A DNA stretch of 45,922 nucleotides from positions 1 through 45,922 of the forward strand of contig CALXDD010000021.1 of assembly GCA_944386985.1 (NCBI GenBank), read 5' to 3'. Shown here one piece after another: positions 1 to 45,922 of this stretch; the stretch's first letter is position 1; the number at the start of each line of letters is the position of its first letter. The notes under the pieces are model-generated. The model did no database searches. It worked only from the letters and a program-made list of their open reading frames with translations, and had not been told where the DNA came from. The stretch is from an uncultured Oscillospiraceae bacterium. GTDB lineage: Bacteria; Bacillota; Clostridia; Oscillospirales; Oscillospiraceae. The position numbers were made by a program, and so were the translations under genes.

Positions 1-50
1 TAAAAGCCTTGCTTGCTGCTTGCAAACCATTGATATTACTGGATTTCCAC

Positions 51-131
51 AGATCCTTTAATGACACTCCGACCATACGGAGTATCATGAAAGGATCTGA
101 AAAGATCTCTTGATGATACTCCGCATTTTTT
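51..131 (+). promoter_or_regulatory. Stacked inverted repeats with T-tract (terminator, possible attenuator)
   Basis: Positions 51-71 pair with 78-98 at 19 of 21 positions. Positions 78-88 also pair perfectly with 113-123, and that second stem is followed by a T-run at 126-131. The two stems share 78-88 and so exclude each other, which is the geometry of an antiterminator/terminator pair. It may equally be a plain terminator of a gene to the left of the window. No leader peptide or clear downstream target was identified. Confidence 0.45.
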
Positions 132-203
132 ATTTTCAAGCTTATATGGCAATTTGTGCAGGGGCGCAGCTTAATGCTACGCCCTTTCTCGTTTGCCAAA
201 TGT

Positions 204-314
204 TCACCATCGCTTTAATGAAAGCGTTTCATACTTGTTGGCGAAACAGACCGAGAGGTATTCTTCTGCCAGCCATACCTTTTCCGTTAATTCCAGCTCT
301 TTTTGCTTTCCCAT
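204..314 (-). pseudogene. Possible 36-residue remnant of a mobile-element gene
   Basis: An ATG at 314 opens a 36-codon frame beginning MGKQKELELTEKVWLAEEYL and ending at a TGA at 204. A GGAGAGAG purine run lies about 5 bases upstream. The start resembles the N-terminal helix of small helix-turn-helix proteins such as IS OrfA or excisionase-like proteins, but it stops before a complete DNA-binding domain. I cannot assign a family. The AT-rich surroundings suggest a decayed mobile-element gene, and it may not be expressed at all. Confidence 0.25.
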
Positions 315-537
315 TTATGCTCTCTCCGTTGTTATTTTCTTGTTTTCTTTTAAATTCTTCCAAAGCAACAGGTTTGAGAATGCTTCCCAACAAGCGTTTT
401 GCTACCCCTCGGGCTGCAAAAACAGCAAGGGCGACCACACTTACCCAGTTCGTTGTTAATGCGCTGCCCTCGTACTGGTACAAATAGGTTCTGACTGCAA
501 CTCTGTTGCTGTTTGGTGCATCTTGCGTTGATCTGTC

Positions 538-566
538 TTGAAAAACGGATTTATCTTTTATAAGAT
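538..566 (+). promoter_or_regulatory. Promoter of the LytTR operon
   Basis: A -35 box TTGAAA (538-543) is separated by exactly 17 bases from a -10 box TAAGAT (561-566). This puts the transcript start near 573, just before the GGGAGGGG ribosome binding site of the TTG-initiated LytTR gene. Confidence 0.6.
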
Positions 567-589
567 ACACATAGCGGGAGGGGTGAAAA

Positions 590-1030
590 TTGAAGGTAGC
601 AATCAACATACAGGCTGATATTCAAGAAATTGAAGTCATCATAAATTGTATGGCCGAAGATGAAAATGTTCAAAGAATTGTTTCTGCATTGAATTCTCTC
701 GATACGAAATTATTCTGTCGGCGGCAAGGAGAACAATTTCAAATTGCTTTGAATGATATTTTATATATCGAGTCTGTGGATCGCAAGACTTTTCTTTATA
801 CCGAGCAACAAGTATATGAAACGGACAAGCGACTATACGAGTTAGAAAATCATTTGAAAAACAGATCTTTTTTTCGAGTATCGAAGGCAGTTATTATCAA
901 TTTGAAACGGGCAAAATCCATTCGGCCAGAAATTGGCGCCAGGCTTTTGCTTACCATGGATAACGGAGAAAAAGTTATTGTGTCACGGCAATATTCAAGC
1001 AATATAAAAACAGCATTGGGGGTTATGTAG
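590..1030 (+). CDS. LytTR-family DNA-binding regulator without receiver domain
   Basis: A 146-residue transcription regulator. Residues about 45-143 form a LytTR domain, recognisable by the run through 'ILYIESVDRKTFLYT' and by the 'FFRVSKAVIINL' element followed by 'GEKVIVSRQY' near the C-terminus. There is no N-terminal receiver domain, only about 40 residues of unknown fold, so it is not a phosphorelay response regulator. This layout is typical of stand-alone LytTR proteins paired with a DUF3021-type membrane protein, and such a gene follows at once with no gap. The start is TTG at 590, chosen for the GGGAGGGG sequence 6-10 bases upstream; a nearby GTG is in another frame. A TTGAAA/TAAGAT promoter lies just upstream. 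It probably controls its own operon through an input sensed at the membrane (inference). Confidence 0.8.
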   Translation: MKVAINIQADIQEIEVIINCMAEDENVQRIVSALNSLDTKLFCRRQGEQFQIALNDILYIESVDRKTFLYTEQQVYETDKRLYELENHLKNRSFFRVSKAVIINLKRAKSIRPEIGARLLLTMDNGEKVIVSRQYSSNIKTALGVM

Positions 1031-1522
1031 GTGAATCGCTATCGTTCGATTGTTTGGCGTTTCTTTACGGTATTCTTTTTTATTTTCGGACTGCTCCAGA
1101 CTTTGTTCTTTGCCCGGACCCTCTTCCCCCAATTTCGTGCAAGTGGATTAAATATTGCTCAAACCCTACTTTGCATGGTTTCTGCTATTATTTTGTCCGC
1201 TTTATATTCCATGATCTGCATAGACGGCCAGGAAAGTCCGCATGCAATAAAATCTCGTCTTTTCATTTGCAGCATCCCTTGTGTGCTTATTTGCAGCGTT
1301 CTATCAGTGAATTATGGCATACCATCTCTAATTCTTGATCTTCTTGGAATTGTAGATCGTAGTATGGGAATTTCTATTTGGCTAATTGCTTCCATTCTTT
1401 CCGTCGCAGCTTTGATACTCGCTCTTTTTCTCCTTGAGCGGCACTATCGGCGAATCGGTGAAAAATACGATAGCGCACTTTCTGCGTACAAAGCCCAAAC
1501 AGATGCAATATCCGCCGAATAA
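1031..1522 (+). CDS. Four-helix membrane protein, DUF3021-like
   Basis: A 163-residue protein with four hydrophobic segments (about 10-30, 42-62, 75-95 and 113-135), then a basic, polar tail including 'RRIGEKYDSALSAYKAQ'. A tail of this kind after four helices is typical of DUF3021 proteins, which occur beside LytTR regulators and are thought to restrain or signal to them at the membrane. The GTG start at 1031 directly follows the TAG stop of the LytTR gene, so translation is probably coupled. Family assignment rests on architecture and position, not strong sequence identity; it could be an unrelated small membrane protein. The region is AT-rich compared with the rest of the window, suggesting acquisition together with its neighbours. 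Confidence 0.6.
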   Translation: MNRYRSIVWRFFTVFFFIFGLLQTLFFARTLFPQFRASGLNIAQTLLCMVSAIILSALYSMICIDGQESPHAIKSRLFICSIPCVLICSVLSVNYGIPSLILDLLGIVDRSMGISIWLIASILSVAALILALFLLERHYRRIGEKYDSALSAYKAQTDAISAE

Positions 1523-1534
1523 AGCGAGGTTAAC

Positions 1535-1804
1535 ATGGATATTTTACTTTATTTCGGAGGACCTGCTTTTATCGCCTTTCTTATTCAATTCTTCATTGGA
1601 TGTAAAACGCAACACAAAATTTTACGATATATTCCGATTTATTGCTTTGCTATCACACTTGCTTTTGCCATCATCGCTCTAACAGCAGATTCTGGTTTCT
1701 TCCTTGGTGGTAATGTTATAGCTGCGCTTGTGTGGTGCATCATCGGGATCTGCTTTCTGTCAGGATATGCTCTGGCGATCTTTCTGTGTAAATATAGAAA
1801 ATGA
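1535..1804 (+). CDS. Small three-helix membrane protein, unknown function
   Basis: An 89-residue, highly hydrophobic protein with three predicted membrane spans (about 4-22, 31-50 and 58-82) and a short basic tail ending CKYRK. The ATG at 1535 has a GCGAGG ribosome binding site and lies 12 bases after the preceding gene, so it is the third gene of the LytTR operon. A strong terminator (1855-1897) closes the operon. I do not recognise a family. Its position suggests a membrane partner or target of the LytTR/DUF3021-like pair, but no function can be read from the sequence. Confidence 0.6.
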   Translation: MDILLYFGGPAFIAFLIQFFIGCKTQHKILRYIPIYCFAITLAFAIIALTADSGFFLGGNVIAALVWCIIGICFLSGYALAIFLCKYRK

Positions 1805-1854
1805 TGGAGTGTAAGATAAGTTTAGCCTCTGTCATATGGCTGTCATATACCTGT

Positions 1855-1897
1855 AAACGGCGGTTTTGATCAATTCAATCAAAACCGCCGTTTTCTT
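1855..1897 (+). terminator. Intrinsic terminator after LytTR operon
   Basis: A perfect 16-bp stem (1855-1870 with 1878-1893), a 7-base loop and a T-rich tail. It separates the plus-strand island from the minus-strand chaperone operon. The stem begins with A residues, so it can also act in the opposite direction on read-through from the J-protein gene. Confidence 0.85.
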
Positions 1898-2005
1898 TGA
1901 AAAAATGTTCTGCCTATCGGGGGCGAAGAAAGCCGGATTCACCCCTCTTATACCGGCGGATTGGAACTCCTAAGGGCAATGATTTTCTCCCATCCGGTTT
2001 GGTCC

Positions 2006-5000
2006 TTACGGCTCCAGAAGCCGCCGCCGATGTTCTTCGAATCCCAGCTTTGTAAGGGAGCTGGGGCCAAAAGCCAAAGCGGAGAAGTTGTTGTGCAGAA
2101 GGGGTTCAAGCCGGGGTACGCTGAGGAAAAAGAGATCGAGGAAATCCCGGATCCGCGCAAAGTCATAGTGGATCAGGTAGCGTGGAATCATGCAACCTCC
2201 AAATTCCGCCTTATGGACCTTCTTCTCTGTATGGATATACTCCCGCTGGTCCCCCACCAGGTAGTCGATGCTCTTGCTGCCGTCCTGAATCAGAATCGCC
2301 AGATCCCGGCGTCCGGTGTCCGCCTGCTCATGGAGCAGCACCAGGTGAACCGCTCCCAGGTCCTCCAGCTCCCAGGACAAAGAGAGGTACTCCAGTGCAC
2401 CCATTTCAAACCGCACCAGCTGATCCCCCAGGGCCAGACGGGCGGCGGCATCTACTTCCCGGGTGGAGAGCGCCTCCCCCGCTTCCCGATATGCAAAACG
2501 GCAAGGCGGCGCAGGCAGCACATACCGGCGGCGCAGCAGCGGGCCGCCAACCTCCTCCACGGAGAAGCCTCCCAGGGTACGCTTGACAAAATAATAGTAG
2601 GCGTCCTTGTTGTTGCGATAGACCTTGTCGGACCACCGGGCGTTCCCATTATGAATACCATTCAGTATCGCAACCAGAGCGTCAATGGCCTTCTTGGGAG
2701 TGCGGTGTACGGCATAGTCCGGCAAAAAGCCCATGCGGAAGGGGACCTGGGAAATCTCGTCGGACTGGACGTAGCAATAACTCTCCCAGTCGGACAGCAG
2801 TGCATTCCAGGACTGGGAGGCGTCCTGGAAACGCAGCAGGGCACAGGTCCCAGGCACAGAGGCGGTCACGAAGCTGTGCCGGCTCCAGAGCAGGACCAGA
2901 TCGTGATTGACCACCAGACGGGTGACCCATTTCTTCTCAAACTCCTGAAACAGCTGCTCCAGCAGGGCAGGGGTAATGTCGTCCCCCTCAAAATCCTGGC
3001 TGGGCATACCGGAACGATCCACATGGAGGTGGCTGCACAGGCCGGTGCTCAGCTCTGTCAGACTGCGGGCGGGGGAAAACACCTCCGCAAAGATCTCCCC
3101 GGCAATGCGCTGCGCCTGATCCGGCGAAGCTACATTGTCCCGGCAAAATTCCTTGCACAGCAGCAGATTCTCCTCCGTTCTCCGGAAGGTGAGCAGACGC
3201 CCGTTGCCGTACCAGGCACAGCAGTACATTTCTCCCTCTGCCTCCCGGTAAAAGCGGGCGGGCCGGAGGATAGCGGTACCGCCCTCCGCGGAAACCAGGC
3301 AGGCGGCCTCCCCCGCAAGAGCGGCGGCAGTCCGGGGAATCAGGCTGTCAGGGAGCCCTATCCGGGCCAGCCGCTCCCGCAGATGGGCCGCCGCATCCTC
3401 AAATTCATCCTGGTATGCGGACAGGATGGGGAGCAGGAGAAGAAATACCTCGTCGTCCTCCAGCTGGGAAAGGCCCCAGAAGGGCAGCGGCGGATTCCAC
3501 AGTGCCTGGCCGTCCAGACGGTACTCCACATAAAACTGGTGGAAAAAGAGCTGAATCTCCAGCGTACGTTCTATGCTTTGGCCGTTTTCGTCCGTGCCGT
3601 ACTGGGTGAGGGGAATGGAGCGGGACAACCCCGCCTGGGCCAGCCGCTGGTTCCACACGGCGTTGGAGGGGAATTCCTGGTCCAAAAGAGCGTACAAACT
3701 CTCCTGCCCCTGATCCTCCGCCCAGTAGAAGGCGGTCTGAAGAAAATAGCGCAGGAAAAGAGGATGGGAGAGGGTACAGCACGCCGGAGAAATCTCCTCC
3801 AGCGCCAGCCCGGCCAGCCGCTCCCGTTCCTGCCTGGCCGCCAGCTCCGCCTCCCGCTGAAGCAGGGCCTGCCGGATGGTCCCCACCACATCCTGGGCGT
3901 ACGGCAAAGTGGGGTCCGCCTGATAGATCGCCGACAGGTTTTGGAGAAAATAGGGGTTGGAGAACCAGCTGCACCAGTAGGACAGCACCTGATCCCGGAC
4001 AAAAAGTCTGTTTTGGATGGCACGGCGGAAATCCTCCCGGGCCATGAACTGATCCACCAGCGCCCTGCCCTGGGGAGAGTCCTCTCCGCCTGCCACCTTC
4101 ACATCCCCGCCCATGTTGCTGTACGCGGTGCGCAGCTCCACAAAGCGCTCTCGCTGCCCGCATACCTCCGGCGCCTTTTCCATGGCAATTTCCCGCAGAC
4201 GGCCATAGAAAATTTTAGCCCGCCCCATAACGGCACTGTTTAGATCAAAGGTGTTCCACAGGACCTCATAGGCGTCCTCCGGAAGTGCCTGACAGGAAAA
4301 AAATGCCTCCAGCAGGCGCAGCGAAACGGCGCTGCGCTCCCCCTGGACATTTCCGGAGCATTTTTCCTTGATGTGAGCGCTGCTGTACCGGTTCAGAATC
4401 TTCTGAAGCCGCTCCAAAGCCGGCTGGTCCCATACCCCTTCCCGAATCAGGTCACACAGGGCGTCATAATCCTGATAGGCGGCGGAGAGCACAATGTCAT
4501 TGCCCTGCAGCTTGCGGACCAGGGGACCCAGAATGGCAATGCGCAGAATGTCATCCAGCCCTTCAAAGCCGGCGCCCTCCTCCAGGGCAAACTCTGTGTG
4601 GTCCTGGTAGACCACAGCCCGAAAGCGGTAGGCCACAGCCAGAGCGGTTTGAAACTCTTTGGGGGGCGGGAGTTCCTGCCCTGCCTCATCCACTGCCCTC
4701 CGCAGAGCCTCGGTAAACCGGGGATCATGAAAGACGGCCAGAAATTCCGGAGAGGTAAACCAGAGGTCCCACTGCCGGCGGTCCCGGCGCTGCTTGGAGC
4801 AATACAGCTCCCCAAAACGCTCCAGAGCCGGAGAGGCAAATGGCCGCTCCGGTTCCGACTCTTCCGAAAGGGTAAAGCCTCCCGCCCCCGTGCTGTCTTC
4901 CCGCAAAGGCGATTCCTCCGGGAACTGCGGCTGCGGGGCGGGAGCTTCCGGGGAGTCGGCGGGCTGCTCCTGTCCCCGGGCATAGGCTGCGGCCTGCTCA

Positions 5001-5134
5001 TAGGCCCGGCGCACCGTCAGAAACTCCTCCGGATGTTCCTCCGGGTTATACCGGGCCGCCGCCGCGGCGTAGGCCCGGCGGATGGCGCTGAGATCCCGGG
5101 TGGGCGCAAGGCCCAAAATATCCCAAATGTTCAC
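2006..5134 (-). CDS. Very large J-domain-like co-chaperone of the adjacent Hsp70
   Basis: A 1,042-residue protein whose first 55 residues read as a J domain: 'MNIWDILGLAPTRDLSAIRRAY', then 'RYNPEEHPEEFLTVRRAYEQA'. The invariant HPD tripeptide that stimulates Hsp70 ATPase is replaced by NPE in the loop, so activity is likely altered or highly partner-specific. A proline/glutamate-rich linker (about 57-100) follows, then roughly 900 residues with no membrane segment and no domain I recognise; parts are rich in aromatic residues and look alpha-helical. The ATG overlaps the stop of the upstream Hsp70 gene (ATGA), so the two proteins are made together, as in E. coli hscC with djlC. It is far longer than ordinary J proteins (about 100-480 residues). 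The C-terminal part may be the client-binding or scaffold module (inference). Confidence 0.75.
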   Translation of the reverse strand: MNIWDILGLAPTRDLSAIRRAYAAAAARYNPEEHPEEFLTVRRAYEQAAAYARGQEQPADSPEAPAPQPQFPEESPLREDSTGAGGFTLSEESEPERPFASPALERFGELYCSKQRRDRRQWDLWFTSPEFLAVFHDPRFTEALRRAVDEAGQELPPPKEFQTALAVAYRFRAVVYQDHTEFALEEGAGFEGLDDILRIAILGPLVRKLQGNDIVLSAAYQDYDALCDLIREGVWDQPALERLQKILNRYSSAHIKEKCSGNVQGERSAVSLRLLEAFFSCQALPEDAYEVLWNTFDLNSAVMGRAKIFYGRLREIAMEKAPEVCGQRERFVELRTAYSNMGGDVKVAGGEDSPQGRALVDQFMAREDFRRAIQNRLFVRDQVLSYWCSWFSNPYFLQNLSAIYQADPTLPYAQDVVGTIRQALLQREAELAARQERERLAGLALEEISPACCTLSHPLFLRYFLQTAFYWAEDQGQESLYALLDQEFPSNAVWNQRLAQAGLSRSIPLTQYGTDENGQSIERTLEIQLFFHQFYVEYRLDGQALWNPPLPFWGLSQLEDDEVFLLLLPILSAYQDEFEDAAAHLRERLARIGLPDSLIPRTAAALAGEAACLVSAEGGTAILRPARFYREAEGEMYCCAWYGNGRLLTFRRTEENLLLCKEFCRDNVASPDQAQRIAGEIFAEVFSPARSLTELSTGLCSHLHVDRSGMPSQDFEGDDITPALLEQLFQEFEKKWVTRLVVNHDLVLLWSRHSFVTASVPGTCALLRFQDASQSWNALLSDWESYCYVQSDEISQVPFRMGFLPDYAVHRTPKKAIDALVAILNGIHNGNARWSDKVYRNNKDAYYYFVKRTLGGFSVEEVGGPLLRRRYVLPAPPCRFAYREAGEALSTREVDAAARLALGDQLVRFEMGALEYLSLSWELEDLGAVHLVLLHEQADTGRRDLAILIQDGSKSIDYLVGDQREYIHTEKKVHKAEFGGCMIPRYLIHYDFARIRDFLDLFFLSVPRLEPLLHNNFSALAFGPSSLTKLGFEEHRRRLLEP

Positions 5135-6870
5135 AGCATATCCTCCTCATCCTCGATGTACGGCTCTCCCCAGATATCCCGCTGGGCCCAGGCTTCCAGA
5201 TCCTCCAGATGCCGGCGCAGGCGCTCCCGCTCCTGGGCCAGCCGGATGGGGCTTCCGGATTGAAGGGCCTGGGTCAGGCACTGGATAATGCCTGCAGCCT
5301 CCTCCCTCCGCCTGTCGGACAGCTGGGCAAACAGCCGCTCCGCTCTGGAGAGGAGCAGCAGATCCTCCTCCTGGGGCAGAGATTGGTCCGGAAGGGCGTT
5401 CAGCCGCTCCAGCGCCCGGGCGATCTCCTCCTCCGACCAGTTGAGCCGGGGGTTGAGGATGACGGTGCGCCTGCGGTCCCCTCCGCTGCTCTCTGCGGTG
5501 ACCTCCAAAATCCCGTTGATATCATAGGCAAAGGTGACCGCCGCCGATTGCTTTCCCGCCTCGTCCGGCGGGACCGAGACGGACAGCTCACCCAGGAGGA
5601 GGTTGTCGGCGGCGTAGTAGTTTTCTCCCTGGTAGATGGCCAGGCGAATATGCCGCTGATTGTTGGCGAGGGTAAAGAACCGCTCTGTGCGGCGCGCCGG
5701 GAGAATGCTGCTTCTCTGAATCAGGGTGGCCATGTGGGGGTTGGCGTCCTGGACGTCGTTGCAGGCAGCCACACCCAGGGAGAAGGGGCACACGTCGGTC
5801 ATCACAATGTCCTGAAGACCGGCGGAGCGCTGCTTGATGCCGGCGCACAGCCCCACCCCCAGGGCCACGGTGTGCTCCGGGTGTTTGGCCAGAGTGGGGC
5901 GCTTGGAAAACAGCTCCTCCAGATAGTCCACGAAAACGCTCAGCTGGGAGGAGCCCCCCACCAGCACCACATCGCTGATGGCGGAGATGGGAATGCCGCT
6001 GTCCCGGACTGCCCGGACGATGACCTCCTTGACCTGCCGGAAGATGGGCTGGCAGATGGCCCGCAGCGTCTCCCCATCCAGAGGGACGCTCCGCGTCTCC
6101 CCGTCAATTTGACAGGCCAGGATGCAGCCCCGGTCCCGCATCCGGGAGAGGCCGATTTTTCCCTTTTCCGCCAGAGCCAGCAGCTGCCGCTGCTGCTGAG
6201 GGGCCAGATTCGGCCAGGAAAGGCCGGTCTGGTCGCAGAAGTAAGAAGCAATGGCCCGGTCAATGTCGTTGCCGCCCAGCCGGTTGTTTCCCGCAATGGC
6301 CACGATCTCCACCATGTTTTCAAAGCAGTCCACTACGCTCACGTCCAGCGTGCCGCCGCCGAAGTCCACGACCAGCAGCCGCTGCTCCTGCTGATGTGCG
6401 GCATGGCTGTGATAGAGCGCCGCCGCGGAGGGCTCGTTGATCAGCCGCTTCACCGGAAGCCCCGCCAGCTGAGCCGCCAGCCGGGTGGCGCAGCGCTGGT
6501 TGTCATTGAAATAGGCGGGAACGCTGATAACGGCCTCCTCGATCTCCTCCCCCAGCGCCTCCCGGGCAGTCTGGGCCAGCTTCCGGAGGACAAGTGCAGA
6601 CAGCTCGTGGGGCAGGAAGGTCTTTCCGCCCAGCAGGAATTCCTTTTGCGTGCCCATCCAGGTCTTGAAGGAGGCCGCAGTCTCCCCGGGATGGGTGATG
6701 AGCCGCTCCCTGGCCACGGCGCCCACCGTAACGGCGCCGTCCTCCAGCACGCCCACACAGCTGGGCGTCATGAATTGCCCCCACTCGTTGGGGAGCAGTT
6801 CCGGATGTCCATTTCGATATACACTGACCAGTGAGTTGGTCGTGCCCAGATCAATTCCAATCATTGCCAT
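5131..6870 (-). CDS. hscC: Hsp70-family chaperone, HscC-like (copy 1)
   Basis: A 579-residue Hsp70. The ATPase domain shows the phosphate-1 loop 'GIDLGTTNS' (residues 5-13), 'VVDFGGGTLDVSVVD' (phosphate 2), and 'DVVLVGGSSQL' (adenosine site). The substrate-binding part begins 'TDVCPFSLGVAACND' and includes 'IYQGEN' and 'AYDINGILEVTAES'. The reduced lid and the wording TDVCPFSLGV match E. coli HscC (Hsc62) rather than the housekeeping DnaK, and the C-terminus lacks a DnaK-type tail. HscC proteins are specialised Hsp70s that work only with atypical J proteins. It is the first large gene of a minus-strand operon and overlaps the 1,042-residue J protein by four bases. There is no CIRCE element upstream, so HrcA heat-shock control is not evident. 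The start at 6870 has GGAGA 11 bases upstream; ATG at 6864 is an alternative. Confidence 0.9.
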   Translation of the reverse strand: MAMIGIDLGTTNSLVSVYRNGHPELLPNEWGQFMTPSCVGVLEDGAVTVGAVARERLITHPGETAASFKTWMGTQKEFLLGGKTFLPHELSALVLRKLAQTAREALGEEIEEAVISVPAYFNDNQRCATRLAAQLAGLPVKRLINEPSAAALYHSHAAHQQEQRLLVVDFGGGTLDVSVVDCFENMVEIVAIAGNNRLGGNDIDRAIASYFCDQTGLSWPNLAPQQQRQLLALAEKGKIGLSRMRDRGCILACQIDGETRSVPLDGETLRAICQPIFRQVKEVIVRAVRDSGIPISAISDVVLVGGSSQLSVFVDYLEELFSKRPTLAKHPEHTVALGVGLCAGIKQRSAGLQDIVMTDVCPFSLGVAACNDVQDANPHMATLIQRSSILPARRTERFFTLANNQRHIRLAIYQGENYYAADNLLLGELSVSVPPDEAGKQSAAVTFAYDINGILEVTAESSGGDRRRTVILNPRLNWSEEEIARALERLNALPDQSLPQEEDLLLLSRAERLFAQLSDRRREEAAGIIQCLTQALQSGSPIRLAQERERLRRHLEDLEAWAQRDIWGEPYIEDEEDML

Positions 6871-6992
6871 AGGTTTGCGGTCTCCTTTGCGCCATTATTG
6901 CAGCACCTTGATGCCAAGAGGCATAAAAAGCCCCTTCTCCTCATATGAAATCCGCCGCGTCTCTGGTACGCGCGATACCGGAAGCAGAACAG

Positions 6993-7181
6993 CTACGCTT
7001 TTACATCCATTCCTCGGTTGCAGTATTCGACCGTGTCTGCGCCTGTGAAGGGACTACGGGTGTACCGGTGTCGCTCCGCTTGCAGCCAATATTGCTCAGC
7101 CAGGTATTTTTCAGCCGCGAGTTTGTACCAATTTGGCCAATCTACATGTTTCCTCTCCTGAAACCGTGCTTTGCCCACCAT
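6993..7181 (-). CDS. Possible 62-residue protein leading the Hsp70 operon
   Basis: A 62-residue basic, tryptophan- and tyrosine-rich frame (begins MVGKARFQERKHVDWPNWY, ends GMDVKA) lies on the same strand 122 bases upstream of the first Hsp70. An AGGAA ribosome binding site precedes the ATG, and a TATAAT box (plus-strand 7216-7221) lies about 35 bases further upstream. It has no membrane span, no cysteine cluster and no family I know. It may be a genuine small protein transcribed with the chaperone pair or chance coding in a leader; the good start signals favour the first reading slightly. Confidence 0.4.
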   Translation of the reverse strand: MVGKARFQERKHVDWPNWYKLAAEKYLAEQYWLQAERHRYTRSPFTGADTVEYCNRGMDVKA

Positions 7182-7215
7182 GATTTCCTGCCTATTCAGG
7201 CAAAATTATCCATAT

Positions 7216-7221
7216 ATTATA
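7216..7221 (-). promoter_or_regulatory. Probable -10 box upstream of the Hsp70 operon
   Basis: Read on the minus strand this is TATAAT inside an AT-rich stretch, about 35 bases before the 62-residue frame and about 350 bases before the Hsp70 start. A convincing -35 box at the right distance was not found. No CIRCE inverted repeat is present. Confidence 0.35.
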
Positions 7222-7722
7222 TTATCGGCTGATTTCTATAAAACGTAATATGACACAGCACCCATACGCTGTCATCCCACAGCGTTGCCTCTTAAAAACA
7301 TAAGAAAATATAACATTCGTTTATCCTCGGCAAGCATGTACGAAAAACCCTTTATACAAGGGGAACCTCCCCTATCCAGATGCGTCTGAACCCCGCTTTT
7401 TGCTGAAGAGGCTGTGCTTGAGCGTCCTCAGATCGCCCCCATGGATGGTATCTTAATCACACCATCAGCGGTACAACGCAGGCAGTCAGAGGCAGGAAAA
7501 CGCTCCCCATCTGAGCCGGCAAAAGGCGCCGGCAAAGATTGGGGAGCGCTTCCGACAGAAGAAGCCGCCGCACACTGCTTTGGCGCGCAGCGAATGAAAT
7601 CGGAGCAGAAACAATTACTATCGAGCAAAAATCTCAAGAAATGCGATTCTTTTCGCAAGAGGTGCGCCTGCCAGTCAATCGAGCAGCTATGTACCGCCGC
7701 CCAACAGACGGCGGGCCGCAAA
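7222..7722. other. Intergenic stretch between VWA gene and Hsp70 operon
   Basis: About 500 bases without a gene I can support. It contains the terminator-like hairpin of the VWA gene (7501-7548) and otherwise only shadow frames. The half next to the Hsp70 operon is AT-rich and holds that operon's leader. A 294-residue plus-strand open frame that starts here is an antisense shadow of the VWA gene. Confidence 0.5.
7501..7548 (-). terminator. Hairpin terminator after the VWA gene
   Basis: A 9-bp outer stem (7501-7509 with 7540-7548) encloses a second GCCGGC hairpin. On the minus strand the structure is followed by TTTTCC. It lies about 175 bases past the VWA stop codon. Confidence 0.6.
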
Positions 7723-9096
7723 TCAGAGCGTAACGACCGATTCGCAGCAATGGTAATCCGTATCGATATAGTTGGCAATTATGCGGGCTTTGAACTTGCG
7801 GGGGCTGCACATGGCGCCGCCGGACACGCTCAGATCCTCCGGTACCACAAACTTGATGCACTTGACCAGCACCTTCCGGCACGTCGGGAAATTGTGGGCG
7901 GGGATGGTCATGGTTTTCATGCCCCTCCGGTGCTCCGCGCCGTTTTGATCCACCTCGGTGAGGATTGCCGCCAAAGCCACCCGTTTTCCGGGACAGACCT
8001 TTTGAATAGTCACATCCATTTGAATGATCCGGCCCTGGGACTCCAGAGAGACGTCTCCCAGGTCCACCAGAACAGAATCCTTGCATCCCTCCACCGTCAA
8101 ATCCACCGGCTCAGGACACTCTTCCGGGTAGACTACATGGCTGCACTCTACCGACACGACAGGTTTTGGGAAAGTAACGATGTTCCCCTCCCGGTCAGAA
8201 TATGTGATGGACTGATTGACCGGCTTTGTCCCGGACTGTTGGCCTACATGGCGGATAAAAAAGTCCAGCGACGCGCTTTCGCTGGAGGTTACCCCTAACT
8301 GGGCGATATTCCACCGCAGGGATCGGGCGTCCAGCATGACAGCGGAGCCCTTTGCAGGCGGCAAAATGCTGGTAATGATAAAATCCGGGGTGACGACCTC
8401 ATCAATGATCACATCGGTAGCCCCCGGTTTGGAAATGTTGGCGGCCAGCTCCGCAAAGAGCGCCTCCAGGTCCGCCGCATCCGGCGTCACCGCTACATGG
8501 GAAGCATTCGGATCAGTAGCCCAGTCGTTCAACGCATTGACGTCCAGACCGCCGGAGCCAATCAGACCGATGCAGTAAATCACGATCCCTTGGGCTCTGG
8601 CTGCGGCAGCTGCCGGTGCGGGAGGTGCGCCGGCCGTGGTATTGCCGTCCGTGAACATGACGATGACCTTGGCATTGGCCGAGGCTGGATCAAACAGCTG
8701 AGCAGCTTTGGAAAAGGCGTCCGCGTGATTGGTGCTGCCGCTGGCTGTCAAACTGCCCACCGCGCTTTTCAGCGTGTCCACGGAGGTAATCAGTTGCGTG
8801 TCGGCGACGGCGTTATCGGAGAAACTGACAATCCCCATCCGGCTGCCCGAACCGATCTGTCCGTCCTTGCTGCCGTCTGTGGCTTCGTCAATAAGGTCAA
8901 TAAAGGTTTTGGCCCCCAGCTTCAGTTCTGTCAGGGGCGCACCCGCCATACTGCCGGAACGGTCCAGAACCAACACGATATCAGTAGGGTTGGAAATAAT
9001 GTCCGGCGCGGCTGTCAGCGCCAGAGTCACCCGCAAAGAACCGTCACAGTCGATGCGGTCTGTGTTGATCACTTTATTGGAATTTGTAACACCCAT
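7723..9096 (-). CDS. VWA-domain protein with cysteine-rich C-terminal domain, no signal peptide
   Basis: A 457-residue protein. Residues about 38-220 form a von Willebrand factor A domain: the metal-binding DxSxS motif 'VLVLDRSGSMAG', and 'VIVMFTDGNTTAG' for the later metal-site aspartate. After it comes a beta-rich segment ('VIIDEVVTPDFIITSILPP') like the C-terminal regions of other VWA proteins. The last ~140 residues carry about eight cysteines ('CSHVVYPEECPEPV', 'CCESVVTL') and resemble no named domain I can cite. There is no signal peptide or membrane span, so the protein stays inside the cell or, if made in a mother cell, goes onto a spore. It is divergent from a cysteine-rich protein gene across 167 bases. 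A role in assembling a spore surface layer is a guess from this pairing; a metal-dependent adhesion role is the general VWA function. Confidence 0.75.
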   Translation of the reverse strand: MGVTNSNKVINTDRIDCDGSLRVTLALTAAPDIISNPTDIVLVLDRSGSMAGAPLTELKLGAKTFIDLIDEATDGSKDGQIGSGSRMGIVSFSDNAVADTQLITSVDTLKSAVGSLTASGSTNHADAFSKAAQLFDPASANAKVIVMFTDGNTTAGAPPAPAAAAARAQGIVIYCIGLIGSGGLDVNALNDWATDPNASHVAVTPDAADLEALFAELAANISKPGATDVIIDEVVTPDFIITSILPPAKGSAVMLDARSLRWNIAQLGVTSSESASLDFFIRHVGQQSGTKPVNQSITYSDREGNIVTFPKPVVSVECSHVVYPEECPEPVDLTVEGCKDSVLVDLGDVSLESQGRIIQMDVTIQKVCPGKRVALAAILTEVDQNGAEHRRGMKTMTIPAHNFPTCRKVLVKCIKFVVPEDLSVSGGAMCSPRKFKARIIANYIDTDYHCCESVVTL

Positions 9097-9263
9097 GTGT
9101 GTTACCTCCTTCTGGGAGATGCTCCCGCCTCATCCTATGACGGGAACGGCAAAATTGTCCCCTCCCCTCTGTCTATGCCGTTTATTTGGCCTGGGGCAGG
9201 AACCATTTCTTACTCTGCACATAGTATGAGAATGGCCATTGCCAGAAAGGAGACTCTTTTTAT
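9097..9263. promoter_or_regulatory. Divergent promoter region of VWA and cysteine-rich genes
   Basis: This 167-base gap must drive both genes. For the plus-strand gene, CATAGTAT at 9220-9227 matches the CATANNNT -10 pattern of mother-cell sporulation factors sigma-E/sigma-K, with an AC at 9202-9203, 16 bases further upstream. The match is short and could be chance. The plus-strand gene has AAAGGAGA at 9246-9253, and the minus-strand gene has GGAGGT before its ATG. Confidence 0.35.
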
Positions 9264-9626
9264 ATGGTCGATTTAAATCCGGAAGTCCTCAATGAAACGC
9301 AGACCTGCCCCGCTGTGGGCTATCAGTCCGCCTCCATCTGCGTCCCTGTGACCGTCACCCCCTTTGCTCAGACCGGCGTTACCACCACCAAATGCTGCGG
9401 CAATCCGGTGGTTACCTCCGGCCGTGAGATATGCGGCGGCGTGAAAAACGGCTCCTGCTTTTTCACCATCACTCAGGATATCTGCGTGGCGGTTCCTGTG
9501 GAATTCGGCGCGGTGGCCACGGTAGGCGACAGCTATGTCAACTGCAACGGAGCTTCTGAGGAGGATATCTGCACCGACTGCGGAAAGATTCCCCCTCTCA
9601 CCGAACCTGCAGCGCCTGTAGTGTAA
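9264..9626 (+). CDS. Small cysteine-rich protein, possible spore-surface protein
   Basis: A 120-residue protein with ten cysteines, spread as single residues and as 'KCCG' and 'CTDCGK' pairs, in a sequence rich in Val, Thr and Pro ('ICVPVTVTPFAQTG', 'ICVAVPVEFGAVATVGD'). It has no signal peptide, membrane span or known catalytic motif. The two 'IC.PV.V' segments look like an internal duplication of a beta-strand unit. ATG at 9264 follows AAAGGAGA by 10 bases. It is transcribed away from the VWA protein, which also has a cysteine-rich tail, so the two may crosslink or assemble together. Spore coat or exosporium is the most natural setting for such secretion-signal-free cysteine-rich proteins, but that is inference; the family is not one I can name. 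Confidence 0.65.
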   Translation: MVDLNPEVLNETQTCPAVGYQSASICVPVTVTPFAQTGVTTTKCCGNPVVTSGREICGGVKNGSCFFTITQDICVAVPVEFGAVATVGDSYVNCNGASEEDICTDCGKIPPLTEPAAPVV

Positions 9627-9689
9627 CCATATTCCCTGGGGAGCGGACACGCCGGGATCGAATTGTGTCCTTTCTGCAGAATATTCTCA

Positions 9690-9718
9690 GCCTTCCGCCA
9701 AGTGCGGAAGGCTTTTTT
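9690..9718 (+). terminator. Intrinsic terminator after the cysteine-rich gene
   Basis: A perfect 9-bp stem (9690-9698 with 9704-9712), a 5-base loop and six T residues (9713-9718). It lies 64 bases after the cysteine-rich protein's stop. The remaining 226 bases up to the next gene hold nothing I recognise. Confidence 0.9.
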
Positions 9719-9944
9719 ATGATCGGTACGACCTCTGCAGCCATGTCCCTCAGTCCCCTGCGCCGCTGCCGCGTATGTTTGCGGGCATTCCGGTCAGACT
9801 ATAAGGAAGGGGGCGCGGCCGGTTTTGGATTCTCTGCCCTGCCCGGATTCCCCTTCTCCGCTTTTTAAAGGTGAGGGAACCCCGCGGCAGCGCACTCAAA
9901 ACTGCCTATTTTATCCCCCTCAACTGATGTATGGAGGTATTCAG

Positions 9945-10124
9945 ATGGCGAAAAAGGGAATGGCCCGCCCGGAGTGGACCCACACACAGCCCCGAAATGA
10001 GGTATCCCCCGTTCCGATGATCCAGGGAAAAGCCAAGCACGGAAAGGAACGGGCAAATCCCATTGTGGAGGGAACTTCCGGCCCTGAGCAAAAGGTTTAC
10101 CACGACGGTCCTGCCGGCAGATAA
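9945..10124 (+). CDS. 59-residue basic hydrophilic protein, unknown function
   Basis: The protein begins MAKKGMARPEWTHTQPRNEV and ends YHDGPAGR. It is rich in Lys, Arg, Pro, Gln and Glu, with no hydrophobic core or cysteines, so it is likely extended or disordered. ATG at 9945 follows ATGGAGGT by about 8 bases, a good ribosome binding site, and a strong hairpin (10125-10162) begins at the stop codon. Both ends are therefore well defined. I do not recognise the family. Small, basic, disordered proteins of this kind are often spore-core or nucleic-acid-associated, but nothing here shows that. Confidence 0.6.
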   Translation: MAKKGMARPEWTHTQPRNEVSPVPMIQGKAKHGKERANPIVEGTSGPEQKVYHDGPAGR

Positions 10125-10162
10125 AAGGGGTGCGGACAGACACAGTGCTGTCCGCACCCCTT
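10125..10162. terminator. Bidirectional hairpin between small protein and MFS gene
   Basis: A perfect 15-bp stem (10125-10139 with 10148-10162) and an 8-base loop. The minus-strand reading is followed by TTTTAT and so ends the MFS transcript. The plus-strand reading lacks a T-run but would still cap the 59-residue gene's transcript. Confidence 0.75.
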
Positions 10163-10226
10163 CGGCGTATACCGGAAAAATAGGCTTTCTATTGTACGCT
10201 GTTCTCCCAACCGGTATGATGCAGGA

Positions 10227-11489
10227 TCACAGGCGGCGCTGTCTGGCCGGCGCCCAGCGGATCGCCAGCATCATCAGGCTGAAGGCCGCTGCTGCAAGGA
10301 CCAGCACAAGGACAAAGACCGGAATGAAGGAACCCAGCAGATCGAACAGGGCGCTGAAAGCCACCACGCTCAGGGCGCTCCCCGCATAGAAAAATGCCAT
10401 CAGCGTCCCGTTGATGCCGTCCGCCGCCTTCGGTCCGAAGACAGGGAGAGTCACCGACGAGCTGATATTCTGGATAGGGGTACCCGCAGAGATGAAGATG
10501 ATGTTCAAAACCAGCACAAAGGCCGCCGGGAGAACGGTTCCCCAGAGGATGGCCATGGAGACGCCGATGGCGAACATACCGAAAATCACGGTGATGAAGG
10601 TTTTGATCCCCCACCGGTCCGCCACGCCGCCCACCAGGATGGAGACAAGCCCCCCCAGCAGCGTCATGGCGCTGGCGTAAGTGGAGGCGTGTGCCTGAGA
10701 CACGCCGTTGGAGGTCCAGAAGGTGGTGGCGAAGCTGGAAAACGTGGCCAGCAGCATGGAGCCGAAGAAGGTGGCCGCGATCATCAGGAAGAAGGATCTG
10801 CTCTTTCTGGCCTCGGCAGGGGTGAGATCCTCCCCATCAGAGTCGCGGCGGTTCACGGTTTCAGCCTGCTCTCCTTTGTCCGCTCCCAGAGCGCGCTGTC
10901 CCAGCTGCTCCGGATCATCCCGGATCAGGAAAAGCTCGCTGAACAGCGCGCCGCCCACGGCAATAGCCCCCAGCAGAAGGTACATATTCCGCTGTCCTAA
11001 TGTGCCGATCAGATTCCCGGCCAGGAACATGAAGAGTGCGCCTCCAAAGGCTGAGCAGCCGAACACCACGCCGATCACCGTATTCCGCTTGTCAATGAAC
11101 CAGCGGTTGATCACCGACGCGCAGGTCACCTGGGCGCCCCAGGCCAGAATGAACCCGCTGATGCCGTTGGACACATACAGCATCCACGGTGCGGACGCGA
11201 AGGCGTTGATCAGCATAAAGGCGGCGCAGATGGCGGTGCCGGTGATCAGCAGCCTGCGGGGATGGAGCCTTTGGAGCATGGTCCCGGCGGTAAAGGACGC
11301 CAGGAAGCCGATCAAGGTCCCCAGTGCGCTGGAGGCGGAGAGGAGGGTCAGGGAGCAGCCGAAGTGCTCCAGAAAGTAGGGGATCATGGCGGCCCAGATG
11401 TAGCAGCATCCCAGATGGAAGAAAATGACGATCCCGCAGCCTGCGGCTACGCGGTACCCGGAAAAGCGCTGTGATTCCATTTTTTGCAT
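10227..11489 (-). CDS. MFS transporter, sugar/organic-acid type
   Basis: A 420-residue protein with about 12 hydrophobic segments and a charged central loop (about 205-235), the classic major facilitator layout. The segment 'ADRWGIKTF' after transmembrane helix 8 is the second-half copy of the MFS loop signature. The overall sequence resembles the OFA/monocarboxylate branch and other Firmicutes MFS carriers of small organic acids or sugars; substrate cannot be read from sequence. It is the last gene of a minus-strand cluster, about 90 bases after the split transketolase and two dehydrogenases, so it most likely imports the compound those enzymes degrade. ATG at 11489 follows an AGGGAG ribosome binding site. 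A strong hairpin ends the transcript. Confidence 0.8.
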   Translation of the reverse strand: MQKMESQRFSGYRVAAGCGIVIFFHLGCCYIWAAMIPYFLEHFGCSLTLLSASSALGTLIGFLASFTAGTMLQRLHPRRLLITGTAICAAFMLINAFASAPWMLYVSNGISGFILAWGAQVTCASVINRWFIDKRNTVIGVVFGCSAFGGALFMFLAGNLIGTLGQRNMYLLLGAIAVGGALFSELFLIRDDPEQLGQRALGADKGEQAETVNRRDSDGEDLTPAEARKSRSFFLMIAATFFGSMLLATFSSFATTFWTSNGVSQAHASTYASAMTLLGGLVSILVGGVADRWGIKTFITVIFGMFAIGVSMAILWGTVLPAAFVLVLNIIFISAGTPIQNISSSVTLPVFGPKAADGINGTLMAFFYAGSALSVVAFSALFDLLGSFIPVFVLVLVLAAAAFSLMMLAIRWAPARQRRL

Positions 11490-11579
11490 ATTGATTTCTC
11501 CCTGATCGTGAGATGGCTGCAGCGGCGGACCGCTGCAGCCATCCTGAATGGTTTTATGGCATTGTGTAGACCGGCGCCG

Positions 11580-12536
11580 TTACAGCAGCGACTTCATGGC
11601 CTCATACAGGCCGTTTGCGTCCATGCCGTTCTTGGCATACAGGAACTCCGGGGTGGCAATGGGCACAAAGTGGTCGGGGCAGCCCCGGCAGACCAGCTTG
11701 CAGGCGATGCCGGCCTCGGCAATGGCGGAGCCCACCAGCTGGCCCAGGCCGCCCAGCAGATTGTGGTCCTGAGCGGCCACCACCCGGCCGGTTCTGGCGG
11801 CGTCGATCACCGCCTCCTTGTCCAGGGGCTTGATGGTGTGCATATCCACCACCCGCACATCCTTGCCCAGCTCCTCCTTGATCCGCCGGGCGGCCTCCAT
11901 GGCGAAATGGACCATGATGCCGGTGCAGATGAAGGCGCCGTCGTTTCCGGTCTTGGGGATCAGAGCCTTCCCGATCTTGTAGTCCACATCCACGGGATAC
12001 AGAGAGGAGGTGGCCTCCCGGCCCAGCCGGATGTACACAGGACCGTCCAGCTCCATGGCGGCCTCCAGGACCTTGATGATCTGCTGGGGATCGCCGGGCT
12101 CAATAACGGTCATGTTGTTGCAGGCCACCATCAGCGCGGAGTCCTCCAGGCCGCAGTGAGTGCAGCCGGAGATGCCGTTGGAGTAGCCGGCGCCGTTGCC
12201 GATGATGATGACCGGCAGCTTGGAGTAGCAGATATCCGTGCGGACCTGCTCGTAGGCCCGCATGGAGGCAAAGGGCGCGAAAGCAAAGGCCAGGGGCTTG
12301 AAGCCCTCGTGGGCCATGCCCGCCGCCACGCTCATGAGGCTCTGCTCGGCAATGCCGGTGTTGTAGCAGCGCTCCGGATACTTCTCCTTGAAGGAGGCGA
12401 TCCGGGAGGAGATGTCCACGTCGGCGGTAATGACCACCATATTGCTGTACTTGTCGCCCAGCTCCCCCAAGCACTTGCCAACGGCGTCCCGGGCACTCAT
12501 CAGCTGTCCCACAGACAAAGTTACAGGCATACCCAT
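11580..12536 (-). CDS. Transketolase, C-terminal subunit
   Basis: A 318-residue protein covering the pyrimidine-binding and C-terminal domains of transketolase: 'DISSRIASFKEKYPERCYNTGIAEQSLMSVAAGMAHEG' holds the catalytic glutamate (GIAEQ) that activates thiamine diphosphate, and 'GCTHCGLEDSALM' and 'VYIRLGRE' are typical of the family. Split transketolases are common in Firmicutes and archaea, each half being about 280-320 residues. I place the start at ATG 12536, which overlaps the upstream subunit's stop as TGATG and has GGGGTG upstream; a GTG at 12551 would add five residues. Transfers two-carbon units between ketose and aldose sugars. Its placement with dehydrogenases and a transporter suggests a dedicated catabolic role rather than the central pentose-phosphate pathway. 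Confidence 0.85.
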   Translation of the reverse strand: MGMPVTLSVGQLMSARDAVGKCLGELGDKYSNMVVITADVDISSRIASFKEKYPERCYNTGIAEQSLMSVAAGMAHEGFKPLAFAFAPFASMRAYEQVRTDICYSKLPVIIIGNGAGYSNGISGCTHCGLEDSALMVACNNMTVIEPGDPQQIIKVLEAAMELDGPVYIRLGREATSSLYPVDVDYKIGKALIPKTGNDGAFICTGIMVHFAMEAARRIKEELGKDVRVVDMHTIKPLDKEAVIDAARTGRVVAAQDHNLLGGLGQLVGSAIAEAGIACKLVCRGCPDHFVPIATPEFLYAKNGMDANGLYEAMKSLL

Positions 12537-13390
12537 CAGTTTGCACCCCACTTTCTTTCATAGGCCGCCGTCAGTTCGTCTTTGGCCTTGATCCAGTCCT
12601 CCTCGCTGACACAACCGGCGTGCCAGGCGGAGTTGTTCTCCATAAAGCTGACGCCGTGCCCCTTGACGGTGTGGCCGATGATGACGGTGGGCTTGTCGCT
12701 GTCCACCGCCGGCAGGCCGTCAATGGCGTCGATGATCTGCTCCATATCGTGGCCGTCGATCTCCACCACGTTCCACCCGAAGGCCCGCCATTTGTCCGGG
12801 AAGGGATTCATGGCCATGTACTCCTCGGTGAAGCCGTCGAAGGACATCATGTTGCGGTCCACAAATACCGCCAGATTGGCCAGCTTGTACTGGTGGGCAA
12901 AGAGCGCCGCCTCCCAGATGGAGCCCTCGCCGCACTCGCCGTCGCCCACCACGCAGTAGACCCGGCTCTTGGAGCCCTTGGCCTTCAAAGCGGCGGCGAT
13001 GCCGGTGGCCACGGGAAGTCCGTGGCCCAAGGAGCCGGTGGACACGTCCACATAGGGATTGGCCAGGTTGCAGGAGTGCATGCCGAAGCGGCCGAAGTCC
13101 GTGGCGTACTCCTTATAAATGTCCTGCTTGTCGTAGCAGCCGATTTTCGCCTGGCTGAAAGATGTGACGGCGGCGGCGTGTCCCTTGGACAGGACGAAGC
13201 GGTCCCGGCCCTCCCACCTGGGATTTTTCACGTCATACCGCATTGCGTAGGTCCAGATAGCGGCCATCATATCCGACACAGACAGATCGCCGCCGATGTG
13301 GATCAGGGTCTGATGGCACAGGTCCAGCAGATCCAGCTTGATCTCCAGCGCATTTTTTGCAATGCGCTGAACGAGCGCTTTCTCGGCCAT
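12536..13390 (-). CDS. Transketolase, N-terminal (TPP-binding) subunit
   Basis: A 284-residue protein with the thiamine-diphosphate/Mg motif 'GDGECGEGSIWEAALFA' ending in 'VDRNMMSFDG', plus the N-terminal elements 'HIGGDLSVSDMM' and 'DRFVLSKGHAAA' seen in transketolase PP domains. It needs the downstream C-terminal subunit to make an active enzyme, with which it overlaps by the shared TGATG. ATG at 13390 has GGAGAG upstream. It follows two zinc alcohol dehydrogenases on the same strand. One possible scheme is that a polyol or sugar acid is oxidised to a ketose and then cleaved by transketolase, but no isomerase, kinase or aldolase is next to it, so the substrate remains open. Confidence 0.87.
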   Translation of the reverse strand: MAEKALVQRIAKNALEIKLDLLDLCHQTLIHIGGDLSVSDMMAAIWTYAMRYDVKNPRWEGRDRFVLSKGHAAAVTSFSQAKIGCYDKQDIYKEYATDFGRFGMHSCNLANPYVDVSTGSLGHGLPVATGIAAALKAKGSKSRVYCVVGDGECGEGSIWEAALFAHQYKLANLAVFVDRNMMSFDGFTEEYMAMNPFPDKWRAFGWNVVEIDGHDMEQIIDAIDGLPAVDSDKPTVIIGHTVKGHGVSFMENNSAWHAGCVSEEDWIKAKDELTAAYERKWGAN

Positions 13391-13489
13391 AATGTTCTCT
13401 CCTTTACAATGTTTTTGTGGTCCGCGCAGAGCAGCAGGCAGACAAAAGCGCTGCCCCGCGCCTGCCGGAAGCTTGCCGAAGACGGCCTT

Positions 13490-14521
13490 CTATGCAAACT
13501 TCAGCAGCGATTTGATGGTTCTGCCCTGCATCTGGTCCTGGAATGCCTTCTCAAAGTCCTCGGGCGCAAATTCACAGCCGTCCACCAGCAGGGTGTCCAG
13601 GTCCAGCACCTCCGTCAGGGCGATGCTTCTGGGGAACGTGTAGGGGGACTGGAGCACACCGCTGATGATGGTCACCTCCCGGGAGAATGCCTTGAAGAGC
13701 GGAAGACGGTAGGCGTAGTCCGGGCGGTACATGGCCGCGAAGAACTCTAACGTGCCGCCCATAGCCACCAGCTCCTCCAGACCGTCGCAGGCGCCGGCGC
13801 TGCCGGATGCCTCGATGACCACGTCGAAGCCCCGGCCCTCCGTGATCTCCATGGCCGCCGCCAGCCGGTCCTCTCCCACAGGGTCCACAGTGTGAGACAC
13901 TCCCAGCTTTCTCAGGATCTCCCGCTTTGCCGGGATGGGTTCAAACACCGTCAGCCTGGTGGCGCCGGACCGCAGCGCCAGCTGGGCCAGGAGCATCCCC
14001 ATGGCGCCGCCGCCGGAGATGGCCACTGTATTGCCGGGCCGGATCCGGCACAGGTCGATCCCGTGAAGGCAGACGGAGATGGGCTCCACCAGGGCGCCCT
14101 TCTGAAAGCTGACGCTGTCCGGCAGCTTGTAGACAGCCTGTTCTCCCACCACGATGTACTCCGCCATAGCCCCGGCCACCACGGTTTTGTGGTCGCAGAA
14201 CTGCTCCTGTCCGTTGCGGCAGTAGTAGCAGCTGCCGCAGTGCTCATTGAAGCAGAAGGTCACCCGGTCCCCCACCTTCAGTCCCTTGGTAACCGCTCCG
14301 CTGCCCAGTTCCACAATGGTGCCGGTGGCCTCGTGACCCATGGGCAGTCCCTCCGGGTCAGCGGCCAAAAAGTCAAATTCCGCCCGCTTGAGGTGCAAAT
14401 CGGAGCCGCAGACGCCGCAGTAAGCCACCTTGATCTTCACATCTGTGGGCCTGAGGCACTTCGGCTCCGGCGCATCCACCAGACGAAGCTCCCCGTTTCC
14501 GTAATAGCGAACACTCTTCAT
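13490..14521 (-). CDS. Zinc-dependent alcohol/polyol dehydrogenase (1)
   Basis: A 343-residue medium-chain dehydrogenase. Catalytic zinc: 'CGVCGSDLHL' (first Cys) and 'GHEATG' (His-Glu). Structural zinc: 'CGSCYYCRNGQEQFC' with all four cysteines. Rossmann fold: 'AISGGGAMGMLLAQLA' near residue 170. The closest families by motif are sorbitol/idonate/threonine dehydrogenases, which oxidise a secondary alcohol next to another hydroxyl using NAD(P). It is the second gene of the minus-strand cluster, 30 bases after a paralogue. A ~100-base gap to the transketolase N-subunit holds nothing clear. Substrate is unknown. Confidence 0.85.
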   Translation of the reverse strand: MKSVRYYGNGELRLVDAPEPKCLRPTDVKIKVAYCGVCGSDLHLKRAEFDFLAADPEGLPMGHEATGTIVELGSGAVTKGLKVGDRVTFCFNEHCGSCYYCRNGQEQFCDHKTVVAGAMAEYIVVGEQAVYKLPDSVSFQKGALVEPISVCLHGIDLCRIRPGNTVAISGGGAMGMLLAQLALRSGATRLTVFEPIPAKREILRKLGVSHTVDPVGEDRLAAAMEITEGRGFDVVIEASGSAGACDGLEELVAMGGTLEFFAAMYRPDYAYRLPLFKAFSREVTIISGVLQSPYTFPRSIALTEVLDLDTLLVDGCEFAPEDFEKAFQDQMQGRTIKSLLKFA

Positions 14522-14551
14522 TCCATTGCCCCTTTCTACTTCTTCGGGATG

Positions 14552-15613
14552 CTACTTGGTGCAGTCCACAATGATCTTGTTGTTTTTGGATTCCAGAAAT
14601 GCGTGGAAGACCTCCACGCCGTCGCTGAGCTTCATCTCCCTGGTAACGATGGTGTCCAGCTGCATCCGGGGAATCAGATCCATCACCCTGGGGTAGTTGT
14701 AGAAGTTGGTGAAGACAGTCTGTACCCGCCCCTCCTTTTCATAGAGGTCATACAGATTCAGCGGCAGCTCATAGTCCATGGGATACACGGCGAAATAGAC
14801 CAGACGGCCCCGATAAGCGAGCAATTTAGGAAGCTGGGGCGCTGCGGAGGGGACGCCAGCCACATCGTAGACCACGTCGTAGCCCCGGCCGCCGGTAAGC
14901 TCCATACCCCGCTCCACGATGTCCTCTTTGGTGGGGTCGATGACATGCTGGGCGCCCAGCTTCAGCGCCAAGGCCCGCTTCTCGGGAACCGGGTCGGACA
15001 CCGTCACATTGGTGCAGCCCCGCAGCAGGAGCATGTTCAGGTTGATGGAGCCGATGGCCCCGCAGCCCTGGAGCAGTACGCTGTCTCCGATGCGGATGTC
15101 CGCCAGGTCCATGCCGTCCATGGCCGAGGCCATAGGCTCCGCCAGGCAGTAGTACTTGGGGTCCACAGGGCTGTTTTCCGGGATTTTGAAGCACTGCTGG
15201 GGCTGGGCGGTGATGTACTCGGTGAGGCCGCCGAAGAAGGAGCCGGCAATCGGGTGAGCGCAGCCGTTGCCGAAGCCCCGCTTGCACTGGGGGCAGCTGC
15301 CGCAGGGCGCCACGGCGTTGACCACCACCTTGTCCCCTACCTGGAAGCCGGCCTCTGCCCCATGAGGATTCAGCTCTACAATGGTACCGCAGACCTCGTG
15401 GCCCATCACCCAGGGCGCCGGCATTCCGTACAGGCCCAGTGTTACGATGTGTACGTCGGTAGCGCACATGGCACACCACTCCACCCGGATCTTCATCCCA
15501 TCGGTGGGCTGCAGTTCCGGCTTCGGAATATCGGTCAGCTCACACACTCCCGGGGAAATCAAATTCCGCTTCTCTCCCAGGACGGCCGCTTTCGTCATCA
15601 CCAATGCTTTCAT
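14552..15613 (-). CDS. Zinc-dependent alcohol/polyol dehydrogenase (2)
   Basis: A 353-residue medium-chain dehydrogenase. Catalytic zinc ligands lie in 'CAMCATDVHI' and 'GHEVCG'; the structural zinc cluster is 'CGSCPQCKRGFGNGC'; the nucleotide-binding loop is 'LLQGCGAIGSINLNML'. It is a distant paralogue of the next gene, and the two probably catalyse successive or alternative oxidations of the same polyol. It is first in the minus-strand cluster, reading away from the AraC regulator gene across 276 bases, so the regulator probably controls this promoter. ATG at 15613 has an AAAGGAGGAA ribosome binding site. Confidence 0.85.
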   Translation of the reverse strand: MKALVMTKAAVLGEKRNLISPGVCELTDIPKPELQPTDGMKIRVEWCAMCATDVHIVTLGLYGMPAPWVMGHEVCGTIVELNPHGAEAGFQVGDKVVVNAVAPCGSCPQCKRGFGNGCAHPIAGSFFGGLTEYITAQPQQCFKIPENSPVDPKYYCLAEPMASAMDGMDLADIRIGDSVLLQGCGAIGSINLNMLLLRGCTNVTVSDPVPEKRALALKLGAQHVIDPTKEDIVERGMELTGGRGYDVVYDVAGVPSAAPQLPKLLAYRGRLVYFAVYPMDYELPLNLYDLYEKEGRVQTVFTNFYNYPRVMDLIPRMQLDTIVTREMKLSDGVEVFHAFLESKNNKIIVDCTK

Positions 15614-15782
15614 GTCGTTCCTCCTTTGCGTTTTGTGATGATTCTGCTGTCTGCCCTTTATTTTAGGATATTTTTTACAAAAATGCGTCTATTTTCCCGT
15701 GGAACTATGGTCAGTATTTTGTGATTCTTCCTTCTCACAGGAGAACTGCCCTGCCGCCACCTCCCCCGTGAGATTTGATTTT

Positions 15783-15799
15783 TTGTCCTCACAGGACAA
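15783..15799. promoter_or_regulatory. Perfect inverted repeat in the divergent control region
   Basis: The repeat TTGTCCT-CAC-AGGACAA has 7-bp arms and a 3-base spacer. It sits in the AT-rich 276-base gap between the divergent dehydrogenase and AraC-regulator genes. A weaker relative (TTCTC-ACAG-GAGAA) lies at about 15,732-15,745, sharing the CACAGGA core. AraC proteins usually bind direct repeats, so an unrelated repressor or an RNA hairpin is also possible. Confidence 0.4.
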
Positions 15800-15889
15800 T
15801 ATTTTTACCATCCGTAGACAAACCGCAAAATAAAGGAGTATGATAGTCTCAGCTATTGTGTCCGCAAACCCAGAAAGAAGAGGAGCTAA

Positions 15890-17455
15890 ATGAAACAGAT
15901 TCTGACCATCGCCTTTCAGGCGTCCCTTTCCCAAAGAATCCGCCGCTGTCTGGAGAAGCATGCCGACCGGTACGCCCTGTGCGGCACTGCCGAGAACTCC
16001 GTGACAGGCATGAGCCTCATCGAGGCTACCTGCCCCGACATTGTGATCATGCCCGCGAAGATGCTATTCTGGAATGCGGAGAATCTCATCAACCACCTGA
16101 TCTCCCGGGGCTTCTGCCCCTGCTTTCTTCTTTTTTGCGACGGTCCCCTGGTTATCGGGGAGGCGGCGAAGGTCAAGGTGGCAGAGGTGCTGCCGGAGAC
16201 ATCCTGGACGGAGGAGCAGCTGCTGGAGGCTCTGCATCGGGCGGAGGAACGGACCAACAAGGGAGGTCTCTCCTCCCGGGAAGTGCGGCCCGCCAACAGC
16301 GCCGTGCAGCACAGTCTGGAGGTTATGGAGCTCCTTATGGGACTGGCTCCCCTCCAGACCCAGGAAGCCCAGCAGAAATACGGCCGGCTCCGGGTGGGCC
16401 GGCGAAGTTGCTGGCTAATCCTGGGGGCCGCTGCCCCGCCCTTCTCCGGTGACTGCGACTATCTCAGCGATCTGACCGGTCTGGAGGAGCTGATCCAGTC
16501 TCTGACCATCCTGCTCCGGCCCCTGGGCGCCTGCGAGATCTGCGTCTACCGGGAGACCAACCTCTGCATTCTGCTGGAGGAGCAGCCGGGCAGCGTCCCC
16601 GACTGGAACCTCTGGCTCGGCCGGATCAACCTCCATCTGGAGACCATCCGGATGCGGCCGCTGTGCTTTGAGCTGTCCGACGAGCCCCTTCCCCTGGAGC
16701 GCTGGCAGAGCGGCTGCCGAGAACTGCTGCGGCTGCGGGAGAGCCGTTTCTTCCTCTCCCCGCTGTACCTGCAGCCGAAGACCCGGGAGGCCCGCAAGCA
16801 GTTCGTCTCCTACGAGCAGATCCACAGCCATCTCTCCAGTCTCTCCCAGGCGCTGCAGTCCTGCAATTCCCCGTCCATCCGCTGCGCGCTGGCGGAGCTG
16901 GAGGAGATGGTCTGCAGCTCCATGTCCCGGGACGTCTACTCCTTCGTCTCCTCCCAGATGGTGCTGCAGTACAGCAACCTGTGCTACTCCCTCCAGCCGG
17001 ACCCCCAGGCTCAACTGGAGCTGAGCTTCCAATTCCGGCAATTCGTGTCCGTAGCGGACTTTTTTGCCGCCTACCGGCAGAAGATCGCCCTGCTTCTGGA
17101 GCGGCTTTCCCAGGGCAGCGCCTCCAGCGCCGTGGTGGCCAAGGTCTGCCAATACATCCAGCAGCACCTGTCGGAGGACCTGAGCCTGGAGCTGCTGGCC
17201 GGGCAGGCCTACCTCTCTCCCTCCTACTTCAGCCGCCTGTTTAAAAAAGAAATGTATGTGCCCCTGAGCACATACATCAATCAGCTGCGGGTGCAAAAAG
17301 CCCAACAGCTCCTCCGCACCAGCTGCGGCGTCACCGAGCTGGCCGCCCTGGTGGGCTTTGACAACCCCAAATATTTCAGCCAGGTTTTTAAAAAATACAC
17401 CGGAAAAACGCCCCAGGACTACCGGAAATCCTTGCAGGAAGGAGAACAGCCATGA
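15890..17455 (+). CDS. AraC-family regulator with degenerate receiver-like domain
   Basis: A 521-residue regulator. Residues 1-125 look like a response-regulator receiver, but at the normal phosphoacceptor site the sequence is 'CPDIVIMPAKM', with proline 55 where aspartate should be, so it cannot be phosphorylated there. The middle 280 residues are a linker/sensor region without known domain. The last ~105 residues are an AraC double helix-turn-helix ('LSLELLAGQAYLSPSYFSRLFKKE' ... 'LAALVGFDNPKYFSQVFKKYTGKTPQDYR'). This is the YesN-like layout seen with carbohydrate genes in Firmicutes. There is no sensor kinase next to it, in keeping with phosphate-independent action. Its stop overlaps the start of dehydrogenase 3 (ATGA). 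Confidence 0.85.
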   Translation: MKQILTIAFQASLSQRIRRCLEKHADRYALCGTAENSVTGMSLIEATCPDIVIMPAKMLFWNAENLINHLISRGFCPCFLLFCDGPLVIGEAAKVKVAEVLPETSWTEEQLLEALHRAEERTNKGGLSSREVRPANSAVQHSLEVMELLMGLAPLQTQEAQQKYGRLRVGRRSCWLILGAAAPPFSGDCDYLSDLTGLEELIQSLTILLRPLGACEICVYRETNLCILLEEQPGSVPDWNLWLGRINLHLETIRMRPLCFELSDEPLPLERWQSGCRELLRLRESRFFLSPLYLQPKTREARKQFVSYEQIHSHLSSLSQALQSCNSPSIRCALAELEEMVCSSMSRDVYSFVSSQMVLQYSNLCYSLQPDPQAQLELSFQFRQFVSVADFFAAYRQKIALLLERLSQGSASSAVVAKVCQYIQQHLSEDLSLELLAGQAYLSPSYFSRLFKKEMYVPLSTYINQLRVQKAQQLLRTSCGVTELAALVGFDNPKYFSQVFKKYTGKTPQDYRKSLQEGEQP

Positions 17456-18468
17456 AAGTTCTGTATATGAAGCCGGACACCACCCTCTATTTCAAGGAGG
17501 AGCCCAAGCCCGTGCCCGCCGGAGGACAGGTCCTGATCCGGATGGCCTATGCCTCCATCTGCAACTTTGATATCATGATGTGGAAGGGTACGGCGGCCTA
17601 TCCGCCGGATGGCCGGATCGGCCATGAGGGCTCCGGTGTGGTGGAGGCGGTGGGATCGGAGGTCATATCCTTTCAGCCGGGGGACCTTGTGACCATCCTC
17701 CCCTCCTACGGCTGCGGGCTGTGTGAGGACTGCCGCAGCAAGCGGGAGGAATATTGCAGCAATATCCACGCTAACACCGGGCTGATGACGGAATATGTGT
17801 TGTGCGACCAGCGGAGTGTTTTTTTGCTGCCCCCCGGGCTCGGCCTCCGGGAGGGCTGTCTCACAGAGCCGCTGATGATGGCCATGGAGGCGGTGCGGAA
17901 GGCCAACCTGTCTGATGGCGCCAATGTCGTCCTCATGGGCTGCGGCGCCATGGGGCAGATCATTTTGAAGCTGGTCCGCCGCCACCCGGTGGGCAAGCTG
18001 ATGGTAATCGAGCCGGACGCAGAAAAGCGGGAAACCGCCCTGCGGTTCGGCGCGGATTTCGCCCTGAACCCGGACAGCGGAAACATCGTCTCCGAGGCCC
18101 TGCTGTTGTCCAACGGACGGGGCTACGATGCGGTACTGGAGATCTCCGGCTCCCAGGCATCGGCCAAGCAGGCTCTCCACCTGGCTGCCCGGGGAGGCTC
18201 CGTGGTGTTCTTCGCCCTGTACGGCATGAATTTTGAGCTGAATGTAAACCTCTTCTCCCTGTATTGGAAAGATATCACCATCACCGCCGTAGGAGTACCC
18301 AGCGGCGTATTTCCCCGTGCCCTGCGGATCGCCCCATCCCTGCGCCTTTTCGAGGTGATTACAGGGATGTTTCCCTTCGACCAGGCCGTGGATGCCTTCG
18401 AGGCTAAGGCCCGGGGCGGACACGCCAAGGTGATGCTGGCCTTTCCCGGTGCTGCGGAAGGCCGCTGA
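17452..18468 (+). CDS. Zinc-dependent alcohol/polyol dehydrogenase (3)
   Basis: A 338-residue medium-chain dehydrogenase. The structural zinc cluster is 'CGLCEDCRSKREEYC', the GHE motif is 'GHEGSG', and the Rossmann loop is 'VLMGCGAMGQIILKL'. At the first catalytic-zinc position the sequence is 'YASICNFDIMMW': the cysteine is kept but the usual CG-x-D pattern is changed to CNFD, so substrate geometry may differ from the other two. The ATG overlaps the AraC regulator's stop, so regulator and enzyme are co-translated. With the two dehydrogenases on the other strand, it makes three paralogues in one locus. No clear terminator follows. Confidence 0.82.
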   Translation: MKVLYMKPDTTLYFKEEPKPVPAGGQVLIRMAYASICNFDIMMWKGTAAYPPDGRIGHEGSGVVEAVGSEVISFQPGDLVTILPSYGCGLCEDCRSKREEYCSNIHANTGLMTEYVLCDQRSVFLLPPGLGLREGCLTEPLMMAMEAVRKANLSDGANVVLMGCGAMGQIILKLVRRHPVGKLMVIEPDAEKRETALRFGADFALNPDSGNIVSEALLLSNGRGYDAVLEISGSQASAKQALHLAARGGSVVFFALYGMNFELNVNLFSLYWKDITITAVGVPSGVFPRALRIAPSLRLFEVITGMFPFDQAVDAFEAKARGGHAKVMLAFPGAAEGR

Positions 18469-18691
18469 GCTGTCCGGAATTCTTTCCCATGCAGCGTCAA
18501 AGCGACGCGCTCTTCGCTCCGACGGCTTTTGATTGATGTGCCTTTGAAGCTTGGATTCTTTTTACATCACATGGCAAACTCACCGCAGGCGGCCCGGAAT
18601 TTTACGCAGCCCGGTCTCTTATCAAAATGGAAGGAGCAGCCGATAATACTAATGGAGCAGCTTTCTATTTTGCGAGAAAGGAGTGACCGCT
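18469..18691 (+). promoter_or_regulatory. Intergenic region with sigma-D-type promoter for yjfB
   Basis: GCCGATAA at 18639-18646 exactly matches the core of the flagellar sigma factor (sigma-D/sigma-28) -10 element. A weak -35 partner (TCAAA, 18622-18626) lies 12 bases upstream, shorter than the ideal ~15. The first gene downstream is YjfB, placed in the SigD regulon in Bacillus as I recall. The rest of the gap holds only a small GCGTC...GACGC hairpin near 18,495. Confidence 0.55.
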
Positions 18692-18862
18692 ATGGTAGAA
18701 GCGATTATGGGGATGCAGACCGCTCAGATCCAGAGCGCCTACAGTACCGCACTGATGAAGCGGTCCATGGACGACGCGGAAAGTCAAGCGCTCTCCCTCA
18801 TCAACGACATGGTTGCTTCCGTACCCCAGCCCCCTCAGTATACCTTTGACGTCCGGGCCTGA
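18692..18862 (+). CDS. yjfB: YjfB-family putative motility protein
   Basis: A 56-residue protein (MVEAIMGMQTAQIQSAYSTA at the start) with the YjfB pattern: an N-terminal amphipathic helix with spaced Met and Gln, a central 'ALMKRSMDDAESQALSLINDM' type helix, and a short Pro-rich tail. YjfB is a small putative motility protein of unknown mechanism, found with flagellar regulons. ATG at 18692 has AAAGGAGTG 7-14 bases upstream. A sigma-D-like GCCGATAA box lies about 45 bases before the start. No other flagellar gene is nearby. A 106-residue frame overlapping this gene in another register is a shadow. Confidence 0.75.
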   Translation: MVEAIMGMQTAQIQSAYSTALMKRSMDDAESQALSLINDMVASVPQPPQYTFDVRA

Positions 18863-18900
18863 ATCGGGAGTCAACCCAGCGACAATCGATGATGCATGGG

Positions 18901-18955
18901 TATGCTCCCTCTTAGAACGGCAGAGAACAAAATCTGCCATCTAAGGGGGAGCATA
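18901..18955 (+). terminator. Imperfect hairpin after yjfB
   Basis: A long stem (18901-18924 with about 18933-18955) with two mismatched spots and an 8-base loop. It lies 39 bases after the yjfB stop and 177 bases before the J-protein gene. There is no T-run after it, so it may be a weak terminator or an RNA stability element. Confidence 0.5.
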
Positions 18956-19131
18956 TTCCTATATCTGTAAAACAACTCCGCAGAAAGGCGGAAAGCACAA
19001 GGTGCCATGGCTGCAGGCTCCGCAGCCCTTCGTTCGGGCATCTTGCTCCTATCTCCGCTTTATGGTACACTACTTTATAAACTATCAAGCTACGGGCAGG
19101 GTTTTTCTGCCCAAGGAGGTGAGGCGGATTT

Positions 19132-20511
19132 ATGTCATGGCCATGGAATGAACTGGGACTATCCGGTCCCTCTGATGCGGAGGCGATCAAACACGCCTAC
19201 GCCCAGAGGCTGAAGGAAGTCCATCCGGAGGAGGACCCGGAGAGCTTTCAGCGGCTGCAGCGCGCCTATCAGACTGCCCGGCGGATTGCGCGGATGACCA
19301 AACGGCGGGAACCTGTCCCAGACTGGACTGCGCCGGAGGAGGCGCAGCCCTCTCCAGATGCCGCTGCGCCGGAGGAGACACAGCCCCCTCCAGACGCCGC
19401 TGCGCCGGAGACGCCGGAGGAACCCGACAATGCCCCGCCGGTGTGGGACTTTGATACCTTGCTGTCCCAAGGGGAGCAGGAGACGGACCCGGAGGACGAG
19501 ATCCCGGAGGAGGCCCCATGGGTCCCCCCTGTGTATGAATATGAGGGTCCCCAACGCCGCCCCCGCCGGAGGCTCCGCCTCAGCGATGGAATGAAAAGCG
19601 TTGTCGTGATAGCGATTTTCTTGGCCATCGGCTTTGCTCTGAACTGGTCCAACTGGTTTCCACGCCCCATTGATAAGATTTCTGAGACCCAGGAGTGGCT
19701 GGAACGCACCTTCCACATCGATCTGGTCTCCTCCTCTCACAACAAGGACCGGGAGGAGGATCGTTTCCTCTACTGGCTGAAGGACGACCCGGATGTGTGT
19801 TTTCAGGCCATCTACAGTGAAGATGGGGAGTTTCAGACCAATTACACCAGCGCCATGCTCTATCAGGAACTGAAGTCGTTCTCTCAGGAGTGGCCGGACT
19901 ACCCCCTCTGGTTTGACCGGAAGATGACGGACAGCGTGGGAGAAGGCGCTTCAGGCGGTGCGCCCCCTGCTATGTTCTTCTTCCAGATCCCTCTGGAGGG
20001 CGCGGAAGAATTTCTCAATGCCCTGGGGACCCGGCTGGAACAGCTGGCCGGCTCCTCCGACTGGTACCAGCTTCAGCCGCCGGAATTTCAGATCGCCCTG
20101 CTCCACGGCGAGGCGGCCGTGTACTCCTTCCACTCCTCCAACGGAGAAGTGCCCACTGGGCAGGAGCTGGTGGAATTCTATGAGGAGGAGATGACCGGCG
20201 CTCTGCTGCAGGACCTCCTCTTTCAACAGGATGTGGTTTTGTGGGATTACCCGGACCAGGATAACCTGATCTGGGCCAACACAGGGGCCGGCTGGGTCCA
20301 GGATGACGAGGGCTGGTGGATCTCCTGCCGGGGAACCGGACGGAGCGGGGAGGATTTGACCATGTACTATTTTCTGCGGTCGGACTACACCGCGCTCTAC
20401 TGCATCCCTGGTCAGGTGCTGGAAGATCCTGAAGAGATGATGACCCTCTCTTGTACGGAAACACTTACCATGTCCTGCGGTCAGACGGTGGATATCTACC
20501 GGGTTTTGTAG
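19132..20511 (+). CDS. Membrane-anchored J-domain protein (A), HscC partner type
   Basis: A 459-residue protein. Residues 1-55 form a J domain ('MSWPWNELGL', 'AIKHAYAQRLKEVHPEEDPE') in which HPD is replaced by HPE (31-33). Residues 56-150 are a Pro/Glu/Ala-rich linker with two 12-residue repeats and one 'WDFDTLL' motif (105-111). One membrane span (about 155-172) is preceded by basic 'QRRPRRRLR', so the J domain faces the cytoplasm and the ~285-residue C-terminal domain lies outside (positive-inside rule). E. coli DjlB and DjlC, the HscC partners, are also single-span J proteins. It converges on the DUF1266-J-Hsp70 operon, whose J protein has nearly the same J domain, so both probably serve the HscC encoded at 23528-25258. 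AAGGAGGTGAGG precedes ATG 19132. Confidence 0.8.
   Translation: MSWPWNELGLSGPSDAEAIKHAYAQRLKEVHPEEDPESFQRLQRAYQTARRIARMTKRREPVPDWTAPEEAQPSPDAAAPEETQPPPDAAAPETPEEPDNAPPVWDFDTLLSQGEQETDPEDEIPEEAPWVPPVYEYEGPQRRPRRRLRLSDGMKSVVVIAIFLAIGFALNWSNWFPRPIDKISETQEWLERTFHIDLVSSSHNKDREEDRFLYWLKDDPDVCFQAIYSEDGEFQTNYTSAMLYQELKSFSQEWPDYPLWFDRKMTDSVGEGASGGAPPAMFFFQIPLEGAEEFLNALGTRLEQLAGSSDWYQLQPPEFQIALLHGEAAVYSFHSSNGEVPTGQELVEFYEEEMTGALLQDLLFQQDVVLWDYPDQDNLIWANTGAGWVQDDEGWWISCRGTGRSGEDLTMYYFLRSDYTALYCIPGQVLEDPEEMMTLSCTETLTMSCGQTVDIYRVL
19328..19410 (+). repeat. 36-bp tandem repeat in J-protein linker
   Basis: Two copies of a 36-bp unit (19328-19363, 19364-19399) and an 11-base partial third. The copies differ at a few positions and encode repeated 'APEE(A/T)QPxPDAA' segments of the disordered linker. 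The repeat keeps the frame, so its copy number could vary without breaking the protein. Confidence 0.8.
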
Positions 20512-20535
20512 CCGAGAGAAACATGCAGCCCGCAC

Positions 20536-20580
20536 AAAAAGACCGCCGGCTCGCCTTCGTGCGAGCCGGCGGTCTTTTTT
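20536..20580. terminator. Bidirectional terminator between convergent chaperone genes
   Basis: An 18-bp stem (A5-GACCGCCGGCTCG type, 20536-20553 with about 20561-20579) flanked by A- and T-runs, so it works in both directions. It ends J protein A (plus) and the DUF1266 gene (minus), and its T-run reaches the latter's stop codon. Confidence 0.9.
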
Positions 20581-21776
20581 TACTTTGTCTCGTTCAGGTC
20601 CAGATTCCACGGCAGAGAAAACGGGCCGTCCGGCCGTTTTTTCAGGCTCCAATAGCTGTCTACACGATCCCGGATGATCTCTCCGCTCTCCTGTGCCTCT
20701 CCATCCTGCTCCACACGGAAGTTGGCGAAATACTCTAAAAAGTTCGTGCTCAGCTCATCCCAGGAGCTGAAGTGGGACTGGATCAGCTTGCCCACCTCAC
20801 GGCTCCGCTGCACCAGCTCTTCCCGGCTGGCCCATCCCAACACCATGGCCATGCCCAGCAAAGAGCTGGAACGGCACAGCTGCCAGGCCCGGGCGGTTTG
20901 GGTATTGCAGTTGGTGAAGCCGGGCCCCCGGCTCATATACTCCACCGTCTCCAGCAGCTGCGCATAGCTGGTGATCTCCCAGCTCCCCCGCAGTGTAGAG
21001 CGGATGAGCCAGCGGGTGACGGGCGTCCGGGGCAAGCCGCCAAAGCGGATGGGAATGGGTCTGCGGCTGGGAAAGATGCGGCTGAACCGGGCGATGGACT
21101 GCCCCCATATGGCGTGGGTGCCGGCCAGCCAGCACTCCACATCGCTTTGCGCCCGGTTGCTCTCCCGCACCGGCCACAGCAGCAGACGGACCAGCAGGAT
21201 CAGAAACACCGCCGCTGCCATCAAAGTCAGGCTGCCCAGCCAGGGGAACCACGACCGAAAGTCGGCGTGGGCGATATCCCGCTCCTCGCCCAGCATATCC
21301 GCGTAGTAGTCCAGGGTCGTCAGGTCCAGATCCTTCCACTCCACGCTGGCCCGCTCTGTCTCCGTCAGCTCCCAGGGCGCCCAGCGTCCCACCGGAGAGG
21401 CCCAGAGACCGGTGGCCGTGTTATACTCGTATCCATCCCGGCTGTACCGGGCGGCCACACGCTCCCCGCTCTCCAGAACCAGGATCTTGTAGAGGGTGTT
21501 TTCCTGCCCTAAAAAGAACAAATTGCCCTCCTCCCACGCCTCCGCTTCCTCCACAGTGAAGAGCTCCAGGCGTTCCATGTCCGCTACAGAGCGTGCCCGC
21601 GGTGTGTCCTCCTGCGCCTGGGTACCCACAGCCTCGGGGGCCAACCCCCTCTCCTTGGCGTACCGCCCCCAGACGGACTCCGTCAGCGCCCCCGCTGTCA
21701 CCCGGCATACAATGGCCAGCAGCAACAGCGCCACAACCAGTACCCACCGCAAAATCCGTCCCAGTTCATACTTCAT
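20580..21776 (-). CDS. DUF1266-containing membrane protein
   Basis: A 398-residue protein with an N-terminal signal-anchor span (about 9-28), a ~150-residue mostly polar domain, a second span (about 179-201), and a cytoplasmic C-terminal domain. Residues about 252-352 fit DUF1266: 'GSWEITSYAQLLETVEYM', a mid-helix region, and 'IQSHFSSWDELSTNFLEYF'. DUF1266 includes E. coli YbeR and YbeU, which lie beside hscC and djlB/djlC. Finding the same domain here directly after a J protein and an HscC-type Hsp70 is strong context for a shared system. The gene is third in the operon, 27 bases after the J protein, with GGAGAGGAAG upstream of ATG 21776. DUF1266 function is unknown. Confidence 0.75.
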   Translation of the reverse strand: MKYELGRILRWVLVVALLLLAIVCRVTAGALTESVWGRYAKERGLAPEAVGTQAQEDTPRARSVADMERLELFTVEEAEAWEEGNLFFLGQENTLYKILVLESGERVAARYSRDGYEYNTATGLWASPVGRWAPWELTETERASVEWKDLDLTTLDYYADMLGEERDIAHADFRSWFPWLGSLTLMAAAVFLILLVRLLLWPVRESNRAQSDVECWLAGTHAIWGQSIARFSRIFPSRRPIPIRFGGLPRTPVTRWLIRSTLRGSWEITSYAQLLETVEYMSRGPGFTNCNTQTARAWQLCRSSSLLGMAMVLGWASREELVQRSREVGKLIQSHFSSWDELSTNFLEYFANFRVEQDGEAQESGEIIRDRVDSYWSLKKRPDGPFSLPWNLDLNETK

Positions 21777-21803
21777 TGCAATTTTTTCTTCCTCTCCTCC
21801 ATA

Positions 21804-23528
21804 TCAATGACGCACAACATCCCACAGCAGCAAATCCGCATGAGAACTCCTTTCCGCAGCAGACTCAAAGTGGTCTGAATAGATAAAATCTATATACGCA
21901 AAGCCATCCATATTGGGGTCAAAGCTCTCCGCAGGCGTGCTGATCAGGTACATCCCATCATAGAAATACAGGCGATCCGTCTCGCCGGTAGTCTCATTCA
22001 CCCCGCCGATCTGGATAAAGTCGTCTGTGTAAATGGTGATTACGCCTAAATGCACCAATTGATAGGGGGTATCCCCAAAATCCGCCTGTCCAAGGCCGCT
22101 CTCCTCCAGCAGATAGCGGATCAGGGCAGGCCGGGCCTGGGTCTGATAGCTGTCCGCCATGGCCGCGGCGTCAAAAGATTCCTCCGGGGCGGTATAGGTG
22201 TAGTAGGGACAATCTCTGATCTCCAGCTGCAGCTGATAGGCGGGAGCAAGCAGCTTGTACCAGGTCTCCTGGCTTAGGGAATCCAAGCGGCTGCTCAGGT
22301 CTTTTGCAGCCTCCGCCCCATCCCACATATCGAAAGAAATCCTGTAGCAAGGAGGCGTATCGCCGCTCTCCTCGCTCTGCGTCTTCAGTTCACACACATC
22401 CTCCCACTCCTCGGCAAAGCCCTCCAGTTCTCTGGCTACCAGGGCGCCGGCCAGGTCGGTCGTATAGCCCGGCTCTCCCCGGCTCAGATCCCGCTCCCCC
22501 TCCAGCCTTGCCACGAAGTAGCGCTGCTGCACCGGCAGATAGAAATAATTGGGGTTGGAGCTGTTCTCACCGTAGCAGGACTCCGCCGGAAAGCCGAAGT
22601 CCTCCTCGATGTACTGGCAGATGGTCTCCGCCTGCTGCCGGTAGGGCAATTGAGAGAAGTAGTCTCCCAGGTAAAAGCCGGCCAGGAGCAGCAAGATTCC
22701 ATCCACAAGGATCGCCGCCCGGAACAAAAATGGGTGCCGCTGACGAAAGCGCCGTCTCCGGGTGGTCCAGGTCTGTGCCGCCTGGCCGCTGACGGCGCTG
22801 TAAAACGCCCGGTGCTTTTTGGGCTCCTTTCCCGCCCGGAAACCATAGGCCAGCAGCACATCCTCCCGGATCTTCGGATTGTGCACCGGTCCGGCCCGGA
22901 AAGCCTCCGCCAGTCCGTCCATGAACTGAGGCTCCTCCTTCACCAGGAAAAACAGTCCCGATCGGAGAAAACGCTCCCAATCGCTCCGGGGCCGCTGCTC
23001 CTCAAAGAGCAGACGGACCAGCTGCAGAGCCCGTGCCACAGCCCCGCCCTGTTCGCCGCCGTACTGCCGCCGCTGTTCCTCCGTCCGCCGGCGCTCCTCC
23101 TCCTGAAGAAGGCGCTGAAAATCCCACCGCTCCCGGGACTCCTTTTTCTCACGGGGCTCTTTTGGGGAATCCTCCTGGTCAAGCAGCGCACGGAAGTCCA
23201 GCTTCTGCCTCGGCTCCTCCGGCTTTGCCTGCGGTTTCTCCTCATGCAGCAGCTGCGAGAAATCCAGCTTTGGCGCTTCCTTCCCCGGCTCCGGCCGGGA
23301 CGGATGCGGCGTCTCCGGCTCCCCGGTAAAATCCGGCGGTCCCTGTGGTGTCCCCCGCCCCGCCCTTCTGGCCGCCTGACGGGCCGCCTGATAGGCGGTA
23401 TGCAGCCGCTGAAAGCCCTCCGGGTCCTCCTCCGGATGGACCTCCTTCACCCGCCGGGCATAGGCCCGGCGCACCTCGTCCAGAGAGGCAGGGCCGTCCA
23501 GCCCCAGTTCGCTCCATGGCCAACTCAT
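21804..23528 (-). CDS. Membrane-anchored J-domain protein (B), HscC partner type
   Basis: A 574-residue protein. The J domain (1-55; 'MSWPWSELGLDG', 'VRRAYARRVKEVHPEEDPE') has HPE (31-33) in place of HPD and is almost identical to that of protein A. The linker (56-160) holds three spaced copies of a [LW]DFxxLLxxE motif: 'KLDFSQLLHEE' (about 87), 'KLDFRALLDQE' (about 109) and 'RWDFQRLLQEE' (about 134). After a helical segment (160-250) and a very basic 'RRRRFRQRH' comes one membrane span (about 267-287), then a ~287-residue outer domain similar in layout to protein A's. The ATG overlaps the Hsp70 stop by one base (TAATG), tying expression to HscC copy 2. Confidence 0.85.
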   Translation of the reverse strand: MSWPWSELGLDGPASLDEVRRAYARRVKEVHPEEDPEGFQRLHTAYQAARQAARRAGRGTPQGPPDFTGEPETPHPSRPEPGKEAPKLDFSQLLHEEKPQAKPEEPRQKLDFRALLDQEDSPKEPREKKESRERWDFQRLLQEEERRRTEEQRRQYGGEQGGAVARALQLVRLLFEEQRPRSDWERFLRSGLFFLVKEEPQFMDGLAEAFRAGPVHNPKIREDVLLAYGFRAGKEPKKHRAFYSAVSGQAAQTWTTRRRRFRQRHPFLFRAAILVDGILLLLAGFYLGDYFSQLPYRQQAETICQYIEEDFGFPAESCYGENSSNPNYFYLPVQQRYFVARLEGERDLSRGEPGYTTDLAGALVARELEGFAEEWEDVCELKTQSEESGDTPPCYRISFDMWDGAEAAKDLSSRLDSLSQETWYKLLAPAYQLQLEIRDCPYYTYTAPEESFDAAAMADSYQTQARPALIRYLLEESGLGQADFGDTPYQLVHLGVITIYTDDFIQIGGVNETTGETDRLYFYDGMYLISTPAESFDPNMDGFAYIDFIYSDHFESAAERSSHADLLLWDVVRH

Positions 23529-25258
23529 TAAAAGTCCTCCTGATCCCCGGGGTCAGGGAAAAAGTCGTCCAGGGTATCCTGTCCCAGGTAAGCCTCCACG
23601 CTGTCCAAAAACTTCTCCATCCTTCGGGACGCCTTGGCCACCCGGATGGGCTCCTGAAGAGACAGCTCGTGCTGATACCAGGCCAGCATCCGATCCACCT
23701 GCTCCCGCACATCCCCCACCGTCATGGCGTACATCCGCTCCGCCTTGGCAATCAGAGCCCGGGGGACCTCCTGGTCCCGGGGGTGGAGCTTGAGAGCCGA
23801 CAGTTCCTGAAGCCGCCGCTCCACCTCCCTTTGTGTCATCTCCTTGTTCTGCAGCACCAGCCGGGCCGGTTTGCCGCTGCGGCTGACCGCCTCCACCTCT
23901 AAAAGACCGTTGATATCGTAAGTAAAGCGCACCCGCACCGGCTCCTGCCCCCGGGGCGCCGATGGTACGGTGACCTCCAGCTCCCCCAGCAGGGTGTTGT
24001 CCTCACAGTAGGGATTCTCCCCCTGATAAATCTTCAGATCGATTCTGGTCTGCCCGTCCCGCACTGTGGAGTAGATCCCCTCCTTACTGGTGGGCAGCAC
24101 GCTGTTGCGCTCGATGAGGGGCGACATCCGGTCCCGCCTGGGCTCCGCCTCGTTGTAGGTGGCCACTCCCAGAGTAAAGGGACACACGTCGGTGAGCACC
24201 AGCTCCCGCAGGTCGGCGGCCCGGGCCTTCATGCCCGCGCAAATTCCCGCCCCCAGGGCGATGGCTGTGTCCGGCCGGCTGTCGGAGGCGGGCTCCCGGC
24301 CCAGGAGCTGGGCGATGTACTGCCGCACTGACGGCATATGGCTGGAGCCGCCCACCATCACCAGTTCATCCAGCTCTTCCACGCGGATGGACGCATCCCG
24401 AAACACTTTCTGGACCGGGGCGGCCATGCGCTGGAAGAGGCGGCTGCATTTCCGGATCAGCCACTCGTTGTTCATGGGCAGGGACGCCCGGATGGTGCCG
24501 TCGTCCACGCTCATGACCACCATGGGCTGGACGGTCAGCGCCATCTTGCAGGTCTCCGCCTGGCGGATCAGCATCTCCTGCCGCCTGGAGTCCAAGCGGT
24601 CGAAGTCGATACCGGTCTCCTCACAAAAGCCCCTGGCAATGGCCCGGTCAAAGTCGGAGCCCCCCAACCGGTTATCTCCGCTCACCGCCGTGACGCTGAC
24701 CACGTTTTCAAAGCGCTCCACCAGAGACACATCCAAAGTACCGCCCCCCAGGTCAAAGACCAGGCAGACCTTGTCCTCGTCCCCCTCGCTGATGTGGGCG
24801 GACACCGCGGCGGCAGAGGGCTCGTTCACCAGACGCTCCACCGTCAGCCCCGCCAGGGCGCCCGCCCGCTTGGTGGCGGAGCGCTGTGCCTCGGCGAAGT
24901 AGGCGGGAACACTGATCACCGCCTCAGTGACCGGCTCACCGAGATAGCACTCCGCATCCTCCTTCAGGCGGCGGAGCACCAGGGCAGACAGCTCCTCGGG
25001 CCGAAAGCTGCGGTCCCCCAGCTGAAAGACCTTCTGGGTACCCATATATCGCTTGAAGCGGGCGGCGGTCCGCTCCGGGTGGGAGATCAGGCGGTCCTTG
25101 GCCGCCTGCCCCACCAGGACGCTGCCGTCCTCATCCACGCTCACTACGCTGGGGGTCAGGTAGTCCCCGCCTGCGTTTGGGATCAATTCGCTGCGGCCAT
25201 TGCGCCAGACCGCGGCCAAGCTGTTCGTCGTACCAAGATCAATTCCCAGAATTGCCAT
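23528..25258 (-). CDS. hscC: Hsp70-family chaperone HscC (copy 2)
   Basis: A 576-residue Hsp70 with 'GIDLGTTNSLAAVWRNGRSE' at the N-terminus, 'FDLGGGTLDVSLVE', 'ELVMVGGSSHMPSV', then 'LTDVCPFTLGVATYNEAE', 'IYQGENPYCEDNTLLGELEV', 'TYDINGLLEVEA' and 'LSALKLHPRD'. As I recall E. coli HscC, these segments match it closely (there 'LTDICPYSLGV' and 'LSALKIYPRD'), more so than copy 1 does. HscC works with DjlB/DjlC and is not a general folding chaperone. Start set at ATG 25258 because GAGAGGAGA lies just upstream; an earlier in-frame start at 25300 would add 14 residues with no ribosome binding site. Followed by J protein B and the DUF1266 protein. Confidence 0.92.
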   Translation of the reverse strand: MAILGIDLGTTNSLAAVWRNGRSELIPNAGGDYLTPSVVSVDEDGSVLVGQAAKDRLISHPERTAARFKRYMGTQKVFQLGDRSFRPEELSALVLRRLKEDAECYLGEPVTEAVISVPAYFAEAQRSATKRAGALAGLTVERLVNEPSAAAVSAHISEGDEDKVCLVFDLGGGTLDVSLVERFENVVSVTAVSGDNRLGGSDFDRAIARGFCEETGIDFDRLDSRRQEMLIRQAETCKMALTVQPMVVMSVDDGTIRASLPMNNEWLIRKCSRLFQRMAAPVQKVFRDASIRVEELDELVMVGGSSHMPSVRQYIAQLLGREPASDSRPDTAIALGAGICAGMKARAADLRELVLTDVCPFTLGVATYNEAEPRRDRMSPLIERNSVLPTSKEGIYSTVRDGQTRIDLKIYQGENPYCEDNTLLGELEVTVPSAPRGQEPVRVRFTYDINGLLEVEAVSRSGKPARLVLQNKEMTQREVERRLQELSALKLHPRDQEVPRALIAKAERMYAMTVGDVREQVDRMLAWYQHELSLQEPIRVAKASRRMEKFLDSVEAYLGQDTLDDFFPDPGDQEDF

Positions 25259-25398
25259 ATGTGTCTCCTCTCTGCCAGAGTGGTCTGCTGTGATTTTCAA
25301 TTCTGCATTGTATCATAGATTCCCTGAGAATTCCATATGCACTGTTGGAAGACAAATGGGAGTGCGGAACGATCTCCGGGCCGGATCACGACAGAACA

Positions 25399-25423
25399 AG
25401 GGCCGGAGAAATTCTCCGGCCCT
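25399..25423. other. Perfect 12-bp palindrome in gap downstream of the YcxB-like gene
   Basis: Positions 25399-25410 mirror 25412-25423 around a single base. There is no T-run on either side. It lies about 150 bases past the YcxB-like gene's stop and 141 bases upstream of the hscC start, so it could be a weak terminator or a protein-binding site. The rest of 25,259-25,570 shows no gene. Confidence 0.4.
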
Positions 25424-25570
25424 GCGGCGTGGCATTGAGACAATTCCGATGGAATGTGAGTTCCTCTCCGGACGTGCCTGTTCTGGTTTTCCTGGGCTGC
25501 CAAAAAGCTGCCTCTGCCGCGCAGGGCGCAGCGCAGCGTGACCAAGACTCCGTTCCTTTTTCGCCGTCCC

Positions 25571-26086
25571 TCATCCGCCGATTTTCCGGATCGTCTTTCC
25601 GGTCCGTTCCTCCAAAAAGCATCGGAACTCCTCCACCGTGCCGCCCTCCAGTCCCGCCTTGTCAAATGCCTGGGCATGGTTTTTCCCCAGAATGACCACA
25701 AGATAGTCCCCGCTCTCCACCAGAGCCAGGATCCTGCTGTACTGCCACTGGGAGGTGAGGCCGGTAATCCGGGACTCGTAGCAGTCCCGGTGGAACACCG
25801 TGGCGCACTCCTCCATGCCCGGCATGGCCCGCCGCTTGCTGATGATGGCGGACAGCGTGTCCTCCCCGAACTGGACCGCCAGCAGCATGACGATTACCCC
25901 GGCATCTACCCCGCGTACCCACAGGCTCTGTTGTCCGTCCAGTACAGACAGCAAGCAGGCGGCAATGATGATCCAGGAAAACACCCTGGTTAAGATGCTG
26001 ACCCCTCTCCGGGTGGTCTTTCGGATGGCTTTTGACATGGCTGCCAGCGCCCTCCGGGTGTATACAGTTCTGCAGGAAAATTCCAT
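25571..26086 (-). CDS. YcxB-like membrane protein
   Basis: A 171-residue protein with a short N-terminal polar segment ('MEFSCRTVYTRRALAAMSK'), two adjacent membrane spans (about 35-50 and 55-75), and a C-terminal soluble domain with 'VFHRDCYESRI', 'LVESGDYLVVILGKNHAQAFDKAGLEGGTVEEF' and 'LEERTGKTI'. This order, and the 'DKAGLEGGT.EEF..FLEERTGK' ending, fit the YcxB-like family of Firmicutes membrane proteins, whose role is unknown. Start at ATG 26086, chosen for AAGGAGC 8 bases upstream; a longer frame to 26143 lacks a ribosome binding site. It lies between the bil operon and hscC on the same strand, separated from both by hairpins, so it is probably a single-gene unit. Confidence 0.7.
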   Translation of the reverse strand: MEFSCRTVYTRRALAAMSKAIRKTTRRGVSILTRVFSWIIIAACLLSVLDGQQSLWVRGVDAGVIVMLLAVQFGEDTLSAIISKRRAMPGMEECATVFHRDCYESRITGLTSQWQYSRILALVESGDYLVVILGKNHAQAFDKAGLEGGTVEEFRCFLEERTGKTIRKIGG

Positions 26087-26200
26087 AACGGCTGCTCCTT
26101 CTCTTTGGTATGGAACCAGTATAGCAAGCCGCTCCCGACGCATTCAATCTAAGATTCCTTAAGCTGCCTTAAAGTTTCGAAAGGCTCCCGGACGGAATCC

Positions 26201-26246
26201 ACAAACAACTCCCCCGCTTTTCTCAAAAAGCGGGGGAGTTGTTTGT
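26201..26246 (-). terminator. Very strong hairpin terminator after bilS
   Basis: A perfect 21-bp stem (26201-26221 with 26226-26246) and a 4-base loop, 50 bases beyond the bilS stop. It closes the bilQRS operon and insulates the YcxB-like gene. Confidence 0.85.
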
Positions 26247-26295
26247 ATGGAATGAAATTTCTGTATAACGGAACGGAAACCGGCGCCGGCTCCTC

Positions 26296-26784
26296 TTACC
26301 GCACTTTTTCCGCGGCGGCCTTGAGCTGCGCCAAATCCTGGTCGTCAGGGTGGCTGAGGGCCTTGTCAAAGTTTTCCAGCATGGCGGTGCGCCGCGGGCC
26401 GTCCTCCATGGCCTCGTAGCGGTCCCGCACCGCCTGGGGCATTTTGCCCTGGCACATGAAGGTTCCCACCACCTGTACCTCCGGCCCCAGGTGCTGGCGC
26501 ACCCGTCCAAGAATCTGCTCAAAATAGGCGGGAGCGCCTCCAAAGCCGGCGGTGCCGAACAAAAATACCCGCTGATTGGTCAGGCTCTCCAAAAAACCGG
26601 CAACGGTCTCGTCACAGGACCCCTTGTCGGTCCAGAACCCCACAAAGACCGTCTCCGCCTCCAGGGCTTTGGGCTCCGGAGCACCGAAGCAGAGACACTC
26701 CTCCCGGGGCAGCGCCTCCCCGATGGCTTTGGCCAGCTGGGCGGTATTGCCGGTACGGCTGCTGTAGACGATGGCGTAACTCAT
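26296..26784 (-). CDS. bilS: Flavodoxin-like electron carrier of bilirubin reductase (BilS)
   Basis: A 162-residue flavodoxin. The FMN phosphate loop is 'YSSRTGNTAQLAKAIG' (about 7-22), and 'GFWTDKGSCD' and 'LFGTAGFGGAPAYFEQIL' are typical of the flavodoxin-like family. In the bilQRS operon the flavodoxin-like protein BilS is thought to assist or supply electrons to BilR. Its ATG overlaps the bilR stop (ATGA), so the two are made in step. A 21-bp hairpin follows. On its own the sequence could be any flavodoxin family member; the assignment depends on its place next to a BilR with the HGDR motif. Confidence 0.85.
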   Translation of the reverse strand: MSYAIVYSSRTGNTAQLAKAIGEALPREECLCFGAPEPKALEAETVFVGFWTDKGSCDETVAGFLESLTNQRVFLFGTAGFGGAPAYFEQILGRVRQHLGPEVQVVGTFMCQGKMPQAVRDRYEAMEDGPRRTAMLENFDKALSHPDDQDLAQLKAAAEKVR

Positions 26785-27893
26785 GCTGTTTCCTCCCTTT
26801 CATAGATGCAGTGCACACCCCGGTGGGCCATCATGCCCCCCAGACACTCCTTGTTGCAGCGGACGCAGCGGCGAATTTCCCCGGCGCGTCCCTCCTGTAC
26901 TTTCTTCGGCCAGCTTGGGTCCGCAATCAGCTGGCGGCTCATGGCGGCGCAGTCGATCCGCCCGGACCGCAGCTGCTCCTCCACAAAGTCGGGGTCCGTA
27001 AGCCCGCCCACGCCGCAGATAGGCAGCTTCGTAAGACCGCGTACCTCATCACAGAACTTCAAAAAACAGCCCTCCGCTCCGAATTCGGGGTGGCGTTTGG
27101 GCGGGATCGTATCGCTGAGTTCCCCATGGTCGGCCAGGGTCACATGGAAGCTGGTGACCCCCGCCTGCTCCAGCAGCGGCACAAACACAGGCAGCTCCGA
27201 TTCCAGCACCCCGGCATTTCCGTAGTGGGGCTCCTCCTGGCGCACCGCCAGCTTGTAGTCGATGGGCACCTGTGGCAAAGCGCAGCGAATAGCGGACACC
27301 GCCTCCACCCCAAAGCGGGCCCGGTTTTCCGCACTTCCGCCGTAGCGGTCCGTGCGGTGATTGAACACAGCGGAGCTGAAGCTGCCGCACATCCGGTCCC
27401 CGTGGACCTGCACCATGTCAAAGCCCGCCTCCATGGCAAGCCGTGCCGCCTCTCCGAAGGCGCGGGTGATCTCCTCCACCTTCTTCTCCGAAAGGCCGGT
27501 GATATAGGGGCCCACCTGCTGGTTTAAAAGCGGCCGCAGCTCCTCCATGGAGATGCGCTTGGTGAGCACGCCGGGAATATACTTCACCATGGCCCGCATA
27601 TTGGAATCGGACTGGTGGAGCTGGGCACAGAGTTTGCACCCCTCCTTGTGGACGGCGTCGGCCAGGGCGCTGTAAAAGGCAAAGCCCTTCTTGGTGTACA
27701 GAGAAGGGGCAAAGCCGTGGGGGAGCACCGGCACATCGCCGATTATGATCATGGCGCAGCCTCCGGCGGCAATGGTTTTCAGCCGCTCCACCAGGTCCTC
27801 CTGAGACAGCCCCATACTGGTGGGGGCAAAGATCATGCGGTTTTTCAGCGTCAGTCCGCCGTAATCCACAGGGCTGCTTATGGTCTCGTACAT
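26781..27893 (-). CDS. bilR: Bilirubin reductase BilR (old-yellow-enzyme family)
   Basis: A 370-residue TIM-barrel flavin oxidoreductase ('PVDYGGLTLKNRMIFAPTSMG' at the N-terminus, 'FNHRTDRYGGSAENR', 'PICGVGGLTDPDFVEEQL'). The catalytic segment reads 'VQVHGDRMCGS', that is HGDR at residues 164-167, with D166 and R167 matching the residues I recall being identified in gut BilR enzymes; ordinary old-yellow-enzyme relatives have HxxHG... instead. C343, C346, C350 and C362 form a CX2CX3CX11C set, as in the iron-sulfur-containing dienoyl-CoA-reductase branch. BilR reduces bilirubin to urobilinogen in gut bacteria. This is the short form without a C-terminal NAD-binding domain, consistent with a separate BilS. 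ATG 27893 overlaps the bilQ end by 16 bases; the ribosome binding site is weak, so coupling is likely. Confidence 0.88.
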   Translation of the reverse strand: MYETISSPVDYGGLTLKNRMIFAPTSMGLSQEDLVERLKTIAAGGCAMIIIGDVPVLPHGFAPSLYTKKGFAFYSALADAVHKEGCKLCAQLHQSDSNMRAMVKYIPGVLTKRISMEELRPLLNQQVGPYITGLSEKKVEEITRAFGEAARLAMEAGFDMVQVHGDRMCGSFSSAVFNHRTDRYGGSAENRARFGVEAVSAIRCALPQVPIDYKLAVRQEEPHYGNAGVLESELPVFVPLLEQAGVTSFHVTLADHGELSDTIPPKRHPEFGAEGCFLKFCDEVRGLTKLPICGVGGLTDPDFVEEQLRSGRIDCAAMSRQLIADPSWPKKVQEGRAGEIRRCVRCNKECLGGMMAHRGVHCIYEREETA

Positions 27894-28303
27894 ATGGAAT
27901 CTACTTCTTTCTTGGTAGCTTTTGCCAAGAGGGAGAGAATCTGCTCCCGCTCCGTCTCGCTCAAAGAAGCCATGGCCTCCCTGTCCCAGTCAAAAAAGAC
28001 CTGGTGGCTCACCTGGAAGGCCTCCTGCCCCTTTGCGCTCAGGTTCAGGTGGTAGGCCCGGCCGGACTTTTCCCGGGTGAGAAACCCCTCCTCCACCAGC
28101 CTGGTAACGCTGCGCTGAGAATAGCCCCAGTCCAGCCCCAGGGCCGCCGTCAGTTCCGCCTGGGTGCAGCCGGGATGCTTGCCCACATAGATCACAGGAA
28201 ACAGCGAGCCGAAGCTCAGTCCCAGCAGCTGCAGCCGGGCGGTGGTGTAGTCCACAAAACTGCGGTGGCACATTGTGGCGTAATAGGCCAGGGTCTGGAA
28301 CAT
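27878..28303 (-). CDS. bilQ: MarR-family regulator BilQ
   Basis: A 141-residue winged-helix regulator: 'LGLSFGSLFPVIYVGKHPGCTQAELTAALGLDWGYSQRSVTRLVEEGFLTREKSGRAYHLNLSAKG' contains the helix-turn-helix (about 40-85) and the basic beta wing. The MarR protein of bil operons is BilQ. Start at ATG 28303, with AAAAGGAG 11 bases upstream (28315-28322), rather than an in-frame ATG at 28336 that lies in the promoter's -10 box. Two matching palindromes over the promoter (28323-28337 and 28351-28365) are its probable operators, so it represses itself and bilRS. A bile pigment is the obvious candidate ligand, but this is inference. Confidence 0.87.
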   Translation of the reverse strand: MFQTLAYYATMCHRSFVDYTTARLQLLGLSFGSLFPVIYVGKHPGCTQAELTAALGLDWGYSQRSVTRLVEEGFLTREKSGRAYHLNLSAKGQEAFQVSHQVFFDWDREAMASLSETEREQILSLLAKATKKEVDSICTRP

Positions 28304-28322
28304 GAATCGGTCAACTCCTTTT

Positions 28323-28365
28323 CTTGACTTAGTCAAGTATAACAGATATACTTGACTAAGTCAAG
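28323..28365 (-). promoter_or_regulatory. bilQRS promoter with twin MarR-type operators
   Basis: Two perfect palindromes CTTGAC-N3-GTCAAG lie at 28323-28337 and 28351-28365, 28 bases apart. On the minus strand the -35 box TTGACT (28359-28364) lies inside the right palindrome, 17 bases from the -10 box TATACT (28336-28341), which touches the left palindrome. The start site would be about 28,329, inside the left palindrome, so a bound dimer at either site blocks polymerase. The leader is short (~26 bases). Confidence 0.9.
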
Positions 28366-28408
28366 TATAAACGCAAAAAAATTTGCAGCACGCACTACAA
28401 ATACAATT

Positions 28409-28444
28409 CAACCGGACCGCCTTCTCTGCAAGACGGTCCGGTTG
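28409..28444 (-). terminator. Hairpin after the amylosucrase gene
   Basis: An 11-bp perfect stem (28409-28419 with 28434-28444), loop of 14, 47 bases past the amylosucrase-type gene's stop. The following minus-strand bases are only mildly T-rich. It separates the sugar cluster from the bil promoter. Confidence 0.65.
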
Positions 28445-28490
28445 GCAATGATACAAAATCTTTCTCCCGGAAATGTTTTGGGAAAGCCGG

Positions 28491-30425
28491 TCATTTCTCC
28501 GTGTGGAGGTACCAGGCGAAGCCGTAGGGGTACAGCTCCACGCCGCGGAGATCATCACGGCTGCCGCCGTAGATCAGCTCCTCAAAGGGGCCCTCGTCGC
28601 CGTTGGAGGCGGTGACAAACTCCTGGCTGAAGTTGAACAGCGCAATGAGTTTGCGGCCGTTGTACCAGCGGCCCACCCCCAGGACATGGGGGCTTCCGGT
28701 GTCAAAGGTCCACACGTCGGCCCGGGCGTCGAAGGCGGGTTCGGCGGCCCGCAGCTGCTCCAGGCGGCGCAGCCCCATAAACTGCTTGCCCTGGCGAGTG
28801 GAGGGGTCGTGGCGCAACTCTGCCAGATCCCACTGGAAATTGCCCCGGTGGATATAGCGGCTGTCGTCCCACTTCTCCCCGTTCTGGTGGTAGGAGTAGT
28901 CGTTGAGCTGGCCCACCTCGTCGCCGCTGTAGAGCACGGGGATGCCGCTCTGGGTGAGCATCCAGGCGTGGAGCATCAGGTCGCAGGAGATGGCCCGCTC
29001 CAGCTTGAAGGGGTCCCGCTCATAGTCGGCGGCCTCCACCCCGCACAGGGAGGCGGTGGTGCCGCACAGGCGGGCGTCCCCCAGCCGGGGATCGTCGTTG
29101 TAGAGCTCCCCCCGGCTGTCGCTGCCCGGCCGCTTACCGGTGAACCAGTCGTTGAGGTACTTCTTGTGGGCCACCTCGTTGGTGCCGAAGCGGGCCTTCA
29201 GCCAGTCGTAGTCCAGCCCCCAGCCGATGTCGTCGTGGCAGCGCAGATAATTGAGGAAGAGGAAGTCCCGGGGAAGCGCGCACACCGCATCCATCTGGTG
29301 GCGCAGCAGGGACACGTCCCCGGTGGCCAGCGTGTGCCAGGTGGTGGCCATGGTGGTCACGTTGTAGAGCATGTGGCACTCCGGCTTCTCAGGGCTTCCG
29401 AAGTAGGGCGCCACCTTGGCGGGCTCCATTACCACCTCCCCCAGCAGCAGGACGCTGGGGCAGACGATCTCACACACCATGCGCATGATCCGCACCAGGG
29501 TGTGAACCTTGGGCAGATTACGGCAGTTGGTGCCCAGCTCCTTCCAGATATAGGGCACTGCGTCCAGGCGGATGATGTCGATGCCCCGGTTGGCGAGATA
29601 AAGGAGGTTCTCCGTCATGTCGTTGAACACCAGGGGATTGGCGTAGTTCAGGTCCCACTGATAGGGATAGAAGGTGGTCATAACCACCTGATTGCAGTCG
29701 CTGAGCCAGGTGAAGTTGCCCGGGGCGGTGGTGGGGAACACCTGGGGCACCGTCTTCTCAAACTCCCGGGGAATATCCCAGTTGTCGTAGAAGAAATAAC
29801 GCTCCCGGTAGCCCGGCTCTCCGGCCCGGGCCTTCCGGGCCCACTCATGCTCCTCACTGGTGTGGTTCATCACAAAGTCCAAACACAGGCTGATACCCTT
29901 CCCCCGGCATGCGTCGGCCAGGGCCTCCAGGTCCTCCATGGTGCCCAGCTCCGGCTCCACTTTCCGGAAGTCGGACACGGCATAGCCTCCGTCGCTGCGG
30001 CCCTTGGGGCTCTTTAGCAGGGGCATCAGGTGCAGGTAGTTGACGCCGCACTCCTGGAGATAGGGCAGCTTCTCCTCCACCCCCTTCAGGGTACCGGCGA
30101 AAGCGTTGGTATACAGCATCATGCCAAGCAAATCCCGGCGGCGGTACCAGTCGGGGTCCGTCTCCCGGCGCCGGTCCTGGGCCCGCAGGTCCTCTTTCCG
30201 CGCCTCCCAGCTCCGGCGGAGCATGGCCGCAAAGTAGTCGAAGGCAGCCTGATCGCCGTGGTAGATCTCACAGTAGAGCCACTTGAGCTCGTCATAGCGC
30301 TGGGCAAGCCGGCGGTCGAAGTCGCTCTCCACCTTCTTTGGGGCGGGACTTTGCTTCACAGCCGCCGGCTGCTTGGTCTGTCCGGCAGCGGTACGCTTCT
30401 TGGGCGGGGTTTTCTTTTCTTTCAT
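28491..30425 (-). CDS. Amylosucrase-type GH13 enzyme
   Basis: A 644-residue GH13 protein. The N-terminal 34 residues are a Lys/Pro/Ala-rich tail ('KEKKTPPKKRTAAGQTKQ'), then a helical domain (36-95) as in amylosucrases, then the (beta/alpha)8 barrel: 'CLDFVMNHTS' (region I), 'GIDIIRLDAVPYIWKELGT' (nucleophile D288), 'LLLGEVV' (acid/base E330) and 'RCHDDIGW' (transition-state D398). The 'IWKELGTNCRNLPK' and 'HDDIGW' wording is that of amylosucrase (GH13_4), which transfers glucose from sucrose to make alpha-1,4-glucan or isomers, releasing fructose. It could act on sucrose freed from raffinose. It lies 27 bases after the GH32 gene in the same transcript. Length is near Neisseria amylosucrase (~636). 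No signal peptide. Confidence 0.8.
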   Translation of the reverse strand: MKEKKTPPKKRTAAGQTKQPAAVKQSPAPKKVESDFDRRLAQRYDELKWLYCEIYHGDQAAFDYFAAMLRRSWEARKEDLRAQDRRRETDPDWYRRRDLLGMMLYTNAFAGTLKGVEEKLPYLQECGVNYLHLMPLLKSPKGRSDGGYAVSDFRKVEPELGTMEDLEALADACRGKGISLCLDFVMNHTSEEHEWARKARAGEPGYRERYFFYDNWDIPREFEKTVPQVFPTTAPGNFTWLSDCNQVVMTTFYPYQWDLNYANPLVFNDMTENLLYLANRGIDIIRLDAVPYIWKELGTNCRNLPKVHTLVRIMRMVCEIVCPSVLLLGEVVMEPAKVAPYFGSPEKPECHMLYNVTTMATTWHTLATGDVSLLRHQMDAVCALPRDFLFLNYLRCHDDIGWGLDYDWLKARFGTNEVAHKKYLNDWFTGKRPGSDSRGELYNDDPRLGDARLCGTTASLCGVEAADYERDPFKLERAISCDLMLHAWMLTQSGIPVLYSGDEVGQLNDYSYHQNGEKWDDSRYIHRGNFQWDLAELRHDPSTRQGKQFMGLRRLEQLRAAEPAFDARADVWTFDTGSPHVLGVGRWYNGRKLIALFNFSQEFVTASNGDEGPFEELIYGGSRDDLRGVELYPYGFAWYLHTEK

Positions 30426-30452
30426 TGCGTCTCCTCTTTCCTTTCAGCAGGA

Positions 30453-31790
30453 TCAGATGGTAAAAATCGATTCCACAGAACCCTCCAGCCGGCCGCTCAG
30501 GCCGTATACCACATGACTGAGCACATACCGGCCATCGTTGATGAAAATCTCCACCAGATTGGGGTCCACAAAAATATCCAAGTGACATCTGTTCTCCGGC
30601 AGCCGGGGGCTTCGGGCGGTGAGGCGGCAGCCCTGGAGTCCAGCAAACACCGCGCTCCGGTCCGCCTCCACCCGGCCCTCCCGCATCCCGATGCGGTATC
30701 CGCCCAGATCCAGAGTCTGCCCCTCCCGGAGGGAAGCCCGGAACCGGACCGGCTTGCCCTCCGCCAGGGGGGAGAGGTTCGAAGCGGGACGGGTGAAGCA
30801 GGCGGATACGTTGGGATGGACCGGAAAGCAGACCTGGCCCTCCCGCATCTCCACCACCCTGGGAAGGCTCATCATGCCGTTCCAGGAGCCCCGGCCGTCC
30901 GGGGCATCCGTCACGGGGCGGGGCATCCGCATCCAACCCACCACCACCCGGCGGCCCTCCTGATCCAGGGTACTCTGGGGCGCGTAGAGATCCAGGCCCC
31001 AGTCCAGGAAGGAGAGAGGCTCGGTGAGGGTCATGCGGCAGGTCTCCGGGTCAAAATCCGCCCGGGCGTACATGGCCTGATCAGCGTAGGCGAGGCCGTC
31101 CGCCGTAACGCCCATGGGGGAGCCGAAAAACAGATACCCCTCCCTTAGCTTTGCAAGGTCCGGGCACTCCAGAATGCGGCCCAGCTCCGGGGAGGCGTAC
31201 TGGTTGGCGTAGGTCCAGGAAAGACCGTCGGCGCTGCGGTAGAAGAGGACCCGGCCCCTGGCTCCGTCCCGGGTGCTCCCCAGAACCATGTAGTAGGTCT
31301 CTCCTTCCTTCCACACCTTGGGGTCCCTGGTGTGCTGCCGGTCCCCCAGGGTCGTATCTGTGATCACAGGGATGATCTGCTGCTTGTCCGCCCAGTTGTC
31401 AAAATGCCGTCCGTCCTCCGAGACCACCATGGCCTGACTGGTCTCAAACCGGTCGTCCAGGGCCAGGTGGATGTCCTCAGGCTGTGGCTGGGCGTAGCGC
31501 ACCGCCGAATAGTAGAGGTGCATCCGTCCGTCGATCTCCATGGCGCTGCCGGAGAACACCCCGTTCTGGTCATAGTCCTTGGTGGGAAAGAGGGCCACGC
31601 CCAGATGCTCCCAGTGGACCAGATCCCGGCTTACCGCGTGGCCCCAGTGCATGGTGCCCCAGCGGGGGGCGTAGGGGAAGTGCTGGTAGAAGAGGTGGTA
31701 CTCCCCCTTGTAGTAGAGAAAGCCGTTTGGGTCGTTGATCCAGTTTCCCGGGGCTCTCAGGTGCATGCAGTCTTTGATCACAGAAATCAC
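30453..31790 (-). CDS. GH32 beta-fructofuranosidase (sucrose hydrolase)
   Basis: A 445-residue enzyme with the three GH32 acid motifs: 'WINDPNG' (nucleophile D20), 'RDPKVW' (stabiliser D156) and 'ECPDLAK' (acid/base E208). An N-terminal five-bladed propeller is followed by a beta-sandwich from about 315. No signal peptide, so it cleaves sucrose or beta-fructosides (raffinose to melibiose plus fructose) inside the cell. Slightly short compared with many sucrose-6-phosphate hydrolases (~480), and there is no PTS gene nearby, so free sucrose or fructo-oligosaccharides taken up by the ABC transporter are the likely substrates. It appears to have its own promoter in the gap after the permease gene. 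Confidence 0.87.
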   Translation of the reverse strand: MISVIKDCMHLRAPGNWINDPNGFLYYKGEYHLFYQHFPYAPRWGTMHWGHAVSRDLVHWEHLGVALFPTKDYDQNGVFSGSAMEIDGRMHLYYSAVRYAQPQPEDIHLALDDRFETSQAMVVSEDGRHFDNWADKQQIIPVITDTTLGDRQHTRDPKVWKEGETYYMVLGSTRDGARGRVLFYRSADGLSWTYANQYASPELGRILECPDLAKLREGYLFFGSPMGVTADGLAYADQAMYARADFDPETCRMTLTEPLSFLDWGLDLYAPQSTLDQEGRRVVVGWMRMPRPVTDAPDGRGSWNGMMSLPRVVEMREGQVCFPVHPNVSACFTRPASNLSPLAEGKPVRFRASLREGQTLDLGGYRIGMREGRVEADRSAVFAGLQGCRLTARSPRLPENRCHLDIFVDPNLVEIFINDGRYVLSHVVYGLSGRLEGSVESIFTI

Positions 31791-31958
31791 TCCATTGTTC
31801 TTGCAGTCTTCGCCGCCGGCTCCGGCGGGCTCATAGAAATCGGGAGCCTCGTGGGAGGCTCCCGATCGAAGGTCCGCATCGCCGGTGTCAGGCCGGCAGA
31901 TTGGATGGCCTCCATTGGCACATGGATTGTATCATACAGGAAACGTTTTGGGTAGCCC
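31791..31958 (-). promoter_or_regulatory. Promoter, operator-like palindrome and terminator between permease and GH32
   Basis: The hairpin at 31839-31866 (12-bp stem, 4-base loop, then ATTTCTAT on the minus strand) can end the transporter transcript. Upstream of it, TGATACAAT (-10 TACAAT, plus-strand 31926-31931) is preceded by AAACGTTT (31941-31948), the core of LacI/CcpA-type operators. The same TGATACAAT is present before the GH36 gene. So GH32-amylosucrase may be expressed both by read-through and from this promoter. Confidence 0.5.
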
Positions 31959-32819
31959 TTATTTTACCGCGCCGGACACCACGCCGCCGATGATCTGCTT
32001 TTGAAGCACCACATACAAAATCAAAATGGGGATCACGCACAGCAGCAGGCCCGCCATGATGGTGCCGTAGTCCGCCGAGTAGGTGCCGTAGAAGCTGTAG
32101 GTAGACAGGGGCAGGGTCAGCAGTTCCTTATCGGTGAGAACCAGGGAGGGCAGCAGGTAGTCGTTCCAGAAAGCCAGGGAGTTCAGGATGACCATGGTGG
32201 AGATGATGGGCTTGAGGAGGGGGAAGACGATCTTGAAGAAGATCTGCCTGCTGTTGCAGCCGTCAATGTAGGCCGCCTCCTCCAGGGCGATGGGGATGTT
32301 GCCCTTGATGAAGCCGTGGAACATGAAGACCGACATGGCCATAGAGAAGCCGGTGTGCATGAAGATCAGGGTGATGCGGTGGTTGAGCACATTGAGAGTG
32401 CCGCCGTAGATGCTCACCAGCGGGATCATGATGGCTTGGAAGGGGATGATCATAGAGGCCACCATCAGGGCAAAGGCGATCTTGGAGAACTTGTTGTTGT
32501 GGCGGACGATGTAGTAGGCCAGCATGGAGGCCAGCAGCGTCACCAGCACCGTGGCGGAAACGGTGACGATGAGGGAGTTCTTGAAGGCGTTGGGAAAGTC
32601 CATCTGGGTGAATGCCTTGACGAAGTTGTCAAGGGACAGGCCCTTGATGGTGTACAGCCAGGAGAAGGGGCTCTTGATGATATCCCGCTTCTCCTTCATG
32701 GAGTTGATGACCACCATGAGGAAGGGGAACATATAGGCGATGAAGATAATGACGAGGCCGGTCATGGCCAGGGCGTTGGCCGCCTTCTGCTTGTTCCCGC
32801 CGATCGTAGTCTTATTCAT
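31959..32819 (-). CDS. Carbohydrate ABC transporter permease (MalG-like)
   Basis: A 286-residue membrane protein with six spans. The ABC-contacting loop is 'EEAAYIDGCNSRQIFFKIVFPLLKP' (EAA motif with G at +9). N-terminal cytoplasmic tail, first span at about 14-35 ('MTGLVIIFIAYMFPFLMVVINS'). Member of the CUT1 sugar family; takes di- and oligosaccharides. Overlaps the upstream permease gene by one base. No ATPase gene is in the cluster, so it must share a housekeeping MsmK/MalK-type ATPase encoded elsewhere, which is usual for such Firmicutes operons. Confidence 0.88.
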   Translation of the reverse strand: MNKTTIGGNKQKAANALAMTGLVIIFIAYMFPFLMVVINSMKEKRDIIKSPFSWLYTIKGLSLDNFVKAFTQMDFPNAFKNSLIVTVSATVLVTLLASMLAYYIVRHNNKFSKIAFALMVASMIIPFQAIMIPLVSIYGGTLNVLNHRITLIFMHTGFSMAMSVFMFHGFIKGNIPIALEEAAYIDGCNSRQIFFKIVFPLLKPIISTMVILNSLAFWNDYLLPSLVLTDKELLTLPLSTYSFYGTYSADYGTIMAGLLLCVIPILILYVVLQKQIIGGVVSGAVK

Positions 32820-33691
32820 TATGCCTCAACCTCCTGTTTCTTAGTGACGTACACCTGGATACCGCTGATAATGGCCACAATGACGAACAGGATCAAAGCC
32901 TCCGCCTGGCCCACGCCGAACTGTCGGGAGGTGAATGCCTTCTCGTACACATGCATGGCCGCCATCTCCGTGGTGCCGTAGGGGGCGCCGGCGGTCAGGG
33001 ACAGGTTCACATCGTACACCATGAAGGCCCGGGACAACGTGAGGAAGAGGCAGATGGTGATGGAGGACATCATCAGGGGCAGGATAATGTTCTTCAGCTT
33101 TACCCAGCCGGTGGCGCCGTCAATGCTGGCGGCCTCCAGCACATCCTGGTTGAGGCCCATAAACCCGGCCACATAGATGAGGATCATATAGCCGGACAGC
33201 TGCCACACAGACACCAGCACCAGGGCGGCAAAGGCCAGACTGGGATCAGAGAGCCATGAGACTTCAAAGAGGCTCCAGCCGGTGGCCTCACCGATGCCCA
33301 CGAACACCCGGGAGAACACGAACTGCCAGATGTATCCCAGAACCAGGCCGCCGATCAGGTTGGGAGTGAAGAAGCCGGCCCGGAAGAAGTTCTGGCCCTT
33401 GATGCCCCGGGTGAGCAGATAGGCAATGGCGAAGGCCAGTATGTTGACAATGATCACCACAAAGATGACGTACTTAAAGGTCAGCAGCAGGGACGACCAG
33501 AACTGCTTATCCGTCAGCACGCTGGCAAAATTCTGCAGCGCCACGAAATTCTTGACGGAGGACACGCCGTTCCAGTCCGTCAGAGTAAGGTAGACGCCGT
33601 AAAGAAAGGGGACGATAACAACGGCAACGAAGCAGAACATTCCCGGCAGTGCGAAGCCGCAGAATTCTTTTCCTCCACGGGACTTTTTCAT
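32819..33691 (-). CDS. Carbohydrate ABC transporter permease (MalF-like)
   Basis: A 290-residue six-span membrane protein, with a basic start ('MKKSRGGKEFCGF') and the EAA loop 'VLEAASIDGATGWVKLKNIILPLM'. Second of the two CUT1 permeases; the order solute-binding protein, MalF, MalG is the usual one. ATG 33691 with AGGAGAG upstream, 15 bases after the binding-protein gene. The two permeases form the channel for an oligosaccharide, here probably raffinose, melibiose or sucrose given the enzymes around them. Confidence 0.88.
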   Translation of the reverse strand: MKKSRGGKEFCGFALPGMFCFVAVVIVPFLYGVYLTLTDWNGVSSVKNFVALQNFASVLTDKQFWSSLLLTFKYVIFVVIIVNILAFAIAYLLTRGIKGQNFFRAGFFTPNLIGGLVLGYIWQFVFSRVFVGIGEATGWSLFEVSWLSDPSLAFAALVLVSVWQLSGYMILIYVAGFMGLNQDVLEAASIDGATGWVKLKNIILPLMMSSITICLFLTLSRAFMVYDVNLSLTAGAPYGTTEMAAMHVYEKAFTSRQFGVGQAEALILFVIVAIISGIQVYVTKKQEVEA

Positions 33692-33706
33692 GTGTTTCTC
33701 TCCTCC

Positions 33707-35083
33707 TTATTGCTGCTGGGCCCAATAGTCCTCGATGGAAGCGATGAGCTCCGCCCGATCGCTGCGCTGCGCCAGATACTTCTGCATGGCGGCGCCGAGG
33801 ATGGACCAGTGGTCGTTGGGTACGATGGCGGAAGCGTTGAACGCAGCCCCATCATGTACATGATTATAGATGTCGCGGCTGAGCGGATCAGAGGGCTCAT
33901 AGGGGTTGTTCTGGAAGGGCGGGATGATGTTGCAGGTCTTCACCAGCATCTGCTGGCCGATCTCGCTGTAGACGATCCAGTTCAAAAACTCCTTGGCGGC
34001 GGCCAGCTGCTGCTCCGTGGCCACCACGCCGTCCAGCATCACCTGCTTGGAGGGGGACGCCTGGATCTGGCGGTTCACAAAATCGTCGGGATCGTTGTTC
34101 ATGAAGTAGGGCAAAAAGCCGTACGCGTCGTCCTTCTCCGCGTCAGCGTCCTCTAAGTTGGGCCAGGCCCAGTTGCCGTTGAACCAGAAGGCGGTCTTGC
34201 CGTCCACCAGGTCGATGGCCATCTCGTCGTAATCGGCGCCCAGGGGGTCGCCCTTGGCCACGTTGTACTTCATCAGCACGTCAAACATGTCCAAAAACTG
34301 AGACATACGATCATAGGTCGAGAGATCCAGCTGTCCGCTCTTGATCTTCTCGATGGCCTCAGCCGCGCCGGCGGAGGTGCCGTCGTAGGTCTCATAGATG
34401 TACTGGAGGTGATGGGCGCCCAGGGACCAGTCCTCCATGGCAAGGGAAACAGGCTCCTCCATGCCCGCGGCCACCAGACGGTCCAGCAGCGCCACGAAGT
34501 CGTCCAGGGTCCGGATGGAGGCAGGATCAAAGGACTCCCCCAGGGTCTCCTCGATGACCTGCTTATTGTAGATGATGCCGCGGCCCTCAATGCAGAGAGG
34601 GAAGCTGTATACCTTCCCATTGACCTCGGTGAGATACCCCTCAGCCTCCTTGAGCCAGGCCTCGCCGGACAGATCGGCGGCCTTCTCCTCCGCCAGCGCA
34701 ATAACGTCGGTGGTATCCAGGATGGACATGGTGGGCGGATTGCCGGAGTTATAGAGGCTGACGACCTTGGTATACGGAGAGTCGCCGTCGGTTACCGGCA
34801 TGACCTCCACATGAACGCCGGACCGCTTCTCAAACTCCGCCCCCATCTCTACCAGGGCGTTTTGGATCTCCGCTTTGGAATTGAGCAGGGTAATGCTCGT
34901 CCCCTCCAGCGACGGGTCGTACTGGAAGGTGTCCACAGAGGTGTCGATAGGCTCCGCCGTATCCACCTCGTTGGGGTCGTCCGGGTTGCTGGCAAACCCA
35001 AACCGGCACCCCGAGACGGCCACCGCCACCAAGGCGGCCAGGATCGCTATCACGATCACCCCGGACAGGATTGCTTTTTTCAT
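33707..35083 (-). CDS. Lipoprotein sugar-binding protein of ABC transporter
   Basis: A 458-residue extracellular solute-binding protein. The signal peptide (MKKAILSGVIVIAILAAL) ends in a lipobox 'VSGC', so the mature protein is lipid-anchored at that cysteine. An acidic linker follows, then the binding domains with 'GRGIIYNKQVIEE', 'LVDGKTAFWFNGNWAW' and 'QLAAAKEFLNWIVYSEIGQQML', typical of family 1 oligosaccharide-binding proteins. Start at ATG 35083, seven bases after AGGAGG; an in-frame GTG at 35089 is too close to it. First gene of the transporter operon, with a TTGACG/TAATAT promoter and a LacI-type operator just downstream of the -10. Confidence 0.88.
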   Translation of the reverse strand: MKKAILSGVIVIAILAALVAVAVSGCRFGFASNPDDPNEVDTAEPIDTSVDTFQYDPSLEGTSITLLNSKAEIQNALVEMGAEFEKRSGVHVEVMPVTDGDSPYTKVVSLYNSGNPPTMSILDTTDVIALAEEKAADLSGEAWLKEAEGYLTEVNGKVYSFPLCIEGRGIIYNKQVIEETLGESFDPASIRTLDDFVALLDRLVAAGMEEPVSLAMEDWSLGAHHLQYIYETYDGTSAGAAEAIEKIKSGQLDLSTYDRMSQFLDMFDVLMKYNVAKGDPLGADYDEMAIDLVDGKTAFWFNGNWAWPNLEDADAEKDDAYGFLPYFMNNDPDDFVNRQIQASPSKQVMLDGVVATEQQLAAAKEFLNWIVYSEIGQQMLVKTCNIIPPFQNNPYEPSDPLSRDIYNHVHDGAAFNASAIVPNDHWSILGAAMQKYLAQRSDRAELIASIEDYWAQQQ

Positions 35084-35116
35084 GATCACTCCTCCTAAAA
35101 ATTATCAAAACACCAG

Positions 35117-35168
35117 ATGCAACCGGTTACTTTGCCTTATATTAGCACTGAAAAGTAGCATTCGTCAA
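35117..35168 (-). promoter_or_regulatory. Transporter-operon promoter with LacI-family operator
   Basis: On the minus strand -35 TTGACG (35163-35168), an 18-base spacer and -10 TAATAT (35139-35144). Just downstream of the -10, at 35117-35132, is AGTAACCGGTTGCA, with the palindromic core GTAACCGGTTGC that LacI-family proteins favour. A repressor here would block transcript initiation. The LacI gene is divergent. Confidence 0.7.
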
Positions 35169-35263
35169 TCATTTCCCGATAAATAAAGTATTTTTGTAAA
35201 TGTTGTCCGATTTGTTTTTGCACAATTGTATATGTTTCACAAAGGTCCTTCCCCATCTGCCGG

Positions 35264-35292
35264 TTGTGAAATTTTGGCAGCTCTGCTATAAT
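35264..35292 (+). promoter_or_regulatory. Promoter of the LacI-family gene
   Basis: TTGTGA (35264-35269), 17-base spacer, TATAAT (35287-35292). The start site would be at about 35,299, leaving a 59-base leader before the LacI ATG. About 130 bases separate the two divergent start sites. Confidence 0.75.
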
Positions 35293-35357
35293 GATTACTG
35301 CAACGATTCTATATACAGCTTGAACAGAAAGCGGCAAAGGGAATATGAGGCACTACC

Positions 35358-36407
35358 ATGATGGAAGCAAAGAAAAAAATCACTTTTGACGACATTGCGA
35401 AATATACGAATTTTTCCAAGACCACCATTTCCAGATACTTCAACAACCCGGATTCCCTGGCGCCTGAGAGCCAGCGGATCATCTCCGACGCGCTGGAAAA
35501 GCTGGATTACAAAGAGAATAAAGTGGCACGGATTCTGGCCAATGGACAGACGGAGTTTATCGGCATCATCGTCCCGGAATTCTACCACCGGTTTTTCTCC
35601 GAGGTGCTCAACCAGATTCTCTCCACCTACGAGACCTACGGCTATAAATTTCTGGTGTTTGTGGGGAACCAGAACGAGGAGAGTGAGCGGCGGTACATCC
35701 AAGAGCTGCTCTCCTATCAGATTGAGGGAATGATTGTCCTCAGTCACACCCTCTCGTCCAAGGAGTTATCCCGGCTCCAGCTTCCCATGGTGACCATTGA
35801 GCGGGAGGACCGGTATGTGTGCAGCGTCAATACCGATAACTACACCGGCGGCCGCCAGGCAGCGGCGCTGCTGGCGGAGCATGGCTGCGACATTCTGCTC
35901 CACATCAACTCCCCCACTGACCCGCGCATTCCGGCCTACGGGCGCATCACGGGATTTCAGGATTACTGTCAGGAGCACGGCCTGCGGCACGAGGTGCTGC
36001 TCCGGGACGTGGACCGCTCCCATGAGAGGGACCAAGCGATTCTGCAAAACGTCATTCATGTTCTGGAGGAGCAGTATCAGGGGCAGCGGAAGGGGCTCTT
36101 CCTCTCCAACGACACGCTGGCCAACACCTTCTTGAATCTGCTGTTCCGAAAATATGGGCAGCTGCCCGACGACTACCTCATCATGGGATTTGATAATGCG
36201 CCTACCTCTCGGGAATCCATCATCCCCATCAGCACTGTGGGACAACAGGTGGACCAGTTGGCCTATGAAGCGGTGCGTCTGGTGGTGGACCAGATCAACG
36301 CCCGCAAGGAAGGAAAGCCCCTCCACGGCAAAAAGCCGGTCCACAGGATCATCTCTCCCGTGCTGATTCCCAGGGCGACCACTGAGGGAGTTGTACGGGA
36401 GAATTGA
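35358..36407 (+). CDS. LacI-family transcriptional regulator of the sugar cluster
   Basis: A 349-residue regulator. N-terminal helix-turn-helix 'KITFDDIAKYTNFSKTTISRYF' with a hinge helix ('NKVARILANGQ'), then a periplasmic-binding-like effector domain ('IGIIVPEFYHRFFSEVLNQIL', 'DDYLIMGFDNAPTSRESIIPISTVGQQVDQLAYEA'). This is the typical repressor for alpha-galactoside or sucrose gene sets. It is divergent from the transporter and next to the GH13 gene at the other side of a shared terminator. Start ATG 35358; another ATG follows at once (35361). The palindrome AGTAACCGGTTGCA over the transporter promoter is its likely operator. Confidence 0.87.
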   Translation: MMEAKKKITFDDIAKYTNFSKTTISRYFNNPDSLAPESQRIISDALEKLDYKENKVARILANGQTEFIGIIVPEFYHRFFSEVLNQILSTYETYGYKFLVFVGNQNEESERRYIQELLSYQIEGMIVLSHTLSSKELSRLQLPMVTIEREDRYVCSVNTDNYTGGRQAAALLAEHGCDILLHINSPTDPRIPAYGRITGFQDYCQEHGLRHEVLLRDVDRSHERDQAILQNVIHVLEEQYQGQRKGLFLSNDTLANTFLNLLFRKYGQLPDDYLIMGFDNAPTSRESIIPISTVGQQVDQLAYEAVRLVVDQINARKEGKPLHGKKPVHRIISPVLIPRATTEGVVREN

Positions 36408-36472
36408 GGGGCCTGTCTCATAGTTATGACTTTGCAGACGGCTCCATGACGGATTTCCTCCAAATCAAAGCA

Positions 36473-36507
36473 AAAAAGTCCCGGGATCTGCGATCCCGGG
36501 ACTTTTT
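36473..36507. terminator. Bidirectional terminator, LacI gene and GH13 gene
   Basis: A 16-bp stem (36473-36488 with 36492-36507) with A-run on one side and T-run on the other, 3-base loop. Serves both the LacI gene (plus) and the oligo-1,6-glucosidase gene (minus), which converge. Confidence 0.92.
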
Positions 36508-36535
36508 CTCTTTACAATTATGATCGGCATACCGC

Positions 36536-38239
36536 TCAGGACTCCACAACCCAGACCGCGGCCTGCCAGGGCTCCATGGTGACGGCAGTGGGCACGGCGG
36601 GAGCGCCCTCCCAGTTTGCAATGAGCAGACGTCCCTTTCCTCCCGCCAGGTCCGCCGGTGGAACAAAATCCGCCGGATTGCCGGAGAGGTTGCAGACGGT
36701 GAGAAGGGTCCTGCCCTCTAAGGTACGGGTGTAGGCGAAAAGCTGCGGGTCCTCCGGCAGGATCAGACGATAACTGCCGTAAACGATGAGGTCACTGTCA
36801 GGAGAGCCCCGGCGCAGGGCGATGAGCTTCTGGTAATAATGGAAGACAGAATCCGCCCGCTCCAGCTGTTCCCTGGCGTTGATCTCCTTGTAGTTGGGGT
36901 TGACCATGATCCAGGGGTCTCCGGTGGTAAAGCCGGCATTGGGGGAGTCGTCCCACTGGAAGGGGGTGCGGGCGTTGTCCCGGCTCTTGTAGGCAATGGC
37001 CTTCAAAAGTTCCTCCGGGGCCATCACGCCCCGGGCGGTCAGGTCCCGGTAGGCGTTGATGGACTCCAGATCCCGGTAATTGTCAATGGGGCCGAAGGGC
37101 ACGTTGGTCATGCCCAGCTCCTCCCCCTGGTAGACATAGGGGGTCCCCTGCATCATGTGAAGGCAGGTGGCAATGCACTTGGCCGAGATCTCCCGATACC
37201 GGGGGGAGTCGTCCCCCAGCCGGGAGACGATACGAGGCTGGTCATGGTTGCAGAAATAGAGGCTGTTCCAGGCCACGCCGTCCAGCTCGTTCTGCCACCG
37301 GGAGAGGAGCTTCTTCAGGGCCACCAGGTCCATCTTCCGGGTGCTCCACTTGCCCATGATGGCGTCGCCGCCATCCAAGTCCACATGCTCAAACTGGAAG
37401 ACCATGTTGAGTTCTGTGCCCTGGGCGTTGGCGTACTGCTTGGCCTGGTCAATGGTCACCCCGGCGCACTCCCCCACTGTGAGCAGATCGTAGCGGGAGA
37501 GCACCTTTTGGCGCATCTCCTGGAGATACTCGTGGACGTGGGGACCGTTGCAGCAGCCCAGGTTGCAGGGGCCGTAGGGAGCGCCGCCGGTGGGCACGTC
37601 GGGCAGCCCCTCCCGCTTGGAGATCATGGAGATCACGTCCATGCGGAAGCCGTCGATTCCCTTGTCGCACCACCAGGTCATCATGTCAAAAACCGCCTGC
37701 CGTACCTCCGGGTTGTCCCAATTGAGGTCCGGCTGCTTGGGAGAGAAGCAGTGGAGATAGTACATCCCCGTGGCGTCATCATAGGTCCAGGCTGGACCGG
37801 AGAAGGAGGAGCCCCAGTTGTTGGGCTCCCTGCCGTCCCTCCCCTCCCGCCAGATATAGAAATCCCGCTTGGGGTTATCCTTGGACCGGCGGCTCTCCAC
37901 AAACCAGGGGTGCTCGTCGGAGGTGTGATTCACCACCAGGTCCATGACGATCTTCAGCCCCCGCTTGTGGGCCTCCGAGAGCAGCCGGTCAAAGTCCTCC
38001 ATGGTGCCGAATTCGTCCATGATGGCCTGGTAGTCGCTGATGTCATAGCCGTTGTCGTCGTTGGGAGAACGGTATACCGGCGAGAGCCAGATCACATTGA
38101 CCCCCAGCTCCCGGATATAGTCCAGCTTGCTGGTGATGCCGGGCAGATCGCCGATGCCGTCCCCGTTGGAGTCGCAGAAGCTGCGGGGATAGATCTGGTA
38201 GATGACGCTCTCTTTCCACCACGCCTTGTTCATTTCCAT
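36536..38239 (-). CDS. Oligo-1,6-glucosidase / alpha-glucosidase (GH13_31)
   Basis: A 567-residue intracellular alpha-glucosidase. Calcium loop 'DSNGDGIGD' (23-31); region I 'DLVVNHTSDEH'; nucleophile D201 in 'GFRMDVIS'; acid/base E257 in 'VGECAG'; D333 in 'NHDQPR'. The residue after the nucleophile is valine (V202), which in this subfamily goes with alpha-1,6 specificity (isomaltase type) rather than alpha-1,4. So it should cut isomaltose, isomaltulose or panose; combined with the alpha-galactosidase it extends the cluster to other plant or starch-derived sugars. It lies 8 bases after the GH36 gene, same transcript. No signal peptide. Confidence 0.87.
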   Translation of the reverse strand: MEMNKAWWKESVIYQIYPRSFCDSNGDGIGDLPGITSKLDYIRELGVNVIWLSPVYRSPNDDNGYDISDYQAIMDEFGTMEDFDRLLSEAHKRGLKIVMDLVVNHTSDEHPWFVESRRSKDNPKRDFYIWREGRDGREPNNWGSSFSGPAWTYDDATGMYYLHCFSPKQPDLNWDNPEVRQAVFDMMTWWCDKGIDGFRMDVISMISKREGLPDVPTGGAPYGPCNLGCCNGPHVHEYLQEMRQKVLSRYDLLTVGECAGVTIDQAKQYANAQGTELNMVFQFEHVDLDGGDAIMGKWSTRKMDLVALKKLLSRWQNELDGVAWNSLYFCNHDQPRIVSRLGDDSPRYREISAKCIATCLHMMQGTPYVYQGEELGMTNVPFGPIDNYRDLESINAYRDLTARGVMAPEELLKAIAYKSRDNARTPFQWDDSPNAGFTTGDPWIMVNPNYKEINAREQLERADSVFHYYQKLIALRRGSPDSDLIVYGSYRLILPEDPQLFAYTRTLEGRTLLTVCNLSGNPADFVPPADLAGGKGRLLIANWEGAPAVPTAVTMEPWQAAVWVVES

Positions 38240-38247
38240 TTCCTCCC

Positions 38248-40431
38248 TTATACGGCCTCAATTTGATATTGGACGGCCTCACACTCGTCCAGGAAGGGCA
38301 GCGCCAACCCGGCGTACATCAGCTCGTCGCCGCCGTAGATCTGCCCGCCGATCCGATAGTCCCGGTCCGGGTCCAGCCCCTTCAGGCGCAGCAAGGGCCG
38401 CACGGGATTGGCGTGGCGCTGGGTCTGGACCAGCCCCACCAGCGCCCGGCTCCGGTCCTGGGAGACGTGCATCCAGGCGCAGAAGCTCTCCTCCTGCCGG
38501 AAGGGATCGCTGAGGCGGTAGTAGTCCCCCCGCATCACCAGATCCCAATAGGTGCGGAAGGCGGCGATCTGGGCAGCCACCTCCTTCAGCTCCTCTTCGG
38601 TAAGCTCATTGAGATCCAGCTCGTAGCCGAAGGTGCCGGCGGCGGCCACCACCCCCCGGGTGCGCAGAGGCGTGGAGCGGTGGGTCAGGCCGTTGGGCAC
38701 GGCGGAGACGTGGGCGCCCATGGAGGCGCAGGGGTAGCAGAAGGAGGTGCCGTACTGGATGCGCAGGCGATCCATGGCGTCGGTGTTGTCGGAGCACCAG
38801 ATCTGGGGGGTGTAGTAGAGCATGCCGCAGTCAAACCGGCCGCCGCCGCCGCTGCATCCCTCAATCAGCAGATCCGGGAACTCCTGGTGGAGCGCCTCCA
38901 GAATCTCGTACACCGCCAGCACAAAGCGGTGGTACACCTCCCCCTGGCGCTCAGCGGGCAGGGCGGCGCTCCACACATCGGTGAGGCTCCGGTTCATATC
39001 CCACTTCACATAGGAGATGTCGGCGCTTCTCAGCATGGCCCGCAGATTGTCCAGCACATACTGCTTCACTTCCGAGCGGGTGAGATCCAGCACCAGCTGG
39101 TACCGCCCCCGGGTGACGGGACGCCCTGGCACCTGGAAGGCCCAGTCGGGATGGGCACGGTAGAGGTCGGAGTTTTCGTTCACCATCTCCGGCTCCACCC
39201 AGATGCCAAACTTCATTCCGAGGCCCTTGATCCTCTCCGCCAGGGGGGCCAGACCGCCGGGCAGCTTGTCCTGGTTCACATTCCAGTCTCCCAGGCCGCC
39301 GAAGTCGTCGTTGCGCTGTCCAAACCAGCCGTCATCCATCACCATCATTTCCACCCCCACCTTGCTGGCGGTCTGGGCGATGGAATAGATCTTGTCGGCG
39401 TCAAACTGGAACAGGGTGGCCTCCCAGTTGTTGATAAGAATGGGCCTCCGGGCGTCCTTCCAGGGCCCCCGGCACAGGTTGAGCCGGATGGCCTTGTGGA
39501 ACATCTGGCTCATATAGCCCAGGCCGCGGGCGGAAAACACCATAGCCGCCTCCGGAGAGGTGAAGGTCTCCCCAGGCTCCAGCTGCCAGGCAAAATGGAA
39601 GGGATGGATGCCCAAGGTCATGCGGGTCTCATGGAACTGGGTATGCTCCATCGAGGCCAGGAAGTTGCCGGAGTACACCAGGGCCATGGCCCAGCAGCGT
39701 CCGTTGTCCTCGGTGGTGTCCTTGTCGCACAGCACCAGGAAGGGATTTTGCTGGTGGCTGGAGGAGCCCCGGACGCTGCCGGCAGTGTGGACGCCCTGGG
39801 TAAGGGCGGATCGCACCGGCTCCCGCTCCCGGGCATAGGCGCCGCCCAAGGTAATAAAGTCGTGCTCTCCCACCGGAAAATCCAGGCAGGCGGAAGCCAC
39901 CCGGGTAAGCCGGACCGGGGCGGAGCCGTCGTTTCGGACCCGGACGGCCCGGGTGATCATATCATACTCCTCCAGCACACCGTAGAGCAGCTCCACCACA
40001 AGGCCGCTGCAGGCGTCCCGGAGTTCCACGGTGAGGGTCTGGGCGGTAACGCCTTCGCCGTAGAAGGCGGGCAGACCCTCGAGGGCATATTTGCCCTCAG
40101 TAACCGTATGCCGGACATAGCGGAAATCCGCCGTGTGGCTGCCGTTTTCCAGGTCGGCCTCCAGAGAGGGGGTGCGGAAATCCCCCACGCCGCTGGAGGC
40201 GTACTCCTGGGGCTGGGTGTCCAGGGACCAGGTACGGTCCAGCCCCACCTCGCTGGGATTGGGGGAAAAGCCCCGGTCCTCCGGGCAGATCAGCCGGGAG
40301 AGGTCCCCGCCCCGGAGGCGCTGCCCATAGTAGGTGTGCAGCAGCACACCGGTATCGTCGATTTTCATCTGATAGCTGGTGCTGCGGGTGCTCAGGGTGA
40401 TGGTGCGTTGAGAACTGTCGTATCCAATCAT
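38248..40431 (-). CDS. GH36 alpha-galactosidase
   Basis: A 727-residue cytoplasmic alpha-galactosidase, close to the ~730 residues of raffinose-type GH36 enzymes. Segments: N-terminal beta-supersandwich (1-320), the barrel with 'MMVMDDGWFG' and 'FGIWVEPEMVN', nucleophile D478 in 'YVKWDMNRS', acid/base D548 in 'CSDNTDAMDRL', and 'IEGCSGGGGRFD' for galactose binding. Removes galactose from raffinose, stachyose or melibiose. First gene of its operon, followed by the oligo-1,6-glucosidase. A TGATACAAT extended -10 lies about 56 bases upstream of the ATG. Confidence 0.93.
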   Translation of the reverse strand: MIGYDSSQRTITLSTRSTSYQMKIDDTGVLLHTYYGQRLRGGDLSRLICPEDRGFSPNPSEVGLDRTWSLDTQPQEYASSGVGDFRTPSLEADLENGSHTADFRYVRHTVTEGKYALEGLPAFYGEGVTAQTLTVELRDACSGLVVELLYGVLEEYDMITRAVRVRNDGSAPVRLTRVASACLDFPVGEHDFITLGGAYAREREPVRSALTQGVHTAGSVRGSSSHQQNPFLVLCDKDTTEDNGRCWAMALVYSGNFLASMEHTQFHETRMTLGIHPFHFAWQLEPGETFTSPEAAMVFSARGLGYMSQMFHKAIRLNLCRGPWKDARRPILINNWEATLFQFDADKIYSIAQTASKVGVEMMVMDDGWFGQRNDDFGGLGDWNVNQDKLPGGLAPLAERIKGLGMKFGIWVEPEMVNENSDLYRAHPDWAFQVPGRPVTRGRYQLVLDLTRSEVKQYVLDNLRAMLRSADISYVKWDMNRSLTDVWSAALPAERQGEVYHRFVLAVYEILEALHQEFPDLLIEGCSGGGGRFDCGMLYYTPQIWCSDNTDAMDRLRIQYGTSFCYPCASMGAHVSAVPNGLTHRSTPLRTRGVVAAAGTFGYELDLNELTEEELKEVAAQIAAFRTYWDLVMRGDYYRLSDPFRQEESFCAWMHVSQDRSRALVGLVQTQRHANPVRPLLRLKGLDPDRDYRIGGQIYGGDELMYAGLALPFLDECEAVQYQIEAV

Positions 40432-40486
40432 AGGGAATCATCCTTCTGGCATAGAGTAGTGGCCGCCCCGGGCGGTAATCAGCCCT

Positions 40487-40495
40487 ATTGTATCA
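40487..40495 (-). promoter_or_regulatory. Extended -10 promoter of the GH36 operon
   Basis: Minus-strand TGATACAAT: -10 TACAAT at 40487-40492, extended TG upstream. No good -35 is present. The same nonamer lies before the GH32 gene (31926-31934), suggesting common control. Confidence 0.5.
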
Positions 40496-40605
40496 CATTA
40501 AGTCCGTTTTTCCAGTCCCATTCTCGCCGAAACGGCAGACCTCGCAGGGAAATTTTCTGTTGCCTTTTGTAAAATTGTAAAACCGCCCACCCAGCCGCAA
40601 AACAA

Positions 40606-40635
40606 AAAAAGACACGACTTAAGTCGTGTCTTTTT
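40606..40635 (-). terminator. Terminator of the tRNA pair
   Basis: A perfect 15-bp palindrome (40606-40620 with 40621-40635) starting just after the CCA end of tRNA-Leu; the minus-strand reading ends in a run of T (40601-40610 complement). Confidence 0.9.
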
Positions 40636-40637
40636 CC

Positions 40638-40725
40638 TGGTGCGCGAGGCGGGACTTGAACCCGCACGCCCGTAATGAGCACTAGAACCTGAATCTAGCG
40701 AGTCTGCCAATTCCACCACTCGCGC
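40638..40725 (-). tRNA. tRNA-Leu (anticodon CAG)
   Basis: Minus strand. Acceptor stem GCGCGAG pairs with CTCGCGC; discriminator A and CCA are encoded (40638-40640). The anticodon stem CTAGA/TCTAG encloses a loop with CAG. The long variable arm (TGCTCATTACGGGCG) is that of a class II leucine tRNA. TTCAAGTC in the T loop. It is the second tRNA of a two-gene transcript. Confidence 0.93.
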
Positions 40726-40747
40726 ATATCCAATTTTGAAATCCACA

Positions 40748-40772
40748 CCGGGAAGGACTACGTCCTTCCCGG
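40748..40772 (-). repeat. Perfect hairpin between the two tRNAs
   Basis: An 11-bp perfect stem (40748-40758 with 40762-40772) with a 3-base loop. It lies in the 54-base spacer of the tRNA-Gln/tRNA-Leu transcript. There is no T-run, so it is not a plain terminator; it could be a processing signal (RNase III-like). Confidence 0.7.
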
Positions 40773-40779
40773 CGGGATG

Positions 40780-40853
40780 TGGCAGCGGGTGAAGGATTCG
40801 AACCCTCACATACGGAGTCAGAGTCCGCTGTGCTACCTTTACACAAACCCGCT
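40780..40853 (-). tRNA. tRNA-Gln (anticodon CTG)
   Basis: Minus strand, 74 bases with encoded CCA (40780-40782). Acceptor stem AGCGGGT/ACCCGCT; anticodon loop CTCTGAC gives CUG; T loop GGTTCGAATCC. First gene of the tRNA pair. The short variable region fits glutamine. Confidence 0.93.
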
Positions 40854-40985
40854 GTGTTCATAGCGAACAGTCATTATTATAAGCATTTTTCTCCAATTGT
40901 CAAGAGCTATTTCAAATTTTTTTAAATTATTTCGACATCGTCATTTTAACGAACCCCAGACTTTACGCCGGGGGAGAATTTGTGC

Positions 40986-40991
40986 TATAAT
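40986..40991 (+). promoter_or_regulatory. -10 box upstream of the cytidylate-kinase-like gene
   Basis: TATAAT at 40986-40991 with TTTACG (40962-40967) 18 bases upstream as a weak -35. The leader to the ATG is about 100 bases. The rest of the gap 40,854-41,097 is AT-rich with no gene. Confidence 0.5.
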
Positions 40992-41097
40992 ACGAAAGAA
41001 TCAAAACCGTCTCCGGCCTGATCCCAATCCGCTCCGTGCATCAGGCTGAAGACAGCCGGGAGCTTTGCTCCCTTATTCTTGACAGGAGGGATCTGAC

Positions 41098-41703
41098 ATG
41101 GCAAAACGGATCATTACTGTGGGCCGCGAGTGCGGCAGCGGCGGACACACTATCGGCAAGCTGGTAGCCCAGCGGCTGGGAATCTCCTTTTATGATAAGG
41201 AGATCGTGGAGATGGTGGCCGCCAAGACCAAGCTCTCCCCGGATTTTATCGCTGCCCACGGCGAATATTTCCAGAACGGCTCCCTGGGCCACATCTTCGG
41301 CTACGGCGGCCGCTTTGCCTCCACCATGCGCACCCAAAGTTCTCTCCAGGACCAGATGCACTTCGTACAGACCGAGCTGATCCGGGAGATCGCGGAGAAG
41401 GAGTCCTGTGTGATCGTCGGCCGCTGCGCCGATTACATTCTCCAGGAACGAACCGACGTTTTGAACGTGTTCATCCACTCCGCTATGCCCTACAAGGTTG
41501 AGCGCTCCATCCGGGAGCACGGTCTGGAGGAGGATAAAGCCGCCTCCATCCTCACCAAGCGGGATAAAGCCCGCTCCCACCACTATAATTTTTATACCAA
41601 CCAGACCTGGGGTATGGCCAAGTACTACCACCTGGCTCTGGACAGCGGTCTTCTGGGGGAGGAGAAGTGCGTAGAGCTGATTTGCTTGGCCTATCAGGTG
41701 TGA
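41098..41703 (+). CDS. Cytidylate-kinase-like protein
   Basis: A 201-residue protein with an N-terminal nucleotide-binding loop 'ITVGRECGSGGHTIGKLVAQRLG' (GxxxxGGHxIG rather than standard GKGTxGK), 'FYDKEIVEMVA', and 'SCVIVGRCADYILQE' in the middle. This fits the cytidylate-kinase-like family (PF13189), P-loop kinases common in Firmicutes of uncertain substrate, distinct from the housekeeping Cmk. ATG 41098 follows a CAGGAGGG ribosome binding site. Unlinked to the thi operon, from which a hairpin (41738-41770) and a separate promoter divide it. Confidence 0.85.
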   Translation: MAKRIITVGRECGSGGHTIGKLVAQRLGISFYDKEIVEMVAAKTKLSPDFIAAHGEYFQNGSLGHIFGYGGRFASTMRTQSSLQDQMHFVQTELIREIAEKESCVIVGRCADYILQERTDVLNVFIHSAMPYKVERSIREHGLEEDKAASILTKRDKARSHHYNFYTNQTWGMAKYYHLALDSGLLGEEKCVELICLAYQV

Positions 41704-41737
41704 GGGTAACACTTCTTACATAGAGAATATCCGGCGG

Positions 41738-41770
41738 GCGGACAGAGTTCTTTTCATGGGCTCTGTCCGC
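41738..41770 (+). terminator. Hairpin after the cytidylate-kinase-like gene
   Basis: A 10-bp perfect stem (41738-41747 with 41761-41770), 13-base loop, followed by TCCACTTTT. A weak T-run, but the position, 35 bases past the stop, fits a terminator. Confidence 0.6.
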
Positions 41771-41804
41771 TCCACTTTTCCAAAACGCTCTCTCAGATTT
41801 TTCG

Positions 41805-41833
41805 TTGACAAATTCTGACAAGGCGGCTATACT
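41805..41833 (+). promoter_or_regulatory. Promoter of the thiamine operon
   Basis: A consensus TTGACA (41805-41810), 17 bases, TATACT (41828-41833). The start site falls at about 41,840, at the first base of the TPP aptamer. Confidence 0.85.
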
Positions 41834-41837
41834 TTTT

Positions 41838-41928
41838 CCGGGGAGCTTGTGCAGCAGGCTGAGAGGGAGTCCTTCAACTCCGACCCTTATAACCTGATTT
41901 GGGTAATGCCAACGTAGGGATGGATGCT
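41838..41928 (+). promoter_or_regulatory. TPP riboswitch (THI element)
   Basis: The conserved parts are all present in order: GGGGAGC at the 5' end, GCTGAGAG (pyrimidine-binding helix J3-2), CGACCC, AACCTGAT, and GGGTAATGCCAACGTAGGGA at the 3' end (41900-41920). TPP binding should fold the following sequence into the terminator at 41936-41966 and so switch off thiW-thiC when thiamine diphosphate is plentiful. It lies directly before ThiW, ThiM, ThiE, ThiD and ThiC. Confidence 0.95.
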
Positions 41929-41935
41929 TGAAGAA

Positions 41936-41966
41936 AAGCGGACGCGCGTTGGCGCGTCCGCTTTTT
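41936..41966 (+). terminator. Terminator of the TPP riboswitch expression platform
   Basis: An 11-bp GC-rich stem (41936-41946 with 41953-41963), 6-base loop, then TTTTTG. It comes 8 bases after the aptamer and 24 bases before the thiW start, so transcription stops here when TPP is bound. Confidence 0.9.
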
Positions 41967-41990
41967 GTTTTGTTTGAAAAGGAGCTTTTT

Positions 41991-42494
41991 ATGAAACGCA
42001 ACGCTGTCCATAAGCTGGCCCTGTCCGGCATTCTGGTGGCTGTGGCCGTGGCCGGCAGCCTCCTCTCCTTCCCCTTTCTGGGCTCCAAGTGCGCCCCCAT
42101 CCAGCACATGGTGAATATCATCTGCGCCGTGTTCCTGGGCCCCTGGTACGGGGTGGCTGTGGCCTTTGTCTCCAGCCTTCTCCGCAATATCTTCTCCCTG
42201 GGCACCCCCATGGCATTCCCCGGCAGCATGTGCGGCGCGCTCCTGTGCGGTCTTGTATACGCCAGACTCCCCCGTCTCCTGCCCGCCTGCCTGGCAGAGG
42301 TCTTCGGCACCGCCGTCCTGGGCGGTCTCGCCGCCTATCCCATTGCCGTGTATGTCATGGGCCAGAGCGCCGCGGTATACGCTTTCATCTTCCCCTTCTT
42401 TGTCTCCACCGCCGTAGGCTCCTTCATCGCCTGGGCAGCCCTGTCCGCCATGAAGCAGGCCGGCCTTCTCCGCCGCCTGCAGCCCCATGTGTAA
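41991..42494 (+). CDS. thiW: ThiW-type thiazole/thiamine-precursor ECF transporter S component
   Basis: A 167-residue membrane protein with five or six spans ('KLALSGILVAVAVAGSLLSF', 'MVNIICAVFLGPWYGVAVAFVSSLLRN'). ThiW is an ECF S component that imports a thiazole precursor and is usually placed after a TPP riboswitch and before thiM, as here. It needs a shared energising module encoded elsewhere. Start at ATG 41991 behind AAAAGGAGC; an earlier in-frame ATG lies inside the riboswitch terminator. Its 3' end overlaps thiM by 8 bases. Confidence 0.9.
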   Translation: MKRNAVHKLALSGILVAVAVAGSLLSFPFLGSKCAPIQHMVNIICAVFLGPWYGVAVAFVSSLLRNIFSLGTPMAFPGSMCGALLCGLVYARLPRLLPACLAEVFGTAVLGGLAAYPIAVYVMGQSAAVYAFIFPFFVSTAVGSFIAWAALSAMKQAGLLRRLQPHV

Positions 42495-43317
42495 GATGCT
42501 GGGGGAGTGTCTGGACCGGGTGCGGCAGCGCGCCCCGCTGGTCCATAATATCACCAACTATGTCACCGCCAACGACGTGGCCAACCTGCTGCTGGCCTGC
42601 GGGGCCCGGCCCATCATGGCCGACGACCCCCAGGAGGCGGCGGAGATCACCGCCCACGCTGCCGCGCTGCATCTGAATTTAGGCACCTTCAGCAGCCGTA
42701 CTGTCCCCTCTATGCTCTCCGCAGGAGAGGAGGCGGGGCGGCTGGGCCGCCCCATCGTGCTGGACCCGGTAGGGGTGGGGGCCAGCCCCCACCGCCGACG
42801 GACCGCCAAGGCCCTGCTGGAAGCCTTGCCCGTCACAGTGATCCGGGGGAACCTCTCGGAGCTCCGGGCTATCAGCCACGGCTTTTCCACCGCCGACGGC
42901 GTGGACGCCGCGGTCTCAGACCAGGTGGACCCCCTCCACCCGGAGGAAGCCGCGGAGCGGCTGAAGGCCATGGCCCGGTCCATGGGCGCCATTCTGGCAG
43001 CCACCGGCGGGGTGGATCTGGTCACCGATGGAGTGCGCTGCTTTGTCATCCACAATGGGCGGCCGGAGATGAGCCGCATCACCGGCACCGGCTGTCAGCT
43101 CTCTGCCCTCACCGCCGCCTTTCTGGGAGCCAACCCGGAGCGGCCCCTGGATGCGGCGGCCGCCGCCGTCTGCGCCATGGGTCTCGCCGGAGAGCTGGGC
43201 TGGGCGCGGATGGGCCCGCTGGACGGCAACATCGCCTATCGTGGCTATCTCATTGACGCCATCTATCACCTGTCCGGCGAGACGCTGGAGAAAGGAGCCA
43301 GGTATGAAGTGCAATAG
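42487..43317 (+). CDS. thiM: Hydroxyethylthiazole kinase
   Basis: A 276-residue ribokinase-like kinase. 'PLVHNITNYVTANDVANLLLACGARPIMADD' is the thiazole-binding N-terminus; 'LDPVGVGASPHRR' and 'ITGTGCQLSALTAAFLG' (anion hole and catalytic Cys region) are ThiM hallmarks. Phosphorylates 4-methyl-5-hydroxyethylthiazole for ThiE. Salvage of the thiazole brought in by ThiW. No thiazole-making genes (thiG, thiS, thiH) are in the window. Its end overlaps the thiE start. Confidence 0.94.
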   Translation: MCKMLGECLDRVRQRAPLVHNITNYVTANDVANLLLACGARPIMADDPQEAAEITAHAAALHLNLGTFSSRTVPSMLSAGEEAGRLGRPIVLDPVGVGASPHRRRTAKALLEALPVTVIRGNLSELRAISHGFSTADGVDAAVSDQVDPLHPEEAAERLKAMARSMGAILAATGGVDLVTDGVRCFVIHNGRPEMSRITGTGCQLSALTAAFLGANPERPLDAAAAAVCAMGLAGELGWARMGPLDGNIAYRGYLIDAIYHLSGETLEKGARYEVQ

Positions 43318-43942
43318 GGAACAGATGCGGCTCTACGCCGTTACCGACCGGAGCCATTTGGGGGAAAAATCCCTCTATACGGCGGTGGAGGAGGCCCTCC
43401 AGGGGGGCGTCACCTTCCTGCAGCTGAGAGAGAAAACACTTTCAGATGAGGAGATCCTGGCGGAGGCCAGGGCTCTCCTCCCTCTCTGCCGTGCCCACAA
43501 CGTGCCTCTTATCATCAACGACAGCGTGGACATTGCCCTGGCCGCCGGAGCCGACGGAGTCCATGTAGGTCAGGAGGATCTGGAGGCGGGGACGGCCCGG
43601 CAGAAGCTGGGACCCGACAAAATCTTAGGCGTATCCGCCCACAATGTGGAGGAGGCCCTCCGGGCGGAGGCACAGGGGGCGGACTACTTAGGCGTGGGAG
43701 CCATGTTCCCCACCGGCACCAAGAAAAATGTGGTTCCCACCTCCCCGGAGACCCTTCGGGCCATCTGCCAGGCGGTTTCCATCCCCGTGGTGGCCATCGG
43801 CGGCATCAGCGCGGAAAATCTCCCCCAGCTCGCCGGCTGCGGCATAGCCGGGGCCGCGGTGGTCAGTGCCATTTTCTCCCAGCCGGACTGTCAAACCGCC
43901 GCCCGGCGGCTGCGGGAAATTCTGGCAACCATCGTGAAATAA
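43304..43942 (+). CDS. thiE: Thiamine-phosphate synthase
   Basis: A 212-residue TIM-barrel enzyme joining thiazole phosphate and HMP-diphosphate. 'LYAVTDRSH', 'LQLREKTLSDEEILAEA', 'LIINDSVDIALAAGADGVHVGQEDL' and 'VVAIGGISAENLPQL' are its standard motifs. Start at ATG 43304, behind AAAGGAGCC, overlapping the thiM stop by 14 bases; an open frame extends further upstream but is antisense to nothing and lacks a ribosome binding site. No frameshift. Confidence 0.94.
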   Translation: MKCNREQMRLYAVTDRSHLGEKSLYTAVEEALQGGVTFLQLREKTLSDEEILAEARALLPLCRAHNVPLIINDSVDIALAAGADGVHVGQEDLEAGTARQKLGPDKILGVSAHNVEEALRAEAQGADYLGVGAMFPTGTKKNVVPTSPETLRAICQAVSIPVVAIGGISAENLPQLAGCGIAGAAVVSAIFSQPDCQTAARRLREILATIVK

Positions 43943-44018
43943 AGCACAGATCCCGCGGCGGATCGGGGGCACCACCTTCCGTCGCGTAAGAAAACGGCAC
44001 TGCTGAAAGGAGCTGCAC

Positions 44019-44822
44019 ATGTACACAGCATTGACGATCGCTGGGAGCGATTCCAGCGGAGGCGCCGGTATCCAGGCAGACATCAAGACCATGACCGCCC
44101 ACTGCGTCTACGCCATGAGCGCCATCACGGCCCTGACCGCCCAGAACACCACCGGCGTCACAGACATTTTGGAGGTCCCCCCCGCCTTTTTAGCGGCCCA
44201 GCTGGACAGCGTATTCACCGATATCCCGCCCCAGGCGGTGAAGGTGGGCATGGTGTCCTCCGGGGCGCTGATCCGGGTGATCGGGGAGAAGCTGCGCCAA
44301 TACGGTGCGGAAAACATTGTGGTGGACCCGGTGATGGTGGCCACCAGCGGCGCCCGCCTCATCTCGGAGGAGGCGGTAGAGGTACTGTGCCGGGAGCTTC
44401 TGCCCCTGGCCGCGGTTCTCACCCCCAACATCCCCGAGGCGGAGGTCCTCTCCGGACTCTCCATCTCTGACGCCGCCGCCATGGAGAAGGCCGCCCGGAC
44501 CATTGGGGAGCGCTACGGCTGCGCCGTCCTCTTAAAGGGTGGGCACCGGGTGAAGGACGCTGACGACTACCTCTGGCAGCCCTCCGGCGGCCGCTGGTTC
44601 CATGGGGTGCGGATCGACAATCCCAACACCCACGGCACCGGCTGCACCCTCTCCAGCGCCATCGCTTCCAACCTGGCCAGGGGTCTCTCCCTGGAGAAGG
44701 CGGTAGCAGAGGCCAAGGTCTATCTCTCCGGCGCACTGGGAGCCATGCTGGACCTTGGAAAGGGCAGCGGACCCATGAACCACGCCTTTGCCATTGCCGG
44801 GACCTATCCGGCGGCAAACTGA
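44019..44822 (+). CDS. thiD: Hydroxymethylpyrimidine/phosphomethylpyrimidine kinase
   Basis: A 267-residue ribokinase-like enzyme: '[20 protein letters not shown]' at the N-terminus, '[15 protein letters not shown]', '[13 protein letters not shown]' and '[20 protein letters not shown]' at the catalytic end. Adds both phosphates to HMP, giving HMP-PP for ThiE. ATG 44019 follows AAAGGAG; the 76-base gap before it shows no hairpin, so it is the same operon. Stops 31 bases before thiC. Confidence 0.94.
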
Positions 44823-44853
44823 TCTGGATACTATAAAAAAGGAGAAATACAAT

Positions 44854-45922
44854 ATGGAACGCAGCTACACCACCCAGATGGACGCCGCCCGGAAGGGCAT
44901 CGTCACCCCCCAGCTTGAAACTGTCGCCCGCAAGGAGCGGATGACGGCGGAGGAGCTTCTTCCCTTAGTGGCCGCCGGCAAGGTGGTCATTCCCGCCAAC
45001 GTCCGCCACACCTGTCTGGACGCTGAAGGCGTGGGCTCCATGCTCCGCACCAAGATCAACGTGAATTTGGGCGTCTCCCGGGACTGCAAGGATTACGACA
45101 TCGAGATGCAGAAGGTGATGAGCGCCGTGAACATGGGCGCCGAGGCCATCATGGACCTCTCCAGCCACGGCAACACCCAGCCCTTCCGTCAGAAGCTCAC
45201 CCGCGAGTGCCCGGTGATGATCGGCACCGTCCCCGTCTACGACAGCGTCATCCACTACCAGCGGGATCTCAACACCCTCTCCGCCAAGGACTTCATCGAC
45301 GTCATCCGCCTTCACGCCGAGGACGGAGTGGACTTTGTCACCCTCCACTGCGGCATCACCCGAAAGACCATCGACCAGATCCGCAAGCACAAGCGGAAGA
45401 TGAACATCGTCTCCCGGGGCGGCTCTCTGGTGTTTGCCTGGATGTGCATGACCGGGGAGGAGAACCCCTTCTATGAGTACTACGACGAGATTTTGGACAT
45501 CTGCCGGGAGTACGACGTGACCATCTCCCTGGGCGACGCCTGCCGCCCCGGCTGCCTGGCCGACGCCACCGACGTGTGCCAGATCGAGGAACTGGTGCGC
45601 CTTGGGGAGCTCACCAAGCGGGCCTGGGAGAAGGACGTCCAGGTGATGGTGGAGGGCCCCGGCCATGTGCCCATGGACCAGATCGCCGCCAATATGAAGG
45701 TCCAGCAGACCATCTGCATGGGCGCGCCCTTCTATGTGCTGGGCCCCATCGTCACCGACATCGCCCCGGGCTATGACCACATTACTGCTGCCATTGGTGG
45801 CGCTGTGGCCGCCATGAGCGGCGCGGCATTTCTCTGCTATGTAACACCGGCAGAGCATCTGGCTCTGCCCAACCTGGAAGATGTGAAACAGGGCATCATT
45901 GCCAGCAAGATTGCCGCCCATG
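44854..45922 (+). CDS. thiC: Phosphomethylpyrimidine synthase ThiC (5' part; cut by window end)
   Basis: The first 356 residues of ThiC: '[20 protein letters not shown]', '[15 protein letters not shown]', '[16 protein letters not shown]', '[11 protein letters not shown]', '[17 protein letters not shown]' and '[22 protein letters not shown]'. ThiC is a radical-SAM enzyme turning AIR into HMP phosphate; its iron-sulfur Cys motif (CX2CX4C) lies past the window edge. ATG 44854 has AAAAAAGGAG 8-17 bases upstream. Last gene seen in the riboswitch operon, so the cell makes the pyrimidine itself while salvaging thiazole. The reading frame is open through the last base. Confidence 0.94.

Follow-up and report, generated by a model that had tools for sequence, protein, structure and literature searches.

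Three genes are adjacent and co-directional on the minus strand of the window (the whole stretch of 45,922 nucleotides analyzed here, from an uncultured gut bacterium of the Oscillospiraceae): hscC1 for an HscC-type Hsp70, J1 for a J protein, and a gene for a protein with a DUF1266 domain. The arrangement given in a preliminary description of the locus is confirmed, with the TAATG overlap between hscC1 and J1, a gap of 27 bases between J1 and the DUF1266 gene, and a second J protein gene (J2), with one predicted span in its product, converging on the trio. The trio forms an apparent operon. A further pair, hscC2 and J3, is present in the same window, with no DUF1266 gene adjoining it. The features are the following:

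23528..25258, minus strand: hscC1, HscC-type Hsp70 of 576 aa, with its ATG at 25258
21804..23528, minus strand: J1, J protein of 574 aa, predicted membrane protein, starting within the TAATG that ends hscC1
20580..21776, minus strand: DUF1266 gene, predicted membrane protein of 398 aa with DUF1266 at its C-terminal end
20536..20579, listed without strand: terminator-like hairpin of 19 pairs, separating the DUF1266 gene from J2 (a consensus match only)
19132..20511, plus strand: J2, paralogue of J1, 459 aa, converging on the DUF1266 gene
5131..6870, minus strand: hscC2, second HscC-type Hsp70, 579 aa
2006..5134, minus strand: J3, J protein of 1042 aa, overlapping hscC2 by 4 bases

The terminator-like hairpin is called on the plus strand, and both its flanks have A and T runs. 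The frame of hscC1 can also be opened by a TTG at 25300.

The product of hscC1 scores 414 bits against the Pfam HSP70 profile and is 39% identical to E. coli HscC. In a tree of 18 HscC rows and 8 others, the products of hscC1 and hscC2 fall in the clade of E. coli HscC with 100/100 support, and the same split sets apart E. coli DnaK, E. coli HscA, and the genome's own DnaK. The hallmarks of HscC are a length of 550–580 residues, the absence of the GrpE signature (DnaK 290–295), a deletion at DnaK 76–101, and an insert in loop L1,2 of the SBD (PMC8215388, in excerpt). The hscC1 product (576 aa) shows these hallmarks, with the gaps and the insert read by eye in the alignment. The deletion near DnaK 76–101 is not diagnostic of HscC, since the genome's own DnaK has the same deletion. 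In E. coli, HscC confers resistance to cadmium and UV (PMC8215388, in excerpt); it binds sigma-70, and its overproduction lowers the activity of sigma-70-dependent promoters (PMC3861889, in excerpt).

At the position of the HPD of DnaJ, J1 and J2 have HPE and J3 has NPE; in all three, a DPxxF-like stretch follows, a feature shared with DjlB and DjlC of E. coli. The HPE of DjlB and DjlC is described as the one tolerated change (PMC13254874, in excerpt). The J domains at the hscC1 locus score 21.9 and 22.6 bits, below the Pfam cut-off, and J3 scores 21 bits against Pfam DnaJ. In the AlphaFold2 model of J1 (pLDDT 79.5), the N-terminus matches J domains in the PDB, among them 3ucs, by its title the complex between the J domain of CbpA and CbpM. 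The N-terminal J domain of J1 is followed by a disordered linker (60–135), a helical part, a single hydrophobic span that begins near residue 265, and a well-predicted domain. J2 has one hydrophobic span from about 148, and none is predicted over the 1042 aa of J3 (J3 has a relative in locus L108, with 30% identity over 1075 aa). J1 and J2 appear, from these predictions, to be membrane-anchored and J3 not. The domain of J1 beyond the span probably lies outside, as suggested by the arginines before the span.

For the third gene, the preliminary description had made its case depend on a DUF1266 match at 20580–21776; the protein scores 48.8 bits against Pfam PF06889, for which the gathering cut-off is 27. 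The HMMER alignment spans only positions 80–175 of the profile (1–175), and the first part can be aligned by eye in the window's protein, with about 40 residues missing. Hydrophobic spans start at about 3 and 175, with a loop of ∼145 aa between them, and the DUF1266 domain follows at about 252–390. The model is weak overall (pLDDT 61.9), with long helices at 2–32 and 162–206 and a confident helical core at about 260–350. The positive charges at the flanks of the spans suggest that the DUF1266 domain is probably cytosolic. Full-length relatives occur in loci L075 and L078 (39% over 400 aa), with spans at 13–14 and 183 and the same layout. Together with locus L040, they form with the window a small divergent group of DUF1266 proteins.

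The system formed by HscC, DjlB, and DjlC in E. coli is already known. The likeness with the window concerns the HscC clade and the J domain with HPE and DPxGF. The E. coli parallel drawn previously also holds, as two DUF1266–J gene pairs (ybeR–djlB and ybeU–djlC), with 4-base overlaps, lie beside hscC. The pair ybeU–djlC is listed as one unit (PMC6469107, in excerpt) and DjlB and DjlC are membrane-anchored (PMC8215388, in excerpt). There are differences. In E. coli, the DUF1266 gene precedes the J gene and hscC points the opposite way, whereas the window has the order HscC–J–DUF1266. YbeR and YbeU have about 235 aa and, by eye, no obvious span, whereas two spans are predicted in the DUF1266 protein of the window. 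Unlike in the E. coli system, J1 and J2 extend some 280 residues past the span. This form, with a DUF1266 protein predicted to be in the membrane and J proteins continuing past the membrane, is, as far as sequence can tell, new. In the open-licence literature, we found no link between DUF1266 and the HscC/DjlB/DjlC system and, in the excerpts of the papers naming DUF1266, no lead to its function.

The closest layout is that of L040 (Candidatus Anaerotruncus excrementipullorum), which has the same four genes, the converging J2 included, with identities of 82% for HscC, 43% for J1, 45% for J2, and 58% over 167 aa for DUF1266; unlike in the window, its assembly has a break in the DUF1266 frame. 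The loci of Paenibacillus and its family (L100, L118, L120, and many of L151–L199) have mostly the gene order and strand of the window, with short gaps or overlaps and an HPE J domain, as in the window, but in L193 and L197 HscC comes after DUF1266. Their J proteins carry TPR repeats in the three scanned (L118, L123, and L183), and their DUF1266 proteins are mostly of about 205–250 aa and spanless, with up to five pairs per genome.

How often do the three families occur together? A genome collection was scanned with an HscC-specific segment and the best 80 of at least 579 confirmed loci were kept; these are the loci nearest to the window, mostly from Bacillota, and no random sample. Of these best 80, 78 have an HscC-type J gene next to HscC (of the other two, L099 ends at a contig edge, and in L117 there is a weak J match ∼590 bases off). 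The J triplet at the 78 loci, read by pattern, is HPE in 58, another in 17, and unread in 3. A DUF1266 gene adjoins the J gene in six of the 80 (L040, L075, L078, L090, L100, and L118, with L075 and L078 near-copies), and there is none in the other 74. DUF1266 appears dispensable for HscC, because most HscC–J loci, including hscC2–J3 of the window, have none.

The window's own order gives a similar picture. Among 147 genomes sampled, DUF1266 is found in 11 and HscC (counted as near-full-length matches with identity of at least 45%) in four, and both together in one, that of the window itself. Near 10 other DUF1266 genes of the order, no HscC or J gene was found in neighborhoods of up to about 9 kb per side, several of them shortened by contig ends, and three other HscC–J pairs of the order have no DUF1266. 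In a sample of 348 Bacillota genomes, DUF1266 occurs in 12, HscC (at 130 bits or more) in eight, and both in six (Fisher p 1e-8 with kinship ignored; three of these genomes come from a single family). The order HscC–J–DUF1266 occurs in four of these six and a J–DUF1266 fusion behind HscC in one; in G478, the J–DUF1266 pair lies about 3.6 Mb from HscC along the contig. In the stretches fetched from the other six DUF1266 genomes (G352, G456, G469, G287, G292, and G481), no J gene of the HscC kind stands beside DUF1266. In 203 Gammaproteobacteria, one of the five HscC genomes has DUF1266. The conserved module proposed in the preliminary description does recur in Bacillota and Gammaproteobacteria, but unevenly, and DUF1266 is no fixed component of HscC loci: one in four HscC genomes and one in 11 DUF1266 genomes of the order have both, and six of the best 80 loci have DUF1266.

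The family of Paenibacillus fonticola gives a different picture; 177 of its genomes were searched and the genes compared by position. We count 71 DUF1266 genes in 38 genomes (with one split match merged) and at least 66 HscC-type J genes in 40 genomes; the J count is a lower bound, the search having scored at most 36 candidates per genome. Among the matches listed, 59 of the 71 DUF1266 genes immediately follow an HscC-type J gene on the same strand, so that 59 of the 66 J genes have a DUF1266, with 12 DUF1266 genes and 7 J genes unpaired. Again among the matches listed, 34 genomes have both, four DUF1266 only, six J only, and 133 neither (Fisher p 8e-26, kinship ignored). Within 10–15 kb of nine unpaired DUF1266 genes that were fetched, there is no J gene. 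A hydrophobic span is present in 0/52 of the fetched paired DUF1266 proteins versus 7/9 of the fetched unpaired ones, in most near the N-terminus. In P. fonticola itself, all five DUF1266 genes lie behind a J gene, and one of the pairs is beside HscC.

HscC is found in the same locus and on the same strand for 41 of the 59 pairs and is absent there for 18. At least one HscC–J–DUF1266 trio occurs in 30 of the 34 genomes that hold a pair (the exceptions are G724, G748, G837, and G853; G724 does have HscC away from the pair, its DUF1266 coordinates being those of G478), so that co-occurrence of the three families extends past a few genomes, and the HscC signature TD[IV]CPxxLG is present in 37/37 Hsp70 genes of the fetched family loci. 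In L183, the genes form a tandem array, HscC–J–DUF1266–J–DUF1266. Elsewhere in Bacillota (G339, locus L121), a 672-aa protein encoded directly behind HscC fuses the parts, with a J domain at 9–50, TPR repeats, and DUF1266 at 504–663.

The pairs are also matched in their divergence. For the 59 pairs of the P. fonticola family, the distances between full-length J proteins and those between DUF1266 proteins correlate with r 0.892, and in 2000 trials of re-pairing within the 16 multi-pair genomes r is at most 0.790. With the J domain alone, r is 0.505, and re-pairings reach at most 0.463. Since re-pairing keeps the species background, the correlation speaks for specific pairs, beyond shared genome descent. 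A tree built from 76 DUF1266 domains needs 3 label changes to account for the J-linked members, against a mean of 22 after shuffling. The J-linked members occur in three separate places, the window's group, Gammaproteobacteria, and the Paenibacillus kin; when all are forced into one clade, the AU test gives p 0.062, which neither rejects nor shows a single clade, and the window's lineage may have recruited its DUF1266 independently. DUF1266 is a wider family, with a good part of its members having neither a J nor an HscC neighbor. The window's protein being in a small divergent group, the evidence from the Paenibacillus kin applies to it by homology. Since the proteins of the window's group have spans and the paired ones of the P. 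fonticola kin none, what supports pairing in that group is gene order only (in the window, L040, L075, and L078).

In the preliminary description, DUF1266 was tied to HscC, as its client or partner. The genomic evidence places DUF1266 closer to the J protein than to HscC, because of the lone pairs, the fusion, the tandem array, and the matched trees. Between the two roles, partner is favored over client by the fusion and the paired duplication. From the paired inheritance and the fusion, DUF1266 is most likely a dedicated subunit or regulator of the J protein. We consider it probable that the locus encodes a membrane-sited Hsp70 system in which DUF1266 would serve the J protein as a dedicated partner in the cytosol, with HscC as the shared engine. 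The HPE J domain would set off ATP hydrolysis in HscC, the role that DjlC has in E. coli, with the J–HscC cycle carried over to the window by homology. The DUF1266 domain would dock on the J protein, or form one subunit with it, and would decide which client, or when, the J protein passes to HscC.

The main rival is a narrower version of the partner role, in which DUF1266 is a small helical modulator that acts by binding to the J domain, blocking or tuning the way this domain engages HscC. The precedent is CbpM, a small helical protein that modulates the J protein CbpA, which works with DnaK; there, the J gene is followed by the gene for its dedicated small partner. The gene layout is alike, each DUF1266 is matched to one J gene, and the confident core of the DUF1266 model is helical. 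We found, however, no sequence or fold link between CbpM and DUF1266, and CbpM is not among the structure matches listed for the DUF1266 model, itself of low confidence. Furthermore, DUF1266 tracks the full-length J protein far better than the J domain, which points to the rest of J as the contact, although a J domain of 60 residues carries less signal. We regard this modulator role as unlikely.

That DUF1266 is instead a client, a membrane or cytosolic protein whose folding or change of state depends on HscC and the J protein in the way that IscU depends on HscA and HscB, is more improbable still. Chaperones and their dedicated clients are often encoded together, and the window's protein, with two predicted spans, may need help in folding; but no span occurs in the 52 paired DUF1266 proteins fetched from the P. 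fonticola family, 18 pairs lack HscC in the locus, most HscC–J pairs (74 of the best 80) do without DUF1266, DUF1266 genes are also present with neither HscC nor a J gene nearby, and J and DUF1266 are fused in one genome. Shared travel without joint function, by transfer of a gene block or island, agrees with the patchy spread in Bacillota (DUF1266 in 12 and HscC in eight of 348 genomes) and with the occasional duplication of HscC and DUF1266, but is very improbable given pairs that remain matched when dispersed over one genome, overlapping and fused genes, and the same pairing in Bacillota and Gammaproteobacteria.

Returning to DUF1266 as the dedicated partner of the J protein, the J–DUF1266 pairs would be exchangeable client modules of one HscC, two in E. 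coli K-12 and five in P. fonticola. In the window, J1 and the DUF1266 protein both appear to sit in the membrane and to expose portions outside, so this version of the pair may couple HscC, at the membrane's inner face, to conditions in the envelope. The full form of this proposal, with DUF1266 an obligate J partner, the pairs client-selecting modules, and the Oscillospiraceae pair a transmembrane envelope sensor for HscC, is tentative, and we would rather doubt it as a whole.

The interpretation given in the preliminary description is, taken together, partly supported, and the point of general interest is the J–DUF1266 pairing. A firm link between J and DUF1266 would give a testable handle both on HscC, a little-understood Hsp70 of E. 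coli, and on DUF1266, with YbeR and YbeU predicted to act with DjlB and DjlC in a common laboratory strain. If the proposal is true, one bacterial Hsp70 would serve a set of paired adaptor modules.

Besides the set in which hscC1 is accompanied by a J protein and a DUF1266 (PF06889) gene, the window carries a second HscC-J pair, 16.7 kb away from the first. The pair and the genes upstream of the two hscC genes are:

2006-6870, minus strand: second HscC-J pair (hscC2 and J3)
7723-9096, same strand as hscC2 and upstream of it: vWA-domain protein (Pfam VWA, 81 bits)
25571-26143, same strand as hscC1 and upstream of it: 190-aa protein (YcxB match of 19.2 bits, sub-threshold)

The J protein of the second pair, J3, is 1042 aa long with the motif NPE, and DUF1266 is absent from the pair (2006-6870). 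Among the compared loci, the closest kin of the two proteins are in Lawsonibacter (L108), with 55% for HscC and 30% over 1075 aa for the J protein.

Bacillota also have a separate Hsp70-J set, recognized by eye (L038 and L134-L139). By the same inspection, its Hsp70 has 550-650 aa with a J protein nearby, the J motif is PPE or PPD (APE in L135), and extra small genes lie between or ahead of the Hsp70 and J genes at several of these loci; the C-terminal end of the L038 J protein reads CPCGSGKKYKKCC.

In Cand. Anaerotruncus excrementipullorum, the DUF1266 gene is broken (L040:12390-13041), with the N-terminal hydrophobic stretch and the DUF1266 domain in different frames, the result of either gene decay or an assembly fault. 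E. coli K-12 has a third protein of the DUF1266 family, YnjI (ynjI, b1762), which a passage of PMC10044804 names. At five other loci (L126 and L128-L131), no J or HscC neighbor occurs in the fetched stretch around the DUF1266 gene. The proteins encoded there are long (357-693 aa) with a hydrophobic N-terminus (and several spans in L130), and apparently constitute an exported or membrane branch of the DUF1266 family.
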